A stretch of 64,000 bases of DNA from assembly GCF_000421145.1 (NCBI RefSeq), contig NZ_ATWH01000001.1, positions 310,001 to 374,000 on the forward strand. Direction: 5' to 3'. The notes under the pieces are model-generated. The model was not told where the DNA came from. It saw only the letters and a program-made list of their open reading frames with translations, and did not search any database. Source of the stretch: Glaciibacter superstes DSM 21135. GTDB lineage: Bacteria; Actinomycetota; Actinomycetes; Actinomycetales; Microbacteriaceae. The position numbers and the translations under genes are program-made. Below, piece after piece: positions 1 through 64,000 of this stretch (position 1 is the stretch's first letter; each line of letters opens with the position of its first letter).

Positions 1-816
1 CACGCCACACACTGGCTGCAGCACGGGAGCGTGCTGATCGAGGAATTCCTCGACGGTCAGGAAGTCTCGCTCTTCCTTCTCAGCGACGGCACCACGGTCA
101 TCCCCCTCTCCCCAGCCCAGGACTACAAGCGCCTCGGCGACGGCGATACCGGCCCGAACACGGGAGGCATGGGCGCATACTCCCCCCTGCCCTGGCTCGA
201 CGAACGCTTCGGCAGCGAGAGCGCGTTCGTCGACGAGGTCATCGAGACGATCGCCCTGCCGACCGTGCGCCGGCTTGCCGACGAAGACACCCCGTTCATC
301 GGGCTGCTCTATTGCGGGCTCATCCTGACGGATACCGGCATCCGGGTGATCGAGTTCAACGCGCGTTTCGGAGACCCGGAGACTCAGGTCGTGCTGCCGA
401 GACTGGTCACCCCACTGTCTGGACTTCTGCTGGCGGCGGCGAATGGAGAACTCGGCGGCGTCGCGCGTCCTCAGTTCTCGCGCGACGCATGCGTCACCGT
501 GGTGTTGGCGAGCGAGAACTACCCGGATGCACCGATCACCGGGCGCCAAATCACCGGCCTGGCTGCCGCCGAGGCGGTGCCCGGCGTCACCATCGCCCAT
601 GCCGCGACCGCGCATTCCAACGCAGTACACGCCGGCGCAGTACAGAACGCTGATGAGCTCGTCGCGACCGGCGGCCGGGTACTCAGCGTGGTGGCCACCG
701 GCGCCGACTTCGGCGAGGCGCGCAGCCGCGCCTACGAGGCGTTGGCGCAGATCGGCCTCGAAGGCGGCCAGTTCCGCAGCGACATCGCCGCGCGCGTCGT
801 GGAATCCACCCCGTGA
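1..816 (+). CDS. purD: Phosphoribosylamine-glycine ligase (GARS), 5' end outside window
   Basis: This enzyme joins glycine to phosphoribosylamine using ATP, the second step of purine synthesis. Only the last 271 codons are present; the full enzyme is about 420-430 residues, so the N-terminal domain lies before the window. Visible ATP-grasp landmarks are DGQEVSLF, the glycine loop NTGGMGAYSP and the metal-binding stretch FNARFGDPETQ, followed by the C-terminal domain. The stop codon lies inside the left arm of a palindromic element. purC follows after 136 bases on the same strand, and purS, purQ and purL lie further down. The assignment is firm; only the start is missing. Confidence 0.97.
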   Translation, partial: HATHWLQHGSVLIEEFLDGQEVSLFLLSDGTTVIPLSPAQDYKRLGDGDTGPNTGGMGAYSPLPWLDERFGSESAFVDEVIETIALPTVRRLADEDTPFIGLLYCGLILTDTGIRVIEFNARFGDPETQVVLPRLVTPLSGLLLAAANGELGGVARPQFSRDACVTVVLASENYPDAPITGRQITGLAAAEAVPGVTIAHAATAHSNAVHAGAVQNADELVATGGRVLSVVATGADFGEARSRAYEALAQIGLEGGQFRSDIAARVVESTP

Positions 817-874
817 GGTGCCAGCTTTCCCTTGTTGCGGCGGGGGCCAGGACTAGGCAAAGCTGTCCCCTCAC
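813..874. repeat. Imperfect palindrome, family B copy 2
   Basis: Left arm 813-827 and right arm 860-874 match at 13 of 15 positions when one is reverse-complemented, with a GC-rich 32-base middle. The left arm begins GTGAGGTGCCA and contains the purD stop codon. The same left arm recurs after kynU (18850-18918). It may work as a transcription stop or an RNA-stabilising hairpin; there is no U-tract. Confidence 0.7.
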
Positions 875-952
875 GCGTCCTTTGCTGGGATAAGCGAGGA
901 GGCATCGCAAGCCCCTGGCGTAGCGTGCGCCCAGTTGGGAGAGAATAAACCA

Positions 953-1924
953 GTGACCACTGACACCGATCCGATCCCCAGCGACGTCGACACCTCCGCC
1001 CCGTCCGTTCTTCCCGGTTGGCGCCATGTCTATGCGGGCAAGGTGCGCGATCTGTATGTGAACGACCAGCATCTGAACGGCACGCCCCGAACGGATGCCG
1101 CAGCCGGCCTGGCCACCAGCGACCGGGTTTTGGTCGTGGCCAGCGATCGCGTCAGTGCTTTCGACCAGGTGCTCGAGCCCGGCATTCCCGGCAAGGGTGA
1201 GCTGCTCACCACTCTGAGCCTCTGGTGGTTCGACCGGCTGGACACCGTGCCGAACCACCTCGCCGCCGATCACACACCGGCTGGCGGATCGCTCATTCCG
1301 GCGGCAGTGGCAGGACGCGCGATGCTGTGCAAGACGCTCGACATGTACCCCGTCGAATGCGTGGTGCGCGGATATCTGACCGGCTCCGGCTGGAAGGAAT
1401 ACCAGCAGAACCAGACGGTGTGCGGCATCCCGCTGCCGGCTGGCCTGCAGAACGGAGACCGGCTGCCTGAACCGATCTACACGCCCGCCTGGAAGGCGCC
1501 GATGGGTGAGCACGACGAGAATATCTCGTTCGAGCGCACCGTCGAGTTGGTCGGAGCGGATGCCGCAGGCCACCTCAGGGACCAGTCACTGTCGATCTTC
1601 GACACGGCTTCGTCGATCGCGGAACGTGCCGGGGTGATTCTGGCCGACACGAAGTTCGAGTTCGGTGCTGACCGGGTGACGGGCGAATTGACCCTCGCCG
1701 ACGAGGTGCTCACGAGCGACTCGAGCAGGTACTGGGACTCCGAGGCGTGGGCGACTGGCACCACCCCCGAAGAACGAATGGCGAGCTTCGACAAACAGAT
1801 CGTGCGCAACTGGCTGGCGGCCAACTGGGACCAGACGGGGGACGCACCGGTGTTGCCCGCCGCGATCGTGGAGCAGACGGCGGCGCGCTACCGCGAGCTG
1901 CTCGAGCGGCTCACCTCCGCCTGA
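953..1924 (+). CDS. purC: SAICAR synthetase (phosphoribosylaminoimidazole-succinocarboxamide synthase)
   Basis: PurC condenses CAIR with aspartate using ATP in purine synthesis. The 323-residue protein shows YAGKVRDLY near the N-terminus, ASDRVSAFDQ, VVRGYLTGSGWKEY and APMGEHDENISF, all hallmarks of the family. The GTG at 953 is preferred because GGGAGAG lies just upstream; the in-frame TTG at 935 would swallow that ribosome site. It stands between purD and a palindrome-rich gap. The length suits the longer, yeast-like PurC type common in actinobacteria. Confidence 0.96.
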   Translation: MTTDTDPIPSDVDTSAPSVLPGWRHVYAGKVRDLYVNDQHLNGTPRTDAAAGLATSDRVLVVASDRVSAFDQVLEPGIPGKGELLTTLSLWWFDRLDTVPNHLAADHTPAGGSLIPAAVAGRAMLCKTLDMYPVECVVRGYLTGSGWKEYQQNQTVCGIPLPAGLQNGDRLPEPIYTPAWKAPMGEHDENISFERTVELVGADAAGHLRDQSLSIFDTASSIAERAGVILADTKFEFGADRVTGELTLADEVLTSDSSRYWDSEAWATGTTPEERMASFDKQIVRNWLAANWDQTGDAPVLPAAIVEQTAARYRELLERLTSA

Positions 1925-1935
1925 GGCTCGGCATC

Positions 1936-1949
1936 GCGGGGCACCCCGC
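1936..1949. terminator. Short perfect GC hairpin after purC
   Basis: GCGGGG and CCCCGC are separated by two bases, 12 bases after the purC stop, with a second GC palindrome (CGGCCGGGCCG) just beyond. There is no U-tract, so it is only a candidate terminator of the GC-hairpin type often seen in high-GC bacteria. Confidence 0.4.
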
Positions 1950-1970
1950 CGCGGCCGGGCCGGCACCGCA

Positions 1971-2040
1971 CCGAGAATCGCCACTCGCGCCCACAATCGC
2001 CGGTGCAACGGCGACACCCGGCGCAAACGGCGACACTCGG
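1971..2040. repeat. Imperfect palindrome, family D copy 1
   Basis: CCGAGAATCGCC at 1971-1982 pairs with GGCGACACTCGG at 2029-2040 (10 of 12), and an inner ATCGCCG/CGGCGAC pair lies between them. The motif CCGAGAATCGC recurs at 20080 and 27686. The 326-base gap between purC and the next gene holds this element, the family A element at 2121 and the hairpin at 1936; no gene is seen there. Confidence 0.55.
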
Positions 2041-2120
2041 CGAAGGAGGGGCGGGCGCGGGACGACTATCGAAGGCGCGTGCACCCACCTCGGGGCTCCT
2101 GGCGAACGAACGTTCCTCCG

Positions 2121-2178
2121 CGCGTGCGCTCTATGTGCCGCCTTCCGGGCATCTGAGGCGACACATGGGGCGCGCGCG
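2121..2178. repeat. Imperfect palindrome, family A copy 1
   Basis: The 23-base arms 2121-2143 and 2156-2178 agree at 19 of 23 positions around a 12-base loop. All four differences are T/C, as expected if selection or copying tolerates G-U pairing. The core TGTGCCGCCT/AGGCGACACA is shared with copies at 23305, 24421 and 59902. Confidence 0.75.
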
Positions 2179-2250
2179 TGAGCAGCAGGGCGCAGGCGTC
2201 GATCGAACAGGCGGCGGAATATGCCGTGCGCGGCATCCGTTGAACTGAGC

Positions 2251-3132
2251 ATGACCCGAACAGACTTACTGGCTGCCGACACCGGCATGGGCGCGGTGAC
2301 CCTCCGCGTCGGAAACCTCGACGCCATGATCGCCTACTATCGCGATGCCGTCACGCTCGAGCTGCTCAGCCACGACGGACCGGTCGCCGTGCTCGGCCGC
2401 GGCACCACTCCCATCGTGATCCTGCAGCACGCACCAGAGCTGGCGTCGCCGGAACCTCGTGCGGCAGGCCTGTTCCACACCGCCATCGTGTTCGACACCC
2501 AGGCGCAGCTCGCCGCGGCCGTCTATTCGGTTGCCACGAAGCATCCGGGCACCTTCACCGGCAGCGCAGACCATCTGGTCAGCCAGGCTTTCTACTTCAC
2601 CGACCCAGAGAGCAACGGCATCGAGCTGTATTGGGACCGCGACCGCTCTTCGTGGAGCTGGACCCACGGTCAGGTCGAGATGGCGACCCTCTATCTCGAC
2701 CCGAACACGTTCATCTCCGAGCACATGACGGAGGCGGGAGTGAGCGACCCATCGGCCGGGCACGCGGTCGTCGGCCACGTGCATCTCTCGGTCGGAGACG
2801 TGGCGAGCGCCCGCGAGTTCTACGTTGACAGACTCGGCTTCGAGACCACGGCGGCGCTCGGTGACTCCGCCCTGTTCGTCTCTGCGGGCGGCTACCACCA
2901 CCACATGGCGATGAACACCTGGAACAGCGCGGGCAGCGGCCGGCGCCGTCTCGCGCTCGGACTCGGCCAGGTAGACATCATCGTGCCGACCGGCGACGAT
3001 CTGGCTGCGCTGAACGAACGGATGTCGCACTACGGTGTGCAGACCCGAAACGACGGGCAAACGGTCGGCTTCGACGACCCGTGGGCGAACGCGATCACGG
3101 TGCGCACGGCATCCGTCTCGCCCGCCGTCTGA
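2251..3132 (+). CDS. Two-domain VOC protein, CatE-like catechol-2,3-dioxygenase
   Basis: The 293-residue protein has two vicinal-oxygen-chelate modules, at about residues 10-125 and 165-290. Landmarks are GLFHTAIVF, TDPESNGIELYWDR, GHVHLSVGD and FVSAGGYHHHMAMN. These match the layout of Bacillus CatE, annotated as a catechol 2,3-dioxygenase, though its natural substrate is poorly settled. The second module lacks the usual late glutamate (DDPWANAITV), while the first keeps it. The start is taken at 2251 because MTRTDLLAADTGMGAV begins as relatives do; an ATG at 2221 is also in frame. It appears to be a single gene. Confidence 0.85.
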   Translation: MTRTDLLAADTGMGAVTLRVGNLDAMIAYYRDAVTLELLSHDGPVAVLGRGTTPIVILQHAPELASPEPRAAGLFHTAIVFDTQAQLAAAVYSVATKHPGTFTGSADHLVSQAFYFTDPESNGIELYWDRDRSSWSWTHGQVEMATLYLDPNTFISEHMTEAGVSDPSAGHAVVGHVHLSVGDVASAREFYVDRLGFETTAALGDSALFVSAGGYHHHMAMNTWNSAGSGRRRLALGLGQVDIIVPTGDDLAALNERMSHYGVQTRNDGQTVGFDDPWANAITVRTASVSPAV

Positions 3133-3172
3133 CTCGACCCACCTGAGGCCCCAGCAGCCCAGTCATCCGCGA

Positions 3173-3223
3173 GTGCGCCTAAATCGTCTGTTCACGACGC
3201 GGCAAGCGACGATTCAGGCGCAC
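3173..3223. repeat. Imperfect palindrome, family F
   Basis: GTGCGCCTAAATCGTC (3173-3188) and GACGATTCAGGCGCAC (3208-3223) pair at 15 of 16 positions across a 19-base loop. It lies 40 bases after the CatE-like gene. It could terminate transcription or belong to the same broad class of dispersed palindromes; no second copy was found in the window. Confidence 0.6.
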
Positions 3224-3380
3224 GCGTGAAGGAAAACGTTGCTCGAGCACCGGAGTCCCTGGCAGGAGACTCAGATCGATCAGGATTGAAGAAGCACGTG
3301 ATGAACACGCCCGCGTAGCCTGAGATCGATGTCTCGACCAACGCGGCATCACCGACGAGAATCCCGGAAGGAGACCCACA

Positions 3381-3821
3381 ATGGCCAAGTCAGACACGTC
3401 CGGAGGGCTGAGCAAGGAGGAGCGCGACGCGGTCAAGCAGCGCGCCAAGGAGGTCCGCGAGCAGGAGAAAGCCGGCAAGAACCGTGAGGCCGGTGAGAAG
3501 GCGCTGCTCGAGGCCATCGCCCAGCTGGAGCCGGAAGACAAGGTGCTCGCCGAGGGGCTCCACACAGTCGTCGTCAAGGTCGCGCCCGACCTCGTTCCGA
3601 AGACCTACTACGGCATGCCCGGCTTCGCGAACGCCGAGGGCAAGATTGTCGTGTTCATCCAGCCGGCCAAAAAGTTCAAGACGCGCTACGCGACCATCGG
3701 ATTCGAAGGCACAGCGAACCTGGACGACGGCGACATGTGGCCCGTCGGCTTCGCGATCCACAAGTGGACCCCGGTGGTCGAGCAGAAGATCACTGACCTC
3801 GTTCAGAAGGCCGTCGCCTGA
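3381..3821 (+). CDS. DUF1801 / YdhG-like protein
   Basis: This is a small soluble protein of 146 residues. After a charged, Lys/Glu-rich N-terminus (about residues 1-45, probably helical), it carries the DUF1801 fold: TVVVKVAPDLVPKTYYGMPGFAN, then GKIVVFIQPAKKFKTRYATIGF, then MWPVGFAIHKW. Members include iron-chaperone-like and uncharacterised proteins; no biochemical role can be read here. A good ribosome site (GAAGGAGA) lies before the ATG. It is convergent with the ABC operon on the other strand, so it is probably transcribed alone. Confidence 0.85.
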   Translation: MAKSDTSGGLSKEERDAVKQRAKEVREQEKAGKNREAGEKALLEAIAQLEPEDKVLAEGLHTVVVKVAPDLVPKTYYGMPGFANAEGKIVVFIQPAKKFKTRYATIGFEGTANLDDGDMWPVGFAIHKWTPVVEQKITDLVQKAVA

Positions 3822-3899
3822 CCCCTCAGGAGTCGACTGGATCCAGCAAATGATTTTCACACGATGCGGCGAAATGGGCTACGCGACAGGGAGAGGAGG

Positions 3900-4781
3900 T
3901 TAGCCCTTCACGCCACTGCTGGCGATCCCCTGCACAAACACGCGCTGTGCGACCAGGAAGACCAGCACCGTCGGAAGCGAGGCGACCAACGCGCCGGCGA
4001 TGACCACGTTCTGATACTCGAAGCTCATCGTGTACGACATCAGGCGGTTGATGGTCAGCACAACCGGGTAGAGCGCCTCCGACTTCAGCACGGACAGCGG
4101 CCAGATGAAGTTGTTCCAGCCGTAGACGAACATGAACACCGCGAGCGTGACGACGGCGGGCTTCAACATGGGCACCACAAACTGCCAGACGATGCGGAAC
4201 TCTCCAGCGCCATCCATTCGCGCAGCCTCGATGATCTCGTCCGGCACGTCCATGATGAACTGGCGCATCAGGAAGATGCCGAACGCGTTCGCCAGCCACG
4301 GCAGCATCACCCCGAGGTACGAATCGTCGAGTCCCATGGTGCTGACCAGGTAATACAACGGAACCAAGGTCACGATCGGCGGGAGGAACATCGTCGCCAC
4401 GACCCCGTAGAACAGGGCGTCCCGACCGCGGAACCGATGCTTAGCGAAGACGTAGCCTGCCAGCACGCTGGTCACCAGAACGGATGCGGTGCTGCCGCCG
4501 ACGATGATCAGGCTGTTCAGCATCGACTGGGCGAACGGCACCTCGGTGAGTGCCGTAACCAGAGGGGCGATGGTCGGTTCCGCGGGGAACCACGTCGGAG
4601 GCACGCTGGCGAACTCGGCCGGCGTCTTGAACGCCGAGATCAGCAGCCAGTAGAGCGGGAACAGCGGGATGATGGCGACGATGGCGAGCAGCAGGTAGAG
4701 GAAGGCCTTCGTGAGTCGCCCGCGCGGCGGCGTCCTGCGGATCGGTGCCCTGCGCGCTTGTACTGCGACGGCGCCGCTCAT
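3900..4781 (-). CDS. ABC sugar transporter permease, MalG type
   Basis: This inner-membrane permease of a carbohydrate uptake system has 293 residues and about six membrane spans, after a basic cytoplasmic N-terminus (RRAPIRRTPPRGR). The EAA loop that contacts the ATPase is seen as EAARMDGAGEFRIVW. It overlaps the preceding permease gene by 4 bases (ATGA), so the two are translationally coupled. It is the last gene of the minus-strand arm of the proposed MurNAc cluster. No ATPase gene is present; such systems often borrow a shared MsmK-type ATPase. Confidence 0.93.
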   Translation of the reverse strand: MSGAVAVQARRAPIRRTPPRGRLTKAFLYLLLAIVAIIPLFPLYWLLISAFKTPAEFASVPPTWFPAEPTIAPLVTALTEVPFAQSMLNSLIIVGGSTASVLVTSVLAGYVFAKHRFRGRDALFYGVVATMFLPPIVTLVPLYYLVSTMGLDDSYLGVMLPWLANAFGIFLMRQFIMDVPDEIIEAARMDGAGEFRIVWQFVVPMLKPAVVTLAVFMFVYGWNNFIWPLSVLKSEALYPVVLTINRLMSYTMSFEYQNVVIAGALVASLPTVLVFLVAQRVFVQGIASSGVKG

Positions 4782-5722
4782 TTGTTCCTGCCCTTCATGA
4801 CGATGCCGAGCACGGCACCGACTACAACTATCGACATGAACAGGGTCACCGCGAGGGCGCTCGATTCGCCGGCCAGCCCATAGGAGAAGGCCGAACGCTG
4901 AATCTCGTACGAGACCATGTTGGTCGATCCTGCTGGCCCGCCCTGGGTGAGCAGATAGATCGGGTCGAAGACCTGGATCGAGTTGATGAAGGTCATCAGG
5001 AGAACGAACACGAGCGTTTTGTTCAGCATCGGGATCGTGATCGACCAGGTCTGCCTGACGAGACCAGCGCCGTCGATCTTGGCTGCCTCGTACAGGTCTT
5101 CCGGGATCTGCGTGAGACCGGCGACCAAGAGGATCACGTAGTAGCCAAGCATCTGCCAGACGTTGAAGATGACCAGTGAGATAAGAGCCCAGGATGGATC
5201 ACTCAGCCAACCGGGCGGAGTGACTCCGATCGCCTGCAGCATGGTGCTGAGTGGCCCGTAACCCGGCGCGTAGATGTTGCTCCAGATGATGACGATCGCG
5301 ATCGTCGGGATGACGTAGGTCGAGAACAGGATGACCCGCACCAGTCCCTTGCCCTTGAGTTTGGGAAAGTAGAGAAGCATGGCGATCAGCAGGCCGAGGG
5401 GAACGGTGATCACGATGCTCAGCACGACGTAGATCGCGGTGTTCCCCATCGCCTGGATGCGGTTGGAGTCGTCGAAGAGTGTCTCGTAGTTCTCGAGCCC
5501 CACCCAGTTCATCTCGGTGATCGGTGTGAACATCGACCACTCGTGGAGGCTGATGACGAAGGTCATGACCATCGGGATCAGCGTGAAGACGCCGATCACG
5601 ATGAGCGCGGGGCTGAGGAATAACGCGGACCAGCGGCCCTGACCCTTCTGCCGGCTCTTCGGGCGTGGAGCGCGCCGGGGAAGGAGGGCTGCTCCCTCCC
5701 CGGCGATCTTGACTGTTGTCAC
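4778..5722 (-). CDS. ABC sugar transporter permease, MalF type
   Basis: The 314-residue partner permease has six predicted spans, beginning SALFLSPALIVIGVF, and an EAA loop EAAKIDGAGLVRQTW. Its basic N-terminus (RRAPRPKSRQKGQGR) fits the positive-inside rule. The start is GTG at 5722 with AGAGAAG upstream. It sits 47 bases after the binding-protein gene and overlaps the MalG-type gene by 4 bases. Context suggests uptake of MurNAc or a cell-wall sugar, but the permease sequence itself does not reveal the substrate. Confidence 0.93.
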   Translation of the reverse strand: MTTVKIAGEGAALLPRRAPRPKSRQKGQGRWSALFLSPALIVIGVFTLIPMVMTFVISLHEWSMFTPITEMNWVGLENYETLFDDSNRIQAMGNTAIYVVLSIVITVPLGLLIAMLLYFPKLKGKGLVRVILFSTYVIPTIAIVIIWSNIYAPGYGPLSTMLQAIGVTPPGWLSDPSWALISLVIFNVWQMLGYYVILLVAGLTQIPEDLYEAAKIDGAGLVRQTWSITIPMLNKTLVFVLLMTFINSIQVFDPIYLLTQGGPAGSTNMVSYEIQRSAFSYGLAGESSALAVTLFMSIVVVGAVLGIVMKGRNK

Positions 5723-5769
5723 TCGGTTAATCGCTTCTCTCGTACTGTCGAGTGGACGGGGGCCACGTG

Positions 5770-7104
5770 CTACTTCTGCGCCCGTTCGAGTGCCGAGTCG
5801 ACCTCGTCTGAGGCCGTCTTCATCGCTCCCGCGGCATCCGTCTGCCCGTTCAGCAATGACTCGATCTGCTTCTGCAGGGCGTCTGCGGCCGCCTGGCCGC
5901 CGATGACGGTCGGGAACGGCGTGGCCGTCTCGAGAGCGCTGACGTACGAGGCGAGGAAGGGTGTCTCCAGGGCCGCGGCGTTTACCTCGATGTCGGAGTT
6001 CCGGCTCGGCAGGATTCCCATGCTGAGCAGGATGTCTGCCATTGCGGACGAACCAGCTTCGCCCGAGTCCGGGCCGTTCAGCCAGCTCAGGAACTTCCAG
6101 GCCGCGTCACGTTTGTCGTCGTCGGCCTTGGCGTTGACGGTAGTCATCCACGAGTAGGAGATCGATGATGATTCCGTTCCGTTCGGACCGACAGGGATCG
6201 GCGCGGTTGCGACGTTCTTGTAGTCGTCACCCATCGCGTCCTTGATGGCGCTCTCCCACCAGTTCGCCATGATGATCATCGCCGTCTTGCCGCCGGCGAA
6301 ATTGTCGAGGTACGGGCCGGTGGTGTTGGCGTTTGCCGTCGACTTCGACGGATCGGTCAGCTTGTCGTCGACGAGTTTCTGATAGAGCTCTGCTGTCTCG
6401 AGCGCGGCGTCATCGCCGAGGGCGGATGCGGTGCCATCCTCGTTCAGGAAGGTGCCGCCGTTTGAAGCCAGCAGCGAGAGGAACGGATGGACGGCCCCAG
6501 AGCCCCAGCCGGTGATGAAGCCGATGCCCTGCTGCGTGGTTGTTCCTCCCTCCGACTTGGTGAGCTTGGCCGCGTCGTCGAGGAGTTCATCCCAGGTGGC
6601 GGGAGGACCGTCGATGCCGGCCTCGGCGAAGAGCGCAGTGTTGTAGTTCAGCTGGTACAGGTCGACCTCATTCGGCACCCCATACACGGTGCCCTCTGAG
6701 CTGGCAGCGTCGACGAGGCTCGACGGCCAGTTGTCTGTCACCTCGGTGGCGACGTCGTCCGGGGCGGCATCCGCCAGTCCGTCGCGCACAAGTTCCGGCA
6801 GCCAGAGGTCGTAGATGCCGGTGATCGTCGGCCCATCGGCCGATGCACCCTGGGTGCGGAGGGTTGACAGCAGGTTGCCGAACGGAACCGCCTGGACATC
6901 GACCGTGACGTCGGGGTTCTCCTTCGTGAACGCCGCCGCCGCGTCTTCGAGCATGGTGACCTGGTCAGGACCCCAATGGGTGAGGAACGTGACGGTGGTG
7001 TCGCCGCCCGCCTCGTCGTTCGAGCCTCCGGCGCTACATCCGGTGACGGCAAGCAGGGTCGCGAGGCCGAGGCCCGCCGCCGTGCCGAGTGTCGTTTTCT
7101 TCAT
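5770..7104 (-). CDS. ABC sugar transporter substrate-binding lipoprotein
   Basis: This 444-residue extracellular solute-binding protein belongs to family 1, the maltose/oligosaccharide type. It has a lipoprotein signal (MKKTTLGTAAGLGLATLLAV) with lipobox VTGC, so Cys23 would be lipidated, followed by a Gly/Ser-rich linker. The mature start TVTFLTHWGPDQ and the region KTAMIIMANWWESAI are typical. It is encoded between a PIG-L-like gene and the two permeases. By position it should feed MurNAc or a muropeptide-derived sugar into the cell; that is inference from the neighbours murQ, kinase and murR. Confidence 0.93.
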   Translation of the reverse strand: MKKTTLGTAAGLGLATLLAVTGCSAGGSNDEAGGDTTVTFLTHWGPDQVTMLEDAAAAFTKENPDVTVDVQAVPFGNLLSTLRTQGASADGPTITGIYDLWLPELVRDGLADAAPDDVATEVTDNWPSSLVDAASSEGTVYGVPNEVDLYQLNYNTALFAEAGIDGPPATWDELLDDAAKLTKSEGGTTTQQGIGFITGWGSGAVHPFLSLLASNGGTFLNEDGTASALGDDAALETAELYQKLVDDKLTDPSKSTANANTTGPYLDNFAGGKTAMIIMANWWESAIKDAMGDDYKNVATAPIPVGPNGTESSSISYSWMTTVNAKADDDKRDAAWKFLSWLNGPDSGEAGSSAMADILLSMGILPSRNSDIEVNAAALETPFLASYVSALETATPFPTVIGGQAAADALQKQIESLLNGQTDAAGAMKTASDEVDSALERAQK

Positions 7105-7168
7105 GATGACCTTCTCTGTGTGTGGGGTGCGTGGTGTGGCGAGGGTGGGGGATTGCGAGCAAGCCCAA

Positions 7169-7861
7169 TCACGGGCCGGCCAGAGCGAACTTCTCTGTTC
7201 CCGCGTTCTTGAATGCGCAGGCTCGCTGGTGCCCGACGAGGCATCCCTTCACCTGCATCAGCGCGGAGTAGTAGTCGATGAAACGAAAGCCATAGGTCTC
7301 GCCGCGTGCAAAAGCGTGCTCGCTGATTCCGGCGAGCCAGCGGTCGAACGCCTCGTCGGGAATGGGCACGAAGGTGTCCGCTTCGAATCCCTCCATGTCT
7401 TCCCAGTTCTCTGCGTGCAGGATCGAAGGCACTGAATGGCGCGCAAGGGGCTCGCCTTCGATGGGGATGGAAGCGAGGAAGGCACCGCGCAGCGCTGCCT
7501 TCGCAGCGTTGACGTGATCGCGATGCATGCTCTTGATCCAGTGCGTGATCATCACGTCCGGCTTCGATTCACGGATGATCTGTGCGATCTGTTCTGCAAC
7601 CGCCTCGTCGTCTGGCAGGAAACCGTCGCTGTAGTCGAGCGCCACGAATTCAGCGCCGATGGCATCCGCGAAGAAACGCCCCTCGTGCAGCTTCTGCTCA
7701 CGATATTCGGTAGGAGTCAGCAACGGATGCCCGCGCTCGCCCCAGGTGCAGTCAACGATGATGGCTCTGGCTCCCTCGAGCACCATCTTCGCCAGGGTGG
7801 GCCCGGCGGTGAGTTCCATGTCACCGATGTGCCCGCCGACGGCGATAACTGTCTTCGTCAT
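7169..7861 (-). CDS. PIG-L/LmbE-family deacetylase with altered HPDD motif
   Basis: This 230-residue protein has the Rossmann-like PIG-L fold. These zinc enzymes remove acetyl groups from GlcNAc-containing molecules. The usual AHPDD motif reads GGHIGD here (residues 9-14). Zinc ligands His11 and Asp14 are kept, but the position of the general-base aspartate (Asp15 in MshB) is Gly13. The distal ligand motif is present as HRDH (residues 113-116). The start is ATG at 7861 with GAAAGG before it. It lies between a GNAT gene (13-base gap) and the binding protein (64 bases), so it is probably co-transcribed. It may act on an amino sugar, or be a non-deacetylase member. Confidence 0.85.
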   Translation of the reverse strand: MTKTVIAVGGHIGDMELTAGPTLAKMVLEGARAIIVDCTWGERGHPLLTPTEYREQKLHEGRFFADAIGAEFVALDYSDGFLPDDEAVAEQIAQIIRESKPDVMITHWIKSMHRDHVNAAKAALRGAFLASIPIEGEPLARHSVPSILHAENWEDMEGFEADTFVPIPDEAFDRWLAGISEHAFARGETYGFRFIDYYSALMQVKGCLVGHQRACAFKNAGTEKFALAGP

Positions 7862-7874
7862 AGATTTCGGCCTT

Positions 7875-8873
7875 TCAAATCGCGGTCGCCGGTGCCAACG
7901 GCGCCCGGAGGATGGCGAAGGTGCGGCTGATGCCGAACCCGGTCTTGCGGTAAAGGTGCGACGCCGTTGAGTCCTCGTCAGCCCAGAGGAACCAGGCACT
8001 GTGCGCGCCGAGGGCACACATGCGTTCCAACGTGACGTGAAGGAGTGCCTTGCCGAGCCCCGTGCCGCGGCTCTCCGGCAGGACACCGAAGGGTCCGAAG
8101 CGCTCGATGACGTTCTCGTATGTCCCGTGCATGGCCCAACCGAGCAGCGTGCCGGCCGGGTCCCTGGCGACGATGATGCGTTCAAGCGGCATTCCGCCGA
8201 CGACGCAATCGCGGATCGCGCGCGCCCAATCGGAGTTGAACCGGTCGCCGGCCATGGCGATGAGGGGAACCAGTTCGTCTGACGTCGGGCTGTCGAACGC
8301 ATACCCGTCGGCGCGCAGGTTGTCGACGAGCTGACGGATGTCGGCAGGCATCTGATAACCGATGAGCGAGCGGTCCATGGCGCTCGGCCGCTCGATCGTC
8401 TCGAAGCCGAGGGAGGAGAGGAGTGCGCTTGCCGCCGGGTATCGGTCGGTGTCGAGTCCGGGCAACACGTAGTTCGGCGTGTAGCTGGAGAACACCACCT
8501 CGCTGCGCCCGAGGCCGGCAAGCCAGTCCATCGCCATGGTCACCAGTCGCCGGCCGACTCCGTTGTTCTGCGCCGGCGGGGTCACAAAGAAGTAGAGAAT
8601 CCAGCCGGTCTGGGGTTCGAGATCATCGCCGTCGTGGGCGACACGCCGTCGCACCGCGTAAGCAGAACCGACGACCTGGCCGCTCTGTTCTGCGACGAAG
8701 AGTCCGGACGCATCGAAGTTGCGATCGAGCAACACCAGGTCGCGAAAGCGCAGCGCCGTCATGCCGTCCTGGGGCGCAGCGTGCGTCCAGGCGGCGGCGA
8801 TCTTCGCGGCGTCGCCGACCTCGAACGTGCGAAAGTCGACCTCGCCGACGGTCGGGGAGTCGGGCTGTGACAC
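7875..8873 (-). CDS. Tandem GNAT acetyltransferase
   Basis: The 332-residue protein has two GNAT folds in tandem. The first spans about residues 10-150 with the acetyl-CoA loop region NNGVGRRLVTMAMDWL. The second spans about 170-310 with SRGTGLGKALLHVTLERM and the late YRKTGF motif. The start is GTG at 8873, preceded by AAAGGGA; an ATG 99 bases upstream lies in the promoter region and is less likely. It is the first gene of the five-gene minus-strand arm. An acetyltransferase paired with a PIG-L protein hints at acetylation and deacetylation of an amino sugar, but no substrate can be read. Confidence 0.85.
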   Translation of the reverse strand: MSQPDSPTVGEVDFRTFEVGDAAKIAAAWTHAAPQDGMTALRFRDLVLLDRNFDASGLFVAEQSGQVVGSAYAVRRRVAHDGDDLEPQTGWILYFFVTPPAQNNGVGRRLVTMAMDWLAGLGRSEVVFSSYTPNYVLPGLDTDRYPAASALLSSLGFETIERPSAMDRSLIGYQMPADIRQLVDNLRADGYAFDSPTSDELVPLIAMAGDRFNSDWARAIRDCVVGGMPLERIIVARDPAGTLLGWAMHGTYENVIERFGPFGVLPESRGTGLGKALLHVTLERMCALGAHSAWFLWADEDSTASHLYRKTGFGISRTFAILRAPLAPATAI

Positions 8874-8932
8874 GTGTGTCCCTTTCACTCTGCCGGGCGT
8901 GAATTGCGAGACCCCATCGGTTCGCTGGCTAG

Positions 8933-8978
8933 AACTTACCGGCGTTCGTCCGATGATGTCAAGAATTTTCAAAGACTT
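8933..8978 (-). promoter_or_regulatory. Promoter of the GNAT-PIG-L-ABC operon with operator-like site
   Basis: On the minus strand a perfect -35 TTGACA (8957-8962) is followed after 18 bases by TAAGTT (8933-8938), about 60 bases before the first gene. The sequence AAGAATTTTCAAAGACTT at 8961-8978 touches the upstream edge of the -35 box and closely matches a site before the kinase gene at 10022-10039. It is the best candidate operator for the RpiR-type regulator. Confidence 0.6.
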
Positions 8979-9076
8979 CCAGTTTTTGGGAGTTCATTTA
9001 CGCGATTGTCTTGAAGTGCGCCCAAGGATCGCCGAAATGCGCCGTGCAGACTGCGGGAATCGCGCGGTGCGAGTCT

Positions 9077-9937
9077 TCAGACGCCGCGAGCGCCGCGAGT
9101 GGCGTTCCGTGTGCGCTTGAGCGCTTCGACGGTGTCGTCGAACCGACGCTGGGCTACTCCGGCGAACACGCAGTCGACCACGGCGAGCTGAGCGATCCGG
9201 CTCACCATTGCTCCGGCGCGGAATGTCGTCTCGCGCACCTCAGTGAACAGGCTCACCTCGGCCGCCGCTACCAGCGAGGATTCCCTAGCGCTGGTCACCG
9301 CGACGGTGAATGCCCCTTCCTCGCGCGCCACCCGCAGGAAGTTCACCGTCTCCTTCGTCTCGCCCATGTGCGAGAAGCCGATGGCGACGGCGTTCGGCGT
9401 CAGCAGAGAGGCCCCTGCCCAGGCTTCATGGGCGTCGTTCAGCGCGAAGGCGTTTCGCCCGATTCGAAACAACTTGTGCTGCAGGTCTTCAGCGATGAAA
9501 TGACTCGCCCCGACCCCGAACAGAATGCTGCGATCCGCGGCGTCCAGGGCATCGACAACGCGCGCAACAGCGCCGAAATCCAGCTTGGCCACGGTCTCCT
9601 GGATGGCCAGGATCTCGAGCGAGGAGATCTTCACAGCCATCTCCTGCAGGGAATCCGTCCGAGCGATGTCCGACCCGTAGTTGAGCGATTCCCCGAACTG
9701 GGCGAATTCCCTCCCGAGTTCCGTGGCCAGGCTGATCTTCAGTTGCGAGTAGCCAGACATACCGATCGCCTGGCAGAAGCGCACGACGGATGCCTCAGAC
9801 GTCTGGCAGAGTGTCGCCAGTTCGCTGATGGTATTCCCGAGCACGATCGACGGATTCTCCCTGATCGCATCGGCAATCCGCCTGGTCGACGGTGACAACG
9901 TCGAAACGACCGCTTCGATCGTGGACTGGATGCTCAT
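9077..9937 (-). CDS. MurR/RpiR-family transcriptional regulator
   Basis: The 286-residue regulator has an RpiR-type helix-turn-helix (about residues 1-80; ELATLCQTSEASVVRFCQAI) and a C-terminal SIS sugar-phosphate-binding domain (about 120-260). E. coli MurR is of this family and senses MurNAc-6-phosphate to control murQ. Here the gene sits between the transport arm and the kinase-murQ-lactate arm, facing away from the latter. Two near-identical sites flank it, so it probably controls both arms. ATG at 9937 has GAGGAA upstream. The ligand is inferred from the neighbouring genes. Confidence 0.9.
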   Translation of the reverse strand: MSIQSTIEAVVSTLSPSTRRIADAIRENPSIVLGNTISELATLCQTSEASVVRFCQAIGMSGYSQLKISLATELGREFAQFGESLNYGSDIARTDSLQEMAVKISSLEILAIQETVAKLDFGAVARVVDALDAADRSILFGVGASHFIAEDLQHKLFRIGRNAFALNDAHEAWAGASLLTPNAVAIGFSHMGETKETVNFLRVAREEGAFTVAVTSARESSLVAAAEVSLFTEVRETTFRAGAMVSRIAQLAVVDCVFAGVAQRRFDDTVEALKRTRNATRGARGV

Positions 9938-10021
9938 GCAGTTCCTCGCGACTCAGTGATCGCGGCCGGCATGGGCCGCGACAGTTGTACGAGAAGTATG
10001 CCGCATGGTGCGCAACCCGGA

Positions 10022-10056
10022 AAGAATTTTCGAACTCTTTCGATTATCTGTAGTAC
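10022..10056 (+). promoter_or_regulatory. Operator-like site and promoter before the kinase-murQ-dld arm
   Basis: AAGAATTTTCGAACTCTT at 10022-10039 is a partial palindrome (AAGA-TT and AA-TCTT halves) sharing most of its bases with 8961-8978. A -10-like TAGTAC at 10051-10056 puts the -35 region (10028-10033) inside the site, so a bound repressor would block transcription. No clear ribosome site precedes the GTG at 10067, so this transcript may be leaderless or nearly so. Confidence 0.55.
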
Positions 10057-10066
10057 ATTTTCAACT

Positions 10067-11023
10067 GTGAGCACTGAACCGACTCTCCTCTGCCTCGACC
10101 TCGGAAAGACGTCGTGTCGGGCGGTGATCATCCGGGCGAGAGTCGTTCTGGCGTCCTCAGAACTCGACGGGGTTCGAGCGGACGCCGACGGCGGCGCCCT
10201 GGCCGTCGACCGATTGATCGCCGCCGTTCGGCTCCTCCCCGCTCACCACGCCCGGGCCGTGCAGGCCTGCGGAGTCGGAGCGGCCGGCGTTCTCACCGAC
10301 CCGGTTGCCGGCGACACCATCGCAGCAGCCGTCCACGAACGGCTCGGAGTGCCTGTCGCGGTGGCGTCTGACGTCGTGACGGCGCACCTCGGCGCTTTCG
10401 ACGGCGCACCAGGCACCATCCTGGTAGCCGGCACCGGGGCCGTGGCTGTTCGTATCGATGCAGCGGGCGAAATGCGCCGCGTCGACGGCTGGGGGCCCGA
10501 CATCGGCGACCTCGGCAGCGGTTCCTGGATCGGCCGAGAGGGCCTGCGCGCCGTGCTCGGCGCGGGATCAGGGCTGCGGCCACCCACCGAGTTGTCAGCC
10601 AGACTCGCGTCCCTCACCCTCGGCCGTGACCCAGTTCGCTGGGTGGCGGAGTCCGAGAACTCGGCCAGGCAGCTTGCCCGGTTCGCTCCGCTCGTGCTCG
10701 AGGCGGCAGAGCAGGCAGACACGGTCGCCGTCGGCATCGCCGATCAAGCTGCCCGGCTGCTCAGCGCCACTGCGGCGGCCGCAGCAGCCGCAACGCCAGC
10801 CGCAACGGCCCGCGACGACTCGGCCAAAACGGCCGACTCAGAAACGGTGGCCGTGCTGGGTGGTCTCTCCCTGCATCCGTGGTTCAACGCGCGATTGAGC
10901 GACGCCATCACCTCGGCTGGCCTGACGGCCATCCATCCGCATTCAGACGCACTCTGGGGCGCATCTCTCGCAGCGCTCCGCACCGACCTTCCGCATGAAA
11001 GGCACATCCACCGTGCACGATAA
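10067..11023 (+). CDS. BadF/BadG-family amino-sugar kinase, probable MurNAc/GlcNAc kinase
   Basis: This 318-residue ASKHA-fold kinase shows the phosphate-1 motif CLDLGKTSC, the phosphate-2 region ILVAGTGAVAV and DIGDLGSGSWIGREG, as in N-acetylglucosamine kinases and clostridial MurK. It would make MurNAc-6-phosphate (or GlcNAc-6-phosphate), the substrate of MurQ encoded next. The start is GTG at 10067; the in-frame ATG at 9956 would run back across the operator region. An alanine-rich stretch (about residues 230-257) looks like an unstructured insertion. Its end overlaps the murQ start by 11 bases, so the pair is coupled. Confidence 0.85.
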   Translation: MSTEPTLLCLDLGKTSCRAVIIRARVVLASSELDGVRADADGGALAVDRLIAAVRLLPAHHARAVQACGVGAAGVLTDPVAGDTIAAAVHERLGVPVAVASDVVTAHLGAFDGAPGTILVAGTGAVAVRIDAAGEMRRVDGWGPDIGDLGSGSWIGREGLRAVLGAGSGLRPPTELSARLASLTLGRDPVRWVAESENSARQLARFAPLVLEAAEQADTVAVGIADQAARLLSATAAAAAAATPAATARDDSAKTADSETVAVLGGLSLHPWFNARLSDAITSAGLTAIHPHSDALWGASLAALRTDLPHERHIHRAR

Positions 11024-11984
11024 TCTCCCGTTCGCCGACCAGCAGGCATCCTCCGCGCGCGACGAGCTCCGCGCGGAACTCACCGGGCTGACCACGGAAT
11101 CCGTCAACACGAATCGACCGGACCTCGACACGCTCGACACCCTCACCTTGGTGCGCGAGATGAACGGTGAGGATGCCCTGGTGCCGACCGCCGTCGGGCG
11201 GCAGGCCCCGCAGATCGCAGCCGCGATCGACGGAATCGCCCGGCGCTTCATGCGCGGGGGCCGCCTGTTCTACGTTGGCGCTGGGACCCCTGGTCGCCTC
11301 GGCATCCTGGACGCCAGCGAGTGCCCGCCCACCTTCGGCACCGACCCCGGCCTGGTGGTCGGGCTGATCGCCGGCGGGAAGCCGGCCATTCTCACCGCAG
11401 TCGAGAACGCCGAAGATGACACGCAGGCTGCGGCAGCAACGCTCACCGAGTTGAACCTCACGGCCGACGACACCGTCGTGGGAATCTCGGCATCCGGTCG
11501 CACCCCCTACGTTCTCGGCGGCCTGCGCTTCGCCCGCGAAGTTGGCGCGCTCACCGTCTCGATCGCCTCAAATGACAACTCCGCCATCGCTGCCGTCGCA
11601 GACATCGCCATCGACGTCGTCGTTGGCCCAGAATTCGTGAGCGGTTCGACGCGTCTGAAGTCTGGCACCGCCCAGAAGCTGGTGCTCAACATGCTCACCA
11701 CGATCAGCATGATCAAGCTCGGCAAGACCTACAACGGCGTCATGGTCGACCTGCAGGCCACCAACGAGAAGCTCCAGGTACGCTCCGAACTCACCGTCAT
11801 GACCGCGACCGGGGTTGACGCCGGGGCCGCGCGCGCAGCCTTGAGTGCGGCCGATGGGTCCGTCAAAACCGCAATATTCATGCTGGCCACCGGGCAAGGC
11901 CGCGAGCAGGCCGTCGCCGAGCTGGCGCGAGCGAATGGGCTGCTGAGGGTGGCGATTTCCGGCTCGCAAGCCGACGCGAGCTAG
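11013..11984 (+). CDS. murQ: N-acetylmuramic acid 6-phosphate etherase
   Basis: MurQ cleaves the lactyl ether of MurNAc-6-phosphate, giving GlcNAc-6-phosphate and D-lactate in the cytoplasm. The 323-residue protein has the SIS fold and hallmark stretches VREMNGEDALV, FYVGAGTPGRLGILDASE and ECPPTFGTDP. Glu103 corresponds to the catalytic acid, and ENAEDD follows near 131-136. The loop GAGTPGR has Pro where E. coli has Ser. GTG at 11013 is preferred over ATG 10995 because GAAAGG precedes it. It is flanked by the kinase (overlap) and a D-lactate dehydrogenase (31-base gap), which supports the function strongly. Confidence 0.95.
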   Translation: MHDNLPFADQQASSARDELRAELTGLTTESVNTNRPDLDTLDTLTLVREMNGEDALVPTAVGRQAPQIAAAIDGIARRFMRGGRLFYVGAGTPGRLGILDASECPPTFGTDPGLVVGLIAGGKPAILTAVENAEDDTQAAAATLTELNLTADDTVVGISASGRTPYVLGGLRFAREVGALTVSIASNDNSAIAAVADIAIDVVVGPEFVSGSTRLKSGTAQKLVLNMLTTISMIKLGKTYNGVMVDLQATNEKLQVRSELTVMTATGVDAGAARAALSAADGSVKTAIFMLATGQGREQAVAELARANGLLRVAISGSQADAS

Positions 11985-12015
11985 AGTCAGGCTGGCAGAG
12001 ACAACGGGACCCACC

Positions 12016-14886
12016 ATGATTCGCCACACTCACACGATTCAGCAGTCACACAAGATTCACCAGACTCACACCGATCGCCAGCCGCCGACGCCGACGGCAT
12101 CCGTTCGCTCGATCGATCGCCTTGCGAAGGCTCACGATGCGTCTCACTACTACCTGGTGCCGGCATCCGTTGTGACGCCGAATACGGCAACGGATGTCCA
12201 GGCCCTGTTCCGTGACGCGCACGCAGGCGCCGGGTCGCTCACGTTCCGATCCGGCGGCACGAGCCTCAGCGGCCAGGGTGTCACCGACGGCATACTCGCA
12301 GACACCCGTTCGTCGTTCCGGCGGATCGAGGTGCTGGAGAACGGTTCCCTGGTGAGGGCGCAGCCCGGTGCCACGGTGCGGCAGGTCAACGTCGCACTGG
12401 CCAGGTACGGCCGTAAGCTTGGCCCCGATCCTGCGAGCGAGATCGCGTGCACAATCGGCGGCGTGATCGCCAACAACTCCAGCGGCATGGCCTGCGGCAT
12501 CGACCAGAACAGCTACCGCACCCTGGGGTCGCTCATCGTTGTTCTCCCGAGCGGCACGACGATCAACACCGTGGCGCCGGATGCCGATCGCTCACTCCGC
12601 GAACTCGAGCCGGAGCTGTATGCCGGGCTCCTGCGGCTGCGTGACCGGGTGCGCGGCAACTCCGCGTCGGTCGCGACCATCCGCAGGCTCTTCGCGATGA
12701 AGAACACCATGGGCTATGGCGTCAATTCGTTTCTCGACTTCGACTCGCCCATCGACATCCTGACCCATCTTTTGGTCGGCAGCGAGGGCACACTCGGTTT
12801 CATCGCCGAGGCCACCTTCCGCACCGTGCCGACGCTGCCCCAGGCGTCGACGGCGCTGGCGATCTTCCCCACTCTCGCGGCCGCCACGGCGGCACTTCCC
12901 GACCTCGTCGCATCCGCTCCGGCGACCATTGAGCTCATGGACTCCGTTTCGCTGCGGGTTGCCAAGACCCTGACAGAGCGCACGGCCGAGCTTGATGCCC
13001 TCACCGTCGACGGTCATGCCGCCCTGCTCATCGAGCACCAGGCCGACTCCGCCGACGTGCTTGCAGAACGGGTGGCGAACAGCGCCGCGATCCTGGGCCG
13101 CCGGGGCGTGTCGACGTCGGCCGAATTCTCGACCGATGTCGGCATCCGTCAGCGTCTCTGGTCCATTCGCAAAGGGCTGTACACCTCAGTGGCCGGTGCC
13201 AGACCGTCTGGCACGACGGCGCTGCTCGAAGACATCGCCGTTCCCGTCGACGCGCTGCTCGACACCTGCACAGAGCTGACCGGCCTGTTCGACCGGTACC
13301 GCTACGAGGAGAGCGTGATCTTCGGGCACGCCAAAGACGGCAACGTGCACTTCATGCTGAACGAACGTTTCGACGACCCGGCCAGCCTCGACCGGTACCG
13401 CGCGTTCACCGAAGACATGGTCGAACTGGTCCTGGGCCGTGGCGGCTCGCTCAAGGCCGAGCACGGCACCGGACGCATCATGGCCGCGTTCGTCGAGCGA
13501 CAGTACGGTACCGAGCTGTATCAGGTGATGCGCGAGGTCAAACGCCTGTTCGACCCCGCCGGCATCCTGAACCCGGGCTCGGTACTTTCCGACGAGGCCG
13601 ACGCGTACCTGCGCGACCTCAAAATCACCCCAACGGTCGAGGAAGAAGTCGACCGCTGTGTCGAGTGCGGGTACTGCGAGCCGGCCTGCCCCTCGAAAGA
13701 CCTGACGCTCACTCCACGCGGCCGCATTGCCATCCGGCGCGAGATGGCGAACGCCGAGGCTGTGGGCGACACCGATCTTCTGAACGAGTTGCGCCGGGAC
13801 TACGACTACGAGGGCCTCGCCACCTGCGCCGTCGACGGAATGTGCCAGACCGCGTGTCCCGTCACCATCAACACGGGCGACCTGGTGCGGCGGCTTCGGG
13901 CAGAGAACTCCTCGGCGCTCGAGGGGCGCGGCTGGAAGACCGCTGCCGGGCACTGGCGCACCGTGACCCGCGTCGGCGCGGTGGCACTGAACGTGGCGGA
14001 TGCCGTGCCCACTGCCCTCGTGCGCGGTGCGACCCAGCTGGGGCGGGCGCTTCTCGGCGAAGACACCGTTCCGCTCTACAGCGACGATCTCCCCGCCGGT
14101 GGGCGCCCCCGAAAGCCTCTGGCGGCAGCAGACCCGGTAGCGGTGTATCTCCCGTCATGCATCGGTACCATGTTCGCGCCGGAACAGGCCGGCAACGACG
14201 ACGCTGGTCGTGAAGGGCTCGGCGCCATGGATGCCCTGCTGGCGCTCTGCGAACGCGCCGGCGTGCAGGTGCGAATACCGGAGGGTGTCGGATCGATGTG
14301 CTGCGGTACCCCGTGGAAGTCGAAGGGCCACCTCGCGGGCTACGACCGGATGCGCGAGATCGTGCTCCCCGCGCTGCTCGCGGCCAGTGACGGCGGGCGC
14401 CTCCCGGTGATCTGCGACGCCACCTCCTGCACAGAAGGGCTCGAGACCCTGCGCGCGAGTGCCATGTCGGAGGGCGGGAAATTCGCCGAGCTGCGCTTCA
14501 TCGACTCGATCGACTTCGCGCGCGACACCCTCCTGGGTCATCTCGACGTCTCAGTGTCACTCGGCTCCCTAACGCTGCATCCGACCTGCTCGTCGACACA
14601 GTTAGGCGTCAATGACGCGCTGGGAGAGATCGCTGGGCGCATCGCCGGCACCGTGCACACCCCGGAGAACTGGGGATGCTGCGGGTTCGCAGGAGACCGC
14701 GGCATGCTGCACCCCGAACTGACCGCTTCGGCAACCGCCGCTGAGGCCGCCGAGGTGCGGGCGGGCGACTTCGACGCCCACGCCTCGACCAATCGCACCT
14801 GTGAGATCGGCATGAGCCGGGCGACCGGAGCCAATTACCGCCACGTGCTCGAACTGCTCGAGGAAGCGACCCGACCCACGCCGTAG
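12016..14886 (+). CDS. FAD/Fe-S D-lactate dehydrogenase (DLD, D-iLDH type)
   Basis: This long, 956-residue flavo-iron-sulfur oxidoreductase should convert D-lactate to pyruvate. Its FAD domain shows FRSGGTSLSGQG (about 77-88), IGGVIANNSSGMACGI, VGSEGTLGF and IFGHAKDGNVHFM. Two Fe-S clusters follow, at CVECGYCEPACP (about 548-559) and CAVDGMCQTACP (about 604-615). The C-terminal half has CCG-type motifs SMCCGTPWKSKG (about 760) and NWGCCGFAGDRGM (about 886). The layout matches the D-iLDH/YdiJ group; a glycolate-oxidase-like use cannot be excluded. It lies 31 bases after murQ, whose product is D-lactate, so the pairing is metabolically coherent. Confidence 0.9.
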   Translation: MIRHTHTIQQSHKIHQTHTDRQPPTPTASVRSIDRLAKAHDASHYYLVPASVVTPNTATDVQALFRDAHAGAGSLTFRSGGTSLSGQGVTDGILADTRSSFRRIEVLENGSLVRAQPGATVRQVNVALARYGRKLGPDPASEIACTIGGVIANNSSGMACGIDQNSYRTLGSLIVVLPSGTTINTVAPDADRSLRELEPELYAGLLRLRDRVRGNSASVATIRRLFAMKNTMGYGVNSFLDFDSPIDILTHLLVGSEGTLGFIAEATFRTVPTLPQASTALAIFPTLAAATAALPDLVASAPATIELMDSVSLRVAKTLTERTAELDALTVDGHAALLIEHQADSADVLAERVANSAAILGRRGVSTSAEFSTDVGIRQRLWSIRKGLYTSVAGARPSGTTALLEDIAVPVDALLDTCTELTGLFDRYRYEESVIFGHAKDGNVHFMLNERFDDPASLDRYRAFTEDMVELVLGRGGSLKAEHGTGRIMAAFVERQYGTELYQVMREVKRLFDPAGILNPGSVLSDEADAYLRDLKITPTVEEEVDRCVECGYCEPACPSKDLTLTPRGRIAIRREMANAEAVGDTDLLNELRRDYDYEGLATCAVDGMCQTACPVTINTGDLVRRLRAENSSALEGRGWKTAAGHWRTVTRVGAVALNVADAVPTALVRGATQLGRALLGEDTVPLYSDDLPAGGRPRKPLAAADPVAVYLPSCIGTMFAPEQAGNDDAGREGLGAMDALLALCERAGVQVRIPEGVGSMCCGTPWKSKGHLAGYDRMREIVLPALLAASDGGRLPVICDATSCTEGLETLRASAMSEGGKFAELRFIDSIDFARDTLLGHLDVSVSLGSLTLHPTCSSTQLGVNDALGEIAGRIAGTVHTPENWGCCGFAGDRGMLHPELTASATAAEAAEVRAGDFDAHASTNRTCEIGMSRATGANYRHVLELLEEATRPTP

Positions 14887-14959
14887 AGTGCCTCTTGCAG
14901 GGTGGCGTCGCTGGCCAGTTCTTGATGTTTTGACGCCGGGGCGGCGGTGGCAGCGAGAA

Positions 14960-15619
14960 TTACGCCCGGCTGCGTGCCGCGCGCCGGGAGGCACCGCGCG
15001 CCGTCGGTCGCGCGGGCAGCTTGGGTCGATCATGACCTGGCGCGCGCAACCCGTCGATGATGACCGCCAGCTGCCGACGCCACTGCCCGGCATTGCCGCT
15101 GTCGCTCCTGCCGAGCGACCCGACCATGGAGACCAGCACTCCGATGTCGATCCCGTCGACGTCCCCCCTGAGGTCGCCGTCTTTCCGCGCCTGGGCGATC
15201 AGCGGCGCGATGAACTCTTTGAGCTGTTCCGCCGGGTGATATGCGGGGTCGATCTTCTCCATCCGCTGCATGATCGGCGGAATCGACGGGTCGGCCACCA
15301 GCCACTCGGAGGCCCGCTCCAGGAAGACGACGATGCCCTCCCACGCGCTCGGCGCAGAGGCGATCTCCTCCTGCACGTGCTGCAGCTGCTCGATGGCCAG
15401 GCCGAAGAGGGTGCGCACCAGGTCGTCGCGGGTCGCGAAGTTGCGGTACAGCGTTGCCACGCCGACCTCCGCCCGCCTGGCGATCTCTTCCAGCGACGCA
15501 TCCACGCCGTTCTGGGCAATGAGCGCTCGCGCCTCGTTGATCAACCGATCGCGATTCGCCCTGGCATCGCGGCGGCGTGAGGGCGACCCCTCGGGCGAGG
15601 GGCGAGCAGACGAGGTCAT
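14960..15619 (-). CDS. TetR-family transcriptional regulator
   Basis: The 219-residue protein has an N-terminal helix-turn-helix (about residues 15-65) with SLEEIARRAEVGVATLYRNF and a variable ligand-binding C-terminal part. It is divergent from the kyn operon, with 158 bases between the starts, and is the likely local regulator of tryptophan breakdown. ATG 15619 has no ribosome site, but TAGAAT lies 7 bases upstream, so the mRNA is probably leaderless. It is convergent with the D-lactate dehydrogenase. The C-terminus is unusually basic (RPTARGASRRAARSRA). Confidence 0.9.
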   Translation of the reverse strand: MTSSARPSPEGSPSRRRDARANRDRLINEARALIAQNGVDASLEEIARRAEVGVATLYRNFATRDDLVRTLFGLAIEQLQHVQEEIASAPSAWEGIVVFLERASEWLVADPSIPPIMQRMEKIDPAYHPAEQLKEFIAPLIAQARKDGDLRGDVDGIDIGVLVSMVGSLGRSDSGNAGQWRRQLAVIIDGLRAPGHDRPKLPARPTARGASRRAARSRA

Positions 15620-15625
15620 GGGCTT

Positions 15626-15642
15626 GATTCTAAGGCCGAATC
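15626..15642. promoter_or_regulatory. Candidate TetR operator over its own -10 box
   Basis: GATTC and GAATC flank a 7-base centre, a perfect inverted repeat that covers the -10 box TAGAAT (minus strand, 15627-15632) of the TetR gene. Binding here would give autorepression. The kynA start is about 135 bases away, so control of the kyn operon from this site is plausible but not shown. Confidence 0.45.
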
Positions 15643-15777
15643 CTGCGAGCGGTAGTGGGCAACTTGCGCCGGACCTCCCCGCCGTCTTGCACAGCGGACC
15701 GATTGCCCTGAGAATGCGTAGAGCGGAACCGGTGCATCGCGGCCACAAGCCAGCACGGGTTCGGAAACGGAGTCCAC

Positions 15778-16632
15778 ATGCCGGTCGAAAACAACACGCG
15801 CGCCTTCGACCCGGAGATCGTCACCGATTTTCGGGAACGGATGAGCTACGGGTCGTACCTCGAGCTGGAAACCCTGCTCAGCGCCCAGAAGCCGGTCAGC
15901 GTGCCGGAGCACCACGACGAACTGCTGTTCATCATCCAGCACCAGACCACAGAGCTGTGGTTGAAACTGGTGCTGCATGAACTCCGCACCGCGACCGAAT
16001 TCCTCCGCACCGACCAGCTCGCCCCGGCGCTGAAGGCCATCGCCAGGGTCAAGCACATCCAGCGCACCCTCACCGAGCAATGGTCTGTGCTGGCCACGCT
16101 CACGCCGACAGAGTATGCCGAGTTCCGCGGGTTCCTGGCCAATGCATCCGGATTCCAGTCGTTCCAGTACCGCGCCGTCGAATTCGCGCTCGGCAACAAG
16201 AATCGTCGCATGCTGCGTGTCTTCGAGAGCGACCCGGTCGCGCACGCCCTCCTCACCGAAGTGCTCGAAGCACCCAGCATCTACGACGAGTTCCTACGCT
16301 ACCTGCACCGCGCCGGCTTCGACATTCCGGTCGATGTGCTGAACCGCGATGTGACGGATGCCTGGGTGCTGCACCCGGAACTGGTGCAGACATTCCGCAC
16401 GATCTACGAGAACGCGACAGAACATTGGGCCGCCTACGAGGCCTGCGAAGAGCTCGTCGACCTCGAAGACAACTTTCAGCTGTGGCGATTCCGCCACCTG
16501 AAGACCGTGCAACGCATCATCGGCATGAAGCCGGGTACCGGTGGGTCAAGCGGCGCTGCATTCCTGCAGAAGGCGCTCGAGCTCACCTTCTTCCCCGAGC
16601 TTTTCGCGGTGCGCACGGAGATCGGGCAATGA
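15778..16632 (+). CDS. kynA: Tryptophan 2,3-dioxygenase
   Basis: This haem enzyme opens the indole ring of L-tryptophan to give N-formylkynurenine. The 284-residue protein carries family blocks MSYGSYLELETLL, HHDELLFIIQHQTTELWLK, SGFQSFQYRAVEFALGNK and the late GTGGSSGAAFLQKAL. GGAG precedes the ATG. It overlaps the next gene by 4 bases (ATGA) and opens a three-gene operon ending in kynureninase. Length and all conserved blocks are intact. Confidence 0.97.
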   Translation: MPVENNTRAFDPEIVTDFRERMSYGSYLELETLLSAQKPVSVPEHHDELLFIIQHQTTELWLKLVLHELRTATEFLRTDQLAPALKAIARVKHIQRTLTEQWSVLATLTPTEYAEFRGFLANASGFQSFQYRAVEFALGNKNRRMLRVFESDPVAHALLTEVLEAPSIYDEFLRYLHRAGFDIPVDVLNRDVTDAWVLHPELVQTFRTIYENATEHWAAYEACEELVDLEDNFQLWRFRHLKTVQRIIGMKPGTGGSSGAAFLQKALELTFFPELFAVRTEIGQ

Positions 16633-17537
16633 CTCAGACGACGTTCCCGGGGTTCCTCGACGCCCACGTCCATCTCGCGCTGATCGACCCGGCCGTGCTT
16701 CCTGCGGGCGGTGTCGCACGTGTGCTCGACCTCGGCGGCTGGCAGCCCGGCGCACCAGCTGAGGCTGCGGAGCTCGAGATCGCGTACGCGAACCAGTTCC
16801 TCGCCGCACCGGGCGGCTACCCCGGTCGGCAGGCATGGGCGCCGTCGGGCAGCGTTCGTGAGGTGACGACGGTGACGGATGCCGCAGCAGCCGTCGGAGA
16901 ACAGCTCGCGTCAGGCGCATCCGTCATCAAAGTCACCCTGAATTCAGACGCCGGTCCGGTTTTCGCCACCGATGTGCTGCGTGCGATCGTTGCCGGCGCG
17001 CATGAGAACGGTGTGCCCGTCGTCGCACACGCCGAGGGTGTCGGACAGGCCGTTCGGGCGTTCAGCGCCGGGGTCGACATGCTCGCGCACACGCCGTTCA
17101 GCGAGCGCCTCGTCGATGAACTCGTCGACGCCATGGCCGGGCGGATGACGTGGATCAGCACCCTCGACATTCACGGCTGGGGCGAGCCCACAGACGACTT
17201 CACCCGTGCCAGCGACAATCTGCGTCGATTTCATGCGTTCGGCGGACGCGTGCTCTACGGAACGGATCTCGGCAACGGGCCTCTTCCCGTCGGCCTCAAT
17301 CGGCGAGAGATCGATGCTCTCCTCGGCGCAGGAATGGCGCCGGATGAGGTTATCGGCGCGCTCACCGCCGCGCTGCCGGGCGGCGCCCTCGCGAGGACTG
17401 CGGGCGGCGCTGGGCGGCATCCGTTGAAGCGGGTTACGGTTGTACCCGGCGAGCGCCCGACCGACCGCGAAGGGTTCGCCGATTGGCTGTGCGAAGCGCG
17501 CGCCGTCACCGCCGACGACCTCGAGGACACGGATTGA
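16629..17537 (+). CDS. Amidohydrolase-superfamily enzyme in the formamidase position of the kyn operon
   Basis: This 302-residue metal-dependent hydrolase shows a full two-metal site: HxH at His13/His15 (FLDAHVHLAL), Lys101 (SVIKVTL), His134 (VVAHAEG), His154 (MLAHTPF) and an Asp near residue 218 (LYGTDLGNG). It overlaps kynA by 4 bases and kynU by 4 bases, so it is translationally coupled to both. The pathway between them needs an N-formylkynurenine formamidase, and neither KynB nor the alpha/beta-hydrolase type is present. The inference is that this protein does that step. The family alone would only say 'amidohydrolase'. Confidence 0.85.
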   Translation: MTQTTFPGFLDAHVHLALIDPAVLPAGGVARVLDLGGWQPGAPAEAAELEIAYANQFLAAPGGYPGRQAWAPSGSVREVTTVTDAAAAVGEQLASGASVIKVTLNSDAGPVFATDVLRAIVAGAHENGVPVVAHAEGVGQAVRAFSAGVDMLAHTPFSERLVDELVDAMAGRMTWISTLDIHGWGEPTDDFTRASDNLRRFHAFGGRVLYGTDLGNGPLPVGLNRREIDALLGAGMAPDEVIGALTAALPGGALARTAGGAGRHPLKRVTVVPGERPTDREGFADWLCEARAVTADDLEDTD

Positions 17538-18853
17538 CGCACCTGCAGGGCACAGACGGCGGCCAGAGTCCCCAGCTCGCGTTCGCCAGGCGCATGGACC
17601 GGATCGATGGTCTGGCACACTACCGGGCGCGGTTTTTCGGCATGCACAGCGTCGGACTGGACGACGCGAGCGGGGGCGCCTCCGGTGCGAACCCGGTCGC
17701 CTACCTCGACGGCAATTCGCTCGGCCGCCCGACGCTCGCCAGCGTGCAGCGCATCACCGAGTTTCTCACCGGCGCCTGGGGCACCCGCCTCATCCGTGGC
17801 TGGGACGAGGAGTGGATGGAGCTGCCGCTCCGCATCGGCGACGATCTCGGGCGTGCCGCACTCGGTGCGGCATCGGGCCAGGTCTGGGTCGGCGACTCGA
17901 CGACCGTGATGCTCTACAAGCTGGCGCGAGCCGCGGTCGATTCCCGCAGCGACCGCACCGAGATCGTGCTCGACACCGATAACTTCCCGACCGACCGCTA
18001 CGTACTCGAGGGCATCGCCGCGGAGCGCGGGCTCACTCTCCGCTGGATCCGCCCAGATCACTCGGGCGGCGTCACCACAGAGCAGGTTCAGGATGCCGTC
18101 GGCCCACAGACGGCGCTCGTGCTGCTCAGTCACGTGGCGTATCGCTCCGGGTTCCTGGCCGATGTGCGCGGGATCACCCGCGTCGCGCACGACGCTGGAG
18201 CGTTGGTGCTCTGGGACCTCTGCCACTCCGCAGGTTCCGTGCCGATCGAGCTCGACCTGTGGGGCGTCGACCTCGCCGTCGGCTGCACCTATAAGTATCT
18301 GAACGGCGGCCCAGGCTCGCCCGCGTTCGGCTATGTGCGCAGCGACCTGCAGGAGGTTCTCGCCCAGCCGATCCAGGGGTGGATGGGAACACAGGACATC
18401 TTCGAAATGGGGCCGGGGTATCGGCCGGCCGCCGGCATCCGTCGCTTCATGAGTGGAACGCCGGCCATCGTCGGCATGCTCGCCATGCAGGACACCATCG
18501 CCATGATCGCCGAAGCCGGCATAGAAGAGGTGAGGGCCAAGTCGGTCGGGCTGACTGAATTCGCGATCTCGCTCGTCGACGAGTGGCTGGCTCCGATGGG
18601 GGTGACCGTCGCGTCACCTCGCGAGCAGACGCATCGCGGCGGGCACGTGACCATCGATCACCCCGACATGCGGCAGGTGACCGCGACGCTCTGGGCGCAC
18701 GAAGTCATCCCAGACTTCCGCGCGCCGGATGGGCTGCGCATCGGTCTGTCGCCGCTGTCGACGAGCTATGTCGAGACCTACGAGGGCGTTGCGGCGATTC
18801 GCGATGTGCTGCGCGGCATCCTGCTCGGCCGGAGTGGGCTGCTCGAGCCGTGA
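17534..18853 (+). CDS. kynU: Kynureninase
   Basis: This PLP enzyme splits kynurenine into anthranilate and alanine. The 439-residue protein has AYLDGNSLGRPT near the N-terminus, LSHVAYRSGFLADV, LWDLCHSAGSVP and the PLP lysine in GCTYKYLNGGPGSPAF, then QGWMGTQDIFEMGPGYRPAAG. TTG at 17534 is chosen: GAGGA lies 6 bases before it and it overlaps the upstream stop (TTGA). Its stop codon is part of a family B palindrome. The operon kynA-amidohydrolase-kynU therefore ends in anthranilate. Confidence 0.96.
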   Translation: MTHLQGTDGGQSPQLAFARRMDRIDGLAHYRARFFGMHSVGLDDASGGASGANPVAYLDGNSLGRPTLASVQRITEFLTGAWGTRLIRGWDEEWMELPLRIGDDLGRAALGAASGQVWVGDSTTVMLYKLARAAVDSRSDRTEIVLDTDNFPTDRYVLEGIAAERGLTLRWIRPDHSGGVTTEQVQDAVGPQTALVLLSHVAYRSGFLADVRGITRVAHDAGALVLWDLCHSAGSVPIELDLWGVDLAVGCTYKYLNGGPGSPAFGYVRSDLQEVLAQPIQGWMGTQDIFEMGPGYRPAAGIRRFMSGTPAIVGMLAMQDTIAMIAEAGIEEVRAKSVGLTEFAISLVDEWLAPMGVTVASPREQTHRGGHVTIDHPDMRQVTATLWAHEVIPDFRAPDGLRIGLSPLSTSYVETYEGVAAIRDVLRGILLGRSGLLEP

Positions 18854-18918
18854 GGTGCCAACTTCTCCTCGTGCGACACCTCGTGCGGAGCCGGCGGCAC
18901 GAGGAGTTGGCACCTCAC
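18850..18918. repeat. Strong palindrome, family B copy 1, overlapping the kynU stop
   Basis: The left arm (18850-18874) and right arm (18897-18918) form a nearly perfect stem of about 22 base pairs with a short bulge. The left arm starts GTGAGGTGCCA, as after purD, and its TGA is the kynU stop codon. The element lies 53 bases before purS. It likely forms a stable RNA hairpin and could end the kyn transcript. Confidence 0.8.
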
Positions 18919-18970
18919 CCGCGAACGGTAGAATCGACGCATCCACCCACGAGCCGCCCTGGAGTGAATT

Positions 18971-19330
18971 GTGCCAACCATCGTTGTTGAAGTGATGCCG
19001 AAGGCCGAGCTGCTCGACCCGCAGGGCAAGGCCGTCGCAGGCGCCCTCGGTCGACTCGGCAAAGACAAGTTCACCGGTGTGCGCATCGGCAAGCGCTTCG
19101 AGATCACGGTCGATGGGCCGGCGGATGACGCGGTGCTGGCCGAGGTACAGGAACTCGCGGAGTCGATGTTCTCCAATTCCGTCATCGAAGACGTGATCAG
19201 CGTGCACTACGCCGGCGTCGACGGTTTCGGGGCAAGTGCAGCGGCCGACTTCGCCGTCGGCAACGTCACCGAGGACACCGACGTGACAGGCACCGACGTG
19301 GCGACGCCGCCGGCCGGGGAGACGCACTGA
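18971..19330 (+). CDS. purS: Phosphoribosylformylglycinamidine synthase subunit PurS
   Basis: PurS is the small subunit that bridges PurQ and PurL in the ammonia-channelling FGAM synthase complex. The core is about 80 residues: [20 protein letters not shown], then [19 protein letters not shown], then [11 protein letters not shown]. The protein is longer than usual (119 residues) because of an acidic, Thr/Asp-rich tail. GTG at 18971 has GGAGTGA before it. Its stop overlaps the purQ ATG by one base. Confidence 0.95.
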
Positions 19331-20028
19331 TGCGCATCGGTGTTGTCACCTTCCCCGGTTCGCTTGACGACCGCGACGCGCAGCGCGCCATTCGTATCGC
19401 CGGGGCAGAACCGGTCGCACTCTGGCATGGCGACCACGACCTGCACGGTGTCGACGCACTCGTTCTTCCCGGCGGGTTCAGCTACGGCGACTACCTGCGC
19501 TGCGGTGCGATCGCCAGCCTCTCACCGATCATGACCGAGGTCATCGACGCGGCGAACAAGGGGATGCCGGTGCTCGGCATCTGCAACGGATTCCAGATGC
19601 TGGCAGAAGCCCATCTCGTTGACGGCGGGCTGATCCGCAATGACAGCGGCACGTTCATTTGTCGCGACCAGCGGTTGCGGGTGGAGAGCACGTCGACCGC
19701 GTGGACCGGCGGATTTTCCACCGGTCAGGAGATCACCATTCCGCTGAAGAACGGCGAGGGCGGCTTCATCGCATCCGCCGAGACGCTGGCCCGGCTTGAG
19801 GGTGAGGGCCAGGTGGTGTTCCGCTACCTGGACGTCAACCCGAACGGCTCGCTGAACGACATCGCGGGGGTCTCGAATGCTCGCGGCAACGTGGTCGGCC
19901 TGATGCCGCACCCCGAGCACGCGGTCGAGCCTGGCTTCGGTCCTGATACCCCCGCTGCCATGCGCTCCGGCATCGATGGGCTGACGTTCTTCGCGTCCGT
20001 CATCGAGCGCTCCCTCGTCGGCGCGTAG
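19330..20028 (+). CDS. purQ: Phosphoribosylformylglycinamidine synthase subunit PurQ (glutaminase)
   Basis: This class I glutamine amidotransferase supplies ammonia to PurL. The 232-residue protein shows [17 protein letters not shown], the catalytic cysteine in [14 protein letters not shown] and the His/Glu pair in [11 protein letters not shown]. It is coupled to purS and followed by a DUF3817 gene before purL. All catalytic residues are in place. Confidence 0.97.
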
Positions 20029-20079
20029 GTCCGTAGCCGCCCGCACCCCCTCGGTAGCCGCCCAGAGTCGCACTTCGCG

Positions 20080-20125
20080 CCGAGAATCGCCGCTCCTCCA
20101 GCGATGCGGGGAGGAAACGGCGACA
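20080..20125. repeat. Imperfect palindrome, family D copy 2
   Basis: CCGAGAATCGC at 20080 repeats the start of the elements at 1971 and 27686. CGCCGCTCCTCC pairs loosely with GGGAGGAAACGGCG across an 8-10 base loop. It lies 50 bases after the purQ stop. The match to the other two copies is partial. Confidence 0.45.
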
Positions 20126-20241
20126 AACCTTCAGTTCTGGTTCAAACTTTCGGACCATGCGTCGCCCAGCCGAGCCTGACACGATGGAGGAGTCCCCCAG
20201 CCGGCCTGCCCGGCTACCGCCATGTCTGGAGTGTTGCCCCC

Positions 20242-20703
20242 GTGTCTCCCCGCTTGTTCTACCGAACCGTCGCCATCGCTGAAGCGGTGACCTGGACCCT
20301 CCTCATCACGGGGATGCTGCTCAAGTACGTCGGCAACGCCGGTAGCCTGCCGGTGCTGATCGGTGGGTCCATCCACGGTTTTGTGTTCATCACCTATGCG
20401 ATGACGGCGGTGTTGGTCGGTGTGAACCAGCGCTGGAGCGTCAAACTCATCGTGTTCGCCGTGATCACCGCGATCGTGCCGTACGCGACGATCCCCTTCG
20501 ACATCTGGCTCGACCGCAATCGTCAGCTCGAGGGGGTCTGGCGCAAGACCGCCACGGATGACCCGCGCGATCACACCTGGGTGTCGCGACTGCTCCGCTG
20601 GTTCCTGAACCACCCCGCGATCCTGATCACCCTGTTCGTCGTCGGCATCGTTGTGATCATGACGGTGCTGCTGATCGTCGGCCCTCCCGGCGGCTGGAAG
20701 TAG
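20242..20703 (+). CDS. DUF3817 membrane protein
   Basis: The 153-residue protein has a short N-terminus (SPRLFYRTVAIAEAVTW) and three to four membrane spans: LLITGMLLKYVG, the HGFVFITYAMTAVLVG segment typical of DUF3817, KLIVFAVITAIVPYATIPF, and a C-terminal span ILITLFVVGIVVIMTVLLIV. GTG at 20242 is the first sensible start; the 46 codons before it read as intergenic. Function is unknown. It lies between purQ and purL, but gaps of over 200 bases on each side suggest it is not part of the pur complex. Confidence 0.8.
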   Translation: MSPRLFYRTVAIAEAVTWTLLITGMLLKYVGNAGSLPVLIGGSIHGFVFITYAMTAVLVGVNQRWSVKLIVFAVITAIVPYATIPFDIWLDRNRQLEGVWRKTATDDPRDHTWVSRLLRWFLNHPAILITLFVVGIVVIMTVLLIVGPPGGWK

Positions 20704-20751
20704 CGCCGCTCCTCGCCCGTGCCAACGACCTCGGTGAGCGACCTCGGTGGC

Positions 20752-20840
20752 GTGACTCCTGCAATCCGCCGGACTCCGGCACATGCGGCCGCGTAATTCC
20801 GGGTGACCATGTGCTCCTGCCGCACGTGTGCAGGAGTCAT
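20752..20840. repeat. Long-range inverted repeat before purL
   Basis: GTGACTCCTGCA (20752-20763) and TGCAGGAGTCAT (20829-20840) match at 11 of 12 positions, but are 65 bases apart. A direct repeat CGACCTCGGTG (twice between 20726 and 20750) lies just before. The 236-base gap before purL holds only this and a ribosome site. Confidence 0.35.
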
Positions 20841-20939
20841 GCATGCCGAAGCGTTGCGGGCATGGCGGGAGTGTCGGCCAACCGGCCGAAGTAGACTGAA
20901 ACGACCCCCGGCATCCGTTTCTTCAAGGAGCATTTCCCT

Positions 20940-23282
<2,343 letters not shown>

Positions 23283-23304
23283 CGCCGCCGCGACTTACTT
23301 CACG

Positions 23305-23358
23305 CGTGCGCCCGTTGTGCCGCCTCACGCTGACGGAGGGCGGCACAACGGGCGCACG
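23305..23358. repeat. Perfect palindrome, family A copy 2
   Basis: The 20-base arms 23305-23324 and 23339-23358 are perfect reverse complements around a 14-base loop, starting 22 bases after the purL stop. The core is GTTGTGCCGCC. It is the best-preserved copy of family A and would make a very stable RNA hairpin. Confidence 0.85.
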
Positions 23359-23428
23359 GGCGAGACCGGGCAGCCGGGGCTGTGGATAACTTCCGCGTGG
23401 TGGCGGTAGGCGGTGCCATTATCGAGCG

Positions 23429-24409
23429 ATGACCCGCCCAGCCGATCTACCCGAAGCGCTCCGCGACGGTCCGTTCGATGTGCAATCCGCGCAAGCCCAG
23501 GGAGTCAATCGCGGACGACTTCGGCGCAGTGACCTCCGCCAATCGTTTCGAGGGGTTCGCGCCCAGGCGCGCCCGGCCGTGGAGCCGGGCATCCCTGGCA
23601 GGCACGAGTCCCTGAAGGCACTCTGGGTACGCGCCTACGCAGCCTCCGATGCCCTGGCCCGCGAATACGCGGTACGGATGCCAGGCGACCAGTACTTCAG
23701 CCATCTCACGGCCGCCTTCCTCCATGGCCTGCCTCTTCCGAACCGGCTCCGGGAGTACTCCATGATCGACGCGGCGACGTCGGTGCGAACGCGCCGGCGC
23801 ACAGGGACGAAGGTGCGCGGCCACCTGATCCCGGCCGATTCAGTGACGGTCGTCGACGTCGGCGGACTGCCCGTCGCATCCGTTGTCGACACCTGGCGCC
23901 AGCTCTGCACGACACTCACGCTTGACGAGCTGATCATCATGGGCGACGCACTCGTGTGCAGACAGCGCCCGCCTGCCACCATGGCGGAGCTCGAGGATGC
24001 CGTGGGTCGCCAGGCCGGACGCCCAGGGGCCCGTCTTCTGCGAGAGGCGTTCCGTCACGTTCGGCCATGCACCGACTCACCGCGGGAGACCGTGCTCCGG
24101 TTGATCATCCTGCGTGCAGGACTGCCGGAGCCGGAGGTGAACGGCGAGATTCTGGGGCGCTTCGGAGAGTTTCTGGCCTGGGGAGACCTGCTGTATCGGC
24201 GCTATAAGGTCCTCACGGAGTATGACGGCGAGGGCCACCGAGAAGACGAGAAGCAGTTTCACCGCGATGTTGATCGGCTCGATGCACTCATGGAGGAGAA
24301 CTGGCGGGTCATCCGCTACAACAAGAGCCACCTCGGCCCGCGTAAGAATGAGATCGAGGGCCGCATCCGGCGGGCTCTCATCGAACGTGGTTGGCATCCG
24401 CCGAGCTGA
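23429..24409 (+). CDS. AbiEi-like N-terminus fused to DUF559 (Vsr/PD-(D/E)xK) nuclease domain
   Basis: The 326-residue protein has an N-terminal AbiEi-antitoxin-like region (VQSAQAQGVNRGRLRRSDLRQ...RGV, about residues 15-45) and a middle helical part. Its C-terminal DUF559 domain (about 215-320) has ETVLRLIILRAGLPEPEVN, the Asp of LAWGDLLY and TEYDGEGHR, ending in a RYNKSHL strand. These acidic residues match the Vsr-like endonuclease fold. Such proteins are common in actinobacteria and lack a proven role. No partner toxin gene is nearby, so it is unlikely to be a classical AbiE pair. Confidence 0.75.
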   Translation: MTRPADLPEALRDGPFDVQSAQAQGVNRGRLRRSDLRQSFRGVRAQARPAVEPGIPGRHESLKALWVRAYAASDALAREYAVRMPGDQYFSHLTAAFLHGLPLPNRLREYSMIDAATSVRTRRRTGTKVRGHLIPADSVTVVDVGGLPVASVVDTWRQLCTTLTLDELIIMGDALVCRQRPPATMAELEDAVGRQAGRPGARLLREAFRHVRPCTDSPRETVLRLIILRAGLPEPEVNGEILGRFGEFLAWGDLLYRRYKVLTEYDGEGHREDEKQFHRDVDRLDALMEENWRVIRYNKSHLGPRKNEIEGRIRRALIERGWHPPS

Positions 24410-24420
24410 ACATGATCGCG

Positions 24421-24474
24421 CGTGCGCTCCAAGTGTCGCCTCGCGAGCACTCAAAGCGGCACATGGGGCGCACG
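24421..24474. repeat. Imperfect palindrome, family A copy 3
   Basis: Arms 24421-24440 and 24455-24474 pair at 16 of 20 positions, with the family core AAGTGTCGCC/CGGCACATGG. It sits between two convergent genes (DUF559 protein and SDR), which suits a bidirectional transcription stop. Confidence 0.7.
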
Positions 24475-24494
24475 GGTGGAGTTCGGTGCCGGAG

Positions 24495-25442
24495 CTAGAC
24501 GGGGAAGGGAACGCCCGTGAGGCCCTCCGAGCGGGCCCAGAGGCGTGCCGCGACAGCGCGATCGAGCGACGTGCGGGTCGGCCGTTGCACGACGGGAAGG
24601 CCGCGCGTCAACCAACGCGGGCCGTAGTACTGCCCACCGACGGCATCCGTGTCTGTCGCAGCCCGCACGGACGGCCAGGCTCCCCGCTCCTTGCTCTGGG
24701 CCATGACGCTGCCCTGCAGATTGTCGACGAATCGCTTGCCGCGGGTCGGCTGGTTGACCCCACGGATGCCGACGGTCACCCCTGAGATCGAATATCCGGG
24801 CTGCACCACCATGGCCTGCACGCCGCCTGCCCCACCGATGCCGGCCGCGAGGAGACGCCGATTGAGCTCGAACCCGAACACCTGCGACGCGATCTTCGAC
24901 TGCGCATACGCCTTCCACCGGTCGTAACCCGTCTCGAGCTGCAGGTTCTCGAGGGACGAGTCAAGTATTCGCGAGATCATCGAGCCGAGCGCGACGACCC
25001 GGCTGCCGGGCGTTGCATGCAGGGTGGGCAGCAGGTGAGCGGTGAGCGCGAAATGGCCGAGATAGTTCGTCGCGAGCACCAGTTCGTTGCCGTCAGCGCT
25101 GACCTCTCGATCGCGCGGCGGGTGCACGATTCCCGCGTTCAGGATGAGCCCGTCGATGCGCGGCATCTCGAGCAGCGCATCGGCGGCGGTACGCACCGAT
25201 TGCAGGTTGGCAACGTCAAGATGCAGGCCAGAAACGGATGCGCCCGGCACGCGCCTGCGGATCGCGGCGAGTGCGGCATCCGTCTTCACCGGGTTGCGAC
25301 AGGCGAGCACAACATGCGCGCCTGCGCGGGCAAGCTGTTCACTGGAGAAGTAGCCGAGGCCGGCGTTCGCGCCGGTGACGACGAACGTCTTGCCTGCCTG
25401 CAGCGGTACGGCGTAGGGGTTCCAGTTCACGATGTCGCTCAT
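24495..25442 (-). CDS. Short-chain dehydrogenase/reductase
   Basis: This 315-residue classical SDR is of the retinol-dehydrogenase/oxidoreductase kind. It shows the NAD(P) motif TGANAGLG (about 24-31), LHLDVANLQSV, LILNAGIV, TNYLGHFALTAHLL and the catalytic YAQSK, with a serine in VALGSM before it. The substrate cannot be told. It begins 21 bases after a chorismate mutase gene on the same strand, so the two probably share a transcript. Confidence 0.88.
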   Translation of the reverse strand: MSDIVNWNPYAVPLQAGKTFVVTGANAGLGYFSSEQLARAGAHVVLACRNPVKTDAALAAIRRRVPGASVSGLHLDVANLQSVRTAADALLEMPRIDGLILNAGIVHPPRDREVSADGNELVLATNYLGHFALTAHLLPTLHATPGSRVVALGSMISRILDSSLENLQLETGYDRWKAYAQSKIASQVFGFELNRRLLAAGIGGAGGVQAMVVQPGYSISGVTVGIRGVNQPTRGKRFVDNLQGSVMAQSKERGAWPSVRAATDTDAVGGQYYGPRWLTRGLPVVQRPTRTSLDRAVAARLWARSEGLTGVPFPV

Positions 25443-25463
25443 TTCACGATGTCGGCCTGGGCA

Positions 25464-25841
25464 TCAAGCCGGTGATTCCGGCAGTGACGCCGTGGACGTG
25501 GGTGCAACGTCGCTGCCCGCGAGTTTCACGTGGTGATGGATCACCTCTGCGACGACGAAATTGAACCACTTCTCGGCAAAGGCCGGGTCGAGGTGCGCGC
25601 CCTCCGCGAGGCTGCGCAGCCTCTGGATCTGGAGGCGCTCCCGCTCCGGGTCGGCGGGAGGCAGACCGTGCGCCGCCTTGAGCCGCCCGACCTGCTGGGT
25701 GAACTTGAACCGCTCAGCGAGCAGGTGCACCAGTGCCGCATCGATGTTGTCGATGCTCTGCCGGATGCCGGACAGCTCATCGAGCACGCTCTGGTCTGCG
25801 ACGGTGGAGCCGTCGGGGGTGGGTTCGGAGTCTGCGGCCAT
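25464..25841 (-). CDS. Chorismate mutase (AroQ type)
   Basis: The 125-residue helical protein has the AroQ pattern: RQSIDNIDAALVHLLAERFKF, then QQVGRLKAAHGLPPADPERE, then FAEKWFNFVVAEVIHHH. It converts chorismate to prephenate for Phe/Tyr synthesis. ATG 25841 has no ribosome site but TATCGT lies 6 bases upstream, which suggests a leaderless transcript; an upstream in-frame start at 25928 is unlikely. The C-terminal tail is Ser/Thr/Pro-rich. Confidence 0.88.
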   Translation of the reverse strand: MAADSEPTPDGSTVADQSVLDELSGIRQSIDNIDAALVHLLAERFKFTQQVGRLKAAHGLPPADPERERLQIQRLRSLAEGAHLDPAFAEKWFNFVVAEVIHHHVKLAGSDVAPTSTASLPESPA

Positions 25842-25966
25842 AGTCCGACGATAATGCAGTGACCGTTCGACGCCCAACCGCACCAACCGATTCCCTGCCT
25901 TCGGCAGTGGGTCTACAATGCTGTTCACGGATCACATCCGGGCGACCTGACACGAGGCGAACTGCC

Positions 25967-26569
25967 ATGAGAATTGCGACAGCGGCACTCCTCCTGTTCA
26001 GCGGTGCGACAGCTCTCGTCGCCGCGCTGCTGCCGCAGCTTTACCCGGTGTGGATGGCGCGTGGACGCGGATCGCTCGACGTCATCCACGACAACCTCGT
26101 CGCCTGGCGGCTGGATGGCCTCCTCTTCCTGGCGAGCGCGATCGTCGGGCTGGTCGGCACCGCCCTTCTCTTCGGCAGCGCCACGGGCGCAGCCTCGCAC
26201 TTGGCCACGGCATCCGTCGTCGTTTTCGGTGTCGGCACTGCACTCTGGGCGGCCAACCTGGCCTTCCGGCTCAGCGTGACGGTCACCGTGGCGCGCGAGC
26301 ACGCAAGCGATCCGCCCACCTGGTACGGCCCCATTGCCGAGTGGGCGGCGACGCTCTGGCTCATCGCCGCGGCGTTCCTGGGACTGGCAGTTCTCGGAAT
26401 CGGAATCGCCACCCTGCTCTGGGGTCTCCTCCCGGCCTGGACGGGATGGGTGGCGATCGCTCTCGGCGTCCTCTCGCTCGGGCTGCTTGCCGTCACCAGG
26501 GACAGCCCGCCGATCATCCTGTACCTGGCGCCTGTGGCCTGGGGCATCGGCGCGCTGACACGAGGGTGA
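25967..26569 (+). CDS. Uncharacterised multi-span membrane protein
   Basis: The 200-residue protein has about six hydrophobic segments: ATAALLLFSGATALVAALL, LDGLLFLASAIVGLVGTALLFG, ASVVVFGVGTALWAANLAF, ATLWLIAAAFLGLAVLGIGI, TGWVAIALGVLSLGLLAV and IILYLAPVAWGIGAL. GAGGCGA precedes the ATG. No family is recognised. It is divergent from chorismate mutase and convergent with the EamA gene. Confidence 0.7.
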   Translation: MRIATAALLLFSGATALVAALLPQLYPVWMARGRGSLDVIHDNLVAWRLDGLLFLASAIVGLVGTALLFGSATGAASHLATASVVVFGVGTALWAANLAFRLSVTVTVAREHASDPPTWYGPIAEWAATLWLIAAAFLGLAVLGIGIATLLWGLLPAWTGWVAIALGVLSLGLLAVTRDSPPIILYLAPVAWGIGALTRG

Positions 26570-26598
26570 GCGCAAGGTGAACGGCTGGGCCGTTCGCG

Positions 26599-27558
26599 TC
26601 AGCCTGCCCGCACCGGTTCGCGCACGGCGGCCAGCCGGCGCCGCATCCGCAGGCGCTGTTGGGTGAGCAGGATGCCGAACAGTACGAGGGCTGCGCCAAG
26701 CGGCTCGTGCCAGGACAGTGTTTCGGAGAGCACGAGCACCCCAAGCAGGACCCCGACGACCGGAGTCACATAGGTGACCGTCGAGGCGTTGGTCGGGCCC
26801 CAGGCGCGCAGAACATTGATGTTCCAGATGTAGGCGAAACCGGTTCCGACAGCGCCGAGGGCGAGCAGGCTCAACACGATCGGCCACGTCAATGCCACCG
26901 GGTGCCAGGCGAGAACCGGGGTGAGCAGGAGCATGATCGCCCCGGCGATGCCGATGTTCAGGAAGGCGAACGTTGTGCCCGCGATCGGCCGGCCACTCAG
27001 GAACTTTCGGGTGTAACCGAAGGTGAAGCCGTAGCAGGTCGCCGCGCCGAGGCAGGCGAGCTGACCCCAGAGGTCGCCGGTCAGCGCCGAGTACTGCCAC
27101 GGCGCGATGATGATCAGCACACCGACGATGCCGATCGCGACTCCGACCATTTGGCCGCGTGCGAGCCTTTCGACTCGGAAGGCGAGGGTCGCCATGATTG
27201 CCGTCATGATCGGGGTCGCCGCGTTGTAGATGCTGGCGAGGCTTGACGACACGTACTGCTCAGCCCAGGCAAACAGGAGGTGAGGGATGACGCATCCGGT
27301 GATTGCGATCACCAGGAAGTGCGCCCAGACGATCTTCTCGCGAGGCAGCACCGGGCCGCCGCCGATGCGCGGCCTCGTGATCAGCACGATCAGCCCGAGC
27401 GTCAGACCGCCGAGAATAAGTCTCGACCAGGCGATCTGGCCGAATTCGACCCCTTCCAGCGCCACTTTCATGAACAGAAAGCTCGCACCCCAGACCACGC
27501 CCATCCCGAGGAACTGAAGGGTGACAAAGGTCTTTCGCGCGGGAGGAATCTCGTTCAC
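26599..27558 (-). CDS. EamA/DMT-family transporter
   Basis: This 319-residue drug/metabolite transporter has ten predicted spans in two EamA repeats. Typical stretches are LGMGVVWGASFLFMKVAL, PHLLFAWAEQYVSSSLASIYNAATP, YGFTFGYTRKFL and VTYVTPVVGVLLGVLVLSE. The start is GTG at 27558; TACTGT 6 bases upstream and the lack of a ribosome site point to a leaderless mRNA. The substrate is unknown. A second EamA gene lies at 29551. Confidence 0.88.
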   Translation of the reverse strand: MNEIPPARKTFVTLQFLGMGVVWGASFLFMKVALEGVEFGQIAWSRLILGGLTLGLIVLITRPRIGGGPVLPREKIVWAHFLVIAITGCVIPHLLFAWAEQYVSSSLASIYNAATPIMTAIMATLAFRVERLARGQMVGVAIGIVGVLIIIAPWQYSALTGDLWGQLACLGAATCYGFTFGYTRKFLSGRPIAGTTFAFLNIGIAGAIMLLLTPVLAWHPVALTWPIVLSLLALGAVGTGFAYIWNINVLRAWGPTNASTVTYVTPVVGVLLGVLVLSETLSWHEPLGAALVLFGILLTQQRLRMRRRLAAVREPVRAG

Positions 27559-27652
27559 TTGTCGACAGTACCGCCCGCCGCCGACACGCTGGTCGCCTGC
27601 CCAACACGATGTCCGTAATCCGCCGAAAGTATGGCAGCCGACATCCGCTGTC

Positions 27653-27675
27653 TGTGCGTGCGCGTGCGCGTGCGC
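27653..27675. repeat. Alternating purine-pyrimidine run (Z-DNA prone)
   Basis: 23 bases of strict Y-R alternation, built mainly from GTGCGC units, lie in the 248-base gap between the EamA and epimerase genes. Such runs can adopt Z-DNA under negative supercoiling and are prone to slippage. Confidence 0.5.
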
Positions 27676-27694
27676 CCGGGCTTGCGCCGAGAAT

Positions 27695-27769
27695 CGCTGT
27701 TTCGGCCCAGAATCGCCGCCGGAACGGCGATGGTCGGCGCGAGGGGCGATTCTGGGCGAGAAAGCAGCG
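27695..27769. repeat. Palindrome, family D copy 3
   Basis: The arm at 27695-27717 (centre GGCCCAGAATCGCC) pairs with 27745-27769 (GGCGATTCTGGGC) over about 20 bases with a small bulge, and an inner GCCG/CGGC pair closes the loop. CCGAGAATCGC just before it (27688) links it to the elements at 1971 and 20080. Confidence 0.65.
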
Positions 27770-27806
27770 GGGGGAAGGCGGCGGGCGGAGAGCGCAGAGC
27801 GCAGGA

Positions 27807-28649
27807 CTACTCGAGCGGGATCAGTGAGGTACGCCAGCTCGGATGCGCCGGCACCCATCCGCGGGAACGCGCGAGTGCATTGTCGGCGCTCCTGCCCTCG
27901 CCGCGAGCGGTGATCGAAGCGATCGACAGGCCGCCGACCGCGTAGATGTACGCCGGCGCCCATTCGCCGACATGGGTCGGCTCGTCGTCGACGATGTTCA
28001 CCGGTCCGGCCGGCCAGTCCAGCGCCAGAACAGTTGCGCTCACCGCGTCGTCGACATGCAGAAAGCTCGTCCACGCCGTGGTGGCGACGACCGTTCCGAG
28101 CCTGGCCTGGTCGGCGATCGCGCCGTCGCTGGCGTACCAGGTGCCCGGTCCGTAAAGCAGTCCGAGCCGCAGGACGACGCCCCGCGGCATCCGCCTCACC
28201 TCGCGTTCCAGCGCGTTGATCGCGGGGAATGCCGGCTCGCCGGTCTCCGGGTCCGTGGCGAGTGACACCGATTCGTCGGCGAAGTCATCGCTGGGCTCGT
28301 AGGCCCAGGCGATGCTCTGCGCGACCATGGTCGGGACGTCGTTCGCGAGTGCAGCATCGACCAGGTTCTTGGTGCCTTCCACCCGAACCCGGGCATTGCC
28401 GGCGAAGTCGGCATCGGCCAGGTCGGTCAGCTCATGAATGATCGCGTCGGGTGCCGCCTCACGAACCGCCGCCTGAACGGATGCCGCGTCGAGGGCATCC
28501 ATCAGCACGGCCCGCGCACCCGAGCGCTCGATCTCGGCGAATCGGTGGGGCTTCCTCGTTGTGCCGACGACCTCGTACCCCTCTGCCGCCAGCGCCCGCG
28601 CAACGCCGGAACCGAGCACCCCCGCTGCCCCGGCAATCAGAATTCGCAT
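27807..28649 (-). CDS. NAD-dependent epimerase/dehydratase (extended SDR)
   Basis: The 280-residue Rossmann protein opens MRILIAGAAGVLGSGVARAL, the glycine motif of extended SDRs. It continues with IIHELTDLADADFAGNARVRVEGTKN (split by spacing) and a catalytic-region tyrosine in SIAWAYEPS. Late motifs SFLHVDDAVSATVLAL and GPVNIVDDEP match sugar-nucleotide epimerase-like members. A strong GGAGGA precedes the ATG. The substrate is unknown, and the gene appears to be alone. Confidence 0.85.
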   Translation of the reverse strand: MRILIAGAAGVLGSGVARALAAEGYEVVGTTRKPHRFAEIERSGARAVLMDALDAASVQAAVREAAPDAIIHELTDLADADFAGNARVRVEGTKNLVDAALANDVPTMVAQSIAWAYEPSDDFADESVSLATDPETGEPAFPAINALEREVRRMPRGVVLRLGLLYGPGTWYASDGAIADQARLGTVVATTAWTSFLHVDDAVSATVLALDWPAGPVNIVDDEPTHVGEWAPAYIYAVGGLSIASITARGEGRSADNALARSRGWVPAHPSWRTSLIPLE

Positions 28650-28781
28650 GGCATCCTCCCTCCGTATGCCACCCTACGGAGGCAGCTGGGCTGCGGCAAT
28701 GGGGCGATTCTGCAAACGCGACGGGCGGCATCCGTCACCGGCGTCGACGGATTGACAGCGGCTGAGCCGCCCGCTCCGAGC

Positions 28782-29315
28782 TCAGTCGCGGTCGGCCAGT
28801 CGGGCCCGGTAGGCGGCGACATGCACGCGATTGCCGCAGTTGCCGGTGTCACAGAACCGCTTGGAGCGGTTGCGGGAGAGATCGACGAGCACACCATCGC
28901 AGTCGTCTGCGGCACAGAGCCCGAGGCGCGAGAGTTCGCCTGACCTCACCAGATCGACGATTGCCATTGAGGATTCGACCGCTATTCGACTGACGAGCGC
29001 CGAGTCGGCGGATGTCGCGTGCAGGTGCCAGTCCCAGGCGTCGTGTCTGACGAGCTGGGGCATGGCGTGCGCTTCCTCCAGCATGTCGTTGACCTCAGCG
29101 ACGACGTCGACTTCTGTTGCCGTCCACAGGCGGCGAAGTCTGCCTCGAAGTTCGCGGATGGCCTCGAGTTCGGCATCGTCGCCATCACGGCGCCCGGTGA
29201 ATTCCCACAGGTCCAGGAGACCCGCCAACTGCCCGGGCGTCGCGAGCTCGTCCTCACCGGAATGAGAAGCACCTGGAACCGTATTCACGAGCGCTGCGGT
29301 TGATTGGAGAGACAC
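28782..29315 (-). CDS. CGNR zinc-finger (ABATE domain) regulator
   Basis: The 177-residue protein has a helical ABATE region (about 20-125: LAGLLDLWEFTGRRDGDDAE, DDMLEEAHAMPQL-like stretch) and a C-terminal CGNR zinc finger. The finger is LGLCAADDCDGVLVDLSRNR followed by KRFCDTGNCGNRVHVAAYR, with four cysteines for zinc. These proteins are presumed stress-linked DNA-binding regulators. The start is GTG at 29315, with no strong ribosome site. It is divergent from the EamA gene at 29551. Confidence 0.85.
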   Translation of the reverse strand: MSLQSTAALVNTVPGASHSGEDELATPGQLAGLLDLWEFTGRRDGDDAELEAIRELRGRLRRLWTATEVDVVAEVNDMLEEAHAMPQLVRHDAWDWHLHATSADSALVSRIAVESSMAIVDLVRSGELSRLGLCAADDCDGVLVDLSRNRSKRFCDTGNCGNRVHVAAYRARLADRD

Positions 29316-29340
29316 CTCGGTGTCATGAGCAAAGAGGATG

Positions 29341-29427
29341 TTGACTCCTGTCCTCGTTCAGGTCTACTGTGATACTGACGGATGTCATGAGTATAACGTC
29401 GTTTGACTCCTGACACTGGTACTGACG
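29341..29427 (+). promoter_or_regulatory. Promoter-like TTGACT-18-TACTGT with a second partial copy
   Basis: TTGACT (29341-29346) and TACTGT (29365-29370) have 18-base spacing on the plus strand. The words TTGACTCCTG and TACTGACG both recur together at 29403-29427, a partial direct duplication. On the minus strand TATACT (29390-29395) could serve the CGNR gene. The region separates two divergent genes. Confidence 0.4.
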
Positions 29428-29550
29428 CGGCCTGCTGACCCGGCTGCCGCCAGAGCCACTCCCCGAAACGCGTGAACACCACTCACTCGCAACACCCCAC
29501 CACCGGACCACCGCGCCAACGCACCACCGACGATGCCCGAAAGGCCTACC

Positions 29551-30519
29551 GTGACCGAACCGTCCCTCGCGAGCACCGGGTCGATCGCCGTGCCGACCCG
29601 GGCCGCGCAGTCGGGCGCGGGAGCCGGCATCCTGATCGCCCTGCTCTCAGCAGCGATGTTCGGCCTGTCCGGCCCGTTCGCCAAGGCGTTGATGGAAGCC
29701 GGATGGTCGCCGGGCGCCGCCGTGCTGGTGCGCGTGGGCGGCGCGGCGCTTGTGATGCTCATTCCCAGCATCCTGATGCTGCGCGGCCGCTGGTCGCTGC
29801 TGTTCCGCAAGGGCCGGATGCTGGTGGCCTACGGCGTGATTGCGATCGCCGGTGCGCAGGTGTCGTTCTTCAATGCCGTGCAGACCCTCACCGTGGGGGT
29901 CGCGCTCCTCATCGAGTATCTCGCGCCGGTGCTGCTCGTGCTCGCCGTGTGGATCATCCGGCGCCGACGCCCCGGATGGCTCACGATCGGTGGGGCCGTT
30001 CTCGCAATGATCGGAATGGTGCTGGTGCTTGGCATCATCGGCGAGGTGTCGATCAGTGTTCCTGGTGTGCTGTGGGCGCTGACGGCTGCCGTCTGCCTGG
30101 CCGGTTACTTCGTGCTGTCTGCACGCGTTGACGACGAGCTTCCCCCGATCATCCTGGCGTCGGGCGGGTTTGTCACCGGCGCCGTCACCATCGGGCTGCT
30201 TGGACTCGTCGGGCTCCTCCCGATGCGCTTCTCCGATCAGCCGGTGACGATCGTCGGCTGGGAGACGCACTGGATCTGGCCGGTGCTGTTCCTCATCCTG
30301 GTGCCGACCGTGTTCGCTTACATCTCCGGCATCGTCGCAGCGGGCAAGCTCGGCTCGCGGATCGCCTCGTTCGTGGGGCTCACCGAGGTGATGTTCGCTG
30401 TGCTGGCGTCGTGGCTCCTCCTCGCCGAGCTGCCGACGTTCATCCAGCTACTCGGCGGTCTCGGCATCGTCGCCGGCGTTGTGCTGGTGCGCGCCGACCG
30501 CAACCAGGCGTCGCTCTAG
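29551..30519 (+). CDS. EamA/DMT-family transporter
   Basis: The 322-residue carrier has two five-helix repeats, with ALLSAAMFGLSGPFAKALME, VSFFNAVQTLTVGVALLIEYLAPVL, GVLWALTAAVCLAGYFVL and the late GLTEVMFAVLASWLLLAELP. GTG at 29551 is preferred to ATG 29533 because GAAAGG sits before it. It probably exports or imports a small metabolite; the substrate is unknown. It has little similarity in detail to the EamA protein at 26599. Confidence 0.88.
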   Translation: MTEPSLASTGSIAVPTRAAQSGAGAGILIALLSAAMFGLSGPFAKALMEAGWSPGAAVLVRVGGAALVMLIPSILMLRGRWSLLFRKGRMLVAYGVIAIAGAQVSFFNAVQTLTVGVALLIEYLAPVLLVLAVWIIRRRRPGWLTIGGAVLAMIGMVLVLGIIGEVSISVPGVLWALTAAVCLAGYFVLSARVDDELPPIILASGGFVTGAVTIGLLGLVGLLPMRFSDQPVTIVGWETHWIWPVLFLILVPTVFAYISGIVAAGKLGSRIASFVGLTEVMFAVLASWLLLAELPTFIQLLGGLGIVAGVVLVRADRNQASL

Positions 30520-30647
30520 CCAGCTCCCGGTCGCCTGCTCGCCCGCGCTCGCCCCGCGCACCCCCGCACCCCGTCCGCGTGCGGCGACGGCGGCTGCTGT
30601 CGACACCGGCGTCCACCCGGCGGATACTGGCACTGGAGGTGGGCGCT

Positions 30648-32258
30648 ATGGCGCACAACACCCGGGACCAGGGCGGTCACAACGACGGCCTTCAAGCGCC
30701 GCTGATGCCGAGGCGCGTTGAGCTCCTGGCAGCGACGTCACTGGCGATCGACCTCGGGCTTGGCCAACCCTTGGAACACATGCTGCGATCGTGCACGCTG
30801 GGCATGCGCCTGACCGAGCAGCTCGGACTCGGGCGAGAGCACCGCGACCGGGTCTTCTACGCGACACTTCTCGCCTGGATCGGCTGCCACGCAGACTCTC
30901 CGGAGCTGGCCGCCGTCTTCGGCGATGACATCGGGTTTCGTGCCGCGACGTATCGTGTCGACATGCATGGCGCGGCACTGATGGGGCTGATGCTGAGAAA
31001 AGTCGCCTCCGGGAAACCGCCGCTCGTTCGTGGCGTGCGCACCGCAGCGTTCCTCGTGACAGGACGCAGCACACTGCATGACGTGATCGTCTCGCACTGT
31101 GTCTCGGCCGGCGCGCTGGCCGGCCGTCTCGGCGTCGACGACGAAGTGGGGCGCTTGCTGGGCTTCACCTTCGAGCGCTGGGACGGCGCCGGGCTGCCAA
31201 ACGGTGCGCATGGCCCGGAGATCCCCGTGGAGATGCGCATCGTTCATCTGTGTGACACAGCAGAAACATACCTTCGAGATGGCGGGCCGGAGGCCGCAAT
31301 GAAGATGGTTCGGCAGCGCCGCGGCACCCACTTCGACCCGGAGATCGCCGACGCCTTCTGCGACTCCGCACCGGAACTGTGCCGAGGGCTGGCCGAGGAA
31401 GACGCATGGTCAACTGCGCTCGCCTCTGCGCCGGAGGATCAGGTGCTCGACGATTCCGAGCTCGATCGTGTGCTCACCGCAATGGGGGACTTCGCCGATC
31501 TCAAGTCCCCCTTCACGATCGGGCACTCTCGCGCCGTGGCAGCCCTGGCCGAAGCCGCCGGGCAGAACGCCGGGCTGCCCGCGGCTGAACAACGCCGACT
31601 CCGGCTGGCCGGACTGGTGCACGACCTCGGCCGGATGGGCGTGTCGAACGCGATCTGGGACAAAACGACACCGCTGACCACCGCAGAGCAGGAACGGGTG
31701 CATCTGCACCCCTATCTGACGGAGAGAATCCTGGGCCGCGTGCCAGCCCTTCGCCCGATCGCTGCACTCGCCGGAGCGCATCACGAGCGTCTCGACGGAT
31801 CAGGGTATTCGCGCGGGGTATCCGCAGAGGGCCTCGGCGTAACATCCCGGATACTTGCGGCCGCTGACAGCTACCGCGCCTCGACCGAACCCCGGCCACA
31901 TCGGGAGCCATCGTCAATGGCGGAGGCCGCCGCCAGGCTTCGAAACGAAGTGGTCGCTCTCCGCCTCGACGGGTCCGCAGTGGAAGCCGTGCTCGACGCC
32001 GCCGGTCACCGACGCTCGCGACGGCCGGCCGGGCCCGCCGGGCTGACCAGTCGAGAGGTCGATGTACTCCGGCTGATCGTGCGCGGATTCTCGAGCCGCC
32101 AGATCGCCGCGGATCTCGTCATCTCGGAGAAGACCGCCCGAAATCACCTTGAGCACATCTACGCGAAACTCGCCGTCACCAATCGCACCGGCGCAGCGCT
32201 CTTCGCCCTGCAGCACGGCATCGTCGGAAACGTCGACGACGCATCCGCTCTGCCCTGA
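30648..32258 (+). CDS. HD-GYP-type phosphohydrolase fused to LuxR DNA-binding domain
   Basis: The 536-residue protein has three parts. Residues about 130-230 form a degenerate first HD half (FERWDGAGLPNGAHGPEIP, missing the leading HH). Residues about 285-430 form an intact HD-GYP half with VHDLGRMG, HLHPYLTE and GAHHERLDGSGYSRG. Residues about 465-520 are a LuxR helix-turn-helix (LTSREVDVLRLIVRGFSSRQ, then ISEKTARNHLEHIYAKL). ATG at 30648 follows GGAGG. The order suggests a transcription factor that binds or cleaves a nucleotide second messenger. Confidence 0.85.
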   Translation: MAHNTRDQGGHNDGLQAPLMPRRVELLAATSLAIDLGLGQPLEHMLRSCTLGMRLTEQLGLGREHRDRVFYATLLAWIGCHADSPELAAVFGDDIGFRAATYRVDMHGAALMGLMLRKVASGKPPLVRGVRTAAFLVTGRSTLHDVIVSHCVSAGALAGRLGVDDEVGRLLGFTFERWDGAGLPNGAHGPEIPVEMRIVHLCDTAETYLRDGGPEAAMKMVRQRRGTHFDPEIADAFCDSAPELCRGLAEEDAWSTALASAPEDQVLDDSELDRVLTAMGDFADLKSPFTIGHSRAVAALAEAAGQNAGLPAAEQRRLRLAGLVHDLGRMGVSNAIWDKTTPLTTAEQERVHLHPYLTERILGRVPALRPIAALAGAHHERLDGSGYSRGVSAEGLGVTSRILAAADSYRASTEPRPHREPSSMAEAAARLRNEVVALRLDGSAVEAVLDAAGHRRSRRPAGPAGLTSREVDVLRLIVRGFSSRQIAADLVISEKTARNHLEHIYAKLAVTNRTGAALFALQHGIVGNVDDASALP

Positions 32259-32370
32259 ATCGGTCAACGGGCGCTGCCCTCGATAAATGAGGCGGATGCC
32301 TCATGCCGTTTCATTCCCGCTCGCGCACTGTAGAAGAAAGAAGCACGAAGCATGAAGGTGAGGTTGAGCC

Positions 32371-33144
32371 ATGAAGACACAGAGCCCCCACAGCGAGGCA
32401 GAGCGAACGGCGCGGGAAGCGCGCGTACCAGCGGGAGTCGGGGACCGAGTCGCCGGCTACGGCGTGATGGGCGTTCCGTTTGCCAACGGCGAGTACCTGG
32501 CGCTCCGGCATTGGACGGCAAGTTCATTCGGCCCTGGTTACCGGTCGGTGTGGCATCGTGACCGCGTCGGCGACTGGACGATCTATGCCGATGCCCCACC
32601 CGAACTCAGTTGCGCACGATTTGTGGGTGCGGCCGCGCATCGCACGAAGACGGCCGGGATCACCATCGATTGGCATGACGATCGTCGACTGAGCGTGCGG
32701 GTGGCCCCGCACATCACGTGGTCCATGGAGTTGGCGGAGACGAGCGCCACGCGCCTGCTGAGCGCCGCAGGTTCGGCCATGTCCAACCGAATCTGGGGGA
32801 TGCACTGGCTGTTGCGTGCCATGGGCGCCGGCATCGGCCCGATGCTCGGAAGCGGACGGATGCAGCTGACGGGGCAGATGCCGAACGGTCACGATTATCG
32901 TCTGGCACCACGGAAAGTCTGGGTCGTTGAGCGGTCCACTGCACAGATCGAGGGGCGCGATCTCGGTGCGCAGCAGTCGTTGCGTTCGCAAGCCAGGCTC
33001 GGCGAACTCTGGCTGCCGCAGCGCGGCCTCTTCTACGCGCACACCAGCGGGCAGTTTCAGCTTCCTTCCACTGTGCTCGACTCAGCTGTGCCCGGCTCAG
33101 CTCAGCTCGGCTCGGCTCAGCGCAGAGCAGCGGACGAAGCGTAG
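32371..33144 (+). CDS. Uncharacterised protein
   Basis: This 257-residue soluble protein is not recognised. The middle is Trp/His-rich (LRHWTASSFGPGYRSVWHRD, AGITIDWHDDRRLSVRVAP, SNRIWGMHWLLRAMGAGIG), suggesting a beta-sandwich ligand-binding fold. Its C-terminal 20 residues are low complexity and come from short CTCAGCT/CTCGGCT DNA repeats at about 33080-33125, which may slip. GGTGAGG precedes the ATG. It is convergent with the DUF5684 gene. Confidence 0.6.
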   Translation: MKTQSPHSEAERTAREARVPAGVGDRVAGYGVMGVPFANGEYLALRHWTASSFGPGYRSVWHRDRVGDWTIYADAPPELSCARFVGAAAHRTKTAGITIDWHDDRRLSVRVAPHITWSMELAETSATRLLSAAGSAMSNRIWGMHWLLRAMGAGIGPMLGSGRMQLTGQMPNGHDYRLAPRKVWVVERSTAQIEGRDLGAQQSLRSQARLGELWLPQRGLFYAHTSGQFQLPSTVLDSAVPGSAQLGSAQRRAADEA

Positions 33145-33198
33145 CGCATCCGGTGGTCGACGGGCAGTGTTGGGCTGATGACACCGTCACGCCGACCG

Positions 33199-33681
33199 CT
33201 ACGGGCGGTATCCCGTCGAAGGAGCCGGAGTTCCGGCCGGATAGGCGCCGTGGCCCGCCCACGGCCCCGCATATCCCGCGCGGGAGATCAGATCCGGGCG
33301 ATAAGGGGCGCTCCCGCATCCGAGCATGAAGAGCCAGACCAACGGCAGGAAAATTCCGAGCACGAAGAAGCCTGTCGACTTTCCGAATGCGATGTTCGAC
33401 CTGTACATCCCGATGTACAGGAAGACCGACGTGACGACATTGACGTACGGAATGATCGAGAAGAAGGCCCAGTAGCCAGGCACTCCGCCGATGAGCAGCC
33501 AGATGTAGTACCCGTAAACCGGTACCCACGCCTTCCACGGTTCGACACCGACCCTCGTGAAGAAGAACGACAGAGCGATCGCCGTGACGACGTACGCCAC
33601 GACGAGCATTGCCAGCGTGAAGACCATGGTTGCGACGAAGATCGCGGCAAAGACTGGCCACACTTGGTCAGAAGAACTCAT
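33199..33681 (-). CDS. DUF5684 membrane protein
   Basis: The 160-residue protein has three to four spans: VFAAIFVATMVFTLAMLVVAYVVTA, then the signature VGVEPWKAWVPVYGYYIWLLIGG, SIIPYVNVVTSVFLYIGM and GFFVLGIFLPLVWLFMLG. It ends in a Pro/Gly/Tyr-rich tail (AGPWAGHGAYPAGTPAPSTG). The 'PWKAWVPVYGYY' block is typical of DUF5684 proteins, whose role is unknown; some are signal-peptidase-I associated. Confidence 0.8.
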   Translation of the reverse strand: MSSSDQVWPVFAAIFVATMVFTLAMLVVAYVVTAIALSFFFTRVGVEPWKAWVPVYGYYIWLLIGGVPGYWAFFSIIPYVNVVTSVFLYIGMYRSNIAFGKSTGFFVLGIFLPLVWLFMLGCGSAPYRPDLISRAGYAGPWAGHGAYPAGTPAPSTGYRP

Positions 33682-33737
33682 TACACCCCCACGGGAAACT
33701 ACAGATTATCTGCCGGCGCCCCCGGCATCCGGTGGTC

Positions 33738-35024
33738 TCAGTCGATGAGGTCGTGACGCACGACGATGGCCTCGCGGTCTGGGCCGACGCCGATCGCCGA
33801 AATGCGCGCACCGCTCATGGCCTCGAGCGCCAGCACGTAGTCCTGGGCGTTTTGCGGCAGGTCGTCGAAGGCGCGGGCACCCGTGATGTCCTCTTTCCAG
33901 CCAGGGAAGTTCTCGTAGACCGGCGTCGCGTGGTGAAAATCGGACTGTGACACCGGCACCTCGTCGAAGCGCACCCCGTCGACCTCGTAGGCGACACAAA
34001 CGGGAATCTGCTCGAGCCCGGTCAATACGTCGAGTTTGGTGAGCACGAAGTCCGTCACCCCGTTGATCCGCGCCGTGAAGCGGGCTATCGGAGCGTCGTA
34101 CCAGCCGGTGCGGCGCGGACGGCCGGTGGTGGTGCCGAACTCGAAGCCTTTCTCGCGCAGAAAGTCTCCCGACTCGTCGAACAGCTCGGTCGGGAACGGC
34201 CCTGCGCCGACGCGTGTCGTGTACGCCTTGACCACGGCGATGATCCGGTCGATGCGGTTCGGCGCGATCCCCGAACCGGTTACCGCACCCCCCGACGTGG
34301 CATTCGATGAGGTGACGAACGGATACGTGCCGTGGTCGACATCCAGCATCGTCGCCTGACCGCCCTCGAACAGCACCGTCTTGCCGTCATCAAGAGCGCG
34401 GTGCAGGGTGAGTGCGGTGTCGTCGACCATCGGGCGCAGCCGCTCCGCGTAGCTGAGCAGATCGCCGACAACCTCTTCTACCTCGATGGCCCTGCGGTTG
34501 TATACCTTCACGAGCATATGATTCTTCTGCTCGAGCGCACCCTCGACCTTCTGCCTCAGGATGTTCTCGTCGAACAGGTCCTGAATCCGGATGCCGACCC
34601 GGTTGATCTTGTCGGCATACGACGGTCCGATTCCCCGCCCTGTCGTTCCGATCTGACGCTTGCCGAGGAAGCGCTCCGTGACCTTGTCAAGTGTGCGGTG
34701 GTAGGCGGTGATGACGTGCGCGTTCGCGCTGACCCGCAGCCTGGACACATCGACACCGCGCTCAGAGAGCGCGTCGAGCTCTTCGAACAGCACCTCGATG
34801 TCGACGACAACGCCGTTCGCGATCACCGGGATGACACCCGGGGTCAGGATGCCGGACGGCAGCAGGTGCAGCGCATATTTCTCGTCCCCGACGACAACGG
34901 TGTGGCCGGCGTTGTTCCCGCCGTTGAACTTGACGACGTAGTCGACCCGACTGCCGAGAAGGTCGGTCGCCTTACCCTTGCCCTCGTCGCCCCATTGGGC
35001 TCCGATCAATACGATCGCTGGCAT
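33738..35024 (-). CDS. purA: Adenylosuccinate synthetase
   Basis: This enzyme converts IMP and aspartate to adenylosuccinate using GTP, the first step from IMP to AMP. The 428-residue protein is complete: [19 protein letters not shown] (GTP loop), [44 protein letters not shown] and [13 protein letters not shown] precedes the ATG. It begins 3 bases after a DUF3151 gene and shares its promoter. Confidence 0.98.
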
Positions 35025-35027
35025 CTG

Positions 35028-35561
35028 TCAGTCCTCTCCTCGAATTACGAAAGCTTCTGTCGACGGCGCGGCGTCTGCGGCATTCCTCGCCGCGCCACCG
35101 GTCACGTCTGGCCGAATCACCTGGATCAACTGGGTGGTGGTGTGTTCAGACTCGATACGGGCAACCGCGCTCGGGTCTGAATCGGCGAGCAGGCTACCCA
35201 AGCGCTCCACCTCGTCGGTCTCACCGATCTGCCCGGCGGCACGGCGGAGTGCGTAGAACGCCCGCAGCACGCCGCGGTTGGGTTCGTGGCTCCACGGGAT
35301 CGAACCGTGGCCACGCCAGCCGGCCTTTCGCAGGGCGTCGAGGCCGCGGTGGTAACCGACGCGCGCGTAGGCATACGACTCGATGGTGCGGGCCTCTGAA
35401 TTCGCGACATCGGCCAACTCCGCCCAGGCGAGCGATGAGGTCGGGTGCGTGGTGACAACATCCGTCACTCGGTGTCTACCGGCTCGATCGAGCGCAGCAC
35501 GAACCTCTGGTTCGTCGGGAAGCAGGGTCTCTGGCTGGTCGAGCAGGTTATCGCCGGTCAC
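35028..35561 (-). CDS. DUF3151 family protein
   Basis: This 177-residue actinobacterial protein of unknown function has the conserved core SSLAWAELADVANSEARTIESYAYARVGYHRG (seen in pieces), GWRGHGSIPWSHEPNRGVLRAFYALRRAA. It stands directly before purA with a 3-base gap. The co-transcription with purA suggests a link to purine supply, but no reaction can be proposed. Start GTG at 35561 is probably leaderless. Confidence 0.88.
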   Translation of the reverse strand: MTGDNLLDQPETLLPDEPEVRAALDRAGRHRVTDVVTTHPTSSLAWAELADVANSEARTIESYAYARVGYHRGLDALRKAGWRGHGSIPWSHEPNRGVLRAFYALRRAAGQIGETDEVERLGSLLADSDPSAVARIESEHTTTQLIQVIRPDVTGGAARNAADAAPSTEAFVIRGED

Positions 35562-35566
35562 ACTGA

Positions 35567-35572
35567 ATCCTA
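35567..35572 (-). promoter_or_regulatory. -10 box of the DUF3151-purA operon
   Basis: TAGGAT on the minus strand ends 5 bases before the GTG start of the DUF3151 gene. There is no ribosome site in that space, so the transcript would begin at or next to the start codon. This is a typical leaderless arrangement. Confidence 0.5.
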
Positions 35573-35682
35573 TCGCGACCGATTCCGAAGCGCCTGTTCA
35601 AGCGGAGGGTAGACGCCACCTTGCGCAAGGAGAAAGATGGCGGATACACCGTCACGAGCCGCCACACCGGAAGGGGCAACGA

Positions 35683-37002
35683 ATGTCCGAACGGGTTCTG
35701 CAGACCAGCTGCGTGATCGCGGGCGGCGGGCCGGGTGGCATGATGCTCGGCCTGCTGCTGGCGAGGGCCGGCGTCGACGTGATCGTGGCCGAGAAGCACG
35801 ACGACTTCTTCCGCGATTTTCGCGGCGACACCATTCATCCGTCGACGATCGACCTGCTCGACCAGCTCGGTCTTCGTGAGCGGTTCGACGCCATCGGGCA
35901 GAGCGCCATCCACACGCTCGATGTCGTCATCAACCGCAATCGGATGACGCCGGTCGACTTCTCGAACCTGCGCGGCCGAAACCAGAGCATCGCGCTCATG
36001 CCGCAGTGGGACTTCCTTTCCCTGTTGGCAGAGGAGGCGGCGCGCTACCCGAACTTCCGTCTGTTGCTCGGTACCGAAGTGACCGGTCTCGTTCACAATC
36101 GTTCCCGCGTCGCGGGCGTGGCCGCTGTCACGAAAGACGGGCCGGTGGAGATCAGGGCCCTGCTTACTGTGGCAGCCGACGGGCGCGACTCGACCGTCCG
36201 CGCGGCATCCGGACTCGTGCCTCGTGAGTACGGGGTTCCGGTAGACGTGCTTTGGTTCCGGCTGCCGAAGACCGGCACGCCGCCTCCGGACACCCTCGCC
36301 TATCTGAACAGCGAGTCGATGGTGATCACGATTCCGCGCACCGACTACTACCAGGCCGGAATGCTGATCAAAAAAGGAACATACGGCGAGATCCAGGAGG
36401 GCGGAATCGAAGAGTTCCGCGCTCGCATCGTGCGGGCCGCGCCGTTCCTGGCCCCGGTGGTCGCCTCGCTGGAGACGTGGGACCAGATCAAACTGCTCAC
36501 CGTGCAGGTGAACCGCCTCAGCCAGTGGTGGCTGCCAGGGATGCTGTGCATCGGCGATGCGGCGCACGCCATGTCGCCGGCGTTCGGTGTCGGGGTGAAT
36601 TACGCGATTCAGGATGCCGTCGCCGCGGCACGGATACTCGCAGAACCGCTTCGCACTCGCACGATCTCGTCGCGTGATGTCGAAAGGGTGCAGGCGAGAC
36701 GACTGCCTCCGGTGCGTCTGATGCAGCCGATCCAGTTGCGTCTGCACGCGGTGATCGCCAAGCCGGGAGGTGGCGGGTTTCTGCCCGACCCGATGCTGCC
36801 GTGGCAGAAGCGGGTGGCCGACACCGTTCTCCCGGTCGCGCGGAAGGTGCTGGCGAGGATCGTCGGCCGCGGTTTTCGGCCGGAGAAACTCGACGGAGTG
36901 CTACTGAGGCCGCTCGCACCGCACCGATCAGCGGTGGAACTCCGCGCCGACGCTCAGCTTCACCGACTCCGCTCCCGCGACAAGAAGTGCGCTACGCCCT
37001 GA
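35683..37002 (+). CDS. FAD-dependent aromatic-ring monooxygenase (PHBH/UbiH type)
   Basis: The 439-residue flavoprotein has the three class A motifs: dinucleotide loop VIAGGGPGGMMLGLLLARAG, DG motif VAADGRDSTVRAASG and GD motif CIGDAAHAMSPAFGVGVNYA. It probably hydroxylates an aromatic or polyketide-like compound using NAD(P)H and O2. The start ATG at 35683 follows GGAAGGGG. It lies alone between DUF3151 (divergent) and DUF3224 (convergent). The substrate is not evident. Confidence 0.9.
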   Translation: MSERVLQTSCVIAGGGPGGMMLGLLLARAGVDVIVAEKHDDFFRDFRGDTIHPSTIDLLDQLGLRERFDAIGQSAIHTLDVVINRNRMTPVDFSNLRGRNQSIALMPQWDFLSLLAEEAARYPNFRLLLGTEVTGLVHNRSRVAGVAAVTKDGPVEIRALLTVAADGRDSTVRAASGLVPREYGVPVDVLWFRLPKTGTPPPDTLAYLNSESMVITIPRTDYYQAGMLIKKGTYGEIQEGGIEEFRARIVRAAPFLAPVVASLETWDQIKLLTVQVNRLSQWWLPGMLCIGDAAHAMSPAFGVGVNYAIQDAVAAARILAEPLRTRTISSRDVERVQARRLPPVRLMQPIQLRLHAVIAKPGGGGFLPDPMLPWQKRVADTVLPVARKVLARIVGRGFRPEKLDGVLLRPLAPHRSAVELRADAQLHRLRSRDKKCATP

Positions 37003-37084
37003 GCGCGCCGGAGACCCAGAATCCCAAAAAGGGCCCGCCTCCTCCCAAAAAGCGCCACCACCCCTCCCACCACCCCTCCGCCGA

Positions 37085-37135
37085 GCCGTGAGCTGAGTAC
37101 CTTCCCACGCGCTTTTTAGGTGCTCAGCTCACGGT
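37085..37135. repeat. Palindrome, family C copy 1
   Basis: GCCGTGAGCTGAGTACC (37085-37101) pairs with GGTGCTCAGCTCACGGT (37119-37135) at 15 of 17 positions around a 17-base loop containing a short T-run. It sits between convergent genes. The second copy is at 38573. Confidence 0.75.
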
Positions 37136-37177
37136 TCGCGGGGAAAAGTGGACTCACGGCTCGGCGACCGATCGCCC

Positions 37178-37678
37178 TCAGTCCAGGTCGTAGTCGAGAA
37201 CCAGCTCGTAGCCGTTCTCTGCGTGGCCGCTGATGCGCAGTTCGGCCTCTCCCCGCAACGCGGTGAGCCCACCGGTGCCGAGGCCGGGCACCACTTCCAG
37301 CCGCGCGGTCACCGATCCGGCATCCTGGTCACCGATATGCCGCAAGACGCAGCTTCCATCGTGCCCGCCGATCGACCCCTCGAACCGTTCGAAACCGACG
37401 ACAGGTGCCGGCGCCGGCATGTAGGAGATCAGATAAGCGACCGAGCCGGTTCCCTCGATGTCGCCGGTGTAGATGTAGGTGACATCCGCGCGGGTCAGGC
37501 CGCGCTTCGGATAATACGTCTCACCCATCGTGGTGCCCTCACCGTCGATGTCGGCGAAAACGGATTCCGACCAGGATCCGACGGTGAATCGGCACACCGC
37601 TCTCTGCGAATACGCCTGCGGCGACCGATCATCGCGTGACTGGGTTTCTTTTGACTGGGTCTCCTGTGACTGGGTCAT
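37178..37678 (-). CDS. DUF3224 family protein
   Basis: This 166-residue beta-rich protein has AVCRFTVGSWSESVFADIDG, AYLISYMPAPAPVVGFERFEG and GHDGSCVLRHIGDQDAGSV, typical of DUF3224 proteins, which are often encoded beside AraC or marker-like regulators. Here the AraC gene is divergent, 72 bases away. ATG 37678 has TACGGT 6 bases upstream and no ribosome site (leaderless). The first 14 residues are encoded by a 15-base tandem repeat. Confidence 0.82.
   Translation of the reverse strand: MTQSQETQSKETQSRDDRSPQAYSQRAVCRFTVGSWSESVFADIDGEGTTMGETYYPKRGLTRADVTYIYTGDIEGTGSVAYLISYMPAPAPVVGFERFEGSIGGHDGSCVLRHIGDQDAGSVTARLEVVPGLGTGGLTALRGEAELRISGHAENGYELVLDYDLD
37636..37678. repeat. 15-base tandem repeat at the 5' end of the DUF3224 gene
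   Basis: Three units of about 15 bases (core TGACTGGGT) lie at 37636-37650, 37651-37665 and 37666-37678. On the minus strand they encode TQSQE-TQSKE-TQSRD right after the start codon. Because 15 is a multiple of three, copy-number changes would keep the frame. Confidence 0.7.
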
Positions 37679-37750
37679 ACGTCGACCGTACGAGAACGTC
37701 ACCGCCACCGTCTTGAACAAACGCGACGAGCGGCGCGTACGCTCGGGTTC

Positions 37751-38560
37751 ATGCCACACATCCCGCGCGGCCAGCCGGCCGCCGTCCTGCGACCGAAGGC
37801 AGCGAGTCAGGCCTTCGAAATCGAACGAATCGCGCCGCGCGAATCGCTAGCGGAGTTCGTCGACTACTACTGGCTGGTGCGTTGGAGCACACCGGAACCA
37901 TTCCGGCAGCAAGTGGTCCCTCAGCCGCGCATCCAGCTGGCCGCTGAGCACGGCCGACTTCTCGTGCACGGGGTCAGCCGTCAACCGTTCTTCCGCTCAC
38001 TGCACGGCGACGGACACGCGCTCGGAGCGGCCTTCCATGCCGCCGGCTTCCGTCCGTTTCTCCGATCCAGCGTCGGCAGCGTGAGCGGCCAGGTGGTGCC
38101 GGCGGGCGACCTGTTCGACATCGATGACGCCCCGGTCGCCGAAGCAATACTCGGGGATCGAGATGACAGCGGCAAGATCGTGGGCCTGCTCGAGAACTAC
38201 CTCGAGCTTCGTCGACCCCGGTCAGACCACACCGCGACTGACCTGACCGCTCTCGTCGCCTTCGCAGAGCACACGCCAGAGCTGACGCGCGCCGATGAAC
38301 TCGCTCATCATGCGGGTCTCGGCCTCCGCACCCTGCAGCGCCTGTTCACCGAATACGTGGGCATCGGGCCGAAGTGGGTGATCCAGCGTTTTCGTCTGCT
38401 CGACGCGGCACAGGCGGCTCACACCGGCACGGATGTCGACTGGGCGGGCCTTGCCGCCCATCTCGGCTTCAGCGACCAGGCCCACCTGACCCGCGTGTTC
38501 GCCCATGTTGTCGGCACGCCGCCGGCCGCCTACGCCCGCGAGGCACGCGCCGAGCCGTGA
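37751..38560 (+). CDS. AraC-family transcriptional regulator
   Basis: The 269-residue protein has an N-terminal sensing region with LAEFVDYYWLVRWSTPEPF, the DUF6597-like block found in many AraC regulators. The C-terminal double helix-turn-helix (about 165-265) has LGLRTLQRLFTEYVGIGPKW and LAAHLGFSDQAHLTRVFAHV. It is divergent from the DUF3224 gene, which it may control. The stop lies just before a family C palindrome. Confidence 0.9.
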   Translation: MPHIPRGQPAAVLRPKAASQAFEIERIAPRESLAEFVDYYWLVRWSTPEPFRQQVVPQPRIQLAAEHGRLLVHGVSRQPFFRSLHGDGHALGAAFHAAGFRPFLRSSVGSVSGQVVPAGDLFDIDDAPVAEAILGDRDDSGKIVGLLENYLELRRPRSDHTATDLTALVAFAEHTPELTRADELAHHAGLGLRTLQRLFTEYVGIGPKWVIQRFRLLDAAQAAHTGTDVDWAGLAAHLGFSDQAHLTRVFAHVVGTPPAAYAREARAEP

Positions 38561-38572
38561 AATAGGCACCGA

Positions 38573-38639
38573 GCCGTGAGCTGAGCACCTTCCCAGGCCC
38601 ACACCTTCCCAGGCCCTTGGAACGTGCTCAACTCACGGT
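38573..38639. repeat. Palindrome, family C copy 2
   Basis: GCCGTGAGCTGAGCAC (38573-38588) pairs with GTGCTCAACTCACGGT (38624-38639) at 14 of 16 positions. The loop holds a direct repeat CCTTCCCAGGCCC (twice within 38588-38617). A half-copy (GAGCCGTGAAATAGGCACC) overlaps the AraC stop codon just upstream. Confidence 0.7.
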
Positions 38640-38692
38640 TCGGTGGGGAGAGTTAACGCGGGTGAGGCCGGCTGTGCGAGCGCCGCCGGGGG

Positions 38693-39061
38693 TCAGGCCG
38701 GTGTCTGCTGGTGCAGCGCGACGCACCAGCCACCGTGCTCGAAGACGTAGGTCGTCGACATGTTCAGTTCGACAGTGTTCTCGCCACGACGCGCGATCGC
38801 CCGATACGCGACGATCCCGGCGCGCTCGCCGATACGGATGATGGCGGTGTCACGCAGCTCATAGCTGTCCCAGGGAGCGGCGGATGCGAACGAAGCCGCG
38901 ATCTGATCCCGGCCGATGACTGCTCCTTCGACGATCATCAAGGCATCCCTGGTCATGGCCCGCTGGTAGTGCTCACCTCCACGTCCGTCGAGAATCGCTT
39001 CCCAGCCGGCATGTTCTTCGTTCAGCAGGCGGGCGGGCAGATCGTCGGTGATCTCAGTCAT
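38693..39061 (-). CDS. NTF2-like / DUF4440 family protein
   Basis: The small 122-residue alpha+beta protein has the cone-shaped SnoaL/NTF2 pattern: LLNEEHAGWEAILDGRGGEHY, ALMIVEGAVIGRDQIAASF, RAIARRGENTVELNMSTTYV and a final GGWCVALHQQTP. Members bind or convert small hydrophobic molecules; no catalytic assignment is possible. It starts 29 bases after the LuxR-type gene on the same strand and is probably in its transcript. Confidence 0.8.
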   Translation of the reverse strand: MTEITDDLPARLLNEEHAGWEAILDGRGGEHYQRAMTRDALMIVEGAVIGRDQIAASFASAAPWDSYELRDTAIIRIGERAGIVAYRAIARRGENTVELNMSTTYVFEHGGWCVALHQQTPA

Positions 39062-39090
39062 GCCCCAACGCTAGCGCAGCAACCAGTGCC

Positions 39091-39897
39091 TCACGGCTCG
39101 ATAAGCCGTCGTTCACTCGCGGCGATGAGCGCATCCTGCCGGCAATCAACGCCGAGCTTGCGATAGAGGCTGCGCAATTGGGACTTCACGGTGTTGGTGG
39201 AGACATACAGCGCGGCCGCGATTGCGGCGACATTTCCCGTCGACACCAACTGGTGAAGAACCACGCCCTCACGTTTTGTAAGCCCGGGCGTCATCAGGGT
39301 GGCGGTGAAAACTGCGGGATCGTCTTTGCGCCCGGCCAGCACGTCATCGTCGAGCGTCAAGCTGCTGCCCTCTGGCGCAACCAGCACCGTCTCCGACAGG
39401 AGTCGGTCGTCTGATTCGAGAGGACCACGACTGCGGGTGACGACGATCAACCGCACCTGCGGACTGCTCCGCACGACGTCGACGAGGTCGTCGTGAATTC
39501 CGATTTCGGCGACCAGGTGAAAATCGTCGAGAACGATAGTCACGGCATCCGTCAACCGGGCAAAGCTCCGGCGCAGGTGACGCCGCAGTTCGCCGACGGA
39601 ACCCAGCGCGGCCATCGAGTGCGTCAGGATGCTGTCGTCCGGCAGTAGCCGCGCACGGGTGAGGAGGCCGATGACCGCGGGCCAGAAGGCGAAGCGGGTG
39701 GCTGAGCCGGCTTCGATGGTGTGCCAGGCGCCCTGTCGCGCTGCTCCGCCACCGTTCGTCACCCAATCCGCGACGGCGAATGTCTTGCCGGAGCCGGCAG
39801 CGCCCCGCACGACGACAAGTGCGACATCCGCGTCCAGTGCAGCGTGTAGGCGCTGTCTGGCGACGAACCCCCGCGGTACACGTGGTGTTCCGTACAT
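39091..39897 (-). CDS. Compact MalT/LAL-type LuxR regulator
   Basis: The 268-residue protein opens like a MalT-family regulator, with GTPRVPRGFVARQRL, Walker A VRGAAGSGKTFAVADW (about 31-46), Walker B TIVLDDFHLV (about 118-127) and LIVVTRSRGPL. It then passes almost directly into a LuxR helix-turn-helix (about 205-262; LTKREGVVLHQLVSTGNVAA, STNTVKSQLRSLYRKLGV). MalT-type proteins are usually about 900 residues, with long TPR repeats between these parts; here that region is absent. GGGGGA precedes ATG 39897. Confidence 0.8.
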   Translation of the reverse strand: MYGTPRVPRGFVARQRLHAALDADVALVVVRGAAGSGKTFAVADWVTNGGGAARQGAWHTIEAGSATRFAFWPAVIGLLTRARLLPDDSILTHSMAALGSVGELRRHLRRSFARLTDAVTIVLDDFHLVAEIGIHDDLVDVVRSSPQVRLIVVTRSRGPLESDDRLLSETVLVAPEGSSLTLDDDVLAGRKDDPAVFTATLMTPGLTKREGVVLHQLVSTGNVAAIAAALYVSTNTVKSQLRSLYRKLGVDCRQDALIAASERRLIEP

Positions 39898-40018
39898 TTT
39901 TCCCCCGCAGTCAGCATATCGTCCGTTGCGGGCGGGCTGCGAGGGGCAGGACTCCCCATGGCGTGTCTCCGAGCGCGCGGCGCACACGTCTCGAGACCCG
40001 CCGAATTGAGGAGTGCTG

Positions 40019-40675
40019 CTAGAGGGAGGAACCGCCCGGCCCGGTCGCTGCTCCGTCGTCAAGGAGCACCCCGCCAATCGCGATACCCGCCCAGTCCACT
40101 GTCGTCCATCCCCCGGACACGGAGCCCTCAACCACGATGACACCGGTGTTGTGAAGTTCGTGCTGCAGGGCGAAGTCCGGGCTCACGTTTGGCGTGCGGG
40201 CGGCCACCCAAGAACGGATGATCTGACCGTGCGCAACGCAGGCAACCGTGCCCTCCCCGAGGGCATCGACCTCGTTGATGACCGCGTCGAAACGGGCGAA
40301 GACTTCCTCACCTGACTCGGCCCCTGGCATCCGTCGCCCCAGGTCCCCCGACGACCAGCCGAACGACGTCTCGTGATACAGGTCAACTGATGCGCGGTCG
40401 CGGTTCATCTCCAGGTCGCCTGCAGCGATCTCGCGAAGGCCGTCCCGTATGGTGACGGCGAGACCCAGGGAATCGGCGAGTGGTGCGGCGGTGAGCTGGG
40501 CGCGCTGTTGAACGGATGCGTAGATCGCGCCGATATTCTCAGCCGCGAGCGCGGCGGGGATGGCTGCGGCCTGCTCGTGCCCGAGCGTCGTCAGGCCAGG
40601 TCCAGGAACGAGAGTGTCGAGTGCTCCAAGCACGTTCGACGGCGTCTGCCCGTGCCTGATCAACAACAGCCGCAT
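40019..40675 (-). CDS. Histidine phosphatase (phosphoglycerate-mutase-like)
   Basis: The 218-residue protein starts MRLLLIRHGQTPSNVLGALD, with the catalytic RHG motif at residues 7-9. It has LREIAAGDLEMNRDRAS and the second histidine in VACVAHGQIIRSWV. Members hydrolyse sugar phosphates, nucleotides or proteins; the substrate is unknown. ATG 40675 is preferred over 40681 because AGAGGGG then has an 8-base spacing. It is divergent from the ubiquitin-like protein gene. Confidence 0.9.
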   Translation of the reverse strand: MRLLLIRHGQTPSNVLGALDTLVPGPGLTTLGHEQAAAIPAALAAENIGAIYASVQQRAQLTAAPLADSLGLAVTIRDGLREIAAGDLEMNRDRASVDLYHETSFGWSSGDLGRRMPGAESGEEVFARFDAVINEVDALGEGTVACVAHGQIIRSWVAARTPNVSPDFALQHELHNTGVIVVEGSVSGGWTTVDWAGIAIGGVLLDDGAATGPGGSSL

Positions 40676-40772
40676 GCCCATTACCCCTCTTCGTCGCAAA
40701 CGGGCAGTTTACCCGGAGCGCCCGAGCGTCACCTCTGGCCGATGGAACGGACAACCGGTCCGGGCGCTCCGC

Positions 40773-40778
40773 TACAGT
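40773..40778 (+). promoter_or_regulatory. -10 box of the ubiquitin-like protein gene
   Basis: TACAGT ends 6 bases before the ATG at 40785 with no ribosome site between, so a leaderless transcript is likely. CGGACA about 19 bases upstream is a weak -35 candidate. Confidence 0.45.
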
Positions 40779-40784
40779 GATCGA

Positions 40785-41525
40785 ATGAGGAAGCTCTCCG
40801 CCGCTGTTATCGCGCTCGCCCTCGGCACTCTTCTTGCGCTGGGAAGCACGTCCGCCGCGTTCGCGATGGTCATGTACGTCGAGATCTCTGGGGCTGACAC
40901 CCTGACGTTGGATGTTCAGGGTTCCGACTCGGTTCAACAGGTCAAACACAAGATTTCTGAAGTGGCCGGATTTCCGGTGAGCGATCAGGTCTTGCTCTTC
41001 GAAAGCAAGGTACTCGAAGACGGCCGGACGCTCGCCGACTACAACGTGCAGGAGGGTTCGACGCTTGTGCTCCTGGTGACACCACAATGGATCGACGACG
41101 AATTGGGCACTCCCGTTCTCGACGAGGATTACGCCGATGCTGTCACGGCGAGCGGCGGCGGCGTGAGCTATGCGATCGCGGCGGGCAGCCTGCCAGTGGG
41201 CGTCGCTCTCGACGCCACGACCGGTGAGGTGAGTGGTGTGGCCACCGCGGCCGGCCCCTACGCCTTCGCGCTGACGGCGAGAAATCTCGCCGGAGCGATC
41301 GAACAAGACTTTTCGGGTGAAATTGCCGCGACCACGATTCCACCGGTACCGGATCCCGCGCCCGCGCCCGAGCCCGCGCCGAAGCAGGAAGACCACGGTG
41401 AGGAGTTGGCCGAGACCGGTTCGCCGTCGCCATTCCCTCTCGTGCTCGCAGCGGCAGTCGCGCTGCTGCTCGGCGTTGTCCTGCTGGCCTCCTCCCGTCG
41501 AGTGAGCCGGCTGGCCACGCATTAG
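40785..41525 (+). CDS. Secreted ubiquitin-like protein with Ig-like domain and LAETG wall-sorting signal
   Basis: This 246-residue protein has five parts. Residues 1-27 are a signal peptide (cleavage after AFA, leaving Met28 first). Residues 28-99 are a ubiquitin-like domain in which VKHKI, LLFESK and LEDGRTLADYN match ubiquitin closely. By hand alignment about 33 of 72 positions are identical, and the equivalents of K27, K29 and K48 are kept. Residues 100-180 are a putative Ig (He_PIG) domain with LPVGVALDATTGEVSG. Then come a Pro/Glu linker and LAETG at 208-212 with a membrane span and RR tail, a sortase signal. There is no terminal GlyGly, so it is not a conjugating ubiquitin as it stands. 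Function is unknown. Confidence 0.85.
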   Translation: MRKLSAAVIALALGTLLALGSTSAAFAMVMYVEISGADTLTLDVQGSDSVQQVKHKISEVAGFPVSDQVLLFESKVLEDGRTLADYNVQEGSTLVLLVTPQWIDDELGTPVLDEDYADAVTASGGGVSYAIAAGSLPVGVALDATTGEVSGVATAAGPYAFALTARNLAGAIEQDFSGEIAATTIPPVPDPAPAPEPAPKQEDHGEELAETGSPSPFPLVLAAAVALLLGVVLLASSRRVSRLATH

Positions 41526-41636
41526 CGCCGTGGCTCAATCTCGATCGGCGAGTACCACATCGAACCCCAGCCGGGGGATGGTGCCGGACGGACGGCATCC
41601 GTAGGCTGAATCCACCGACGCGCGGGCGGAGTAGCC

Positions 41637-42431
41637 ATGTTGAATTGGTTCTACGAGACAAGCCTGTGGATCACGCTGCCCCTGTTCGTGGGCGGGTTTG
41701 TACTCGTCTCGTGCCTGATCGTCGTCGCGCTCCGTCCGGCCGTGCGTCGGCTCGTCACCGACACAAATGAGTGGGACCGCGCGCTCGCCCATGTCATCGG
41801 CACGTTCGGCGTGTTCTTCGGCATTCTGCTGGCTCTCGTTGCGGTGTCGGTGTACGAGAATTTCTCCGACACACGCAATGTCACCATCGTGGAGGCGGGA
41901 CAGGTCGGTGCCCTCTACCGTGCCACCACCGCGCTGCCCAATGAGACGGGGGACCCGATGCGGGACCTACTCGACGCATACATGCATGCGGTGATCAACT
42001 CCGACTTTCCCCAACAGCAGTTGGGGATCCTGCCCGACGCCAGCGACACCGAGATAGACGAGATCGAGAAGCTTTTGCACACCGTCGATGTTGAACCTGG
42101 TGAAGAGCAGGCGGAGTAGCAACAGGTGCTCGCCGCATTCGATGCCGTCATCGAGGCGAGGCGAGCGCGCATCGATGCCACGGCACTCGCACTGCCCCCG
42201 CTCCTCTGGCTCATCATCTGGGTCGGCGCCGCGGTCAACGCGGTGTTGATCGCATTCATCGACGTGAAGAACATTCGCCTGCACTTGCTCATGGCAAGCC
42301 TGCTCGCGGTGTTCATCGGACTCGTCATCTTCGTCACTGCCGACATGGACCACCCTTATGCCGGGGCAGTCTCTGTCGATCCAGGCGCGTTCGAGCGAGT
42401 GCGCGAACAGATCATCGACGTGCGGGAATAG
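41637..42431 (+). pseudogene. DUF4239 membrane protein interrupted by an in-frame amber codon
   Basis: The first half (41637-42119, 160 codons) has two membrane spans and the DUF4239 pattern AHVIGTFGVFFGILLALVAV, then EAGQVGALYRATTALP. It stops at TAG (42117-42119). The same frame continues with QQVLAAFDAVIEARRARIDA and two more spans (LPPLLWLIIWVGAAVNAVLI, LLMASLLAVFIGLVIFVTAD), the expected second half. A CAG or GAG to TAG change would explain it. Alternatives are re-start at GTG 42126 or readthrough. GGAG precedes the ATG. Confidence 0.8.
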
Positions 42432-42476
42432 TGTGCGCGCCGTTGGTTCTGGTGTCATGCCGAGCACCTCACGGGC

Positions 42477-42962
42477 ATGGGCCGCCAGCAAGAGGACCGC
42501 CAGTTGCCAATAGGGAGAGGAGGATATTCTTCGCCTGCATCAAGGATGAATATTCGACTATTCGCCCCGCTGCATGACGCTGTGCCGATCCTGCACATCA
42601 ACGATGACCCGTCCCGTGTTGGATCGAAGCGGATCAGCGACGGCTTGTCACTGGCCATCGGTGGAGAGTTCAACCACCACTCGGTCACAACGCAGCACTT
42701 CATTGCCGAGGTGAAGTCATGGGGTGCGGTCAGCGAACGACGAGCACTCGCGGTTGTCGCAGAAACGCTCGAGGCGTTCGGGAACGCCCTCGACGCGACC
42801 CCTGAGATCGCCGGCGGTAGTCCCGGGCTGAAGAACCGTCTCGGTTACAACCTCGACAGACTCGCCGCCGGTAAACCGATCGGCAAACCGAAGATGCCGT
42901 TGAAGGACTGGAAACAGGATGTGCGCCCGGAGGGACTCGAACGCCAACCTTCTGATCCGTAG
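42477..42962 (+). pseudogene. 3' remnant of a HipA-family kinase toxin gene
   Basis: About 105 residues resemble the C-terminal end of HipA: IRLFAPLHDAVPILHI, then DGLSLAIGGEFNHHSV and AVVAETLEAFGNAL. The kinase core and any hipB partner are absent, so it cannot be active. The start is uncertain; the homology begins near 42540. The frame then runs on through a tRNA fragment, which supplies its last 14 residues (VRPEGLERQPSDP region), so this end is a junction product. Confidence 0.65.
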
Positions 42963-42963
42963 A
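42921..42963 (-). other. tRNA-Arg 3'-half fragment, probable distal attachment site
   Basis: 43 bases match the 3' half of the tRNA-Arg at 56114-56186, from the acceptor end to the anticodon loop, in the same orientation. The first 16 and last 17 bases are identical, with one base missing and two substitutions between. This is the expected far-end att copy of an element integrated at the 3' end of that tRNA. Confidence 0.75.
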
Positions 42964-43075
42964 TCGTGGTTTTCGGCTGAGCAGATGGCTGCCGATCTGC
43001 GCTCCGATGATCGACCCTGCATCAGCTGTTAGCCGGCCTCGGAGCCGAAGCCACGAGCATCATGGCTGGGTGCAG

Positions 43076-44290
43076 CTAAGACAGTGGCGGCGCGCTCCCC
43101 GCCCAACCCGGCGTCGCTTTCCCTGAGTCGACGAGGGAGCAGATCGCGGCGGCGGCGGCGCCTCGCGCCCAGTCCTCGAAGGTGTGGGGGCGGGTCACGA
43201 TGCGGCACTTCGCCGCCGCACCGAAGGCGTGAGCTTGGAACGCGTCGCGCAGGCTCTGCTCGAAGAGGTCAAAATTAGACACGGCCTCGCCGCCGATGAT
43301 GACAAGTTCCGGGCCCACCAGGTTCACAAGACTCGCAATCGCCGTGCCGATGAGCGTCGCGGCCTCTTGGAACGCCGCGGTCGCCGCCGGGTCACCTTCG
43401 TGCGCGAGCTGCACTGCCTCGTCAACGGTGACCGCCCGCCCGTGGGCTCGCGACACCGTCTCTTCAATGGCGGCCGTCGCCGCGACCGCCTCGACACAGC
43501 CCCGCCGACCACAAGAGCAGATCCGGTCGCGCGGGGCGAGTGGTAGATGGCCGATCTCGCCAGCGACCCCGTTCGCTCCCCCGACGACCTCACCGTTGAC
43601 GTACAGACCGCTGCCGATGCCACGTCCGATCGTGACAATCGCGAACGACCCCGTGCCCACACCGACGCCGAACCAGTGCTCCCCGATGGTGAGCGCACGC
43701 ACGTCGTTCTCGAGCGTCACCTGCCACGGCAAACGCGCACTCAGCTGCCTCCCGAACTCCTCGCCACTCCAACCCATCAGCGCGGCCTCGCGCACCACCC
43801 CTGCCACCGTGTCGACGTCGCCCGACACAGCGACGCCCACGCCGACGATCCTTCCAGCCATCTCGCCGATCCGGTCCTCCAACCGACGGCACAGCGCCTC
43901 GATCCCGTCGGCCACCGTCGCGGGGTCGTGGGCCTCTAACGGCATCCGGTCGCTCGCCAGCACCCTGGTGGTCAGGTCTGTCGCGACGCCAACGAGTTCG
44001 TCGATGGTGACCTTGACACCCAACATCGCCATCGCCTCTGGGATCACCGCAACGGGATGAGCTGGACGGCCGGGGCGGCCATCGGGGCTGAGGGAAAGCT
44101 TCGCATCGACGAGACCTACAGCCACGAGAGGCGAGACGGCTTTCGTAACTGCGGCCTGCGAAAGGCCCGTCTCCCGCGCAATGTCTATGCGGCTGATCGG
44201 GCTGCGCGTGAGGATCGTCGTAAACACGCGGGTCGCCGCATCCGACGACGATCGCAGGAGGGCGGCTCTCATCGCGGTTTCGTCGTTCAT
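43076..44290 (-). CDS. ROK-family transcriptional regulator
   Basis: The 404-residue repressor has an N-terminal winged helix (about 15-70; ISRIDIARETGLSQAAVTKA). Its ROK domain has VGVGVAVSGDVD, ENDVRALTIGEHWFG, GRGIGSGLYVNGE and the zinc-binding CSCGRRGCVEAV (near 265). It keeps the sugar-binding His and zinc motif but has no clear ATP loop, as in XylR/NagC-type regulators. GAAGAGGAA precedes ATG 44290. It sits at the end of the island's minus-strand operon and probably binds the paired palindromes at 51246-51271. Confidence 0.9.
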   Translation of the reverse strand: MNDETAMRAALLRSSSDAATRVFTTILTRSPISRIDIARETGLSQAAVTKAVSPLVAVGLVDAKLSLSPDGRPGRPAHPVAVIPEAMAMLGVKVTIDELVGVATDLTTRVLASDRMPLEAHDPATVADGIEALCRRLEDRIGEMAGRIVGVGVAVSGDVDTVAGVVREAALMGWSGEEFGRQLSARLPWQVTLENDVRALTIGEHWFGVGVGTGSFAIVTIGRGIGSGLYVNGEVVGGANGVAGEIGHLPLAPRDRICSCGRRGCVEAVAATAAIEETVSRAHGRAVTVDEAVQLAHEGDPAATAAFQEAATLIGTAIASLVNLVGPELVIIGGEAVSNFDLFEQSLRDAFQAHAFGAAAKCRIVTRPHTFEDWARGAAAAAICSLVDSGKATPGWAGSAPPLS

Positions 44291-44368
44291 ATTTCCTCTT
44301 CGTTGTTGCCTACCGTAGCGAACGGCGGGCTGGCCGGGGAATCCCCCCGACCCGCCCGCCGGTTGTCG

Positions 44369-45712
44369 TCACTCCACGAGAATTTCCTCCGTCTTCGCGG
44401 TCATGTCTGCGAAGACGTCGTCATCCCTCTCACCGGTGAAGTACGCCTCGAACATCGGCTGGATCGAATCCGTCAGCTCCTGGCCGTTCGTCGTCGGCGG
44501 CGCCGGGTAGAGCTGCCCATTCTCGAGAGCTTCAATGAACGTCGACATGTCGACTCCCTGCTCTGCCTGCGCGTCAACGGCTGCCTGGAGAGCACCGGCG
44601 ATGGACGGGAGGAATGTGCCGTCCTCGCCCGCAATGGTCTGGCACTCCTCTGTGCCCATGTATGTGACCCAACTCCACGTCTCGTCGATGTGCTTCGTGC
44701 CCGCGTAGATGTTGTTGGCGTTCGAGTTGCTGATCATCATTCGGCCCTCGGGACCCTCGACTGTCGGCGCGATACCTACCTTCGTGTCGCGGATCTTCGA
44801 AGCGGGTGTCGCATCCCACGTGCCGCCTTCGATCATGGCGACCGAGCCGGAGCCCAGCTGCTCGAGCCCGGAGACGCTGAACTCACCGAAACCAGGCATG
44901 AGGCCGCGTGCGGCGAGGTCGCGGAAGTAGTTCATCGACTTCACGAACTCGGGATCATCGAAGGGTAGGCTCGTCGGCCACTCCGCCTCGTCCCCACCAA
45001 GTCGCCACCCGAACGTCGAGACGAACGAGTTCCACGAAGTTTGCCCGTTGAAATCGGAGGAGGCGAGGGTGCCGATGCCGTACGTCTTAACGTTCTCCGG
45101 ATCGAAACCGGACTCGTCGCCGCGGATGCCGTTCTCATCGATCGTAAGGCGCGAGATGACGTCATCGAACGTGCCGCCGTCATCCGGGTTCCACGTCATC
45201 GTCTTGATGTCCTCAGCGGTGAGCCCCGCATCGGTGACAAGATCCTCGTTGAAATAGATGGCGGCGCCTGCCCAGTCGAGCGGGATGCCGTACTGCTTGC
45301 CGTCGGTGAACTTCCAGGAGTCGACGCCAATGTCGAAGATCGAGAGGTCGTAGTCGCTCTCCTCGATAAGTTCGTCGAGCGCCATGATCTGGCCCTGCCC
45401 CGCGTACTCGCCAAGGAGCGGGACGCTGTTCTGGAACGCGTCCGGCGCCGTTCCAGCTACAAAGCCGGCGGTGAGCTTGGTGAAGTAGTCGTCGACCGCG
45501 TACTGCGAGATCTCGACCTTGATGCCGGGGTTCGCCGCCTCGAACGCGGGGATGCATTTGCGGTAGGACGCGGCCTGCGTGTCACTCCATGTCCACCAGT
45601 TGACGGTGACGTCGCCCGCTTCGGCGCTGTCACCGCCGCTGGCACACGAAGTCAGTCCGGAGACCGCGATCGCGGCCACCGCCAGTACGGTAATGATTTT
45701 GCGTTGTTTCAT
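44369..45712 (-). CDS. ABC sugar transporter substrate-binding lipoprotein
   Basis: The 447-residue family 1 extracellular binding protein has the signal MKQRKIITVLAVAAIAVSG and lipobox LTSC, then SGGDSAEAGDVTVNWWTWSD. Typical interior blocks are ALDELIEESDYDLSIFD, GIPLDWAGAAIYFNEDLV and SVAMIEGGTWDATPASK. ATG 45712 has GAGGA before it; a GTG 12 bases upstream is also in frame. It is unusual in lying after the esterase and GH95 genes rather than beside its permeases. It likely binds an oligosaccharide made by the secreted GH27. Confidence 0.92.
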   Translation of the reverse strand: MKQRKIITVLAVAAIAVSGLTSCASGGDSAEAGDVTVNWWTWSDTQAASYRKCIPAFEAANPGIKVEISQYAVDDYFTKLTAGFVAGTAPDAFQNSVPLLGEYAGQGQIMALDELIEESDYDLSIFDIGVDSWKFTDGKQYGIPLDWAGAAIYFNEDLVTDAGLTAEDIKTMTWNPDDGGTFDDVISRLTIDENGIRGDESGFDPENVKTYGIGTLASSDFNGQTSWNSFVSTFGWRLGGDEAEWPTSLPFDDPEFVKSMNYFRDLAARGLMPGFGEFSVSGLEQLGSGSVAMIEGGTWDATPASKIRDTKVGIAPTVEGPEGRMMISNSNANNIYAGTKHIDETWSWVTYMGTEECQTIAGEDGTFLPSIAGALQAAVDAQAEQGVDMSTFIEALENGQLYPAPPTTNGQELTDSIQPMFEAYFTGERDDDVFADMTAKTEEILVE

Positions 45713-45745
45713 TTCGTTCCTCACTCTGTGGTGTTGGACGCGCCG

Positions 45746-46762
45746 TCATCGGTGAGCGGCGCGCGTGGTGGTGGGTTCTTGCGTCCGGGCGGCGGCATTA
45801 TGGGCCGCTCGTGTTTCGCGAACCGCGAGCACGCTCGCGGCGAAGGCGAGAGCGTTCTCGTCGTCGAGTTCGCCTCCGGCTTCATGGCCGTTGTGCGACC
45901 ACAGCACGATTTGCTTACGCCCGGCATAGGCGGAAAAGGCAGGGAGGACCGTTGCGGGTGGCGTGATGCCGTCGACAAGCCCGGTACTGAGGAGGGCGGG
46001 CGCCGACGCGCGCTTGGCGTGATTTACGCCATCGAAGTAGCGCAAAGTGTCGAACGCGGCGACCGCGTCGAGCCGCCGCGTCGCGGCGTACTCCCGCAGT
46101 AGCGCGTAAGGGTGCTCGAGGCTTAGGTCCGACGCGCGGTTGAGCTCGCAGAGGAACGGCGCCTGCACGACCACGAACGCGAGATCGGAAACGAGACCCG
46201 CGATCGCCAGGGCGATGCCTCCGCCCTGGCTCGCACCGACGACGCCGACGGATGCTGCGTCGACGTCCTCGATCGAGCGCAAAGCCGCCGCGGCGCGGAC
46301 GCCGTCCGCGAAGACTCGTCGGTAGTAGTACTCATACCGCGAGCGCAACCCGCGGGTGAGAAAGCTCCCGGCGGAGGGGCCCCCTGAGTACTCGTCGTCT
46401 GTTGCACCGTGCCCCTGCCCCCGGGCGTCGACCACGAGGTGCGCGTAGCCGGCTGATGCCCAGAGGAGGTCTCGGAGAGCGTGGCCGCGACCGTGGCCGT
46501 AGCCGGTGAACTGGACGATCCCCGGGAGTGGCGTCGTCGCGCCTCGCGGAACACGCAGCCAGGCGTTGACGCGATCGCCGCCGAAGCCACGGAAGGAAAC
46601 GTCGTACACGGCGACCGTGCTGAGCCGGGTGGAACTCTCCTCAACGCGCACGTCTAGCGGGAACGTCGCCGTGTCGGCGAGGGTCGCCGCCCAGAACGAG
46701 TCGAAGTCGTCGGGCTCCGTCTGGGTCGTGGGTTCGTCGATCTCGACCATCTCACCGTGCAT
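45746..46762 (-). CDS. Acetylxylan-esterase-like carbohydrate esterase (CE7 / AXE1)
   Basis: This 338-residue alpha/beta hydrolase has the CE7 set: RGQGHGATDDEYSGGPS, the nucleophile in GVVGASQGGGIALAI, the aspartate in GLVDGITPPATV and the histidine in SHNGHEAGG. Members remove acetyl groups from xylo-oligosaccharides or cephalosporin C. There is no signal peptide, so it acts inside on imported acetylated sugars. ATG 46762 with AGAGGT overlaps the GH95 gene end by 11 bases. Confidence 0.88.
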   Translation of the reverse strand: MHGEMVEIDEPTTQTEPDDFDSFWAATLADTATFPLDVRVEESSTRLSTVAVYDVSFRGFGGDRVNAWLRVPRGATTPLPGIVQFTGYGHGRGHALRDLLWASAGYAHLVVDARGQGHGATDDEYSGGPSAGSFLTRGLRSRYEYYYRRVFADGVRAAAALRSIEDVDAASVGVVGASQGGGIALAIAGLVSDLAFVVVQAPFLCELNRASDLSLEHPYALLREYAATRRLDAVAAFDTLRYFDGVNHAKRASAPALLSTGLVDGITPPATVLPAFSAYAGRKQIVLWSHNGHEAGGELDDENALAFAASVLAVRETRAAHNAAARTQEPTTTRAAHR

Positions 46763-49211
46763 GTCGCACCTCTTCCGCTGTCGGCGCGATGGTGCCCATC
46801 CCAGGCGCTCCGAAGTGCGCACCGGTCACGACAACGGGTGCACCAAAGGTGAGAGGGAGGTCGAGAGTTCGCCCGTGATACCTCAGACGCGTCGACGTGA
46901 TCGATGGGCTCACGGGCCGCACCTCGACGCGGGCCAGCTTGCCGGCCGCCCACTCGACGTCGATGACAAGTCCGGGGCGCGCGCGAAGTCCCGTCACCAG
47001 GCCGCTACCCCACGCATGGGGTAGCGCAGGGAGTAGGTCGACGGTACCGCAGTGACTCTGGAGGATCATCTCGGCGATCGCGGCGGGGAAACCCAGGTTG
47101 CCGTCGATCTGAAAGGGCGGGTGCGTGCTGAAGAGGTTCGGCAGGAGCCCACCCCATTCGGAGCCGTCGACCGGTCCGTGCCGCCGCGTCTCGCCGGTGA
47201 AGGCGGTAAGCGCCTCGCCGAGGAGGGCGTGCGCCGTCTCTCCGTCGCTAAGGCGCGCTCGCAGAGCGATCTTCCATGCCCACGACCAGCCCATGGCTCC
47301 GGAGCCGCGCACGTCGAGGAACCGTTCGGCACCGGCCGTCAGTGCTGGGGTCGCCTCGGAAATCAGGTCGAGCGGATACAGCGCCACTAGGGCCGACAGA
47401 TGGCGGTGGGCCGGCTCATGGTCAAAAACGTCCTCCGCCCACTCCTGCAACCGCCCATCTTTCCCGATCGTTAGGGGAGGCAGGAGTCGAAGCGCGTCGC
47501 GAAGCTCGGTCTCGAGAGGATCCGACGCTCCGAGATCTCGGAGCGCGGTCAGCGAACGCTCGAAGAGCGCGCGAATCAGCACGACGTCTGACGTCGCGGT
47601 GAGTCCGAGAGATCGGGGGTTTCCATCCGGACCCAAGAAGGCATTCTCCGGCGAGGTCGAGGGCGACGTGCGCAGCGCTCCGTCCGGTCCGGGCACGAGC
47701 CAGTCGAGGCAGAACTCGGCAGCACCACGCAACAGCGGCCAGACACGCTTGCGCAATAGTTCGCGGTCGCCGGAGAACGCGTACGCGTCCCACAGGTTGT
47801 GGCATAGCCACGCCCCGCCCATCATCCAGATCGCCCAGCTCGGTGCGCCGTTCCCGCGGCCGACTGGAAGACTCCAGCCCCAGAAATCGCTGTTGTGGTG
47901 CGCGACCCAGCCGCGCGCACCGTAAAGATCCCGCGCGACGTCGGCGCCCGTCATTGCAATCTTCTCGACGAGGGCGATAAGCGGTTCGAATGGGCCATCG
48001 AGGCCGAGTACTGGAGCCGACCAGTAATTCATCTCGGTATTGATATTGATCGTGTAGTTGGAGGACCAGGCCGGGCGAAGCTCGCCGTTCCAGATGCCCT
48101 GCAAGTTCGCGGCCGGCCCCCCAGCTCGCGACGCCGAGACAAGCAAATACCGGCCATACTCCGCCGCAATCGTCGCGGCAAGCGCGTCATCCTTGCCCTC
48201 GAGAACGTCTCTTCGCACGTTCCACGTACCTGCGCGCCGGCCACCGATCGCAAAGCGTGCGTCCCCAGACGCCGACTCCCGGTCGAGGACGTGCTCGAGG
48301 AGGAGGTCGGCAACGGGGCGTGCGATGGTGGCGCGAGCTTTCGCGACGGAGCGATCGCGGATCGCAGCGCGCGACAGTGATCTCCACTCCTCGCCCGCTG
48401 GGTCGACCCACCAGTCCTCGGCCCTCGTGGAAGTCGCGAGAGCGACGAGCACGTGAGTGGCCCCCTCAACGACGAGCCCGCCCGCATCGGAGCGCACGGT
48501 GCCGTCGGTAGTAAGGGCGACAGCAGCCGACGCGAAGGCGTCGAACGGGTCGTCGCCGCCGTCGTCGTCGGCGTAGCGGAGGGCCGGGTGAACATCCGGC
48601 TCGTGCAGGGGCGCCCCGTCCACTGGGACCTCGACGTCCAGGACGAGTCCGTCGCCATCCGCGCGACGGTCGAGTTCACGAAGGGGTGTGGTGAGCGCGA
48701 TGGTCATCGACACAGGCGCGGTAGCGGCGAGGTGCACAACGAGGCTCCGCGCTGGAGCGGACACCCATGTCCGCCGCTCGACCGAGGTTCCGCCGACGAC
48801 CATACGCTCCTCGTGAACGGCGGTGTCGAGGTCGAGCACTCGCGCCGGCCCGCCGTCGACGGGCTCGGCGCCCTCCAACTCGATCGCGAGGTCAACGAAG
48901 GGCAGGAACTCCTGCGAGTACGGCCCCTCAAAACTCATGAGCAGATCTTCGGCGCGGGCAACGTCCCCCGCATCGAGCGCCGTGCGGATTTCGGCGAGCC
49001 GCTCGGAACCGGCCCCGGCGGCAATCACCCGTCGCAACTCGCGTCCCGGCCCGTCCGGCGTTCCCGACCACACGGTCGCGTCGTTCACCTGAAGCCGGCC
49101 AGTTGCCCCGCCGAACACCATCGCCCCGATGCGACCGTTGCCGATCGGTACGGCATCCTCCCAAGCCACCGCAGGTTTGTCCCACGCCAGCCTTAGCGTC
49201 TCCTGTGTCAT
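46752..49211 (-). CDS. Glycoside hydrolase family 95 (alpha-L-fucosidase / alpha-L-galactosidase)
   Basis: The 819-residue enzyme has the GH95 N-terminal block PIGNGRIGAMVFGG (22-35), NLQGIWN (369-375), the paired asparagines of NYTININTEMNYW (385-397), HHNSDFWG (438-445), a glutamate in TSPENAF (519-525) and QIDGNLG (701-707). These are the catalytic-site landmarks of the inverting family. No signal peptide is visible, so it is cytoplasmic. It overlaps the upstream permease gene by 4 bases. Substrates in the family are alpha-1,2-L-fucosides or L-galactosides, as in xyloglucan side chains. Confidence 0.9.
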   Translation of the reverse strand: MTQETLRLAWDKPAVAWEDAVPIGNGRIGAMVFGGATGRLQVNDATVWSGTPDGPGRELRRVIAAGAGSERLAEIRTALDAGDVARAEDLLMSFEGPYSQEFLPFVDLAIELEGAEPVDGGPARVLDLDTAVHEERMVVGGTSVERRTWVSAPARSLVVHLAATAPVSMTIALTTPLRELDRRADGDGLVLDVEVPVDGAPLHEPDVHPALRYADDDGGDDPFDAFASAAVALTTDGTVRSDAGGLVVEGATHVLVALATSTRAEDWWVDPAGEEWRSLSRAAIRDRSVAKARATIARPVADLLLEHVLDRESASGDARFAIGGRRAGTWNVRRDVLEGKDDALAATIAAEYGRYLLVSASRAGGPAANLQGIWNGELRPAWSSNYTININTEMNYWSAPVLGLDGPFEPLIALVEKIAMTGADVARDLYGARGWVAHHNSDFWGWSLPVGRGNGAPSWAIWMMGGAWLCHNLWDAYAFSGDRELLRKRVWPLLRGAAEFCLDWLVPGPDGALRTSPSTSPENAFLGPDGNPRSLGLTATSDVVLIRALFERSLTALRDLGASDPLETELRDALRLLPPLTIGKDGRLQEWAEDVFDHEPAHRHLSALVALYPLDLISEATPALTAGAERFLDVRGSGAMGWSWAWKIALRARLSDGETAHALLGEALTAFTGETRRHGPVDGSEWGGLLPNLFSTHPPFQIDGNLGFPAAIAEMILQSHCGTVDLLPALPHAWGSGLVTGLRARPGLVIDVEWAAGKLARVEVRPVSPSITSTRLRYHGRTLDLPLTFGAPVVVTGAHFGAPGMGTIAPTAEEVRHAR

Positions 49212-50164
49212 TTGAGCCCCGTGAATCCGATTGAGTTGACGATGCGACGACCGAACACCATAAATAGGAGCAGCATCGGAAGTGCCGCTACGAGCGTCGC
49301 CGCCATGAGACCTGCCCAGTCCGGCTGTGCCTGCGGTGACGACTGTTTGAAGACTGCGAGGGCGAGGGTGAGCGGTTGCACGCTCGAGTCGGTCGTTACG
49401 AGCAGCGGCCAGAAGTAGTCATTCCACATTCCGATGAAGCCAAGGATGAAGAGGGTGATGATCGGCCCACTCGCCATCGGCAGGGTGATGCCGAAGAGCA
49501 TGCGCACGCGGCCCGCGCCGTCGAGCAGTGCCGCCTCTTCGGTCTCGGTCGACAGCCCCAGCATGAACTGCCGGAGGAAGAAGATGTTGAACGCGGAGAA
49601 GAGCGCACCCGGCAGGATCATGCCGGCGAAGGTGTTGAGCAACCCCAGCTCCTTGATGAGCACGAAGTTCGGCAGAAGCGTGAGGATGCCCGGCACCATG
49701 AGCGCAGCGAGAAACATTGAGAACATCACCTCGCGTCCACGCCACTGCAAGCGTGCGAACGCGTAAGCGGCGAGGGTCGAGAAGAAGACGATGAGCGCCG
49801 TCGACACGGTCGCATAGACGATCGAGTTAAGGAGAAAGGAGCTGAGCTGGATCGACGCGCCAGACCCGCCCTCCGCCACGGCCTCCGCGGGGGCCGCGAG
49901 ACCGAGTACCCGCCGAAAGGGTCCCCACGTGAAATCCACGGGAAGGATCGACGACGGGTTGGACAGGAGCGCGTAGTTGTCCGAGAGCGCGGTGCGGAGG
50001 ATCCAGTAGAAGGGGAAGATCGTCACGAAGAGCACGCCGATTAGGTAAAGCCAGGCGAGCGAGCGCCCGAACGAGAACTTGCGGGAGTGGCCTCGGACGC
50101 GAGCGGGAGTCATCCGGTCGGAGCCGATCAAGGTCGCGGACGTCGTTGTCGGCGTATAAGTCAT
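49208..50164 (-). CDS. ABC sugar transporter permease, MalG type
   Basis: The 318-residue permease has six spans, starting SLAWLYLIGVLFVTIFPFYWIL, and an EAA loop EEAALLDGAGRVRMLFG. It overlaps GH95 by 4 bases on one side and touches the MalF-type gene on the other (TGATG). An extracytoplasmic loop (about 75-105) is longer than usual and Gly/Ser-rich. Confidence 0.92.
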   Translation of the reverse strand: MTYTPTTTSATLIGSDRMTPARVRGHSRKFSFGRSLAWLYLIGVLFVTIFPFYWILRTALSDNYALLSNPSSILPVDFTWGPFRRVLGLAAPAEAVAEGGSGASIQLSSFLLNSIVYATVSTALIVFFSTLAAYAFARLQWRGREVMFSMFLAALMVPGILTLLPNFVLIKELGLLNTFAGMILPGALFSAFNIFFLRQFMLGLSTETEEAALLDGAGRVRMLFGITLPMASGPIITLFILGFIGMWNDYFWPLLVTTDSSVQPLTLALAVFKQSSPQAQPDWAGLMAATLVAALPMLLLFMVFGRRIVNSIGFTGLK

Positions 50165-51147
50165 CAGCTGTTGTCCGATTCGTTTGCGCGCAGCATGCGC
50201 ATCTGTATGAAGGTGATCGCGATGAGAATGACGAAAAGGGCCATCGACATGGCGGAGGCGTAGCCGAAGTCGAACTGTCCGAAAGCCTTGTTGTAGATGT
50301 ACATCTGCAGCACGTTGGACGCGTTGGCAGGACCGCCCTTGGTCGTCACCGCGATGATGTCGAACACCTGGAAGGCGCCGATGACGTTGAGCACGAGGAC
50401 GAGCGCGATGATCGGGCGCAGCAGCGGCATCGTCAGCCGAAGGAACATCTGTCGTTCATTGGCACCGTCGATGCGGCCGGCCTCGTAGATCGTCGGCGGA
50501 ATGGTCTGGAGTCCCGCGAAGATGATGATCGATGTGTAACCGAGGTTCTTCCACACGTGGATGAGAGCGATCGTGGGGATCGCCCATGCGCGGGAGCTGA
50601 GGAACTGCTGGCCGTCGCCACCGAGGAACTCGATCACGAGGTTCACGACTCCGAGCTGCGTGTCAAGCATCCACGACCACACGGTCGCGGCGACGACGGA
50701 GGAGATCAGGAAGGGCAGGATGATGAGCCCGCGAACGACGGTTGACGTCGTGAGCCGGTGCAGGACCGCTGCGGTGAGCACGGAGAAAGTCATCGTGAGT
50801 CCTACGGCGATCACGACGAAATAGATGGTGACTCCGAGAGACTGCCAGAACACCTCGTCGCCCGCGAGCTTGACGAAGTTGTCGAGGCCGACCCACGTCG
50901 GCGGAGTAAGCACCCGAAACTCGGTGAAGCTCAGATACACACCGCGCAGCGTTGGATACAGAGCGAAGACGACGAATCCGAGCAGCGCCGGAGCGATCAG
51001 AATCCATGCCAGCCGCCCGTCTCCGCGGTGGGAGGGTGCGCCGGCGTTCACCGCCCGTCGGGCCGCACGCCGATCCTTGCGAGGTCGCCTCGCATTCAGG
51101 TTGTTCGCCGGCGAGGAGACGTCGGCTTCAACTTTCAAGAGCGTCAT
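50164..51147 (-). CDS. ABC sugar transporter permease, MalF type
   Basis: The 327-residue permease has a long basic N-terminus (NARRPRKDRRAARRAVN) before the first span LAWILIAPALLGFVVFALYP, and an EAA loop YEAGRIDGANERQMFLR. It is the first gene of the island's minus-strand operon. ATG 51147 with AGGAAA is chosen; codons further upstream lie in the promoter region. Order: permease, permease, GH95, CE7, binding protein, ROK. No ATPase gene is present. Confidence 0.92.
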   Translation of the reverse strand: MTLLKVEADVSSPANNLNARRPRKDRRAARRAVNAGAPSHRGDGRLAWILIAPALLGFVVFALYPTLRGVYLSFTEFRVLTPPTWVGLDNFVKLAGDEVFWQSLGVTIYFVVIAVGLTMTFSVLTAAVLHRLTTSTVVRGLIILPFLISSVVAATVWSWMLDTQLGVVNLVIEFLGGDGQQFLSSRAWAIPTIALIHVWKNLGYTSIIIFAGLQTIPPTIYEAGRIDGANERQMFLRLTMPLLRPIIALVLVLNVIGAFQVFDIIAVTTKGGPANASNVLQMYIYNKAFGQFDFGYASAMSMALFVILIAITFIQMRMLRANESDNS

Positions 51148-51241
51148 TGGTTTCCTGTTCCGTCCCTGAACGACTCCGTCGGGACGCGTCACATAGTCGG
51201 TGCCGCCGCGGCGGTCATCTTCACTTGGTGCTTGCAGTGCA

Positions 51242-51271
51242 AGAGTAAACATGGTTTATTGACGTTGTCAA
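51242..51271. promoter_or_regulatory. Divergent promoter with two adjacent palindromic operators
   Basis: Two perfect 5-3-5 inverted repeats lie side by side: TAAAC-ATG-GTTTA (51246-51258) and TTGAC-GTT-GTCAA (51259-51271). On the minus strand TTGACA (51266-51271) and TACTCT (51242-51247) form a promoter with 18-base spacing, so the palindromes fill the promoter. The GH36 gene starts 24 bases to the right. The island's ROK protein is the likely binder. Confidence 0.6.
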
Positions 51272-51294
51272 GAAACCCAATGTAAGGAGCATCA

Positions 51295-53493
51295 ATGCCC
51301 TCCGGCGATGAAATCGTCTACGTTCTGCGAGCAGACGGAACGTGCCTCGCCATCGACGTGGCAGGTAGATTTCCGAGCGTCCTCCACTGGGGTGCCGACC
51401 TCGGCGAGCCGATGTCCGACGGAATCGAGGCACTCCGGACAACCTCGGCACCGGCCGTGCTCAACAACGCACCGGACGTCCCCCGCGCTTTCACCGTGTG
51501 GCCGACCGAGAACGACGGCTGGGCGGGAACCCCGGCGCAAGCGGGTCACGCCGCCGGTGGCGCGACCACGCCGCGCCCGGTGCTTACCGGTCACACCCTC
51601 CGGCTGGACCCGAGGGGAGGCGGAGTGATCAGCCTGCGCTTCGATGACACGATTACGGCGATTCGCGGTGAGCTCACCTACGCGCTCGATCCGTACGGTG
51701 TCCTCTCCGTCGACCTGTCGGTGGAGCGCGACGCGTCCGTCGCCCCCCGCACCGGTTCGCTCCCCTACGCGCTCGACGGCCTGCGCGCCCTGCTCCCGAT
51801 TCCGGAGCGAGCCACGGAGCTCCTCGACTTCTCCGGCAAATGGGTGCGCGAGCGTGCACCCCAGCGCACGCCCCTCGGCTTCGGAACCCACTCCCGCCGC
51901 GCCCGCCGCGGCAAGCCAGGTCACGACTCGCCCTATCTCCTGGCAGCCGGCACACCAGGTTTCAATTTCGGGCACGGGGAGCTATGGACAGTGCACCTGG
52001 CGTGGAGCGGCGACGCCGAGTACCTCGCGGAACGGCTCCCAGAGGGCGCCGGGGCCTTCACTGCCGTTCTCGGCGCCGGCGAGAACCTGCGCTCCGGGGA
52101 GGTCATCCTCAACGACGGCGACCGCTACGAAGCCCCGACTGCCATCTTCACCTGGTCAGACGCTGGCCTCGACGGTGTGGCCGATCGGCTGCACCGCCGC
52201 CTACGCTCCCGCACCGGTCATCCGACAAGCCCACGACCTCTCGTTCTGAACACCTGGGAGGCCGTGTACTTCGACCACGACATGGAGCGCCTCGCGCCCC
52301 TCGTGGAGCGTGCGGCCGAGGTGGGCGTCGAACGCATCGTGCTCGACGACGGCTGGTTCCGTGGCCGCCGCGACGAAAGCGCCGGGCTCGGCGACTGGGT
52401 CGTCGACGGCGACATCTGGCCAGACGGCCTCGGTCCCCTCGTCGATCTCATCCACGCCCGAGGGATGCAGTTTGGGTTGTGGGTCGAACCGGAGATGATC
52501 AATCCGGATTCTGACCTCGCCCGCGCGCATCCCGAGTGGATCCTCGGCCCGCGAGAGGGCCTCGGCTCCACGGCCCGCCGTCAACATGTCCTCGACATCG
52601 CCCATCCGGCTGCGGCTGCGCTTGTGTTGGAACGAATCAGCACACTCGTGTCGGAATACAGCCTCGACTGTCTCAAGTGGGACCACAACCGCGACCTCGT
52701 CGAACCCGTCGGCCGACGCGGAGCTTCCGACCGGCCGATGGTGCGCGCGCAAACGCTCGCGCTCTACGCGATGCTCGACGAGCTACGCCGGCGGCACCCT
52801 AGTCTCGAGATCGAGACATGCTCGGGCGGCGGCGGCCGCGTCGACCTGGGCATCCTGGAGCGGACCGATCGCCTGTGGGCCTCCGACTGCAACGACCCCG
52901 TCGAGCGCGCGCAGATCGAGCGATGGACGCGCCTGCTTGTACCTCCTGAACTCATTGGCTCTCACGTCGGCGCCACTCGATCCCACACGACCTCGCGTGT
53001 TTCGGACCTGTCGTTCAGACTCGTTGCCTCACTCACTGCTCACGCCGGAATCGAGCTCGACCTCAGCACGGCGTCGCCGACGGAGTTCGAGACCATTCGC
53101 ACGTGGACGGCGATGTACCGAGAACTGCGGCCACTCATCCACTCCGGTCGGACCGCCAATGCGGACCTCGCAGACGAGGCCACGACGCTGACAGGCATCG
53201 TCGCGCAGGACGGGTCGCGCGCCCTCTTCACTTGGGCGCGGCTCGCGACGTCGGGCGGTGGCCAGTCGGGTCGTGTGAGATGGCCGGGCCTCGATGTCGA
53301 CGCCCGCTATCGCGTCGTCCTCCGCGACGAGCTCGGTGCGGCCGTGCGGCATGGAGACGACCCGGCGTGGATCTCCACAGCCATCGACGGTGGGATCACC
53401 CTGCCTGGCGCCGTGCTCGCCACTGCCGGGGTCCCCATGCCTAACCTCGCACCTCAGCATGCACTGCTCTTCGATCTGACCCGGCTCGCCTGA
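51295..53493 (+). CDS. Alpha-galactosidase, glycoside hydrolase family 36
   Basis: This 732-residue cytoplasmic enzyme releases terminal alpha-D-galactose. The (beta/alpha)8 domain has NTWEAVYFDHD (319-329), VLDDGWFRGRRD, GLWVEPEMINPDSDL and nucleophile Asp463 in CLKWDHNRD. The cysteine-containing CSGGGGRVD (509-517) follows, with acid/base Asp531 in WASDCND. AAGGAG precedes ATG 51295. It is divergent from the transporter operon and shares its operator region, with GH27 next on the same strand. Confidence 0.94.
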   Translation: MPSGDEIVYVLRADGTCLAIDVAGRFPSVLHWGADLGEPMSDGIEALRTTSAPAVLNNAPDVPRAFTVWPTENDGWAGTPAQAGHAAGGATTPRPVLTGHTLRLDPRGGGVISLRFDDTITAIRGELTYALDPYGVLSVDLSVERDASVAPRTGSLPYALDGLRALLPIPERATELLDFSGKWVRERAPQRTPLGFGTHSRRARRGKPGHDSPYLLAAGTPGFNFGHGELWTVHLAWSGDAEYLAERLPEGAGAFTAVLGAGENLRSGEVILNDGDRYEAPTAIFTWSDAGLDGVADRLHRRLRSRTGHPTSPRPLVLNTWEAVYFDHDMERLAPLVERAAEVGVERIVLDDGWFRGRRDESAGLGDWVVDGDIWPDGLGPLVDLIHARGMQFGLWVEPEMINPDSDLARAHPEWILGPREGLGSTARRQHVLDIAHPAAAALVLERISTLVSEYSLDCLKWDHNRDLVEPVGRRGASDRPMVRAQTLALYAMLDELRRRHPSLEIETCSGGGGRVDLGILERTDRLWASDCNDPVERAQIERWTRLLVPPELIGSHVGATRSHTTSRVSDLSFRLVASLTAHAGIELDLSTASPTEFETIRTWTAMYRELRPLIHSGRTANADLADEATTLTGIVAQDGSRALFTWARLATSGGGQSGRVRWPGLDVDARYRVVLRDELGAAVRHGDDPAWISTAIDGGITLPGAVLATAGVPMPNLAPQHALLFDLTRLA

Positions 53494-53547
53494 GCGGCCT
53501 CGTCCCGATCCTGAACCCTTCCCCTGCCCACCAAAGAAAGGACATCG

Positions 53548-56001
53548 ATGTCTCATAGGAACCGCCCGACGTGGCGAACACGAACAATGGCGGCCGTGGC
53601 CGCAGGAACCCTCGCGCTCGGATTGGGATCCGCCTCGATCGCACCGAGCCAGGCCGTCGAGGCCGACGCGGCGATCGCTCCGGCCATCTTCCCGATTGCG
53701 CAGCAGCAAACTCCGGACGAGGAACTCGGAGCGAAGCCATACCTGGGCTGGAGTAGCTTCAGCATGCAGGTTTTCTCCGGCGACGGGAAGTGGATCGACG
53801 AAGGGCAGCTCCTCGCGCAGTCCGACGCGATGCACGACAAGCTTCAGTCGGTGGGCTTCGAGTACATCAACGTTGACGCAGGCTGGAACGGCGGCACCGA
53901 CGAATACGGTCGCCCCATCCCGAGCGACGAGCTCTACCCAAGCGGTCTGCAGTCAGTGATCGACCATGTGCACGACAACGGACAGAAGTTCGGCCTCTAC
54001 CTCATCCCCGGACTCTCCCCGCAGGTATACGCGGACGATCTTCCGATCTTCGGCGCCCCAGAGTGCTCCACTGGAGACATCGCGAAGCAGCCGCTGCAGC
54101 AGGCCGACTACTGGGATCTCGGCTACGCTATCGACTTCTCGAACCCGTGCTCGCAGAAGTACATTGACTCGATCGCCGACCTCATCGCCGGGTGGGGTGT
54201 CGACTTCCTGAAGTTCGACAGCGTGACGCCGGGCTCAGGCATCGGCGACTTGTCACTCGACGCACGGGACGACGTTGCCGCGTGGGATGCCGCGCTTGAG
54301 GAGCATGACATCTGGCTCGAGCTCTCGTGGGCGCTCGACATCCGTTATGTGGACTACTGGAAGGAGCACGCGGAGGGTTGGCGCGTCGACTGGGACGTCG
54401 AGTGTTATTGCGAGGGCGAGTCCCTCACAGTGTGGGACAACATCGCGCGCCTCTTTCCGCGCGCGGCCGAGTGGTGGCGGCACGCCGGACCCGGCGGCTG
54501 GAACGACTTCGACTCGCTCAATGTGGGCAATGCCAAGGTGGACGGTCTCACGAACGACGAACGCCGCCTCGCGACGACATTCTGGGCTGTGTCCGCCGTC
54601 CCTATGTACATCGGCAACGACATGACGACCCTCGACGACTACGGCATCGAACTGCTGACGAATGACGAGGTTATCGCCGTCAACCAGTCCGGACGACCTG
54701 CTCGTCCCGTGAGCACGGAGACCAACCGGCAGACCTGGTACTTCATGAACCCTGACGGCTCCGTCACGGTCGGTCTCTTCAACCTCAGCCGGACCGCGGC
54801 CGATATGACGGTCAACCTGACGGACCTGGGCCTCGATGGCTCGGCGAAAGTGCGCGACCTATGGGCGAAGAAAGACCTCGGCTCGGTCGACAGTGAATTC
54901 ACAGCAACGGATGTGCCTATCCACGGCACGCGACTGCTCACCTTCACGCCCGGCAAGAAGTCGGCGATCACGCTCAACGACGACGACATCCTCCTGGGCT
55001 ACGAGGGAGATTTCGACCGCAACGGCGGCAAGGAGGTCGCCTCGACCACGCAGCCGTTCGCAGTCACGGTCGGTGGCGCGGCCGAGAACCCGGCTCCCCC
55101 GGCGTCGAACACGCGGACCCTAACGGTCAACAACGACGACCCGTCGATCACCTACAACGGAACGTGGAGTCGAAGCTCTGGGCGTGGCCTGGGCGACTTC
55201 CAGGACGACGTTGAGTATGCCGAGGCGAACGGCAGCGCGTTCGAGTACTCCTTCGTCGGCACGGGAATCGACTACGTAACCGAGACGCACGAGTCGCAGG
55301 GCGAGGTGGAGATCTATCTCGACGGCGTGCTGGTCGAGACGGTGAACACTCACATCGATGCATCTGAGGGTCGCGGGGTACAGCAGGCCGTCTACAGCGT
55401 GCGCGACTTGGCGGACGGAGCGCATACGCTCCGCGCCGTTAAGAAGTCGGGTCAGTACATGCTCGTCGACAAGCTCGACGTCATCCAGATGAGTCTCATC
55501 TCGACGGAGGGTGCGACCTTCGACCCGGCGGCTCCCGGTGACATCGAGGTGTCGTTGCGTGACGGCAGCGAGCTCGCCGGTATCTCAGCGGGCGGTACTG
55601 CGCTCGTGGAGGGCACGGACTTCTCGATTGACGGTGACGTCATCACTTTGTCCGAGGCGTTCCTGAGTACTCTCGCCGAAGGCGTGAACACGCTCGACTT
55701 CCACTTCTCCGGCGACTTCCGAGACGACGTGCACTCGACGGCGACCAACGGCGACTCCGTCTCGTTCGCCTTCGAGGGTACGAGCGTCACGTGGTCCAGT
55801 CCGCTCGCGCCCGACCAGGGCGAGGTTGGGGTGTACATCGACGACACGCTCGTCGACACGGTGGACACCCGCGGCGACACCCGGTCGACCCAGAGTGAGT
55901 TGTTCACGAGCGGGGTGCTCAAAAAAGCAAAGCACACACTAAAGCTCGTAAAGGTCTCTGGCGACGTCATGCGCGTCGACAAGGTCACGTACGCCAAGTA
56001 G
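53548..56001 (+). CDS. Secreted alpha-galactosidase, glycoside hydrolase family 27, with C-terminal binding modules
   Basis: The 817-residue extracellular enzyme has a signal peptide (about 1-36, ending SQA), and the GH27 barrel has KPYLGWSSFSM (63-73), GFEYINVDAGWNGG, nucleophile Asp224 in FLKFDS, the acid region WRVDWDVEC (278-286) and GGWNDFDSLNVGN. A beta-sandwich follows (about 360-470). Two related jelly-roll repeats (about 525-645 and 715-815, each with GEV-YxDxxLVxTV) flank an X2-like module (about 655-715). GAAAGGA precedes the ATG. It probably trims galactosyl groups outside the cell before uptake. Confidence 0.92.
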   Translation: MSHRNRPTWRTRTMAAVAAGTLALGLGSASIAPSQAVEADAAIAPAIFPIAQQQTPDEELGAKPYLGWSSFSMQVFSGDGKWIDEGQLLAQSDAMHDKLQSVGFEYINVDAGWNGGTDEYGRPIPSDELYPSGLQSVIDHVHDNGQKFGLYLIPGLSPQVYADDLPIFGAPECSTGDIAKQPLQQADYWDLGYAIDFSNPCSQKYIDSIADLIAGWGVDFLKFDSVTPGSGIGDLSLDARDDVAAWDAALEEHDIWLELSWALDIRYVDYWKEHAEGWRVDWDVECYCEGESLTVWDNIARLFPRAAEWWRHAGPGGWNDFDSLNVGNAKVDGLTNDERRLATTFWAVSAVPMYIGNDMTTLDDYGIELLTNDEVIAVNQSGRPARPVSTETNRQTWYFMNPDGSVTVGLFNLSRTAADMTVNLTDLGLDGSAKVRDLWAKKDLGSVDSEFTATDVPIHGTRLLTFTPGKKSAITLNDDDILLGYEGDFDRNGGKEVASTTQPFAVTVGGAAENPAPPASNTRTLTVNNDDPSITYNGTWSRSSGRGLGDFQDDVEYAEANGSAFEYSFVGTGIDYVTETHESQGEVEIYLDGVLVETVNTHIDASEGRGVQQAVYSVRDLADGAHTLRAVKKSGQYMLVDKLDVIQMSLISTEGATFDPAAPGDIEVSLRDGSELAGISAGGTALVEGTDFSIDGDVITLSEAFLSTLAEGVNTLDFHFSGDFRDDVHSTATNGDSVSFAFEGTSVTWSSPLAPDQGEVGVYIDDTLVDTVDTRGDTRSTQSELFTSGVLKKAKHTLKLVKVSGDVMRVDKVTYAK

Positions 56002-56033
56002 TAGTCGGGCGCGCTTCACTGCTGGCGCAACCT

Positions 56034-56064
56034 TTTAGAGCCCGGCCGATGGCCGGGCTCTAAA
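56034..56064. terminator. Strong bidirectional Rho-independent terminator
   Basis: TTTAGAGCCCGGCC and GGCCGGGCTCTAAA form a perfect 14-base-pair stem around a three-base loop, 32 bases after the GH27 stop. A/T tails on both sides make it work in either direction. It ends the GH36-GH27 transcript and shields the tRNA gene. Confidence 0.88.
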
Positions 56065-56070
56065 GACATA

Positions 56071-56105
56071 AGTCGCGACTCAGATGTGACCTATGTCGCG
56101 ACTCA
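56071..56105. repeat. Paired GTCGCGACTCA motifs, possible insertion-sequence scar
   Basis: GTCGCGACTCA occurs twice as a direct repeat within 35 bases, each copy centred on a TCGCGA palindrome, at the island's right edge next to the tRNA. It could be a leftover IS end or a recombinase-accessory site; nothing else supports either choice. Confidence 0.35.
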
Positions 56106-56113
56106 TAACAGTG

Positions 56114-56186
56114 TGCGCCCGGAGGGATTCGAACCCCCAACCTTCTGATCCGTAGTCAGATGCTCTATCCGTTGAGCTACGGGCGC
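56114..56186 (-). tRNA. tRNA-Arg, anticodon ACG
   Basis: The 73-base cloverleaf is complete: acceptor GCGCCCG/CGGGCGC, D-stem GCTC/GAGC, anticodon stem TCTGA/TCAGA with loop CTACGGA (anticodon ACG), T-stem GGGGG/CCCTC with loop TTCGAAT, and discriminator A. CCA is not encoded. It reads CGN arginine codons after inosine modification. The island at 42921-56113 lies on its 3' side. Confidence 0.96.
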
Positions 56187-56238
56187 GTTGGTGTCGCGTC
56201 GAGCTTATCGCTCGGAGACAACTTGAAAACTATACCAG

Positions 56239-56625
56239 CTAACCGTGCCTGTCCCTGTCCAAAGCGGCCAGCTGCCGCTTCAGCGCCACCTGCCGGTACG
56301 ACGTCTCCATCAGCTCTGCCAACTCGGTCCAATCAGTTTCTGGTCTGTCCAAATCAATCGCCAGCCAGCCTGCCGGCCCGAAGTACGGCGGGATGAAGAA
56401 CCGCGGGTCCTCAATAAGCGCCAACCGCTCCTCGGGGTCTGGTTTGAACACCACCGAATACGGCCGCTCCATGCTCGAACCCGCCGTCGCGAAGATCTTC
56501 TTCCCCGCTCGAAACGTCGGCCTCCCCCACGCCAAAACCTCCGCGGCTTCCGGAAACACCATGCACACACTCCGCAACCGCTGCAGAAGCGGATCGCCAG
56601 GCTCGAACAGTTCCGGATGCTCCAC
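56239..56625 (-). CDS. MmcQ/YjbR family protein
   Basis: The 128-residue protein has the YjbR fold: VFPEAAEVLAWGRPTFRAGKKIFATAG, then SVVFKPDPEERLALIEDPRFF and a C-terminal SYRQVALKRQLAAL helix. Members are called DNA-binding on structural grounds; the function is unsettled. GTG 56625 lies 2 bases after the MFS gene stop, so the two are one transcript. It is the first chromosomal gene beyond the tRNA. Confidence 0.85.
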   Translation of the reverse strand: MEHPELFEPGDPLLQRLRSVCMVFPEAAEVLAWGRPTFRAGKKIFATAGSSMERPYSVVFKPDPEERLALIEDPRFFIPPYFGPAGWLAIDLDRPETDWTELAELMETSYRQVALKRQLAALDRDRHG

Positions 56626-56627
56626 GG

Positions 56628-58124
56628 TCAGACCGCCCCATCAGCCGCGGGCCGGGTGACCGGCCCCGTCACCCCCGGAGGCGTCGATGCGGGCCCCGCT
56701 GCAGCCGCAGCATCGGTCGGCACAGCATCCGTCGGCACAGCATCCGCCATCTGGGGCAGGCGACGGATGCCGATAAACGACACGATCCCGCCGGCGAACA
56801 TCAGAATCGCCACGAACACCATCGCCCGCTGGTACCCGCCCACACTGAGCGTGCCTCCCACGATCGCTCCCGTCATGGCGATCGCGACGAGGCCAGCCAC
56901 CCGCGACACGGCATTGTTGATCGCCGAACCGATTCCCGCCTGCTCCGGATGAATCGAGCCCAGCACCGCCGAAGTCAACGGCGCAACCGTCACCGACAGG
57001 CCGAGACCCAGCAGAACCACCCCTGGCAGCGCCTGCAGCCAGAAGTTGATCGGCGGCACAGCCGTCGTCAACAGCAGAAACCCGACCCCAGCGATGAAGG
57101 GCCCGACCGTCATGAACAGCCGCGGCCCGTAACGCCCTGCCAGGGTTCCGAACAGCGTCGCCAGCAACAGCATCACAATCGTCGCGGGGATGCCGGCCAG
57201 CCCGGCCGCCGTCGCCGAGAATCCGCCGACCTCCTGCAGGTACAGCGCAAACACGAAGAAGCCGAGGCTCAGCGCGGCATAAATGCCGACCGTCGCCACA
57301 TTGCCGGCCCAGAAGTTGCGCACCCGGAACAGCGACAACGGCATCATCGGATGCGGCGCACGCGCCTCCCACCAGATGAACGCGGCGAACGCCAGTGCGC
57401 CGATCACCATCGGCAGATACACCGCCGGGCTGCCCCACCCGAGCCGGCCCTGCTCGATCAGCGCATACACCGGGCCACCGAGCCCGACAGCCGCAAGGCA
57501 CGCGCCAAGCACGTCGACACGCGACGCCGGGGTGGTACGGGCCGGCTCATCGATCTTCATGAGGAAGAAGAGCGTCACCGCGATCGGGATCACGTTGATC
57601 GCAAAGATATACCGCCAGCTAAGCGTGTCGACCAGGATGCCGCCGAGCAGAGGCCCCGCGATGCCCGCGAACCCGGTGAATCCGGTCCAGATCCCTATCG
57701 CCTTACCCTGGGCGACGCCGCTGAACGTCGACGTGATGAGCGCGAGCGAGCTCGGCACCAGCAGGGCCGCCGCAACGCCCTGCAGGATTCGGGCGGCGAT
57801 CAGCACCGGCCCGACCGGCGCGAGGGCACAGGCAACGGATGTGATCGCGAACCAGATCAGGCCAGCCCGCAGCACGCGCACCCGGCCGAAGGTGTCTGAG
57901 AGGGAGCCGGCCACCAGGATCAAGGCGCCGAGACTGAGCAGATAGCCGTCGACCACCCACTGCTGCAGGGGAAGGCCGCCGCCGAGTTCGTCTGAAATGG
58001 CGGGCAGCGCGACGTTGATGATCGAGCCGTCAAGGAAAGCGACGAACGACGACAGGATCGCGACGATCAGCACCCGGCGTTGCCGCGGCGTCATCGGGCT
58101 CGTGGTGGATGTGGACTTGGGCAC
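56628..58124 (-). CDS. MFS multidrug transporter, DHA2 (EmrB/QacA) type
   Basis: The 498-residue protein has fourteen predicted spans. Hallmarks are SFVAFLDGSIINVALPAIS (first span with the DHA2 Asp), LQQWVVDGYLLSLGALIL, GSLSDTFGRVRVLRAG (motif A) and RILQGVAAALLVPSSLAL, then GIWTGFTGFAGIAGPLLGG (motif C). It likely exports drugs using the proton gradient. The C-terminus is Ala/Thr/Pro-rich with a short VPTDA repeat. Start GTG at 58124 has only weak signals. Confidence 0.9.
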   Translation of the reverse strand: MPKSTSTTSPMTPRQRRVLIVAILSSFVAFLDGSIINVALPAISDELGGGLPLQQWVVDGYLLSLGALILVAGSLSDTFGRVRVLRAGLIWFAITSVACALAPVGPVLIAARILQGVAAALLVPSSLALITSTFSGVAQGKAIGIWTGFTGFAGIAGPLLGGILVDTLSWRYIFAINVIPIAVTLFFLMKIDEPARTTPASRVDVLGACLAAVGLGGPVYALIEQGRLGWGSPAVYLPMVIGALAFAAFIWWEARAPHPMMPLSLFRVRNFWAGNVATVGIYAALSLGFFVFALYLQEVGGFSATAAGLAGIPATIVMLLLATLFGTLAGRYGPRLFMTVGPFIAGVGFLLLTTAVPPINFWLQALPGVVLLGLGLSVTVAPLTSAVLGSIHPEQAGIGSAINNAVSRVAGLVAIAMTGAIVGGTLSVGGYQRAMVFVAILMFAGGIVSFIGIRRLPQMADAVPTDAVPTDAAAAAGPASTPPGVTGPVTRPAADGAV

Positions 58125-58324
58125 GGCAATCAGTTAACTCCACTACCGGCCGATAGAACAGAGCTCGATCGGCCACGCGGTCTCCGGCCCGTCGCGAATA
58201 CAGCAGGATCACCCGAAAGTTGCGCACTTGCTGATGTTCTCGACGACGGCCGGCCGATTCCTGATGTTTTCACACCCGCGGAGCCTCTGCGAGCCCATCG
58301 CTGCACTGGCATACGATGACCCCT

Positions 58325-59887
58325 ATGCACGTTCCCGACGTGTCACCTCGAAACCGCCTGGATGTCCGCGTCACAGGAGGCGTTGTGCGCGGGGTGCGCG
58401 ACGGCAGGATTCTCGCCTGGCGCGGCATCCCCTACGCCGCACCGCCCGTCGGCTCGCTGAGATTCCGGGCGCCACGGCCCGTGCTGCCGTGGACCGGCAT
58501 CCGCGACGCGTCGCAGTTCGGCAACGTGTCTCCGCAGCCCTACCGTGGTCAGTTCCGGGGAGCAGCGGCAAACGTTCCGGCCGGCGAGGACTGCCTTACC
58601 GTGAATGTGCTCGCCGCCACGGTCACACGGCGCAAGCGGCTCGGCATGCCGGTGATGGTGTTCATCCACGGTGGAGGCTACAGCGCCGGCTCCTCCCAGG
58701 ACTTCCCCGGCCAGGGTGAGACGTTCGTGCGGTCTGGCCAGGTGGTCTACGTGAGTTTCAACTACCGGCTCGGTGCACTCGGCTACCTCAATTTCTCCCG
58801 GTACTCGACCTCTGAGCGCCCCATCGAGAGCAATCTCGGGCTGCGCGACCAGGTGGCCGCTCTCGATTGGGTGCGGGCGAACATCCGGGGCTTCGGGGGC
58901 GACCCGAACAACATGACGTTGTTTGGCGAATCCGCCGGCGGCAATGCGGTGACCACGCTTCTGACGACGCCATCCGCTCGTGGCTTGTTCGCCCGTGCTA
59001 TCGCGCAGAGCCCCCCACCGAACGCCGTCTATACAAAGGAACACTCGGATGGCTGGGCCGCGGAGTTCATCGCACTGCTGCGCACAGATACTGCCAAGCC
59101 GGGCGATGACCTCGCGAACCCGGTGCCCGCCAACGAACTGCTGGAATCGGCTCCCGTCGCTAGTCTCAATCGGGCAGCCCTCATCATGCAGGTGCGCACG
59201 CCGGACTCCCAGCCCGGCACGTTCTGCCTCGCCCCTGTTGTCGACGGCGATTTCTTGCCGGAGCGGCCACTCGACGCGTTCACAGGCGGACGCTCGCACC
59301 CGATTCCACTGATCATCGGCACCAATGCCAGGGAGGGTTCGGTGTTTCGCGGCCGTTTTGACATTCTGCCGAAGTCTCCGAACCGCATTCGATCACTCTT
59401 CGAGCACGCGCCACCGACGTCGACGGAGGCGATGGGGCTCGCCTATCCCGGCCTGCCAGAGGCGCGGATCGCCGCCGATTTCGCCGGGGACTTCGCGTTC
59501 TGGTTTCCGAGCCTCTCGGTCGCCTGCGGACACTCCCAGGTCGCATCCGTGCACGCCTATCGGTTCGACCTCGCTCCGCGTCTCTTGCATCTGCTCGGGT
59601 TCGATGCCACCCACGGCATTGAACTCTTTGCCCTGTTCGACAACGTGCGAACGCCCTTCGCCCGCACGATGACCGCGCTCGGTGGCCGAGCGCAGTTCTC
59701 AAAAGCCGGCGAACGGATGCGGCGCCACTGGCTGCGCTTCGCCCTCATCGGCGGGCTCGACGCCAGTTGGCCCGACTACTCGCCCTCCAGTCGGCAGACC
59801 CTGATCATCGACGAATTCGATCGGGTCGAGTCCGATCCCCACCGCGAGCGCCGACTCGCGTGGGAGGCGTTTCTGCCGCTGGGATAG
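58325..59887 (+). CDS. Type-B carboxylesterase
   Basis: This 520-residue alpha/beta hydrolase of the carboxylesterase/para-nitrobenzyl-esterase family has RGIPYAAPPVGSLRFRAP, EDCLTVNV, the oxyanion loop FIHGGGYSAGSS and the nucleophile in TLFGESAGGNAV. The late histidine is probably in the DATHGIELFAL stretch. There is no signal peptide. ATG 58325 has TACGAT 7 bases upstream (leaderless); an in-frame ATG at 58316 overlaps that box. It hydrolyses esters, natural substrate unknown. Confidence 0.9.
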   Translation: MHVPDVSPRNRLDVRVTGGVVRGVRDGRILAWRGIPYAAPPVGSLRFRAPRPVLPWTGIRDASQFGNVSPQPYRGQFRGAAANVPAGEDCLTVNVLAATVTRRKRLGMPVMVFIHGGGYSAGSSQDFPGQGETFVRSGQVVYVSFNYRLGALGYLNFSRYSTSERPIESNLGLRDQVAALDWVRANIRGFGGDPNNMTLFGESAGGNAVTTLLTTPSARGLFARAIAQSPPPNAVYTKEHSDGWAAEFIALLRTDTAKPGDDLANPVPANELLESAPVASLNRAALIMQVRTPDSQPGTFCLAPVVDGDFLPERPLDAFTGGRSHPIPLIIGTNAREGSVFRGRFDILPKSPNRIRSLFEHAPPTSTEAMGLAYPGLPEARIAADFAGDFAFWFPSLSVACGHSQVASVHAYRFDLAPRLLHLLGFDATHGIELFALFDNVRTPFARTMTALGGRAQFSKAGERMRRHWLRFALIGGLDASWPDYSPSSRQTLIIDEFDRVESDPHRERRLAWEAFLPLG

Positions 59888-59901
59888 GACACGTCGGCCG
59901 T

Positions 59902-59956
59902 GCGTGCGCCCTTTGTGCCGCCTCTGCGTGAGGTGAGGCGACACTTGGGGCGCACG
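59902..59956. repeat. Imperfect palindrome, family A copy 4
   Basis: The 22-base arms 59902-59923 and 59935-59956 agree at 18 positions around an 11-base loop, with the core TTTGTGCCGCCT/AGGCGACACTTG. It begins 15 bases after the esterase stop and separates it from the convergent FadR-type gene. Confidence 0.75.
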
Positions 59957-59983
59957 CGCGGCGCGGAAGCGCGGTGCACGTGG

Positions 59984-60655
59984 CTATCCCAGCGCCTCGA
60001 GCCGGTGCCGAACGTCGTCGAAGTGCCGGCGCATGCACAGCATCGCCTCCGCGGCGTCATTGGCGAGCAGTGCTTCGACAATCGCCAGGTGAAACGGCGC
60101 GTGCCTGATCGGGTTCTCCGGCGTCGGCAGGGTGCCATCCAACCCACGGTAGAGATCCCAGAAGGTTTCGATGAGACTGTCGACGAGGGAGTTATCGAGC
60201 ACCTTGTAGAGCGACAGGTGGAAATCACGGTCGACATCGATGGTGGGTTCGCCGATGGATTCCAGCCGGTCCATCTCGTGAGCGAGCCGCGTACAGTCTG
60301 CAAGATCGTCTGCCGTGATGAGTGACGCGACCGCGTGCATCAACCCTGTCTCCAGGGCTTCTCGCGCCTGGAGGATCTCAGAGAACTGCGTACCTCCATA
60401 CGAGAGCCCGTACGGCAGCTGCTCGACGATAGGTCGGAAGGAGAAAGCGGAGACATAGAGGCCGTTGCCGTGGCGCGCCTCGATCACACCAAGGGTCTGC
60501 AGGCTTCTGGTGGCCTCCCTGATCGCGCCCCTGCTGACGCCGAAACGGGTGGCGAGCTCGCCCTCAGACGGGAGCCGATCGCCCGGACCGAGCCCGTGCT
60601 CCTGGATGTAGCTCCTGAGTTCGGCCTGCGCCTTGACGAAGAGCGACGATGCCAC
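59984..60655 (-). CDS. FadR-subfamily GntR regulator
   Basis: The 223-residue protein has a winged helix (about 15-75) with GDRLPSEGELATRFGVSRGA and TRSLQTLGVIEARHGNGLYV, then a helical FCD ligand domain with ILQAREALETGLMHAV and DFHLSLYKVLDNSL, including metal-binding-type histidines. GTG 60655 is chosen because AGGAGG sits 5 bases upstream inside the longer frame. It is divergent from the DHDPS-family gene and probably controls the sugar-acid cluster to its right. Confidence 0.88.
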   Translation of the reverse strand: MASSLFVKAQAELRSYIQEHGLGPGDRLPSEGELATRFGVSRGAIREATRSLQTLGVIEARHGNGLYVSAFSFRPIVEQLPYGLSYGGTQFSEILQAREALETGLMHAVASLITADDLADCTRLAHEMDRLESIGEPTIDVDRDFHLSLYKVLDNSLVDSLIETFWDLYRGLDGTLPTPENPIRHAPFHLAIVEALLANDAAEAMLCMRRHFDDVRHRLEALG

Positions 60656-60721
60656 GACGACCTCCTGACTCACCGGCATCCGTCTGAACGGTGCTTTCTC
60701 CAATACGGTGACATCGACTAG

Positions 60722-60743
60722 CTTAGATTAGATATCAGACAAG
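60722..60743. promoter_or_regulatory. Candidate FadR operator/promoter
   Basis: The AT-rich stretch between the regulator and the lyase contains overlapping TAGATT/TAGATA boxes and GATATCAGACAAG. Its ATCAGACAA half resembles TTGTCTGAT-type half-sites of FadR-like regulators. Only one half-site is clear. Confidence 0.35.
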
Positions 60744-60770
60744 TTGGCGCAAGCCAGGTCGGGAGAAGGC

Positions 60771-61709
60771 ATGCGCGCATTGGCGGCGGCGGAGATCGAA
60801 GGAACCTGGGCGACCGTGCTGACGCCGTTCACGGAGAACGATTCGCTCGACCTCGGCACCTTGAGCGATGAGTTGGACGCCATCGTGGCAGCGCGCCCGG
60901 CCGGGATGTACACCCACGGAACCGCGGGCGAATTCTTCAACCAGACGGATGACGAGTGGGATGCGGTGGTCGCCATGGTGGCCGAGCGTAGCGCTGCGGC
61001 ATCGCTGCCGTTCCAGCTCGGTGCCAGCCACTCCAGTCCGATCACGGCTCTCGGCCGGGTGCGGCGAGCGCGAGCGCTTGAACCATCGGCCATCCAGGTG
61101 ACCCTTCCAGACTGGCTCCCGCTCAGCCGCGACGAGATCCGCAGAACGATCGAGGGTTTCGCGCACGCGGCAGACGGCGTCGGCCTGGTGCTCTACAACC
61201 CCCCGCACGCGAAGAACCTGCTCGGTGCCGCGCAGCTCGACGAGCTGTGCTCCGAGTTCCCGGCCATCGTGGGCGTGAAGATGGCCGACGGGGATGCCGC
61301 CTGGTATGCATCGATGCAGGCGGTCTTCGAGCGGGTGTCGGTTTTCGTTCCCGGCCACCACCTGGCGACCGGACTGCAGCACGGAGCACGCGGCGCCTAT
61401 TCGAACGTGGCCTGCCTGCACCCGGCCGGAGCCGTGTACTGGGGTAAGCGGAGCATCACTGACCCTGAGTGGGGTCTCGGGGTTGAGCGCCAGATCGCCC
61501 GCTTCCTGGATGCGGCGATCGCGCCCCTGATCGCGCGCGGCTACCCGAACGTGACCCTCGACAAGACGCTCGCCGCGGCCGGCGGGCACCTGGGTGATGT
61601 GAGCCGGGTGCGCTGGCCGCATCCGACCGCGACAACGGAGGAGATCGCTCGCGTGCGCGAACTGGCCTTCCACATGCTCCCCGAGTTCCTCCAGCCCGCT
61701 GAGAACTGA
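60771..61709 (+). CDS. Dihydrodipicolinate synthase/N-acetylneuraminate lyase family aldolase
   Basis: The 312-residue (beta/alpha)8 lyase shows the Schiff-base lysine in AIVGVKMADGD and the tyrosine in GLVLYNPPHAKN. The loop YTHGTAGEFFNQTDDEWD stands where GTTGE is usual. It opens ATVLTPFTENDSLDL as family members do. GGGAGAAGG precedes the ATG. It is convergent with the enolase-family gene. It likely cleaves or makes a 2-keto-3-deoxy acid; the exact acid is unknown. It is not expected to be the lysine-pathway DapA. Confidence 0.85.
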   Translation: MRALAAAEIEGTWATVLTPFTENDSLDLGTLSDELDAIVAARPAGMYTHGTAGEFFNQTDDEWDAVVAMVAERSAAASLPFQLGASHSSPITALGRVRRARALEPSAIQVTLPDWLPLSRDEIRRTIEGFAHAADGVGLVLYNPPHAKNLLGAAQLDELCSEFPAIVGVKMADGDAAWYASMQAVFERVSVFVPGHHLATGLQHGARGAYSNVACLHPAGAVYWGKRSITDPEWGLGVERQIARFLDAAIAPLIARGYPNVTLDKTLAAAGGHLGDVSRVRWPHPTATTEEIARVRELAFHMLPEFLQPAEN

Positions 61710-61725
61710 CCCGAAGCGTACGCGA

Positions 61726-62946
61726 CTACTCGTCCCAGACTCCCGGCTCGTGCGGCAGCGCGTCCGGATCGACGAGGCTGCGGTAGACCGCTTCTTCCCG
61801 AAAGGGGAACTCCTGCTCGATGGCCGGGTCGAGTTCGATACCGAGGCCAGGCGCATCCGTCAGTTGCACCTCGCCAGCTGTAACTGTCACGACGTTTCTC
61901 AACAGTTCCTCTCGCAGCGGATACGCCGGCAACGGCCACTCGACGATCGAACCTGCGCCCGCCACCGCAGCGTGATAGTTCGCGGCGACGCCGACTCCGG
62001 CGCCCCAGCAGTGCACATACGTTGCGACGCCCGCATCGTTCGCGGCATCCATCACCTCGAGCACGGCGCCGAGTCCACCGATCACCGTGGCATCTGGCTG
62101 CACGATGTCGTAATAGCCGCCCCTGATCCGGTCGATCAGTTCCGCCGGCGTGGTGACGATCTCGCCGCCGGCGAGCGGGACATCCGTCAGCTGCCGGAGT
62201 CGTGGCGACTCGGCGATGCGGTCGGGGCCGAGAATCTCCTCGAGAAACTCGGGCGCACGCCCGGAGCCGGCAACGACGGCGCGGATGAACGTGATGACGT
62301 CTTCCGGACGCTGCGACGGAATCGTGAGGTTCTGGGTCATGTCGACGGCCACCTTCATGCCGGCCTCTGTCGCTGCCCGTTGTGTCCAGACGACTTTGTC
62401 GGTCTGGTGGGCGCGGGCCCGGATCTTGAACAGTGGGATACCGAGAAGGCCGACCGCGGCCAACTCCCCGGCCATCGCTGCGGGGCCGGCGGAGTCCCCG
62501 CCGCTCGCGTAAAGAGCAAGGCGCGGCTGGACCGTTGCCGCGGTTGTGACCGCGTCGCCCAGCATCCGCCACACCGGCACCCCGTGCAGCCGCGCTGCAC
62601 AGTCTTGCAGCGCCGTCTCGAGCGCGCCGACCACGTGCCGCGCAGCGCCCTGGCCGCTCCAGTAGCCGGTCGCTGTGTGAACATCGCGAACGATCTCGCC
62701 GATCGACCGCACGTCTCGCCCCAGGAGCACAGGTGCCAGCAACCGGGCGATGCTCGTGAAGACGTGCGGCGCGAACACCGCCAGGTAGCCCTCACCGAGC
62801 CCGACCACCCCGTTCGCGAGCGTCACCTCGACAAAGCCGCTGGTGCGGAGGCCGCTCGGCAGGTGCAGCCGGTTCTCCATGCTGTTCGCCGGGTCGCCGT
62901 ACGGCGCGCTCAGGAGAACGGGTCGAACGCCGACGATCTTCGACAT
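61726..62946 (-). CDS. Enolase-superfamily dehydratase (mandelate racemase/muconate-lactonising type)
   Basis: The 406-residue protein has a capping domain (about 1-125) and a barrel with metal ligands in KVAVDMTQNL, FLEEILGPDR and PLAGGEIVTTP. A lysine lies in PLFKIRARAH and a histidine in YVHCWGAGVG. These suit acid-sugar dehydratases that produce 2-keto-3-deoxy acids, which the neighbouring aldolases could cleave. GGAAGGGG precedes the ATG. It follows the NanA-like gene by 40 bases on the same strand. Confidence 0.87.
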   Translation of the reverse strand: MSKIVGVRPVLLSAPYGDPANSMENRLHLPSGLRTSGFVEVTLANGVVGLGEGYLAVFAPHVFTSIARLLAPVLLGRDVRSIGEIVRDVHTATGYWSGQGAARHVVGALETALQDCAARLHGVPVWRMLGDAVTTAATVQPRLALYASGGDSAGPAAMAGELAAVGLLGIPLFKIRARAHQTDKVVWTQRAATEAGMKVAVDMTQNLTIPSQRPEDVITFIRAVVAGSGRAPEFLEEILGPDRIAESPRLRQLTDVPLAGGEIVTTPAELIDRIRGGYYDIVQPDATVIGGLGAVLEVMDAANDAGVATYVHCWGAGVGVAANYHAAVAGAGSIVEWPLPAYPLREELLRNVVTVTAGEVQLTDAPGLGIELDPAIEQEFPFREEAVYRSLVDPDALPHEPGVWDE

Positions 62947-62986
62947 CCGTTCCCCTTCCCGCCAGTCGGTGAGGTGATCCGGCCTG

Positions 62987-63907
62987 CTAGCCGGCGACCA
63001 CCTCGGTGGCCTCCGCGATGATCGGACGCAGCCGGTCGGCGAGCGCGAGCACTTCTGCCCGGTCTGCGCCCTCCAGTGGCCCCCATGGTAGTCGCGGCCG
63101 CCCGGCATCTGGGCCCAGCTCGTTCATCAGTTCCTTGACGAACCCGAGGCCGCCGTGGCGATCCGCCGAGTATGCGATGTCGCGGAACGGCTTGTGCAGG
63201 GCGAATGCCTCTGCCGGGTTGCCGGCATCGAATGCATTCACCACCCGGTGAGCCACTGGTGCGAGACCGTTGAACAGACTGCCGATAACCGCGTCAGCGC
63301 CGAACGCGAGCGCGGCGGGCAGCAGTTCGTCGCGTCCGAAATAGACGCGAACGGATGCGTCGACGGCGCGCGTCAGGTCGTACTCCATCAGGTCTTCGTC
63401 GGTGAACTTCACTCCGGCGAGTGTGGGGATCTTGCCGACGGCGCTCGCGACGACGTCGCTGGGGCGATGCGTCGAACCGGTCATGCTCGGGATGTGGTAA
63501 TAGCAGAACGGCGTCGACGGCGCGGCGGCCGCCACGTCGGCGAGCCACGACGTGATGCGGTCGATGCTCGGCGTCTGGCCGTAATAGGGGGCGACGGCGG
63601 CGATCAGCTGCGCTCCGCTCTTCTCGGCGTGCGCGGCAAGTGCCTGCGCCTTCGCCAGCTCAGTGTGACCGACCTGCACGCCGAAGCCGAGGGCAGACGG
63701 ACGCACATCCCGCCACTTCTCAACCAGCGCGATGCGCTCGTCGCTGGAGAGCGACGGAAACTCCCCCGTCGTGCCACCGACAAACGCCCCATACACGCCG
63801 GTGGTCGTGAGGTGCTCGGCCTGCGCGCTGACGACATCGAGGTCCAACTCCCCCTGCGGGGTGAAGGGCGTCGGTGTCGCTGCCCAGATTTCCAGCCGTG
63901 AACTCAT
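62987..63907 (-). CDS. N-acetylneuraminate-lyase-like DHDPS-family aldolase
   Basis: This 306-residue aldolase is closer to NanA than to DapA: YGAFVGGTTGEFPSLSSDER, FCYYHIPSMTG and the lysine in AGVKFTDEDLMEYD are the N-acetylneuraminate lyase signature. It opens IWAATPTPFTPQGELDLDVV. AGGAAC precedes ATG 63907. It is co-directional with the enolase-type gene, so a sialic-acid or hexulosonic-acid pathway is possible. The start of the operon lies beyond the window; 63908-64000 shows no gene. Confidence 0.86.
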   Translation of the reverse strand: MSSRLEIWAATPTPFTPQGELDLDVVSAQAEHLTTTGVYGAFVGGTTGEFPSLSSDERIALVEKWRDVRPSALGFGVQVGHTELAKAQALAAHAEKSGAQLIAAVAPYYGQTPSIDRITSWLADVAAAAPSTPFCYYHIPSMTGSTHRPSDVVASAVGKIPTLAGVKFTDEDLMEYDLTRAVDASVRVYFGRDELLPAALAFGADAVIGSLFNGLAPVAHRVVNAFDAGNPAEAFALHKPFRDIAYSADRHGGLGFVKELMNELGPDAGRPRLPWGPLEGADRAEVLALADRLRPIIAEATEVVAG

Positions 63908-64000
63908 GTTCCTTACCTTCCATTGCTCGAGCGAACGAGCTCTCTGTGCGACCCGGATGCTACGGGTCGTCAACTCTTCCGCGTCAGCTCTTCGATGCGC

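What the first reader, a model, noticed from the sequence alone, without database searches (positions are those of the whole stretch)
40785..41525. A bacterial secreted protein with a close ubiquitin-like domain and a sortase signal
Residues 28-99 align with eukaryotic ubiquitin with few gaps; about 33 of 72 positions are identical by hand, including LEDGRTL-DYN-Q--STL and the K27, K29 and K48 equivalents. Signal cleavage after AFA would leave Met first, as in ubiquitin. It is followed by an Ig-like domain, a Pro-rich spacer and LAETG plus a membrane anchor, so a ubiquitin fold would be displayed on the cell wall. There is no GlyGly tail and no E1/E2/JAB gene nearby, so it differs from known bacterial conjugation systems. 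Possible roles are mimicry, adhesion or a structural module.
Basis: partly seen in the sequence, partly recalled or inferred. Interest (0 to 1): 0.88.

Follow-up and report, generated by a model that had tools for sequence, protein, structure and literature searches.

The report
Ubiquitin displayed on a bacterial surface
A bacterium carries a gene for a true ubiquitin-fold domain that is built to be exported and fixed to the outside of the cell wall, and related exported ubiquitins turn up, attached in several different ways, in scattered bacteria and on phage-type sequences.

Summary
Residues 28-98 are a ubiquitin domain: PF00240 66.8 bits (cut-off 25.4), 33 of 71 residues identical to ubiquitin without gaps, and an AlphaFold model (pLDDT 94.7) close to ubiquitin crystals. 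Around it lie a signal peptide ending exactly before ubiquitin's Met1, an Ig-like (He_PIG) domain, a Pro-rich spacer and LAETG plus a membrane helix. The genome has one sortase, class E. The gene is alone in its genus (1 of 57 genomes) and sparse in its family sample (13 of 398). It belongs to a wider pattern: exported ubiquitins also occur joined to an autotransporter barrel, PEP-CTERM or IPTL-CTERM, two of them on phage-type contigs; 17 of 23 leader-bearing proteins have a cleavage site flush with Met1 by a simple rule. Here there is no GlyGly tail and the Ile44 recognition face is mostly lost, so conjugation is nearly excluded and host mimicry unlikely. Best reading: a captured ubiquitin fold reused as a non-covalent binding tip on the cell wall, most like the secreted antibacterial ubiquitin BfUbb of Bacteroides fragilis, but anchored and multi-domain. 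Function is inferred, not shown.

The parts
40773..40778 (+). TACAGT, -10-like element six bases before the start codon (leaderless type)
   Evidence: read; background 15 of 1590 ATGs with TANNNT 5-9 bases upstream; the sigma-70 consensus scan found nothing
40785..40865 (+). signal peptide, 27 aa, ending AFA before Met28
   Evidence: hydrophobic leader and flush AxA|M rule (heuristic)
40866..41078 (+). ubiquitin domain, residues 28-98 (71 aa)
   Evidence: PF00240 66.8 bits over residues 37-100; 33/71 identical to ubiquitin; AF2 pLDDT 94.7; PDB matches
41079..41330 (+). PQW linker and Ig-like He_PIG domain
   Evidence: PF05345 residues 120-176, 35.5 bits; strands in the model
41331..41405 (+). 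Pro/Glu-rich spacer
   Evidence: translation
41406..41420 (+). LAETG sortase motif
   Evidence: NF058582 26.9 bits against cut-off 27.0
41421..41525 (+). membrane helix, basic tail and stop
   Evidence: best 16-residue mean hydropathy 3.14

Best explanation
A ubiquitin domain, ultimately of eukaryotic or eukaryotic-virus type, was joined behind a signal peptide and in front of a resident Ig/LAETG surface scaffold. The protein is exported by Sec, signal peptidase frees the ubiquitin Met1, and the class E sortase links the LAETG threonine to the cell wall. The ubiquitin fold then sits at the outer end of a short Ig/Pro stalk. It cannot be conjugated. It works as a stable non-covalent protein-binding tip whose face has been remade. 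Its partner is most likely a protein on other microbial cells (recognition or contact antagonism, compare BfUbb) rather than the ubiquitin machinery of a eukaryote. Shown here: domain identity, fold model, architecture, a sortase in the genome, loss of GlyGly and of the Ile44 face. Inferred: export, anchoring, orientation, binding and the partner.
For: Domain and fold. Architecture. One sortase match in the genome, class E, 242 bits against a cut-off of 160; 15 of 18 carrier genomes have a sortase, and the nearly complete one without (G304, 99%) has no LPxTG motif in its ubiquitin protein. Same layout in G202, 54% identical over 164 aa, where two anchor profiles do pass their cut-offs. The Ig part matches repeats of long Leucobacter and Agromyces proteins in which no ubiquitin was found, so the ubiquitin looks grafted on. 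Exported ubiquitin recurs with other anchors: autotransporter barrel (L069), PEP-CTERM (L072), IPTL-CTERM (L056). Ile44-patch identity is below that of the other surface positions in 24 of 33 domains (Wilcoxon p 0.0003) and 14 of 21 representatives (p 0.017), while in 6 of 7 control domains it is above. All 14 core positions of the window domain are hydrophobic. Fast change at shared loci elsewhere: nearby genes dN 0.022, 0.078, 0.034 against ubiquitin genes dN 0.39, 0.45, 0.42.
Against: No binding, export or anchoring was measured. Sorting-signal profiles fall just short. Five relatives with a C-terminal membrane helix (G154, G1194, G948, G961, G935) show no signal peptide, so display is not universal and those proteins are unexplained. 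Nine of 33 domains keep the Ile44 face better than the rest of the surface, including R. albus and L051. dS is also raised 1.6- to 3.7-fold at the ubiquitin genes in the three pairs, so allele exchange rather than selection may explain part of the divergence, and none of the pairs includes the window gene. Patch and core positions were recalled, not computed from a structure, and shared ancestry makes the p-values optimistic.
Confidence: 0.55

Rival explanations
1. It is a wall-anchored killing factor: the ubiquitin tip acts on a protein of related bacteria on contact, as BfUbb does through a peptidyl-prolyl isomerase.
For: BfUbb is an exported ubiquitin without GlyGly, cut at Met1, and the mature synthetic protein inhibits a subset of B. 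fragilis strains (PMC5705921, abstract and discussion). A PPIase residue, Tyr119, decides sensitivity (Jiang et al., seen second-hand in PMC12396204). Sparse distribution, fast change, plasmid and phage carriage of relatives suit a competition factor. The BfUbb crystal structure matches the model at Z 15.8.
Against: BfUbb is free and single-domain; a wall anchor and an Ig domain differ. No candidate immunity gene stands out among the ten neighbours, though BfUbb is said not to need one. No activity was measured.
Confidence: 0.2
2. The ubiquitin fold is only a robust structural module, a cap or spacer on a surface protein, with no specific partner.
For: Core kept while the surface diverges. Beta-grasp domains occur as building blocks of other Gram-positive surface proteins (recalled: MucBP and internalin B repeats).
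Against: It sits once or twice at the N-terminus, not as a repeated stalk, and the cleavage site is flush with Met1 in 17 of 23 leader-bearing proteins. The two tandem copies in G285 differ from each other.
Confidence: 0.22
3. It mimics host ubiquitin for eukaryotes (protists, fungi, plants or animals), as a decoy or adhesin.
For: Clear ubiquitin ancestry; some relatives keep the whole Ile44 patch and are 88-94% identical to ubiquitin (R. albus, L051).
Against: The window domain keeps 2 of 10 Ile44-patch positions and has no GlyGly; most known ubiquitin readers are cytosolic (general knowledge).
Confidence: 0.1
4. It is a modifier that is conjugated by a bacterial E1/E2 system.
For: Ubiquitin ancestry only.
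Against: No GlyGly and a fused C-terminal Ig domain; it carries a signal peptide; no E1/E2/JAB among the ten neighbours scanned; E2 0 of 18 genomes, though the controls were silent.
Confidence: 0.01
5. It is a decaying horizontal acquisition without function.
For: Single occurrence in the genus sample, 1 of 57; the gene after it, Bestrophin-like, is split by an in-frame stop.
Against: Intact frame, hydrophobic core, export and anchor signals; a 54% identical protein with the same layout in another genus.
Confidence: 0.05

Closest known systems
BfUbb (Ubb) of Bacteroides fragilis
   Same: Exported ubiquitin with a signal peptide cut at Met1 and no C-terminal GlyGly; same fold (8hm2, Z 15.8, rmsd 1.3); present in some strains only (PMC3352274)
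   Different: BfUbb is a free single domain, 63% identical to human ubiquitin, with a C-terminal Cys; the window domain is 46% identical (33/71), wall-anchored and followed by an Ig domain. BfUbb inhibits kin; nothing is known for this one
Eukaryotic ubiquitin (PF00240)
   Same: Family score, fold, Met1, core, K27, K29, K48
   Different: No GlyGly, Ile44 face mostly lost, exported, fused to a surface protein
LPXTG/LAXTG sortase-anchored surface proteins with He_PIG-type Ig domains
   Same: Signal peptide, Ig-like domain, Pro-rich spacer, LAETG, helix, basic tail; class E sortase in the genome
   Different: A ubiquitin domain at the N-terminal tip
Ruminococcus albus 7 pRUMAL01 'ubiquitin family protein' (WP_013483628.1)
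   Same: Signal peptide flush with ubiquitin Met1; 66 of 75 residues identical to ubiquitin
   Different: About 140 further residues without a Pfam match, no sortase motif by our rule, plasmid-borne in Clostridia; annotated, and no study of it appeared in our listings
Bub/Bil and CBASS-type bacterial ubiquitin-like conjugation systems
   Same: Ubiquitin-related fold in bacteria (recalled)
   Different: Those are cytoplasmic operons with E1, E2 and JAB (recalled); no such domain among the ten neighbours here

Membership tests
Ubiquitin family (PF00240) | Domain score over the curated cut-off | tested here: met
   66.8 bits against 25.4
Ubiquitin family (PF00240) | Ubiquitin beta-grasp fold | tested here: met
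   AF2 pLDDT 94.7, rmsd 0.7-1.1 to the leading ubiquitin chains, Z about 15.9; the model's alignment held 11 ubiquitin-like rows, so it leans that way
Conjugatable ubiquitin / modifier | C-terminal GlyGly, free or exposed by processing | tested here: not met
   Positions 75-76 are W and I and the chain runs into an Ig domain
Conjugatable ubiquitin / modifier | E1/E2 partner enzymes in the genome | tested here: inconclusive
   E2 0 of 18 genomes but controls silent; no such domain in ten neighbours; E1 and JAB not searched genome-wide
Ubiquitin signalling mimic | Ile44 recognition patch kept | tested here: not met
   2 of 10 positions identical in the window domain; patch list recalled
BfUbb-type exported ubiquitin | Signal peptide whose cleavage leaves Met1 | tested here: met
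   AFA|MVMYV, sequence rule only
BfUbb-type exported ubiquitin | Lacks C-terminal GlyGly | tested here: met
BfUbb-type exported ubiquitin | Free single-domain protein released to the medium | tested here: not met
   Ig domain and LAETG anchor
BfUbb-type exported ubiquitin | Inhibits related bacteria, through a PPIase | not testable with these tools
   needs bench work
LAXTG sortase substrates | Signal peptide, LAXTG motif, helix, basic tail | tested here: met
   by motif and hydropathy
LAXTG sortase substrates | Sorting-signal profile over its cut-off | tested here: inconclusive
   NF058582 26.9 against 27.0 (E 3.7e-6), TIGR01167 11.5 against 15.9; the G202 relative passes PF00746 and TIGR01167
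LAXTG sortase substrates | Matching sortase in the genome | tested here: met
   one sortase, class E, 242 bits against 160; that class E acts on LAXTG is recalled
Bub/Bil-type systems | Operon with E1, E2, JAB | tested here: not met
   ten neighbouring proteins at 37178-45724: none

The most novel reading that the evidence does not exclude
Exported ubiquitin is a recurrent bacterial invention: ubiquitin genes are captured repeatedly, partly by phages, given a signal peptide flush with Met1, and hung on whichever surface-anchoring system the host owns (LPXTG sortase, autotransporter barrel, PEP-CTERM, IPTL-CTERM), where they act as non-covalent interaction or contact-antagonism tips. The window gene would be one wall-anchored member, and BfUbb the first described.
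Probability: 0.35. Interest if true: 0.9.

Novelty: new variant of a known kind. Interest (0 to 1): 0.77.

Why it matters
Ubiquitin is the emblem of eukaryotic protein control, and one exported bacterial copy (BfUbb) is known to inhibit rival bacteria. A cell-wall-anchored ubiquitin, and exported ubiquitins with four kinds of anchor or sorting signal in all, would turn a single curiosity into a class. It makes a clear question testable: what does a ubiquitin fold bind when it faces the outside world? The relatives form a natural series from nearly intact ubiquitin to strongly remade surfaces.

Tried and rejected
Pantoea autotransporter (L030): tblastn covered both domains but no ubiquitin alignment remains; dropped. 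L002 and L003 match by the Ig part only; kept as evidence for the scaffold, not as ubiquitins. G829 carries ubiquitin in long, retroelement-like reading frames; judged by eye to be eukaryotic contamination of a bin and dropped. A shared partner gene was sought in 16 stretches from 15 carrier genomes plus R. albus and the window, with a home-made gene caller. Besides the ubiquitin genes, neighbours are shared between the close genera g13 and g39, within g47, and between g364 and g337 of family f91 (one gene, 78%, beside ubiquitin in both); five other matches between genera (one 71%, four 27-35% identical) put no gene regularly beside ubiquitin. The window shares no neighbour with any of them. 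An empty site in congeners was sought through the neighbouring phosphatase: 56 of 57 genomes have a match, but none of the 11 congener loci read (about 1.5 kb each side) showed the window's other neighbours, so no insertion point could be read. A single-sequence AF2 model failed (pLDDT 36). The tree of about 72 residues supports window+G202 (0.98) and a few close groups; it does not decide the number of acquisitions. Named phages: no match. PADLOC: no match. Sigma-70 promoter and terminator scan: nothing. Literature: nine searches; in the titles and abstract starts listed (at most 20 a call, although searches had more hits) I saw no paper on an anchored bacterial ubiquitin. The library holds open-licence papers only, so this is weak evidence of absence.

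Papers: PMC5705921 abstract and discussion; PMC3352274, PMC1949818, PMC1779556, PMC11354881, PMC12396204, PMC12853789 passages only; Jiang et al. 2024 (Nat Microbiol) not read, cited through PMC12396204.

Full report
What was claimed and what is there. The reading frame is intact and gives 246 residues. Residues 37-100 match the Pfam ubiquitin family with 66.8 bits (cut-off 25.4) and residues 120-176 the He_PIG Ig-like family with 35.5 bits (cut-off 24). Against ubiquitin the alignment covers 71 residues without a gap, 33 of them identical. Ubiquitins in the PDB are matched at about E 1e-12 per domain. LAETG is followed by a hydrophobic stretch and a basic tail; profile models for sorting signals fall short of their cut-offs, the nearest by 0.1 bit. 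The start codon is supported by TACAGT six bases upstream, a pattern before 15 of 1590 ATGs in the window.

The organism. The window's genome has 38 contigs and 4.8 Mb, the window is 66% G+C, the Ig part matches Leucobacter and Agromyces proteins and the sortase is of class E. From this I infer an actinobacterium, probably of the Microbacteriaceae; 'actinobacterial' below means 'in the window's phylum'.

Fold. Alone, the sequence gave a useless model. With 16 other rows (11 ubiquitin-like from IMG/VR loci, five Ig repeats from L002 and L003) AlphaFold gave mean pLDDT 94.7 and pTM 0.81 for the best of five models; three of the five had 71-75. Foldseek places ubiquitin first (TM-score by target 0.95, rmsd 1.1), and VIA-align gives Z of about 15.9, with the crystal structure of BfUbb at Z 15.8, rmsd 1.3. 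The rows favour that fold, but the sequence evidence is independent.

How it would reach the surface. The leader has a basic start and a hydrophobic core and ends AFA directly before the ubiquitin Met (simple rules). The genome has one sortase match, a class E sortase at 242 bits against 160. That class acts on LAXTG signals (recalled). Fifteen of 18 carrier genomes have a sortase; the three without are G304 (99% complete, its ubiquitin protein has no such motif), G154 (66% complete, its protein does have LPATG) and G223 (82% complete, LADTG).

Distribution. Own genome: one hit. Genus: 1 of 57 genomes. Family: 13 of 398 sampled genomes, 18 places; 8 of the 350 genomes that are at least 90% complete and at most 5% contaminated. 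Order sample: 5 of 396 including the window's. Phylum sample: 3 of 396 including the window's, one of them judged contamination. In three carrier genera 1 of 22, 2 of 3 and 3 of 6 genomes have it. None of 14 well-known control genomes rings. So it is an accessory gene; two carriers are single-contig genomes (G202, G1194), which speaks against contamination. The closest relative of the window protein is in G202: the same order of parts, 54% identical over 164 residues, tree support 0.98. Other relatives have two tandem ubiquitins (G285, G948), an added fibronectin type III domain (G221, G1194) or no Ig domain found (G172). By eye on the tails printed, 17 of 23 actinobacterial proteins carry an L-x-x-T-G motif before a helix.

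Beyond the window's phylum. tblastn against plasmids found a signal peptide plus ubiquitin (66 of 75 identical to ubiquitin) on pRUMAL01 of Ruminococcus albus 7, and one at the head of a protein of about 2,700 residues, annotated as Ig-like, of Pseudoalteromonas shioyasakiensis. Four scans of IMG/VR gave, with domain scans: signal peptide + ubiquitin + autotransporter barrel (L069, 63 bits against 26; L070 looks the same but was not scanned), + PEP-CTERM (L072, 27.4 against 20.7; the copy in L073 ends early), + IPTL-CTERM (L056, 33.6 against 20.5; L057 and L058 look the same), + a barrel just under its cut-off (L094, 24.6 against 26), and a free exported ubiquitin that keeps LRLRGG (L051/L086). 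Two of these lie on phage-type contigs. In L090 the gene lies about 0.5 kb before terminase small and large subunit genes, followed by portal, head protease and major head genes; L086 has tail fibre, baseplate and DarA-like genes. L086 also carries a cyclophilin-type PPIase 1.8 kb from the ubiquitin gene, worth noting because BfUbb acts through a PPIase (second-hand). The other IMG/VR hits were poly-ubiquitin or ubiquitin without a leader (L052, L053, L054, L059, L071). Named phages gave no match.

Flush cleavage. Of 33 proteins examined, 23 have a hydrophobic leader and 17 of those have a small-residue site exactly before the ubiquitin Met (16 with Ala at -1; the one with Gly, G167a, is doubtful). 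BfUbb shows the same (PMC5705921). Ten have no leader (G154, G1194, G948, G961, G935, G535a, G535b, L053, L059, L071). Five of them do have a C-terminal helix (G154, G1194, G948, G961, G935); by eye no leader is seen in the upstream frames printed.

What has changed on the surface. With core and Ile44-patch positions taken from memory, 33 domains (after leaving out two near-duplicates and seven control domains) keep the core best: mean core identity 0.92, 0.72 and 0.56 in the close, middle and far groups. The Ile44 patch is less like ubiquitin than the other surface positions in 24 of 33 (Wilcoxon p 0.0003) and in 14 of 21 hand-picked representatives (p 0.017). Random sets of ten surface positions are as low in 0.8% of draws. 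The seven control domains (poly-ubiquitin units and leaderless ubiquitins) show the opposite in six cases; in the seventh, L053, the patch is 0.90 against 0.94. The three diverged poly-ubiquitin units have patch 0.80 and other surface 0.62-0.64. The window domain keeps 2 of 10 patch positions, and all 14 core positions are hydrophobic. Nine domains go the other way, among them R. albus and L051, which keep the whole patch. Shared ancestry makes these p-values optimistic.

Rate of change. In three pairs of genomes the ubiquitin genes sit beside or near the same gene. Those genes are 89-96% identical, the ubiquitin proteins 53-54%. For G149b/G340a, G167a/G223 and G226a/G172, dN is 0.022, 0.078 and 0.034 for the flank against 0.39, 0.45 and 0.42 for the ubiquitin gene; dS rises too, 0.37 to 1.37, 0.96 to 1.56 and 0.89 to 2.09. 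Two more flanking genes of the first pair have dN 0.027 and 0.042. A fourth, overlapping pair (G149b/G167a) gives dN 0.17 against 0.55 with dS saturated. This fits a fast-changing surface protein, with allele exchange as a likely part of it. It was not measured for the window gene itself.

Where it came from. The Ig part of the window protein matches repeats in long Leucobacter and Agromyces surface-type proteins in which no ubiquitin was found, so the ubiquitin was most likely grafted onto a native scaffold. The domain tree is too short to count acquisitions. The gene's G+C at third positions (0.74) is near that of seven neighbours (0.73-0.84), so there is no sign of recent arrival. The ten neighbours scanned include an AraC-type and a LuxR-type regulator, a histidine phosphatase, a split Bestrophin-like gene, a ROK regulator and a solute-binding protein; none suggests conjugation.

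Judgement. The ubiquitin identity and the architecture are firm; export and anchoring follow from standard signals; function is inference. I rate a non-covalent binding tip facing other microbes as most likely, contact killing in the manner of BfUbb and a plain structural cap as the chief rivals, host mimicry as unlikely for this member and conjugation as nearly excluded. Ubiquitin exported by bacteria is a known kind (BfUbb). A wall-anchored, multi-domain form, and the same idea with several other anchors, did not appear in the listings of nine literature searches.

Noticed in passing
window 41637-42431 (+): Bestrophin-like gene (PF14023) split into two same-frame ORFs, 41637-42119 and 42126-42431: probable pseudogene or sequencing error, directly downstream of the ubiquitin gene.
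   Followed up: partly
L086:2471-3007 (-) and 4808-5134 (+): A phage-type contig carries an exported ubiquitin with intact LRLRGG and, 1.8 kb away, a cyclophilin-type PPIase, the protein type reported to decide BfUbb sensitivity.
   Followed up: partly
L090:2322-2768 (+): Exported ubiquitin with an IPTL-CTERM tail about 0.5 kb before phage terminase, portal and head genes; L091 and L092 carry near-identical ubiquitin genes, their other genes not scanned.
   Followed up: partly
L025, L012, L026, L027, L028: Ubiquitin-headed proteins with a C-terminal helix (LAATG in L025, LPATG in L012) but no signal peptide seen; L025 and L012 have TANNNT six bases before the start codon. Topology unexplained.
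   Followed up: partly
L046 and L047: In two genera of family f91 (G935, G948) the gene beside ubiquitin is shared, 78% identical over 465 residues; not identified.
   Followed up: no
L031:5372-8273 (+): R. albus plasmid ubiquitin gene lies in a run of small hypothetical genes near a dockerin protein gene; not analysed.
   Followed up: no
L042, L048, L049, L050: In a small-genome clade (g13/g39) the ubiquitin gene keeps its place beside conserved genes while its sequence changes fast.
   Followed up: yes
L035:5366-9122: In G202 a class E sortase gene lies about 2 kb from the ubiquitin gene, on the other strand.
   Followed up: no
L021 / G535:C12: A genome of another family has two nearby ubiquitin-type genes without leader, one with an apparent frame shift within the domain.
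   Followed up: no
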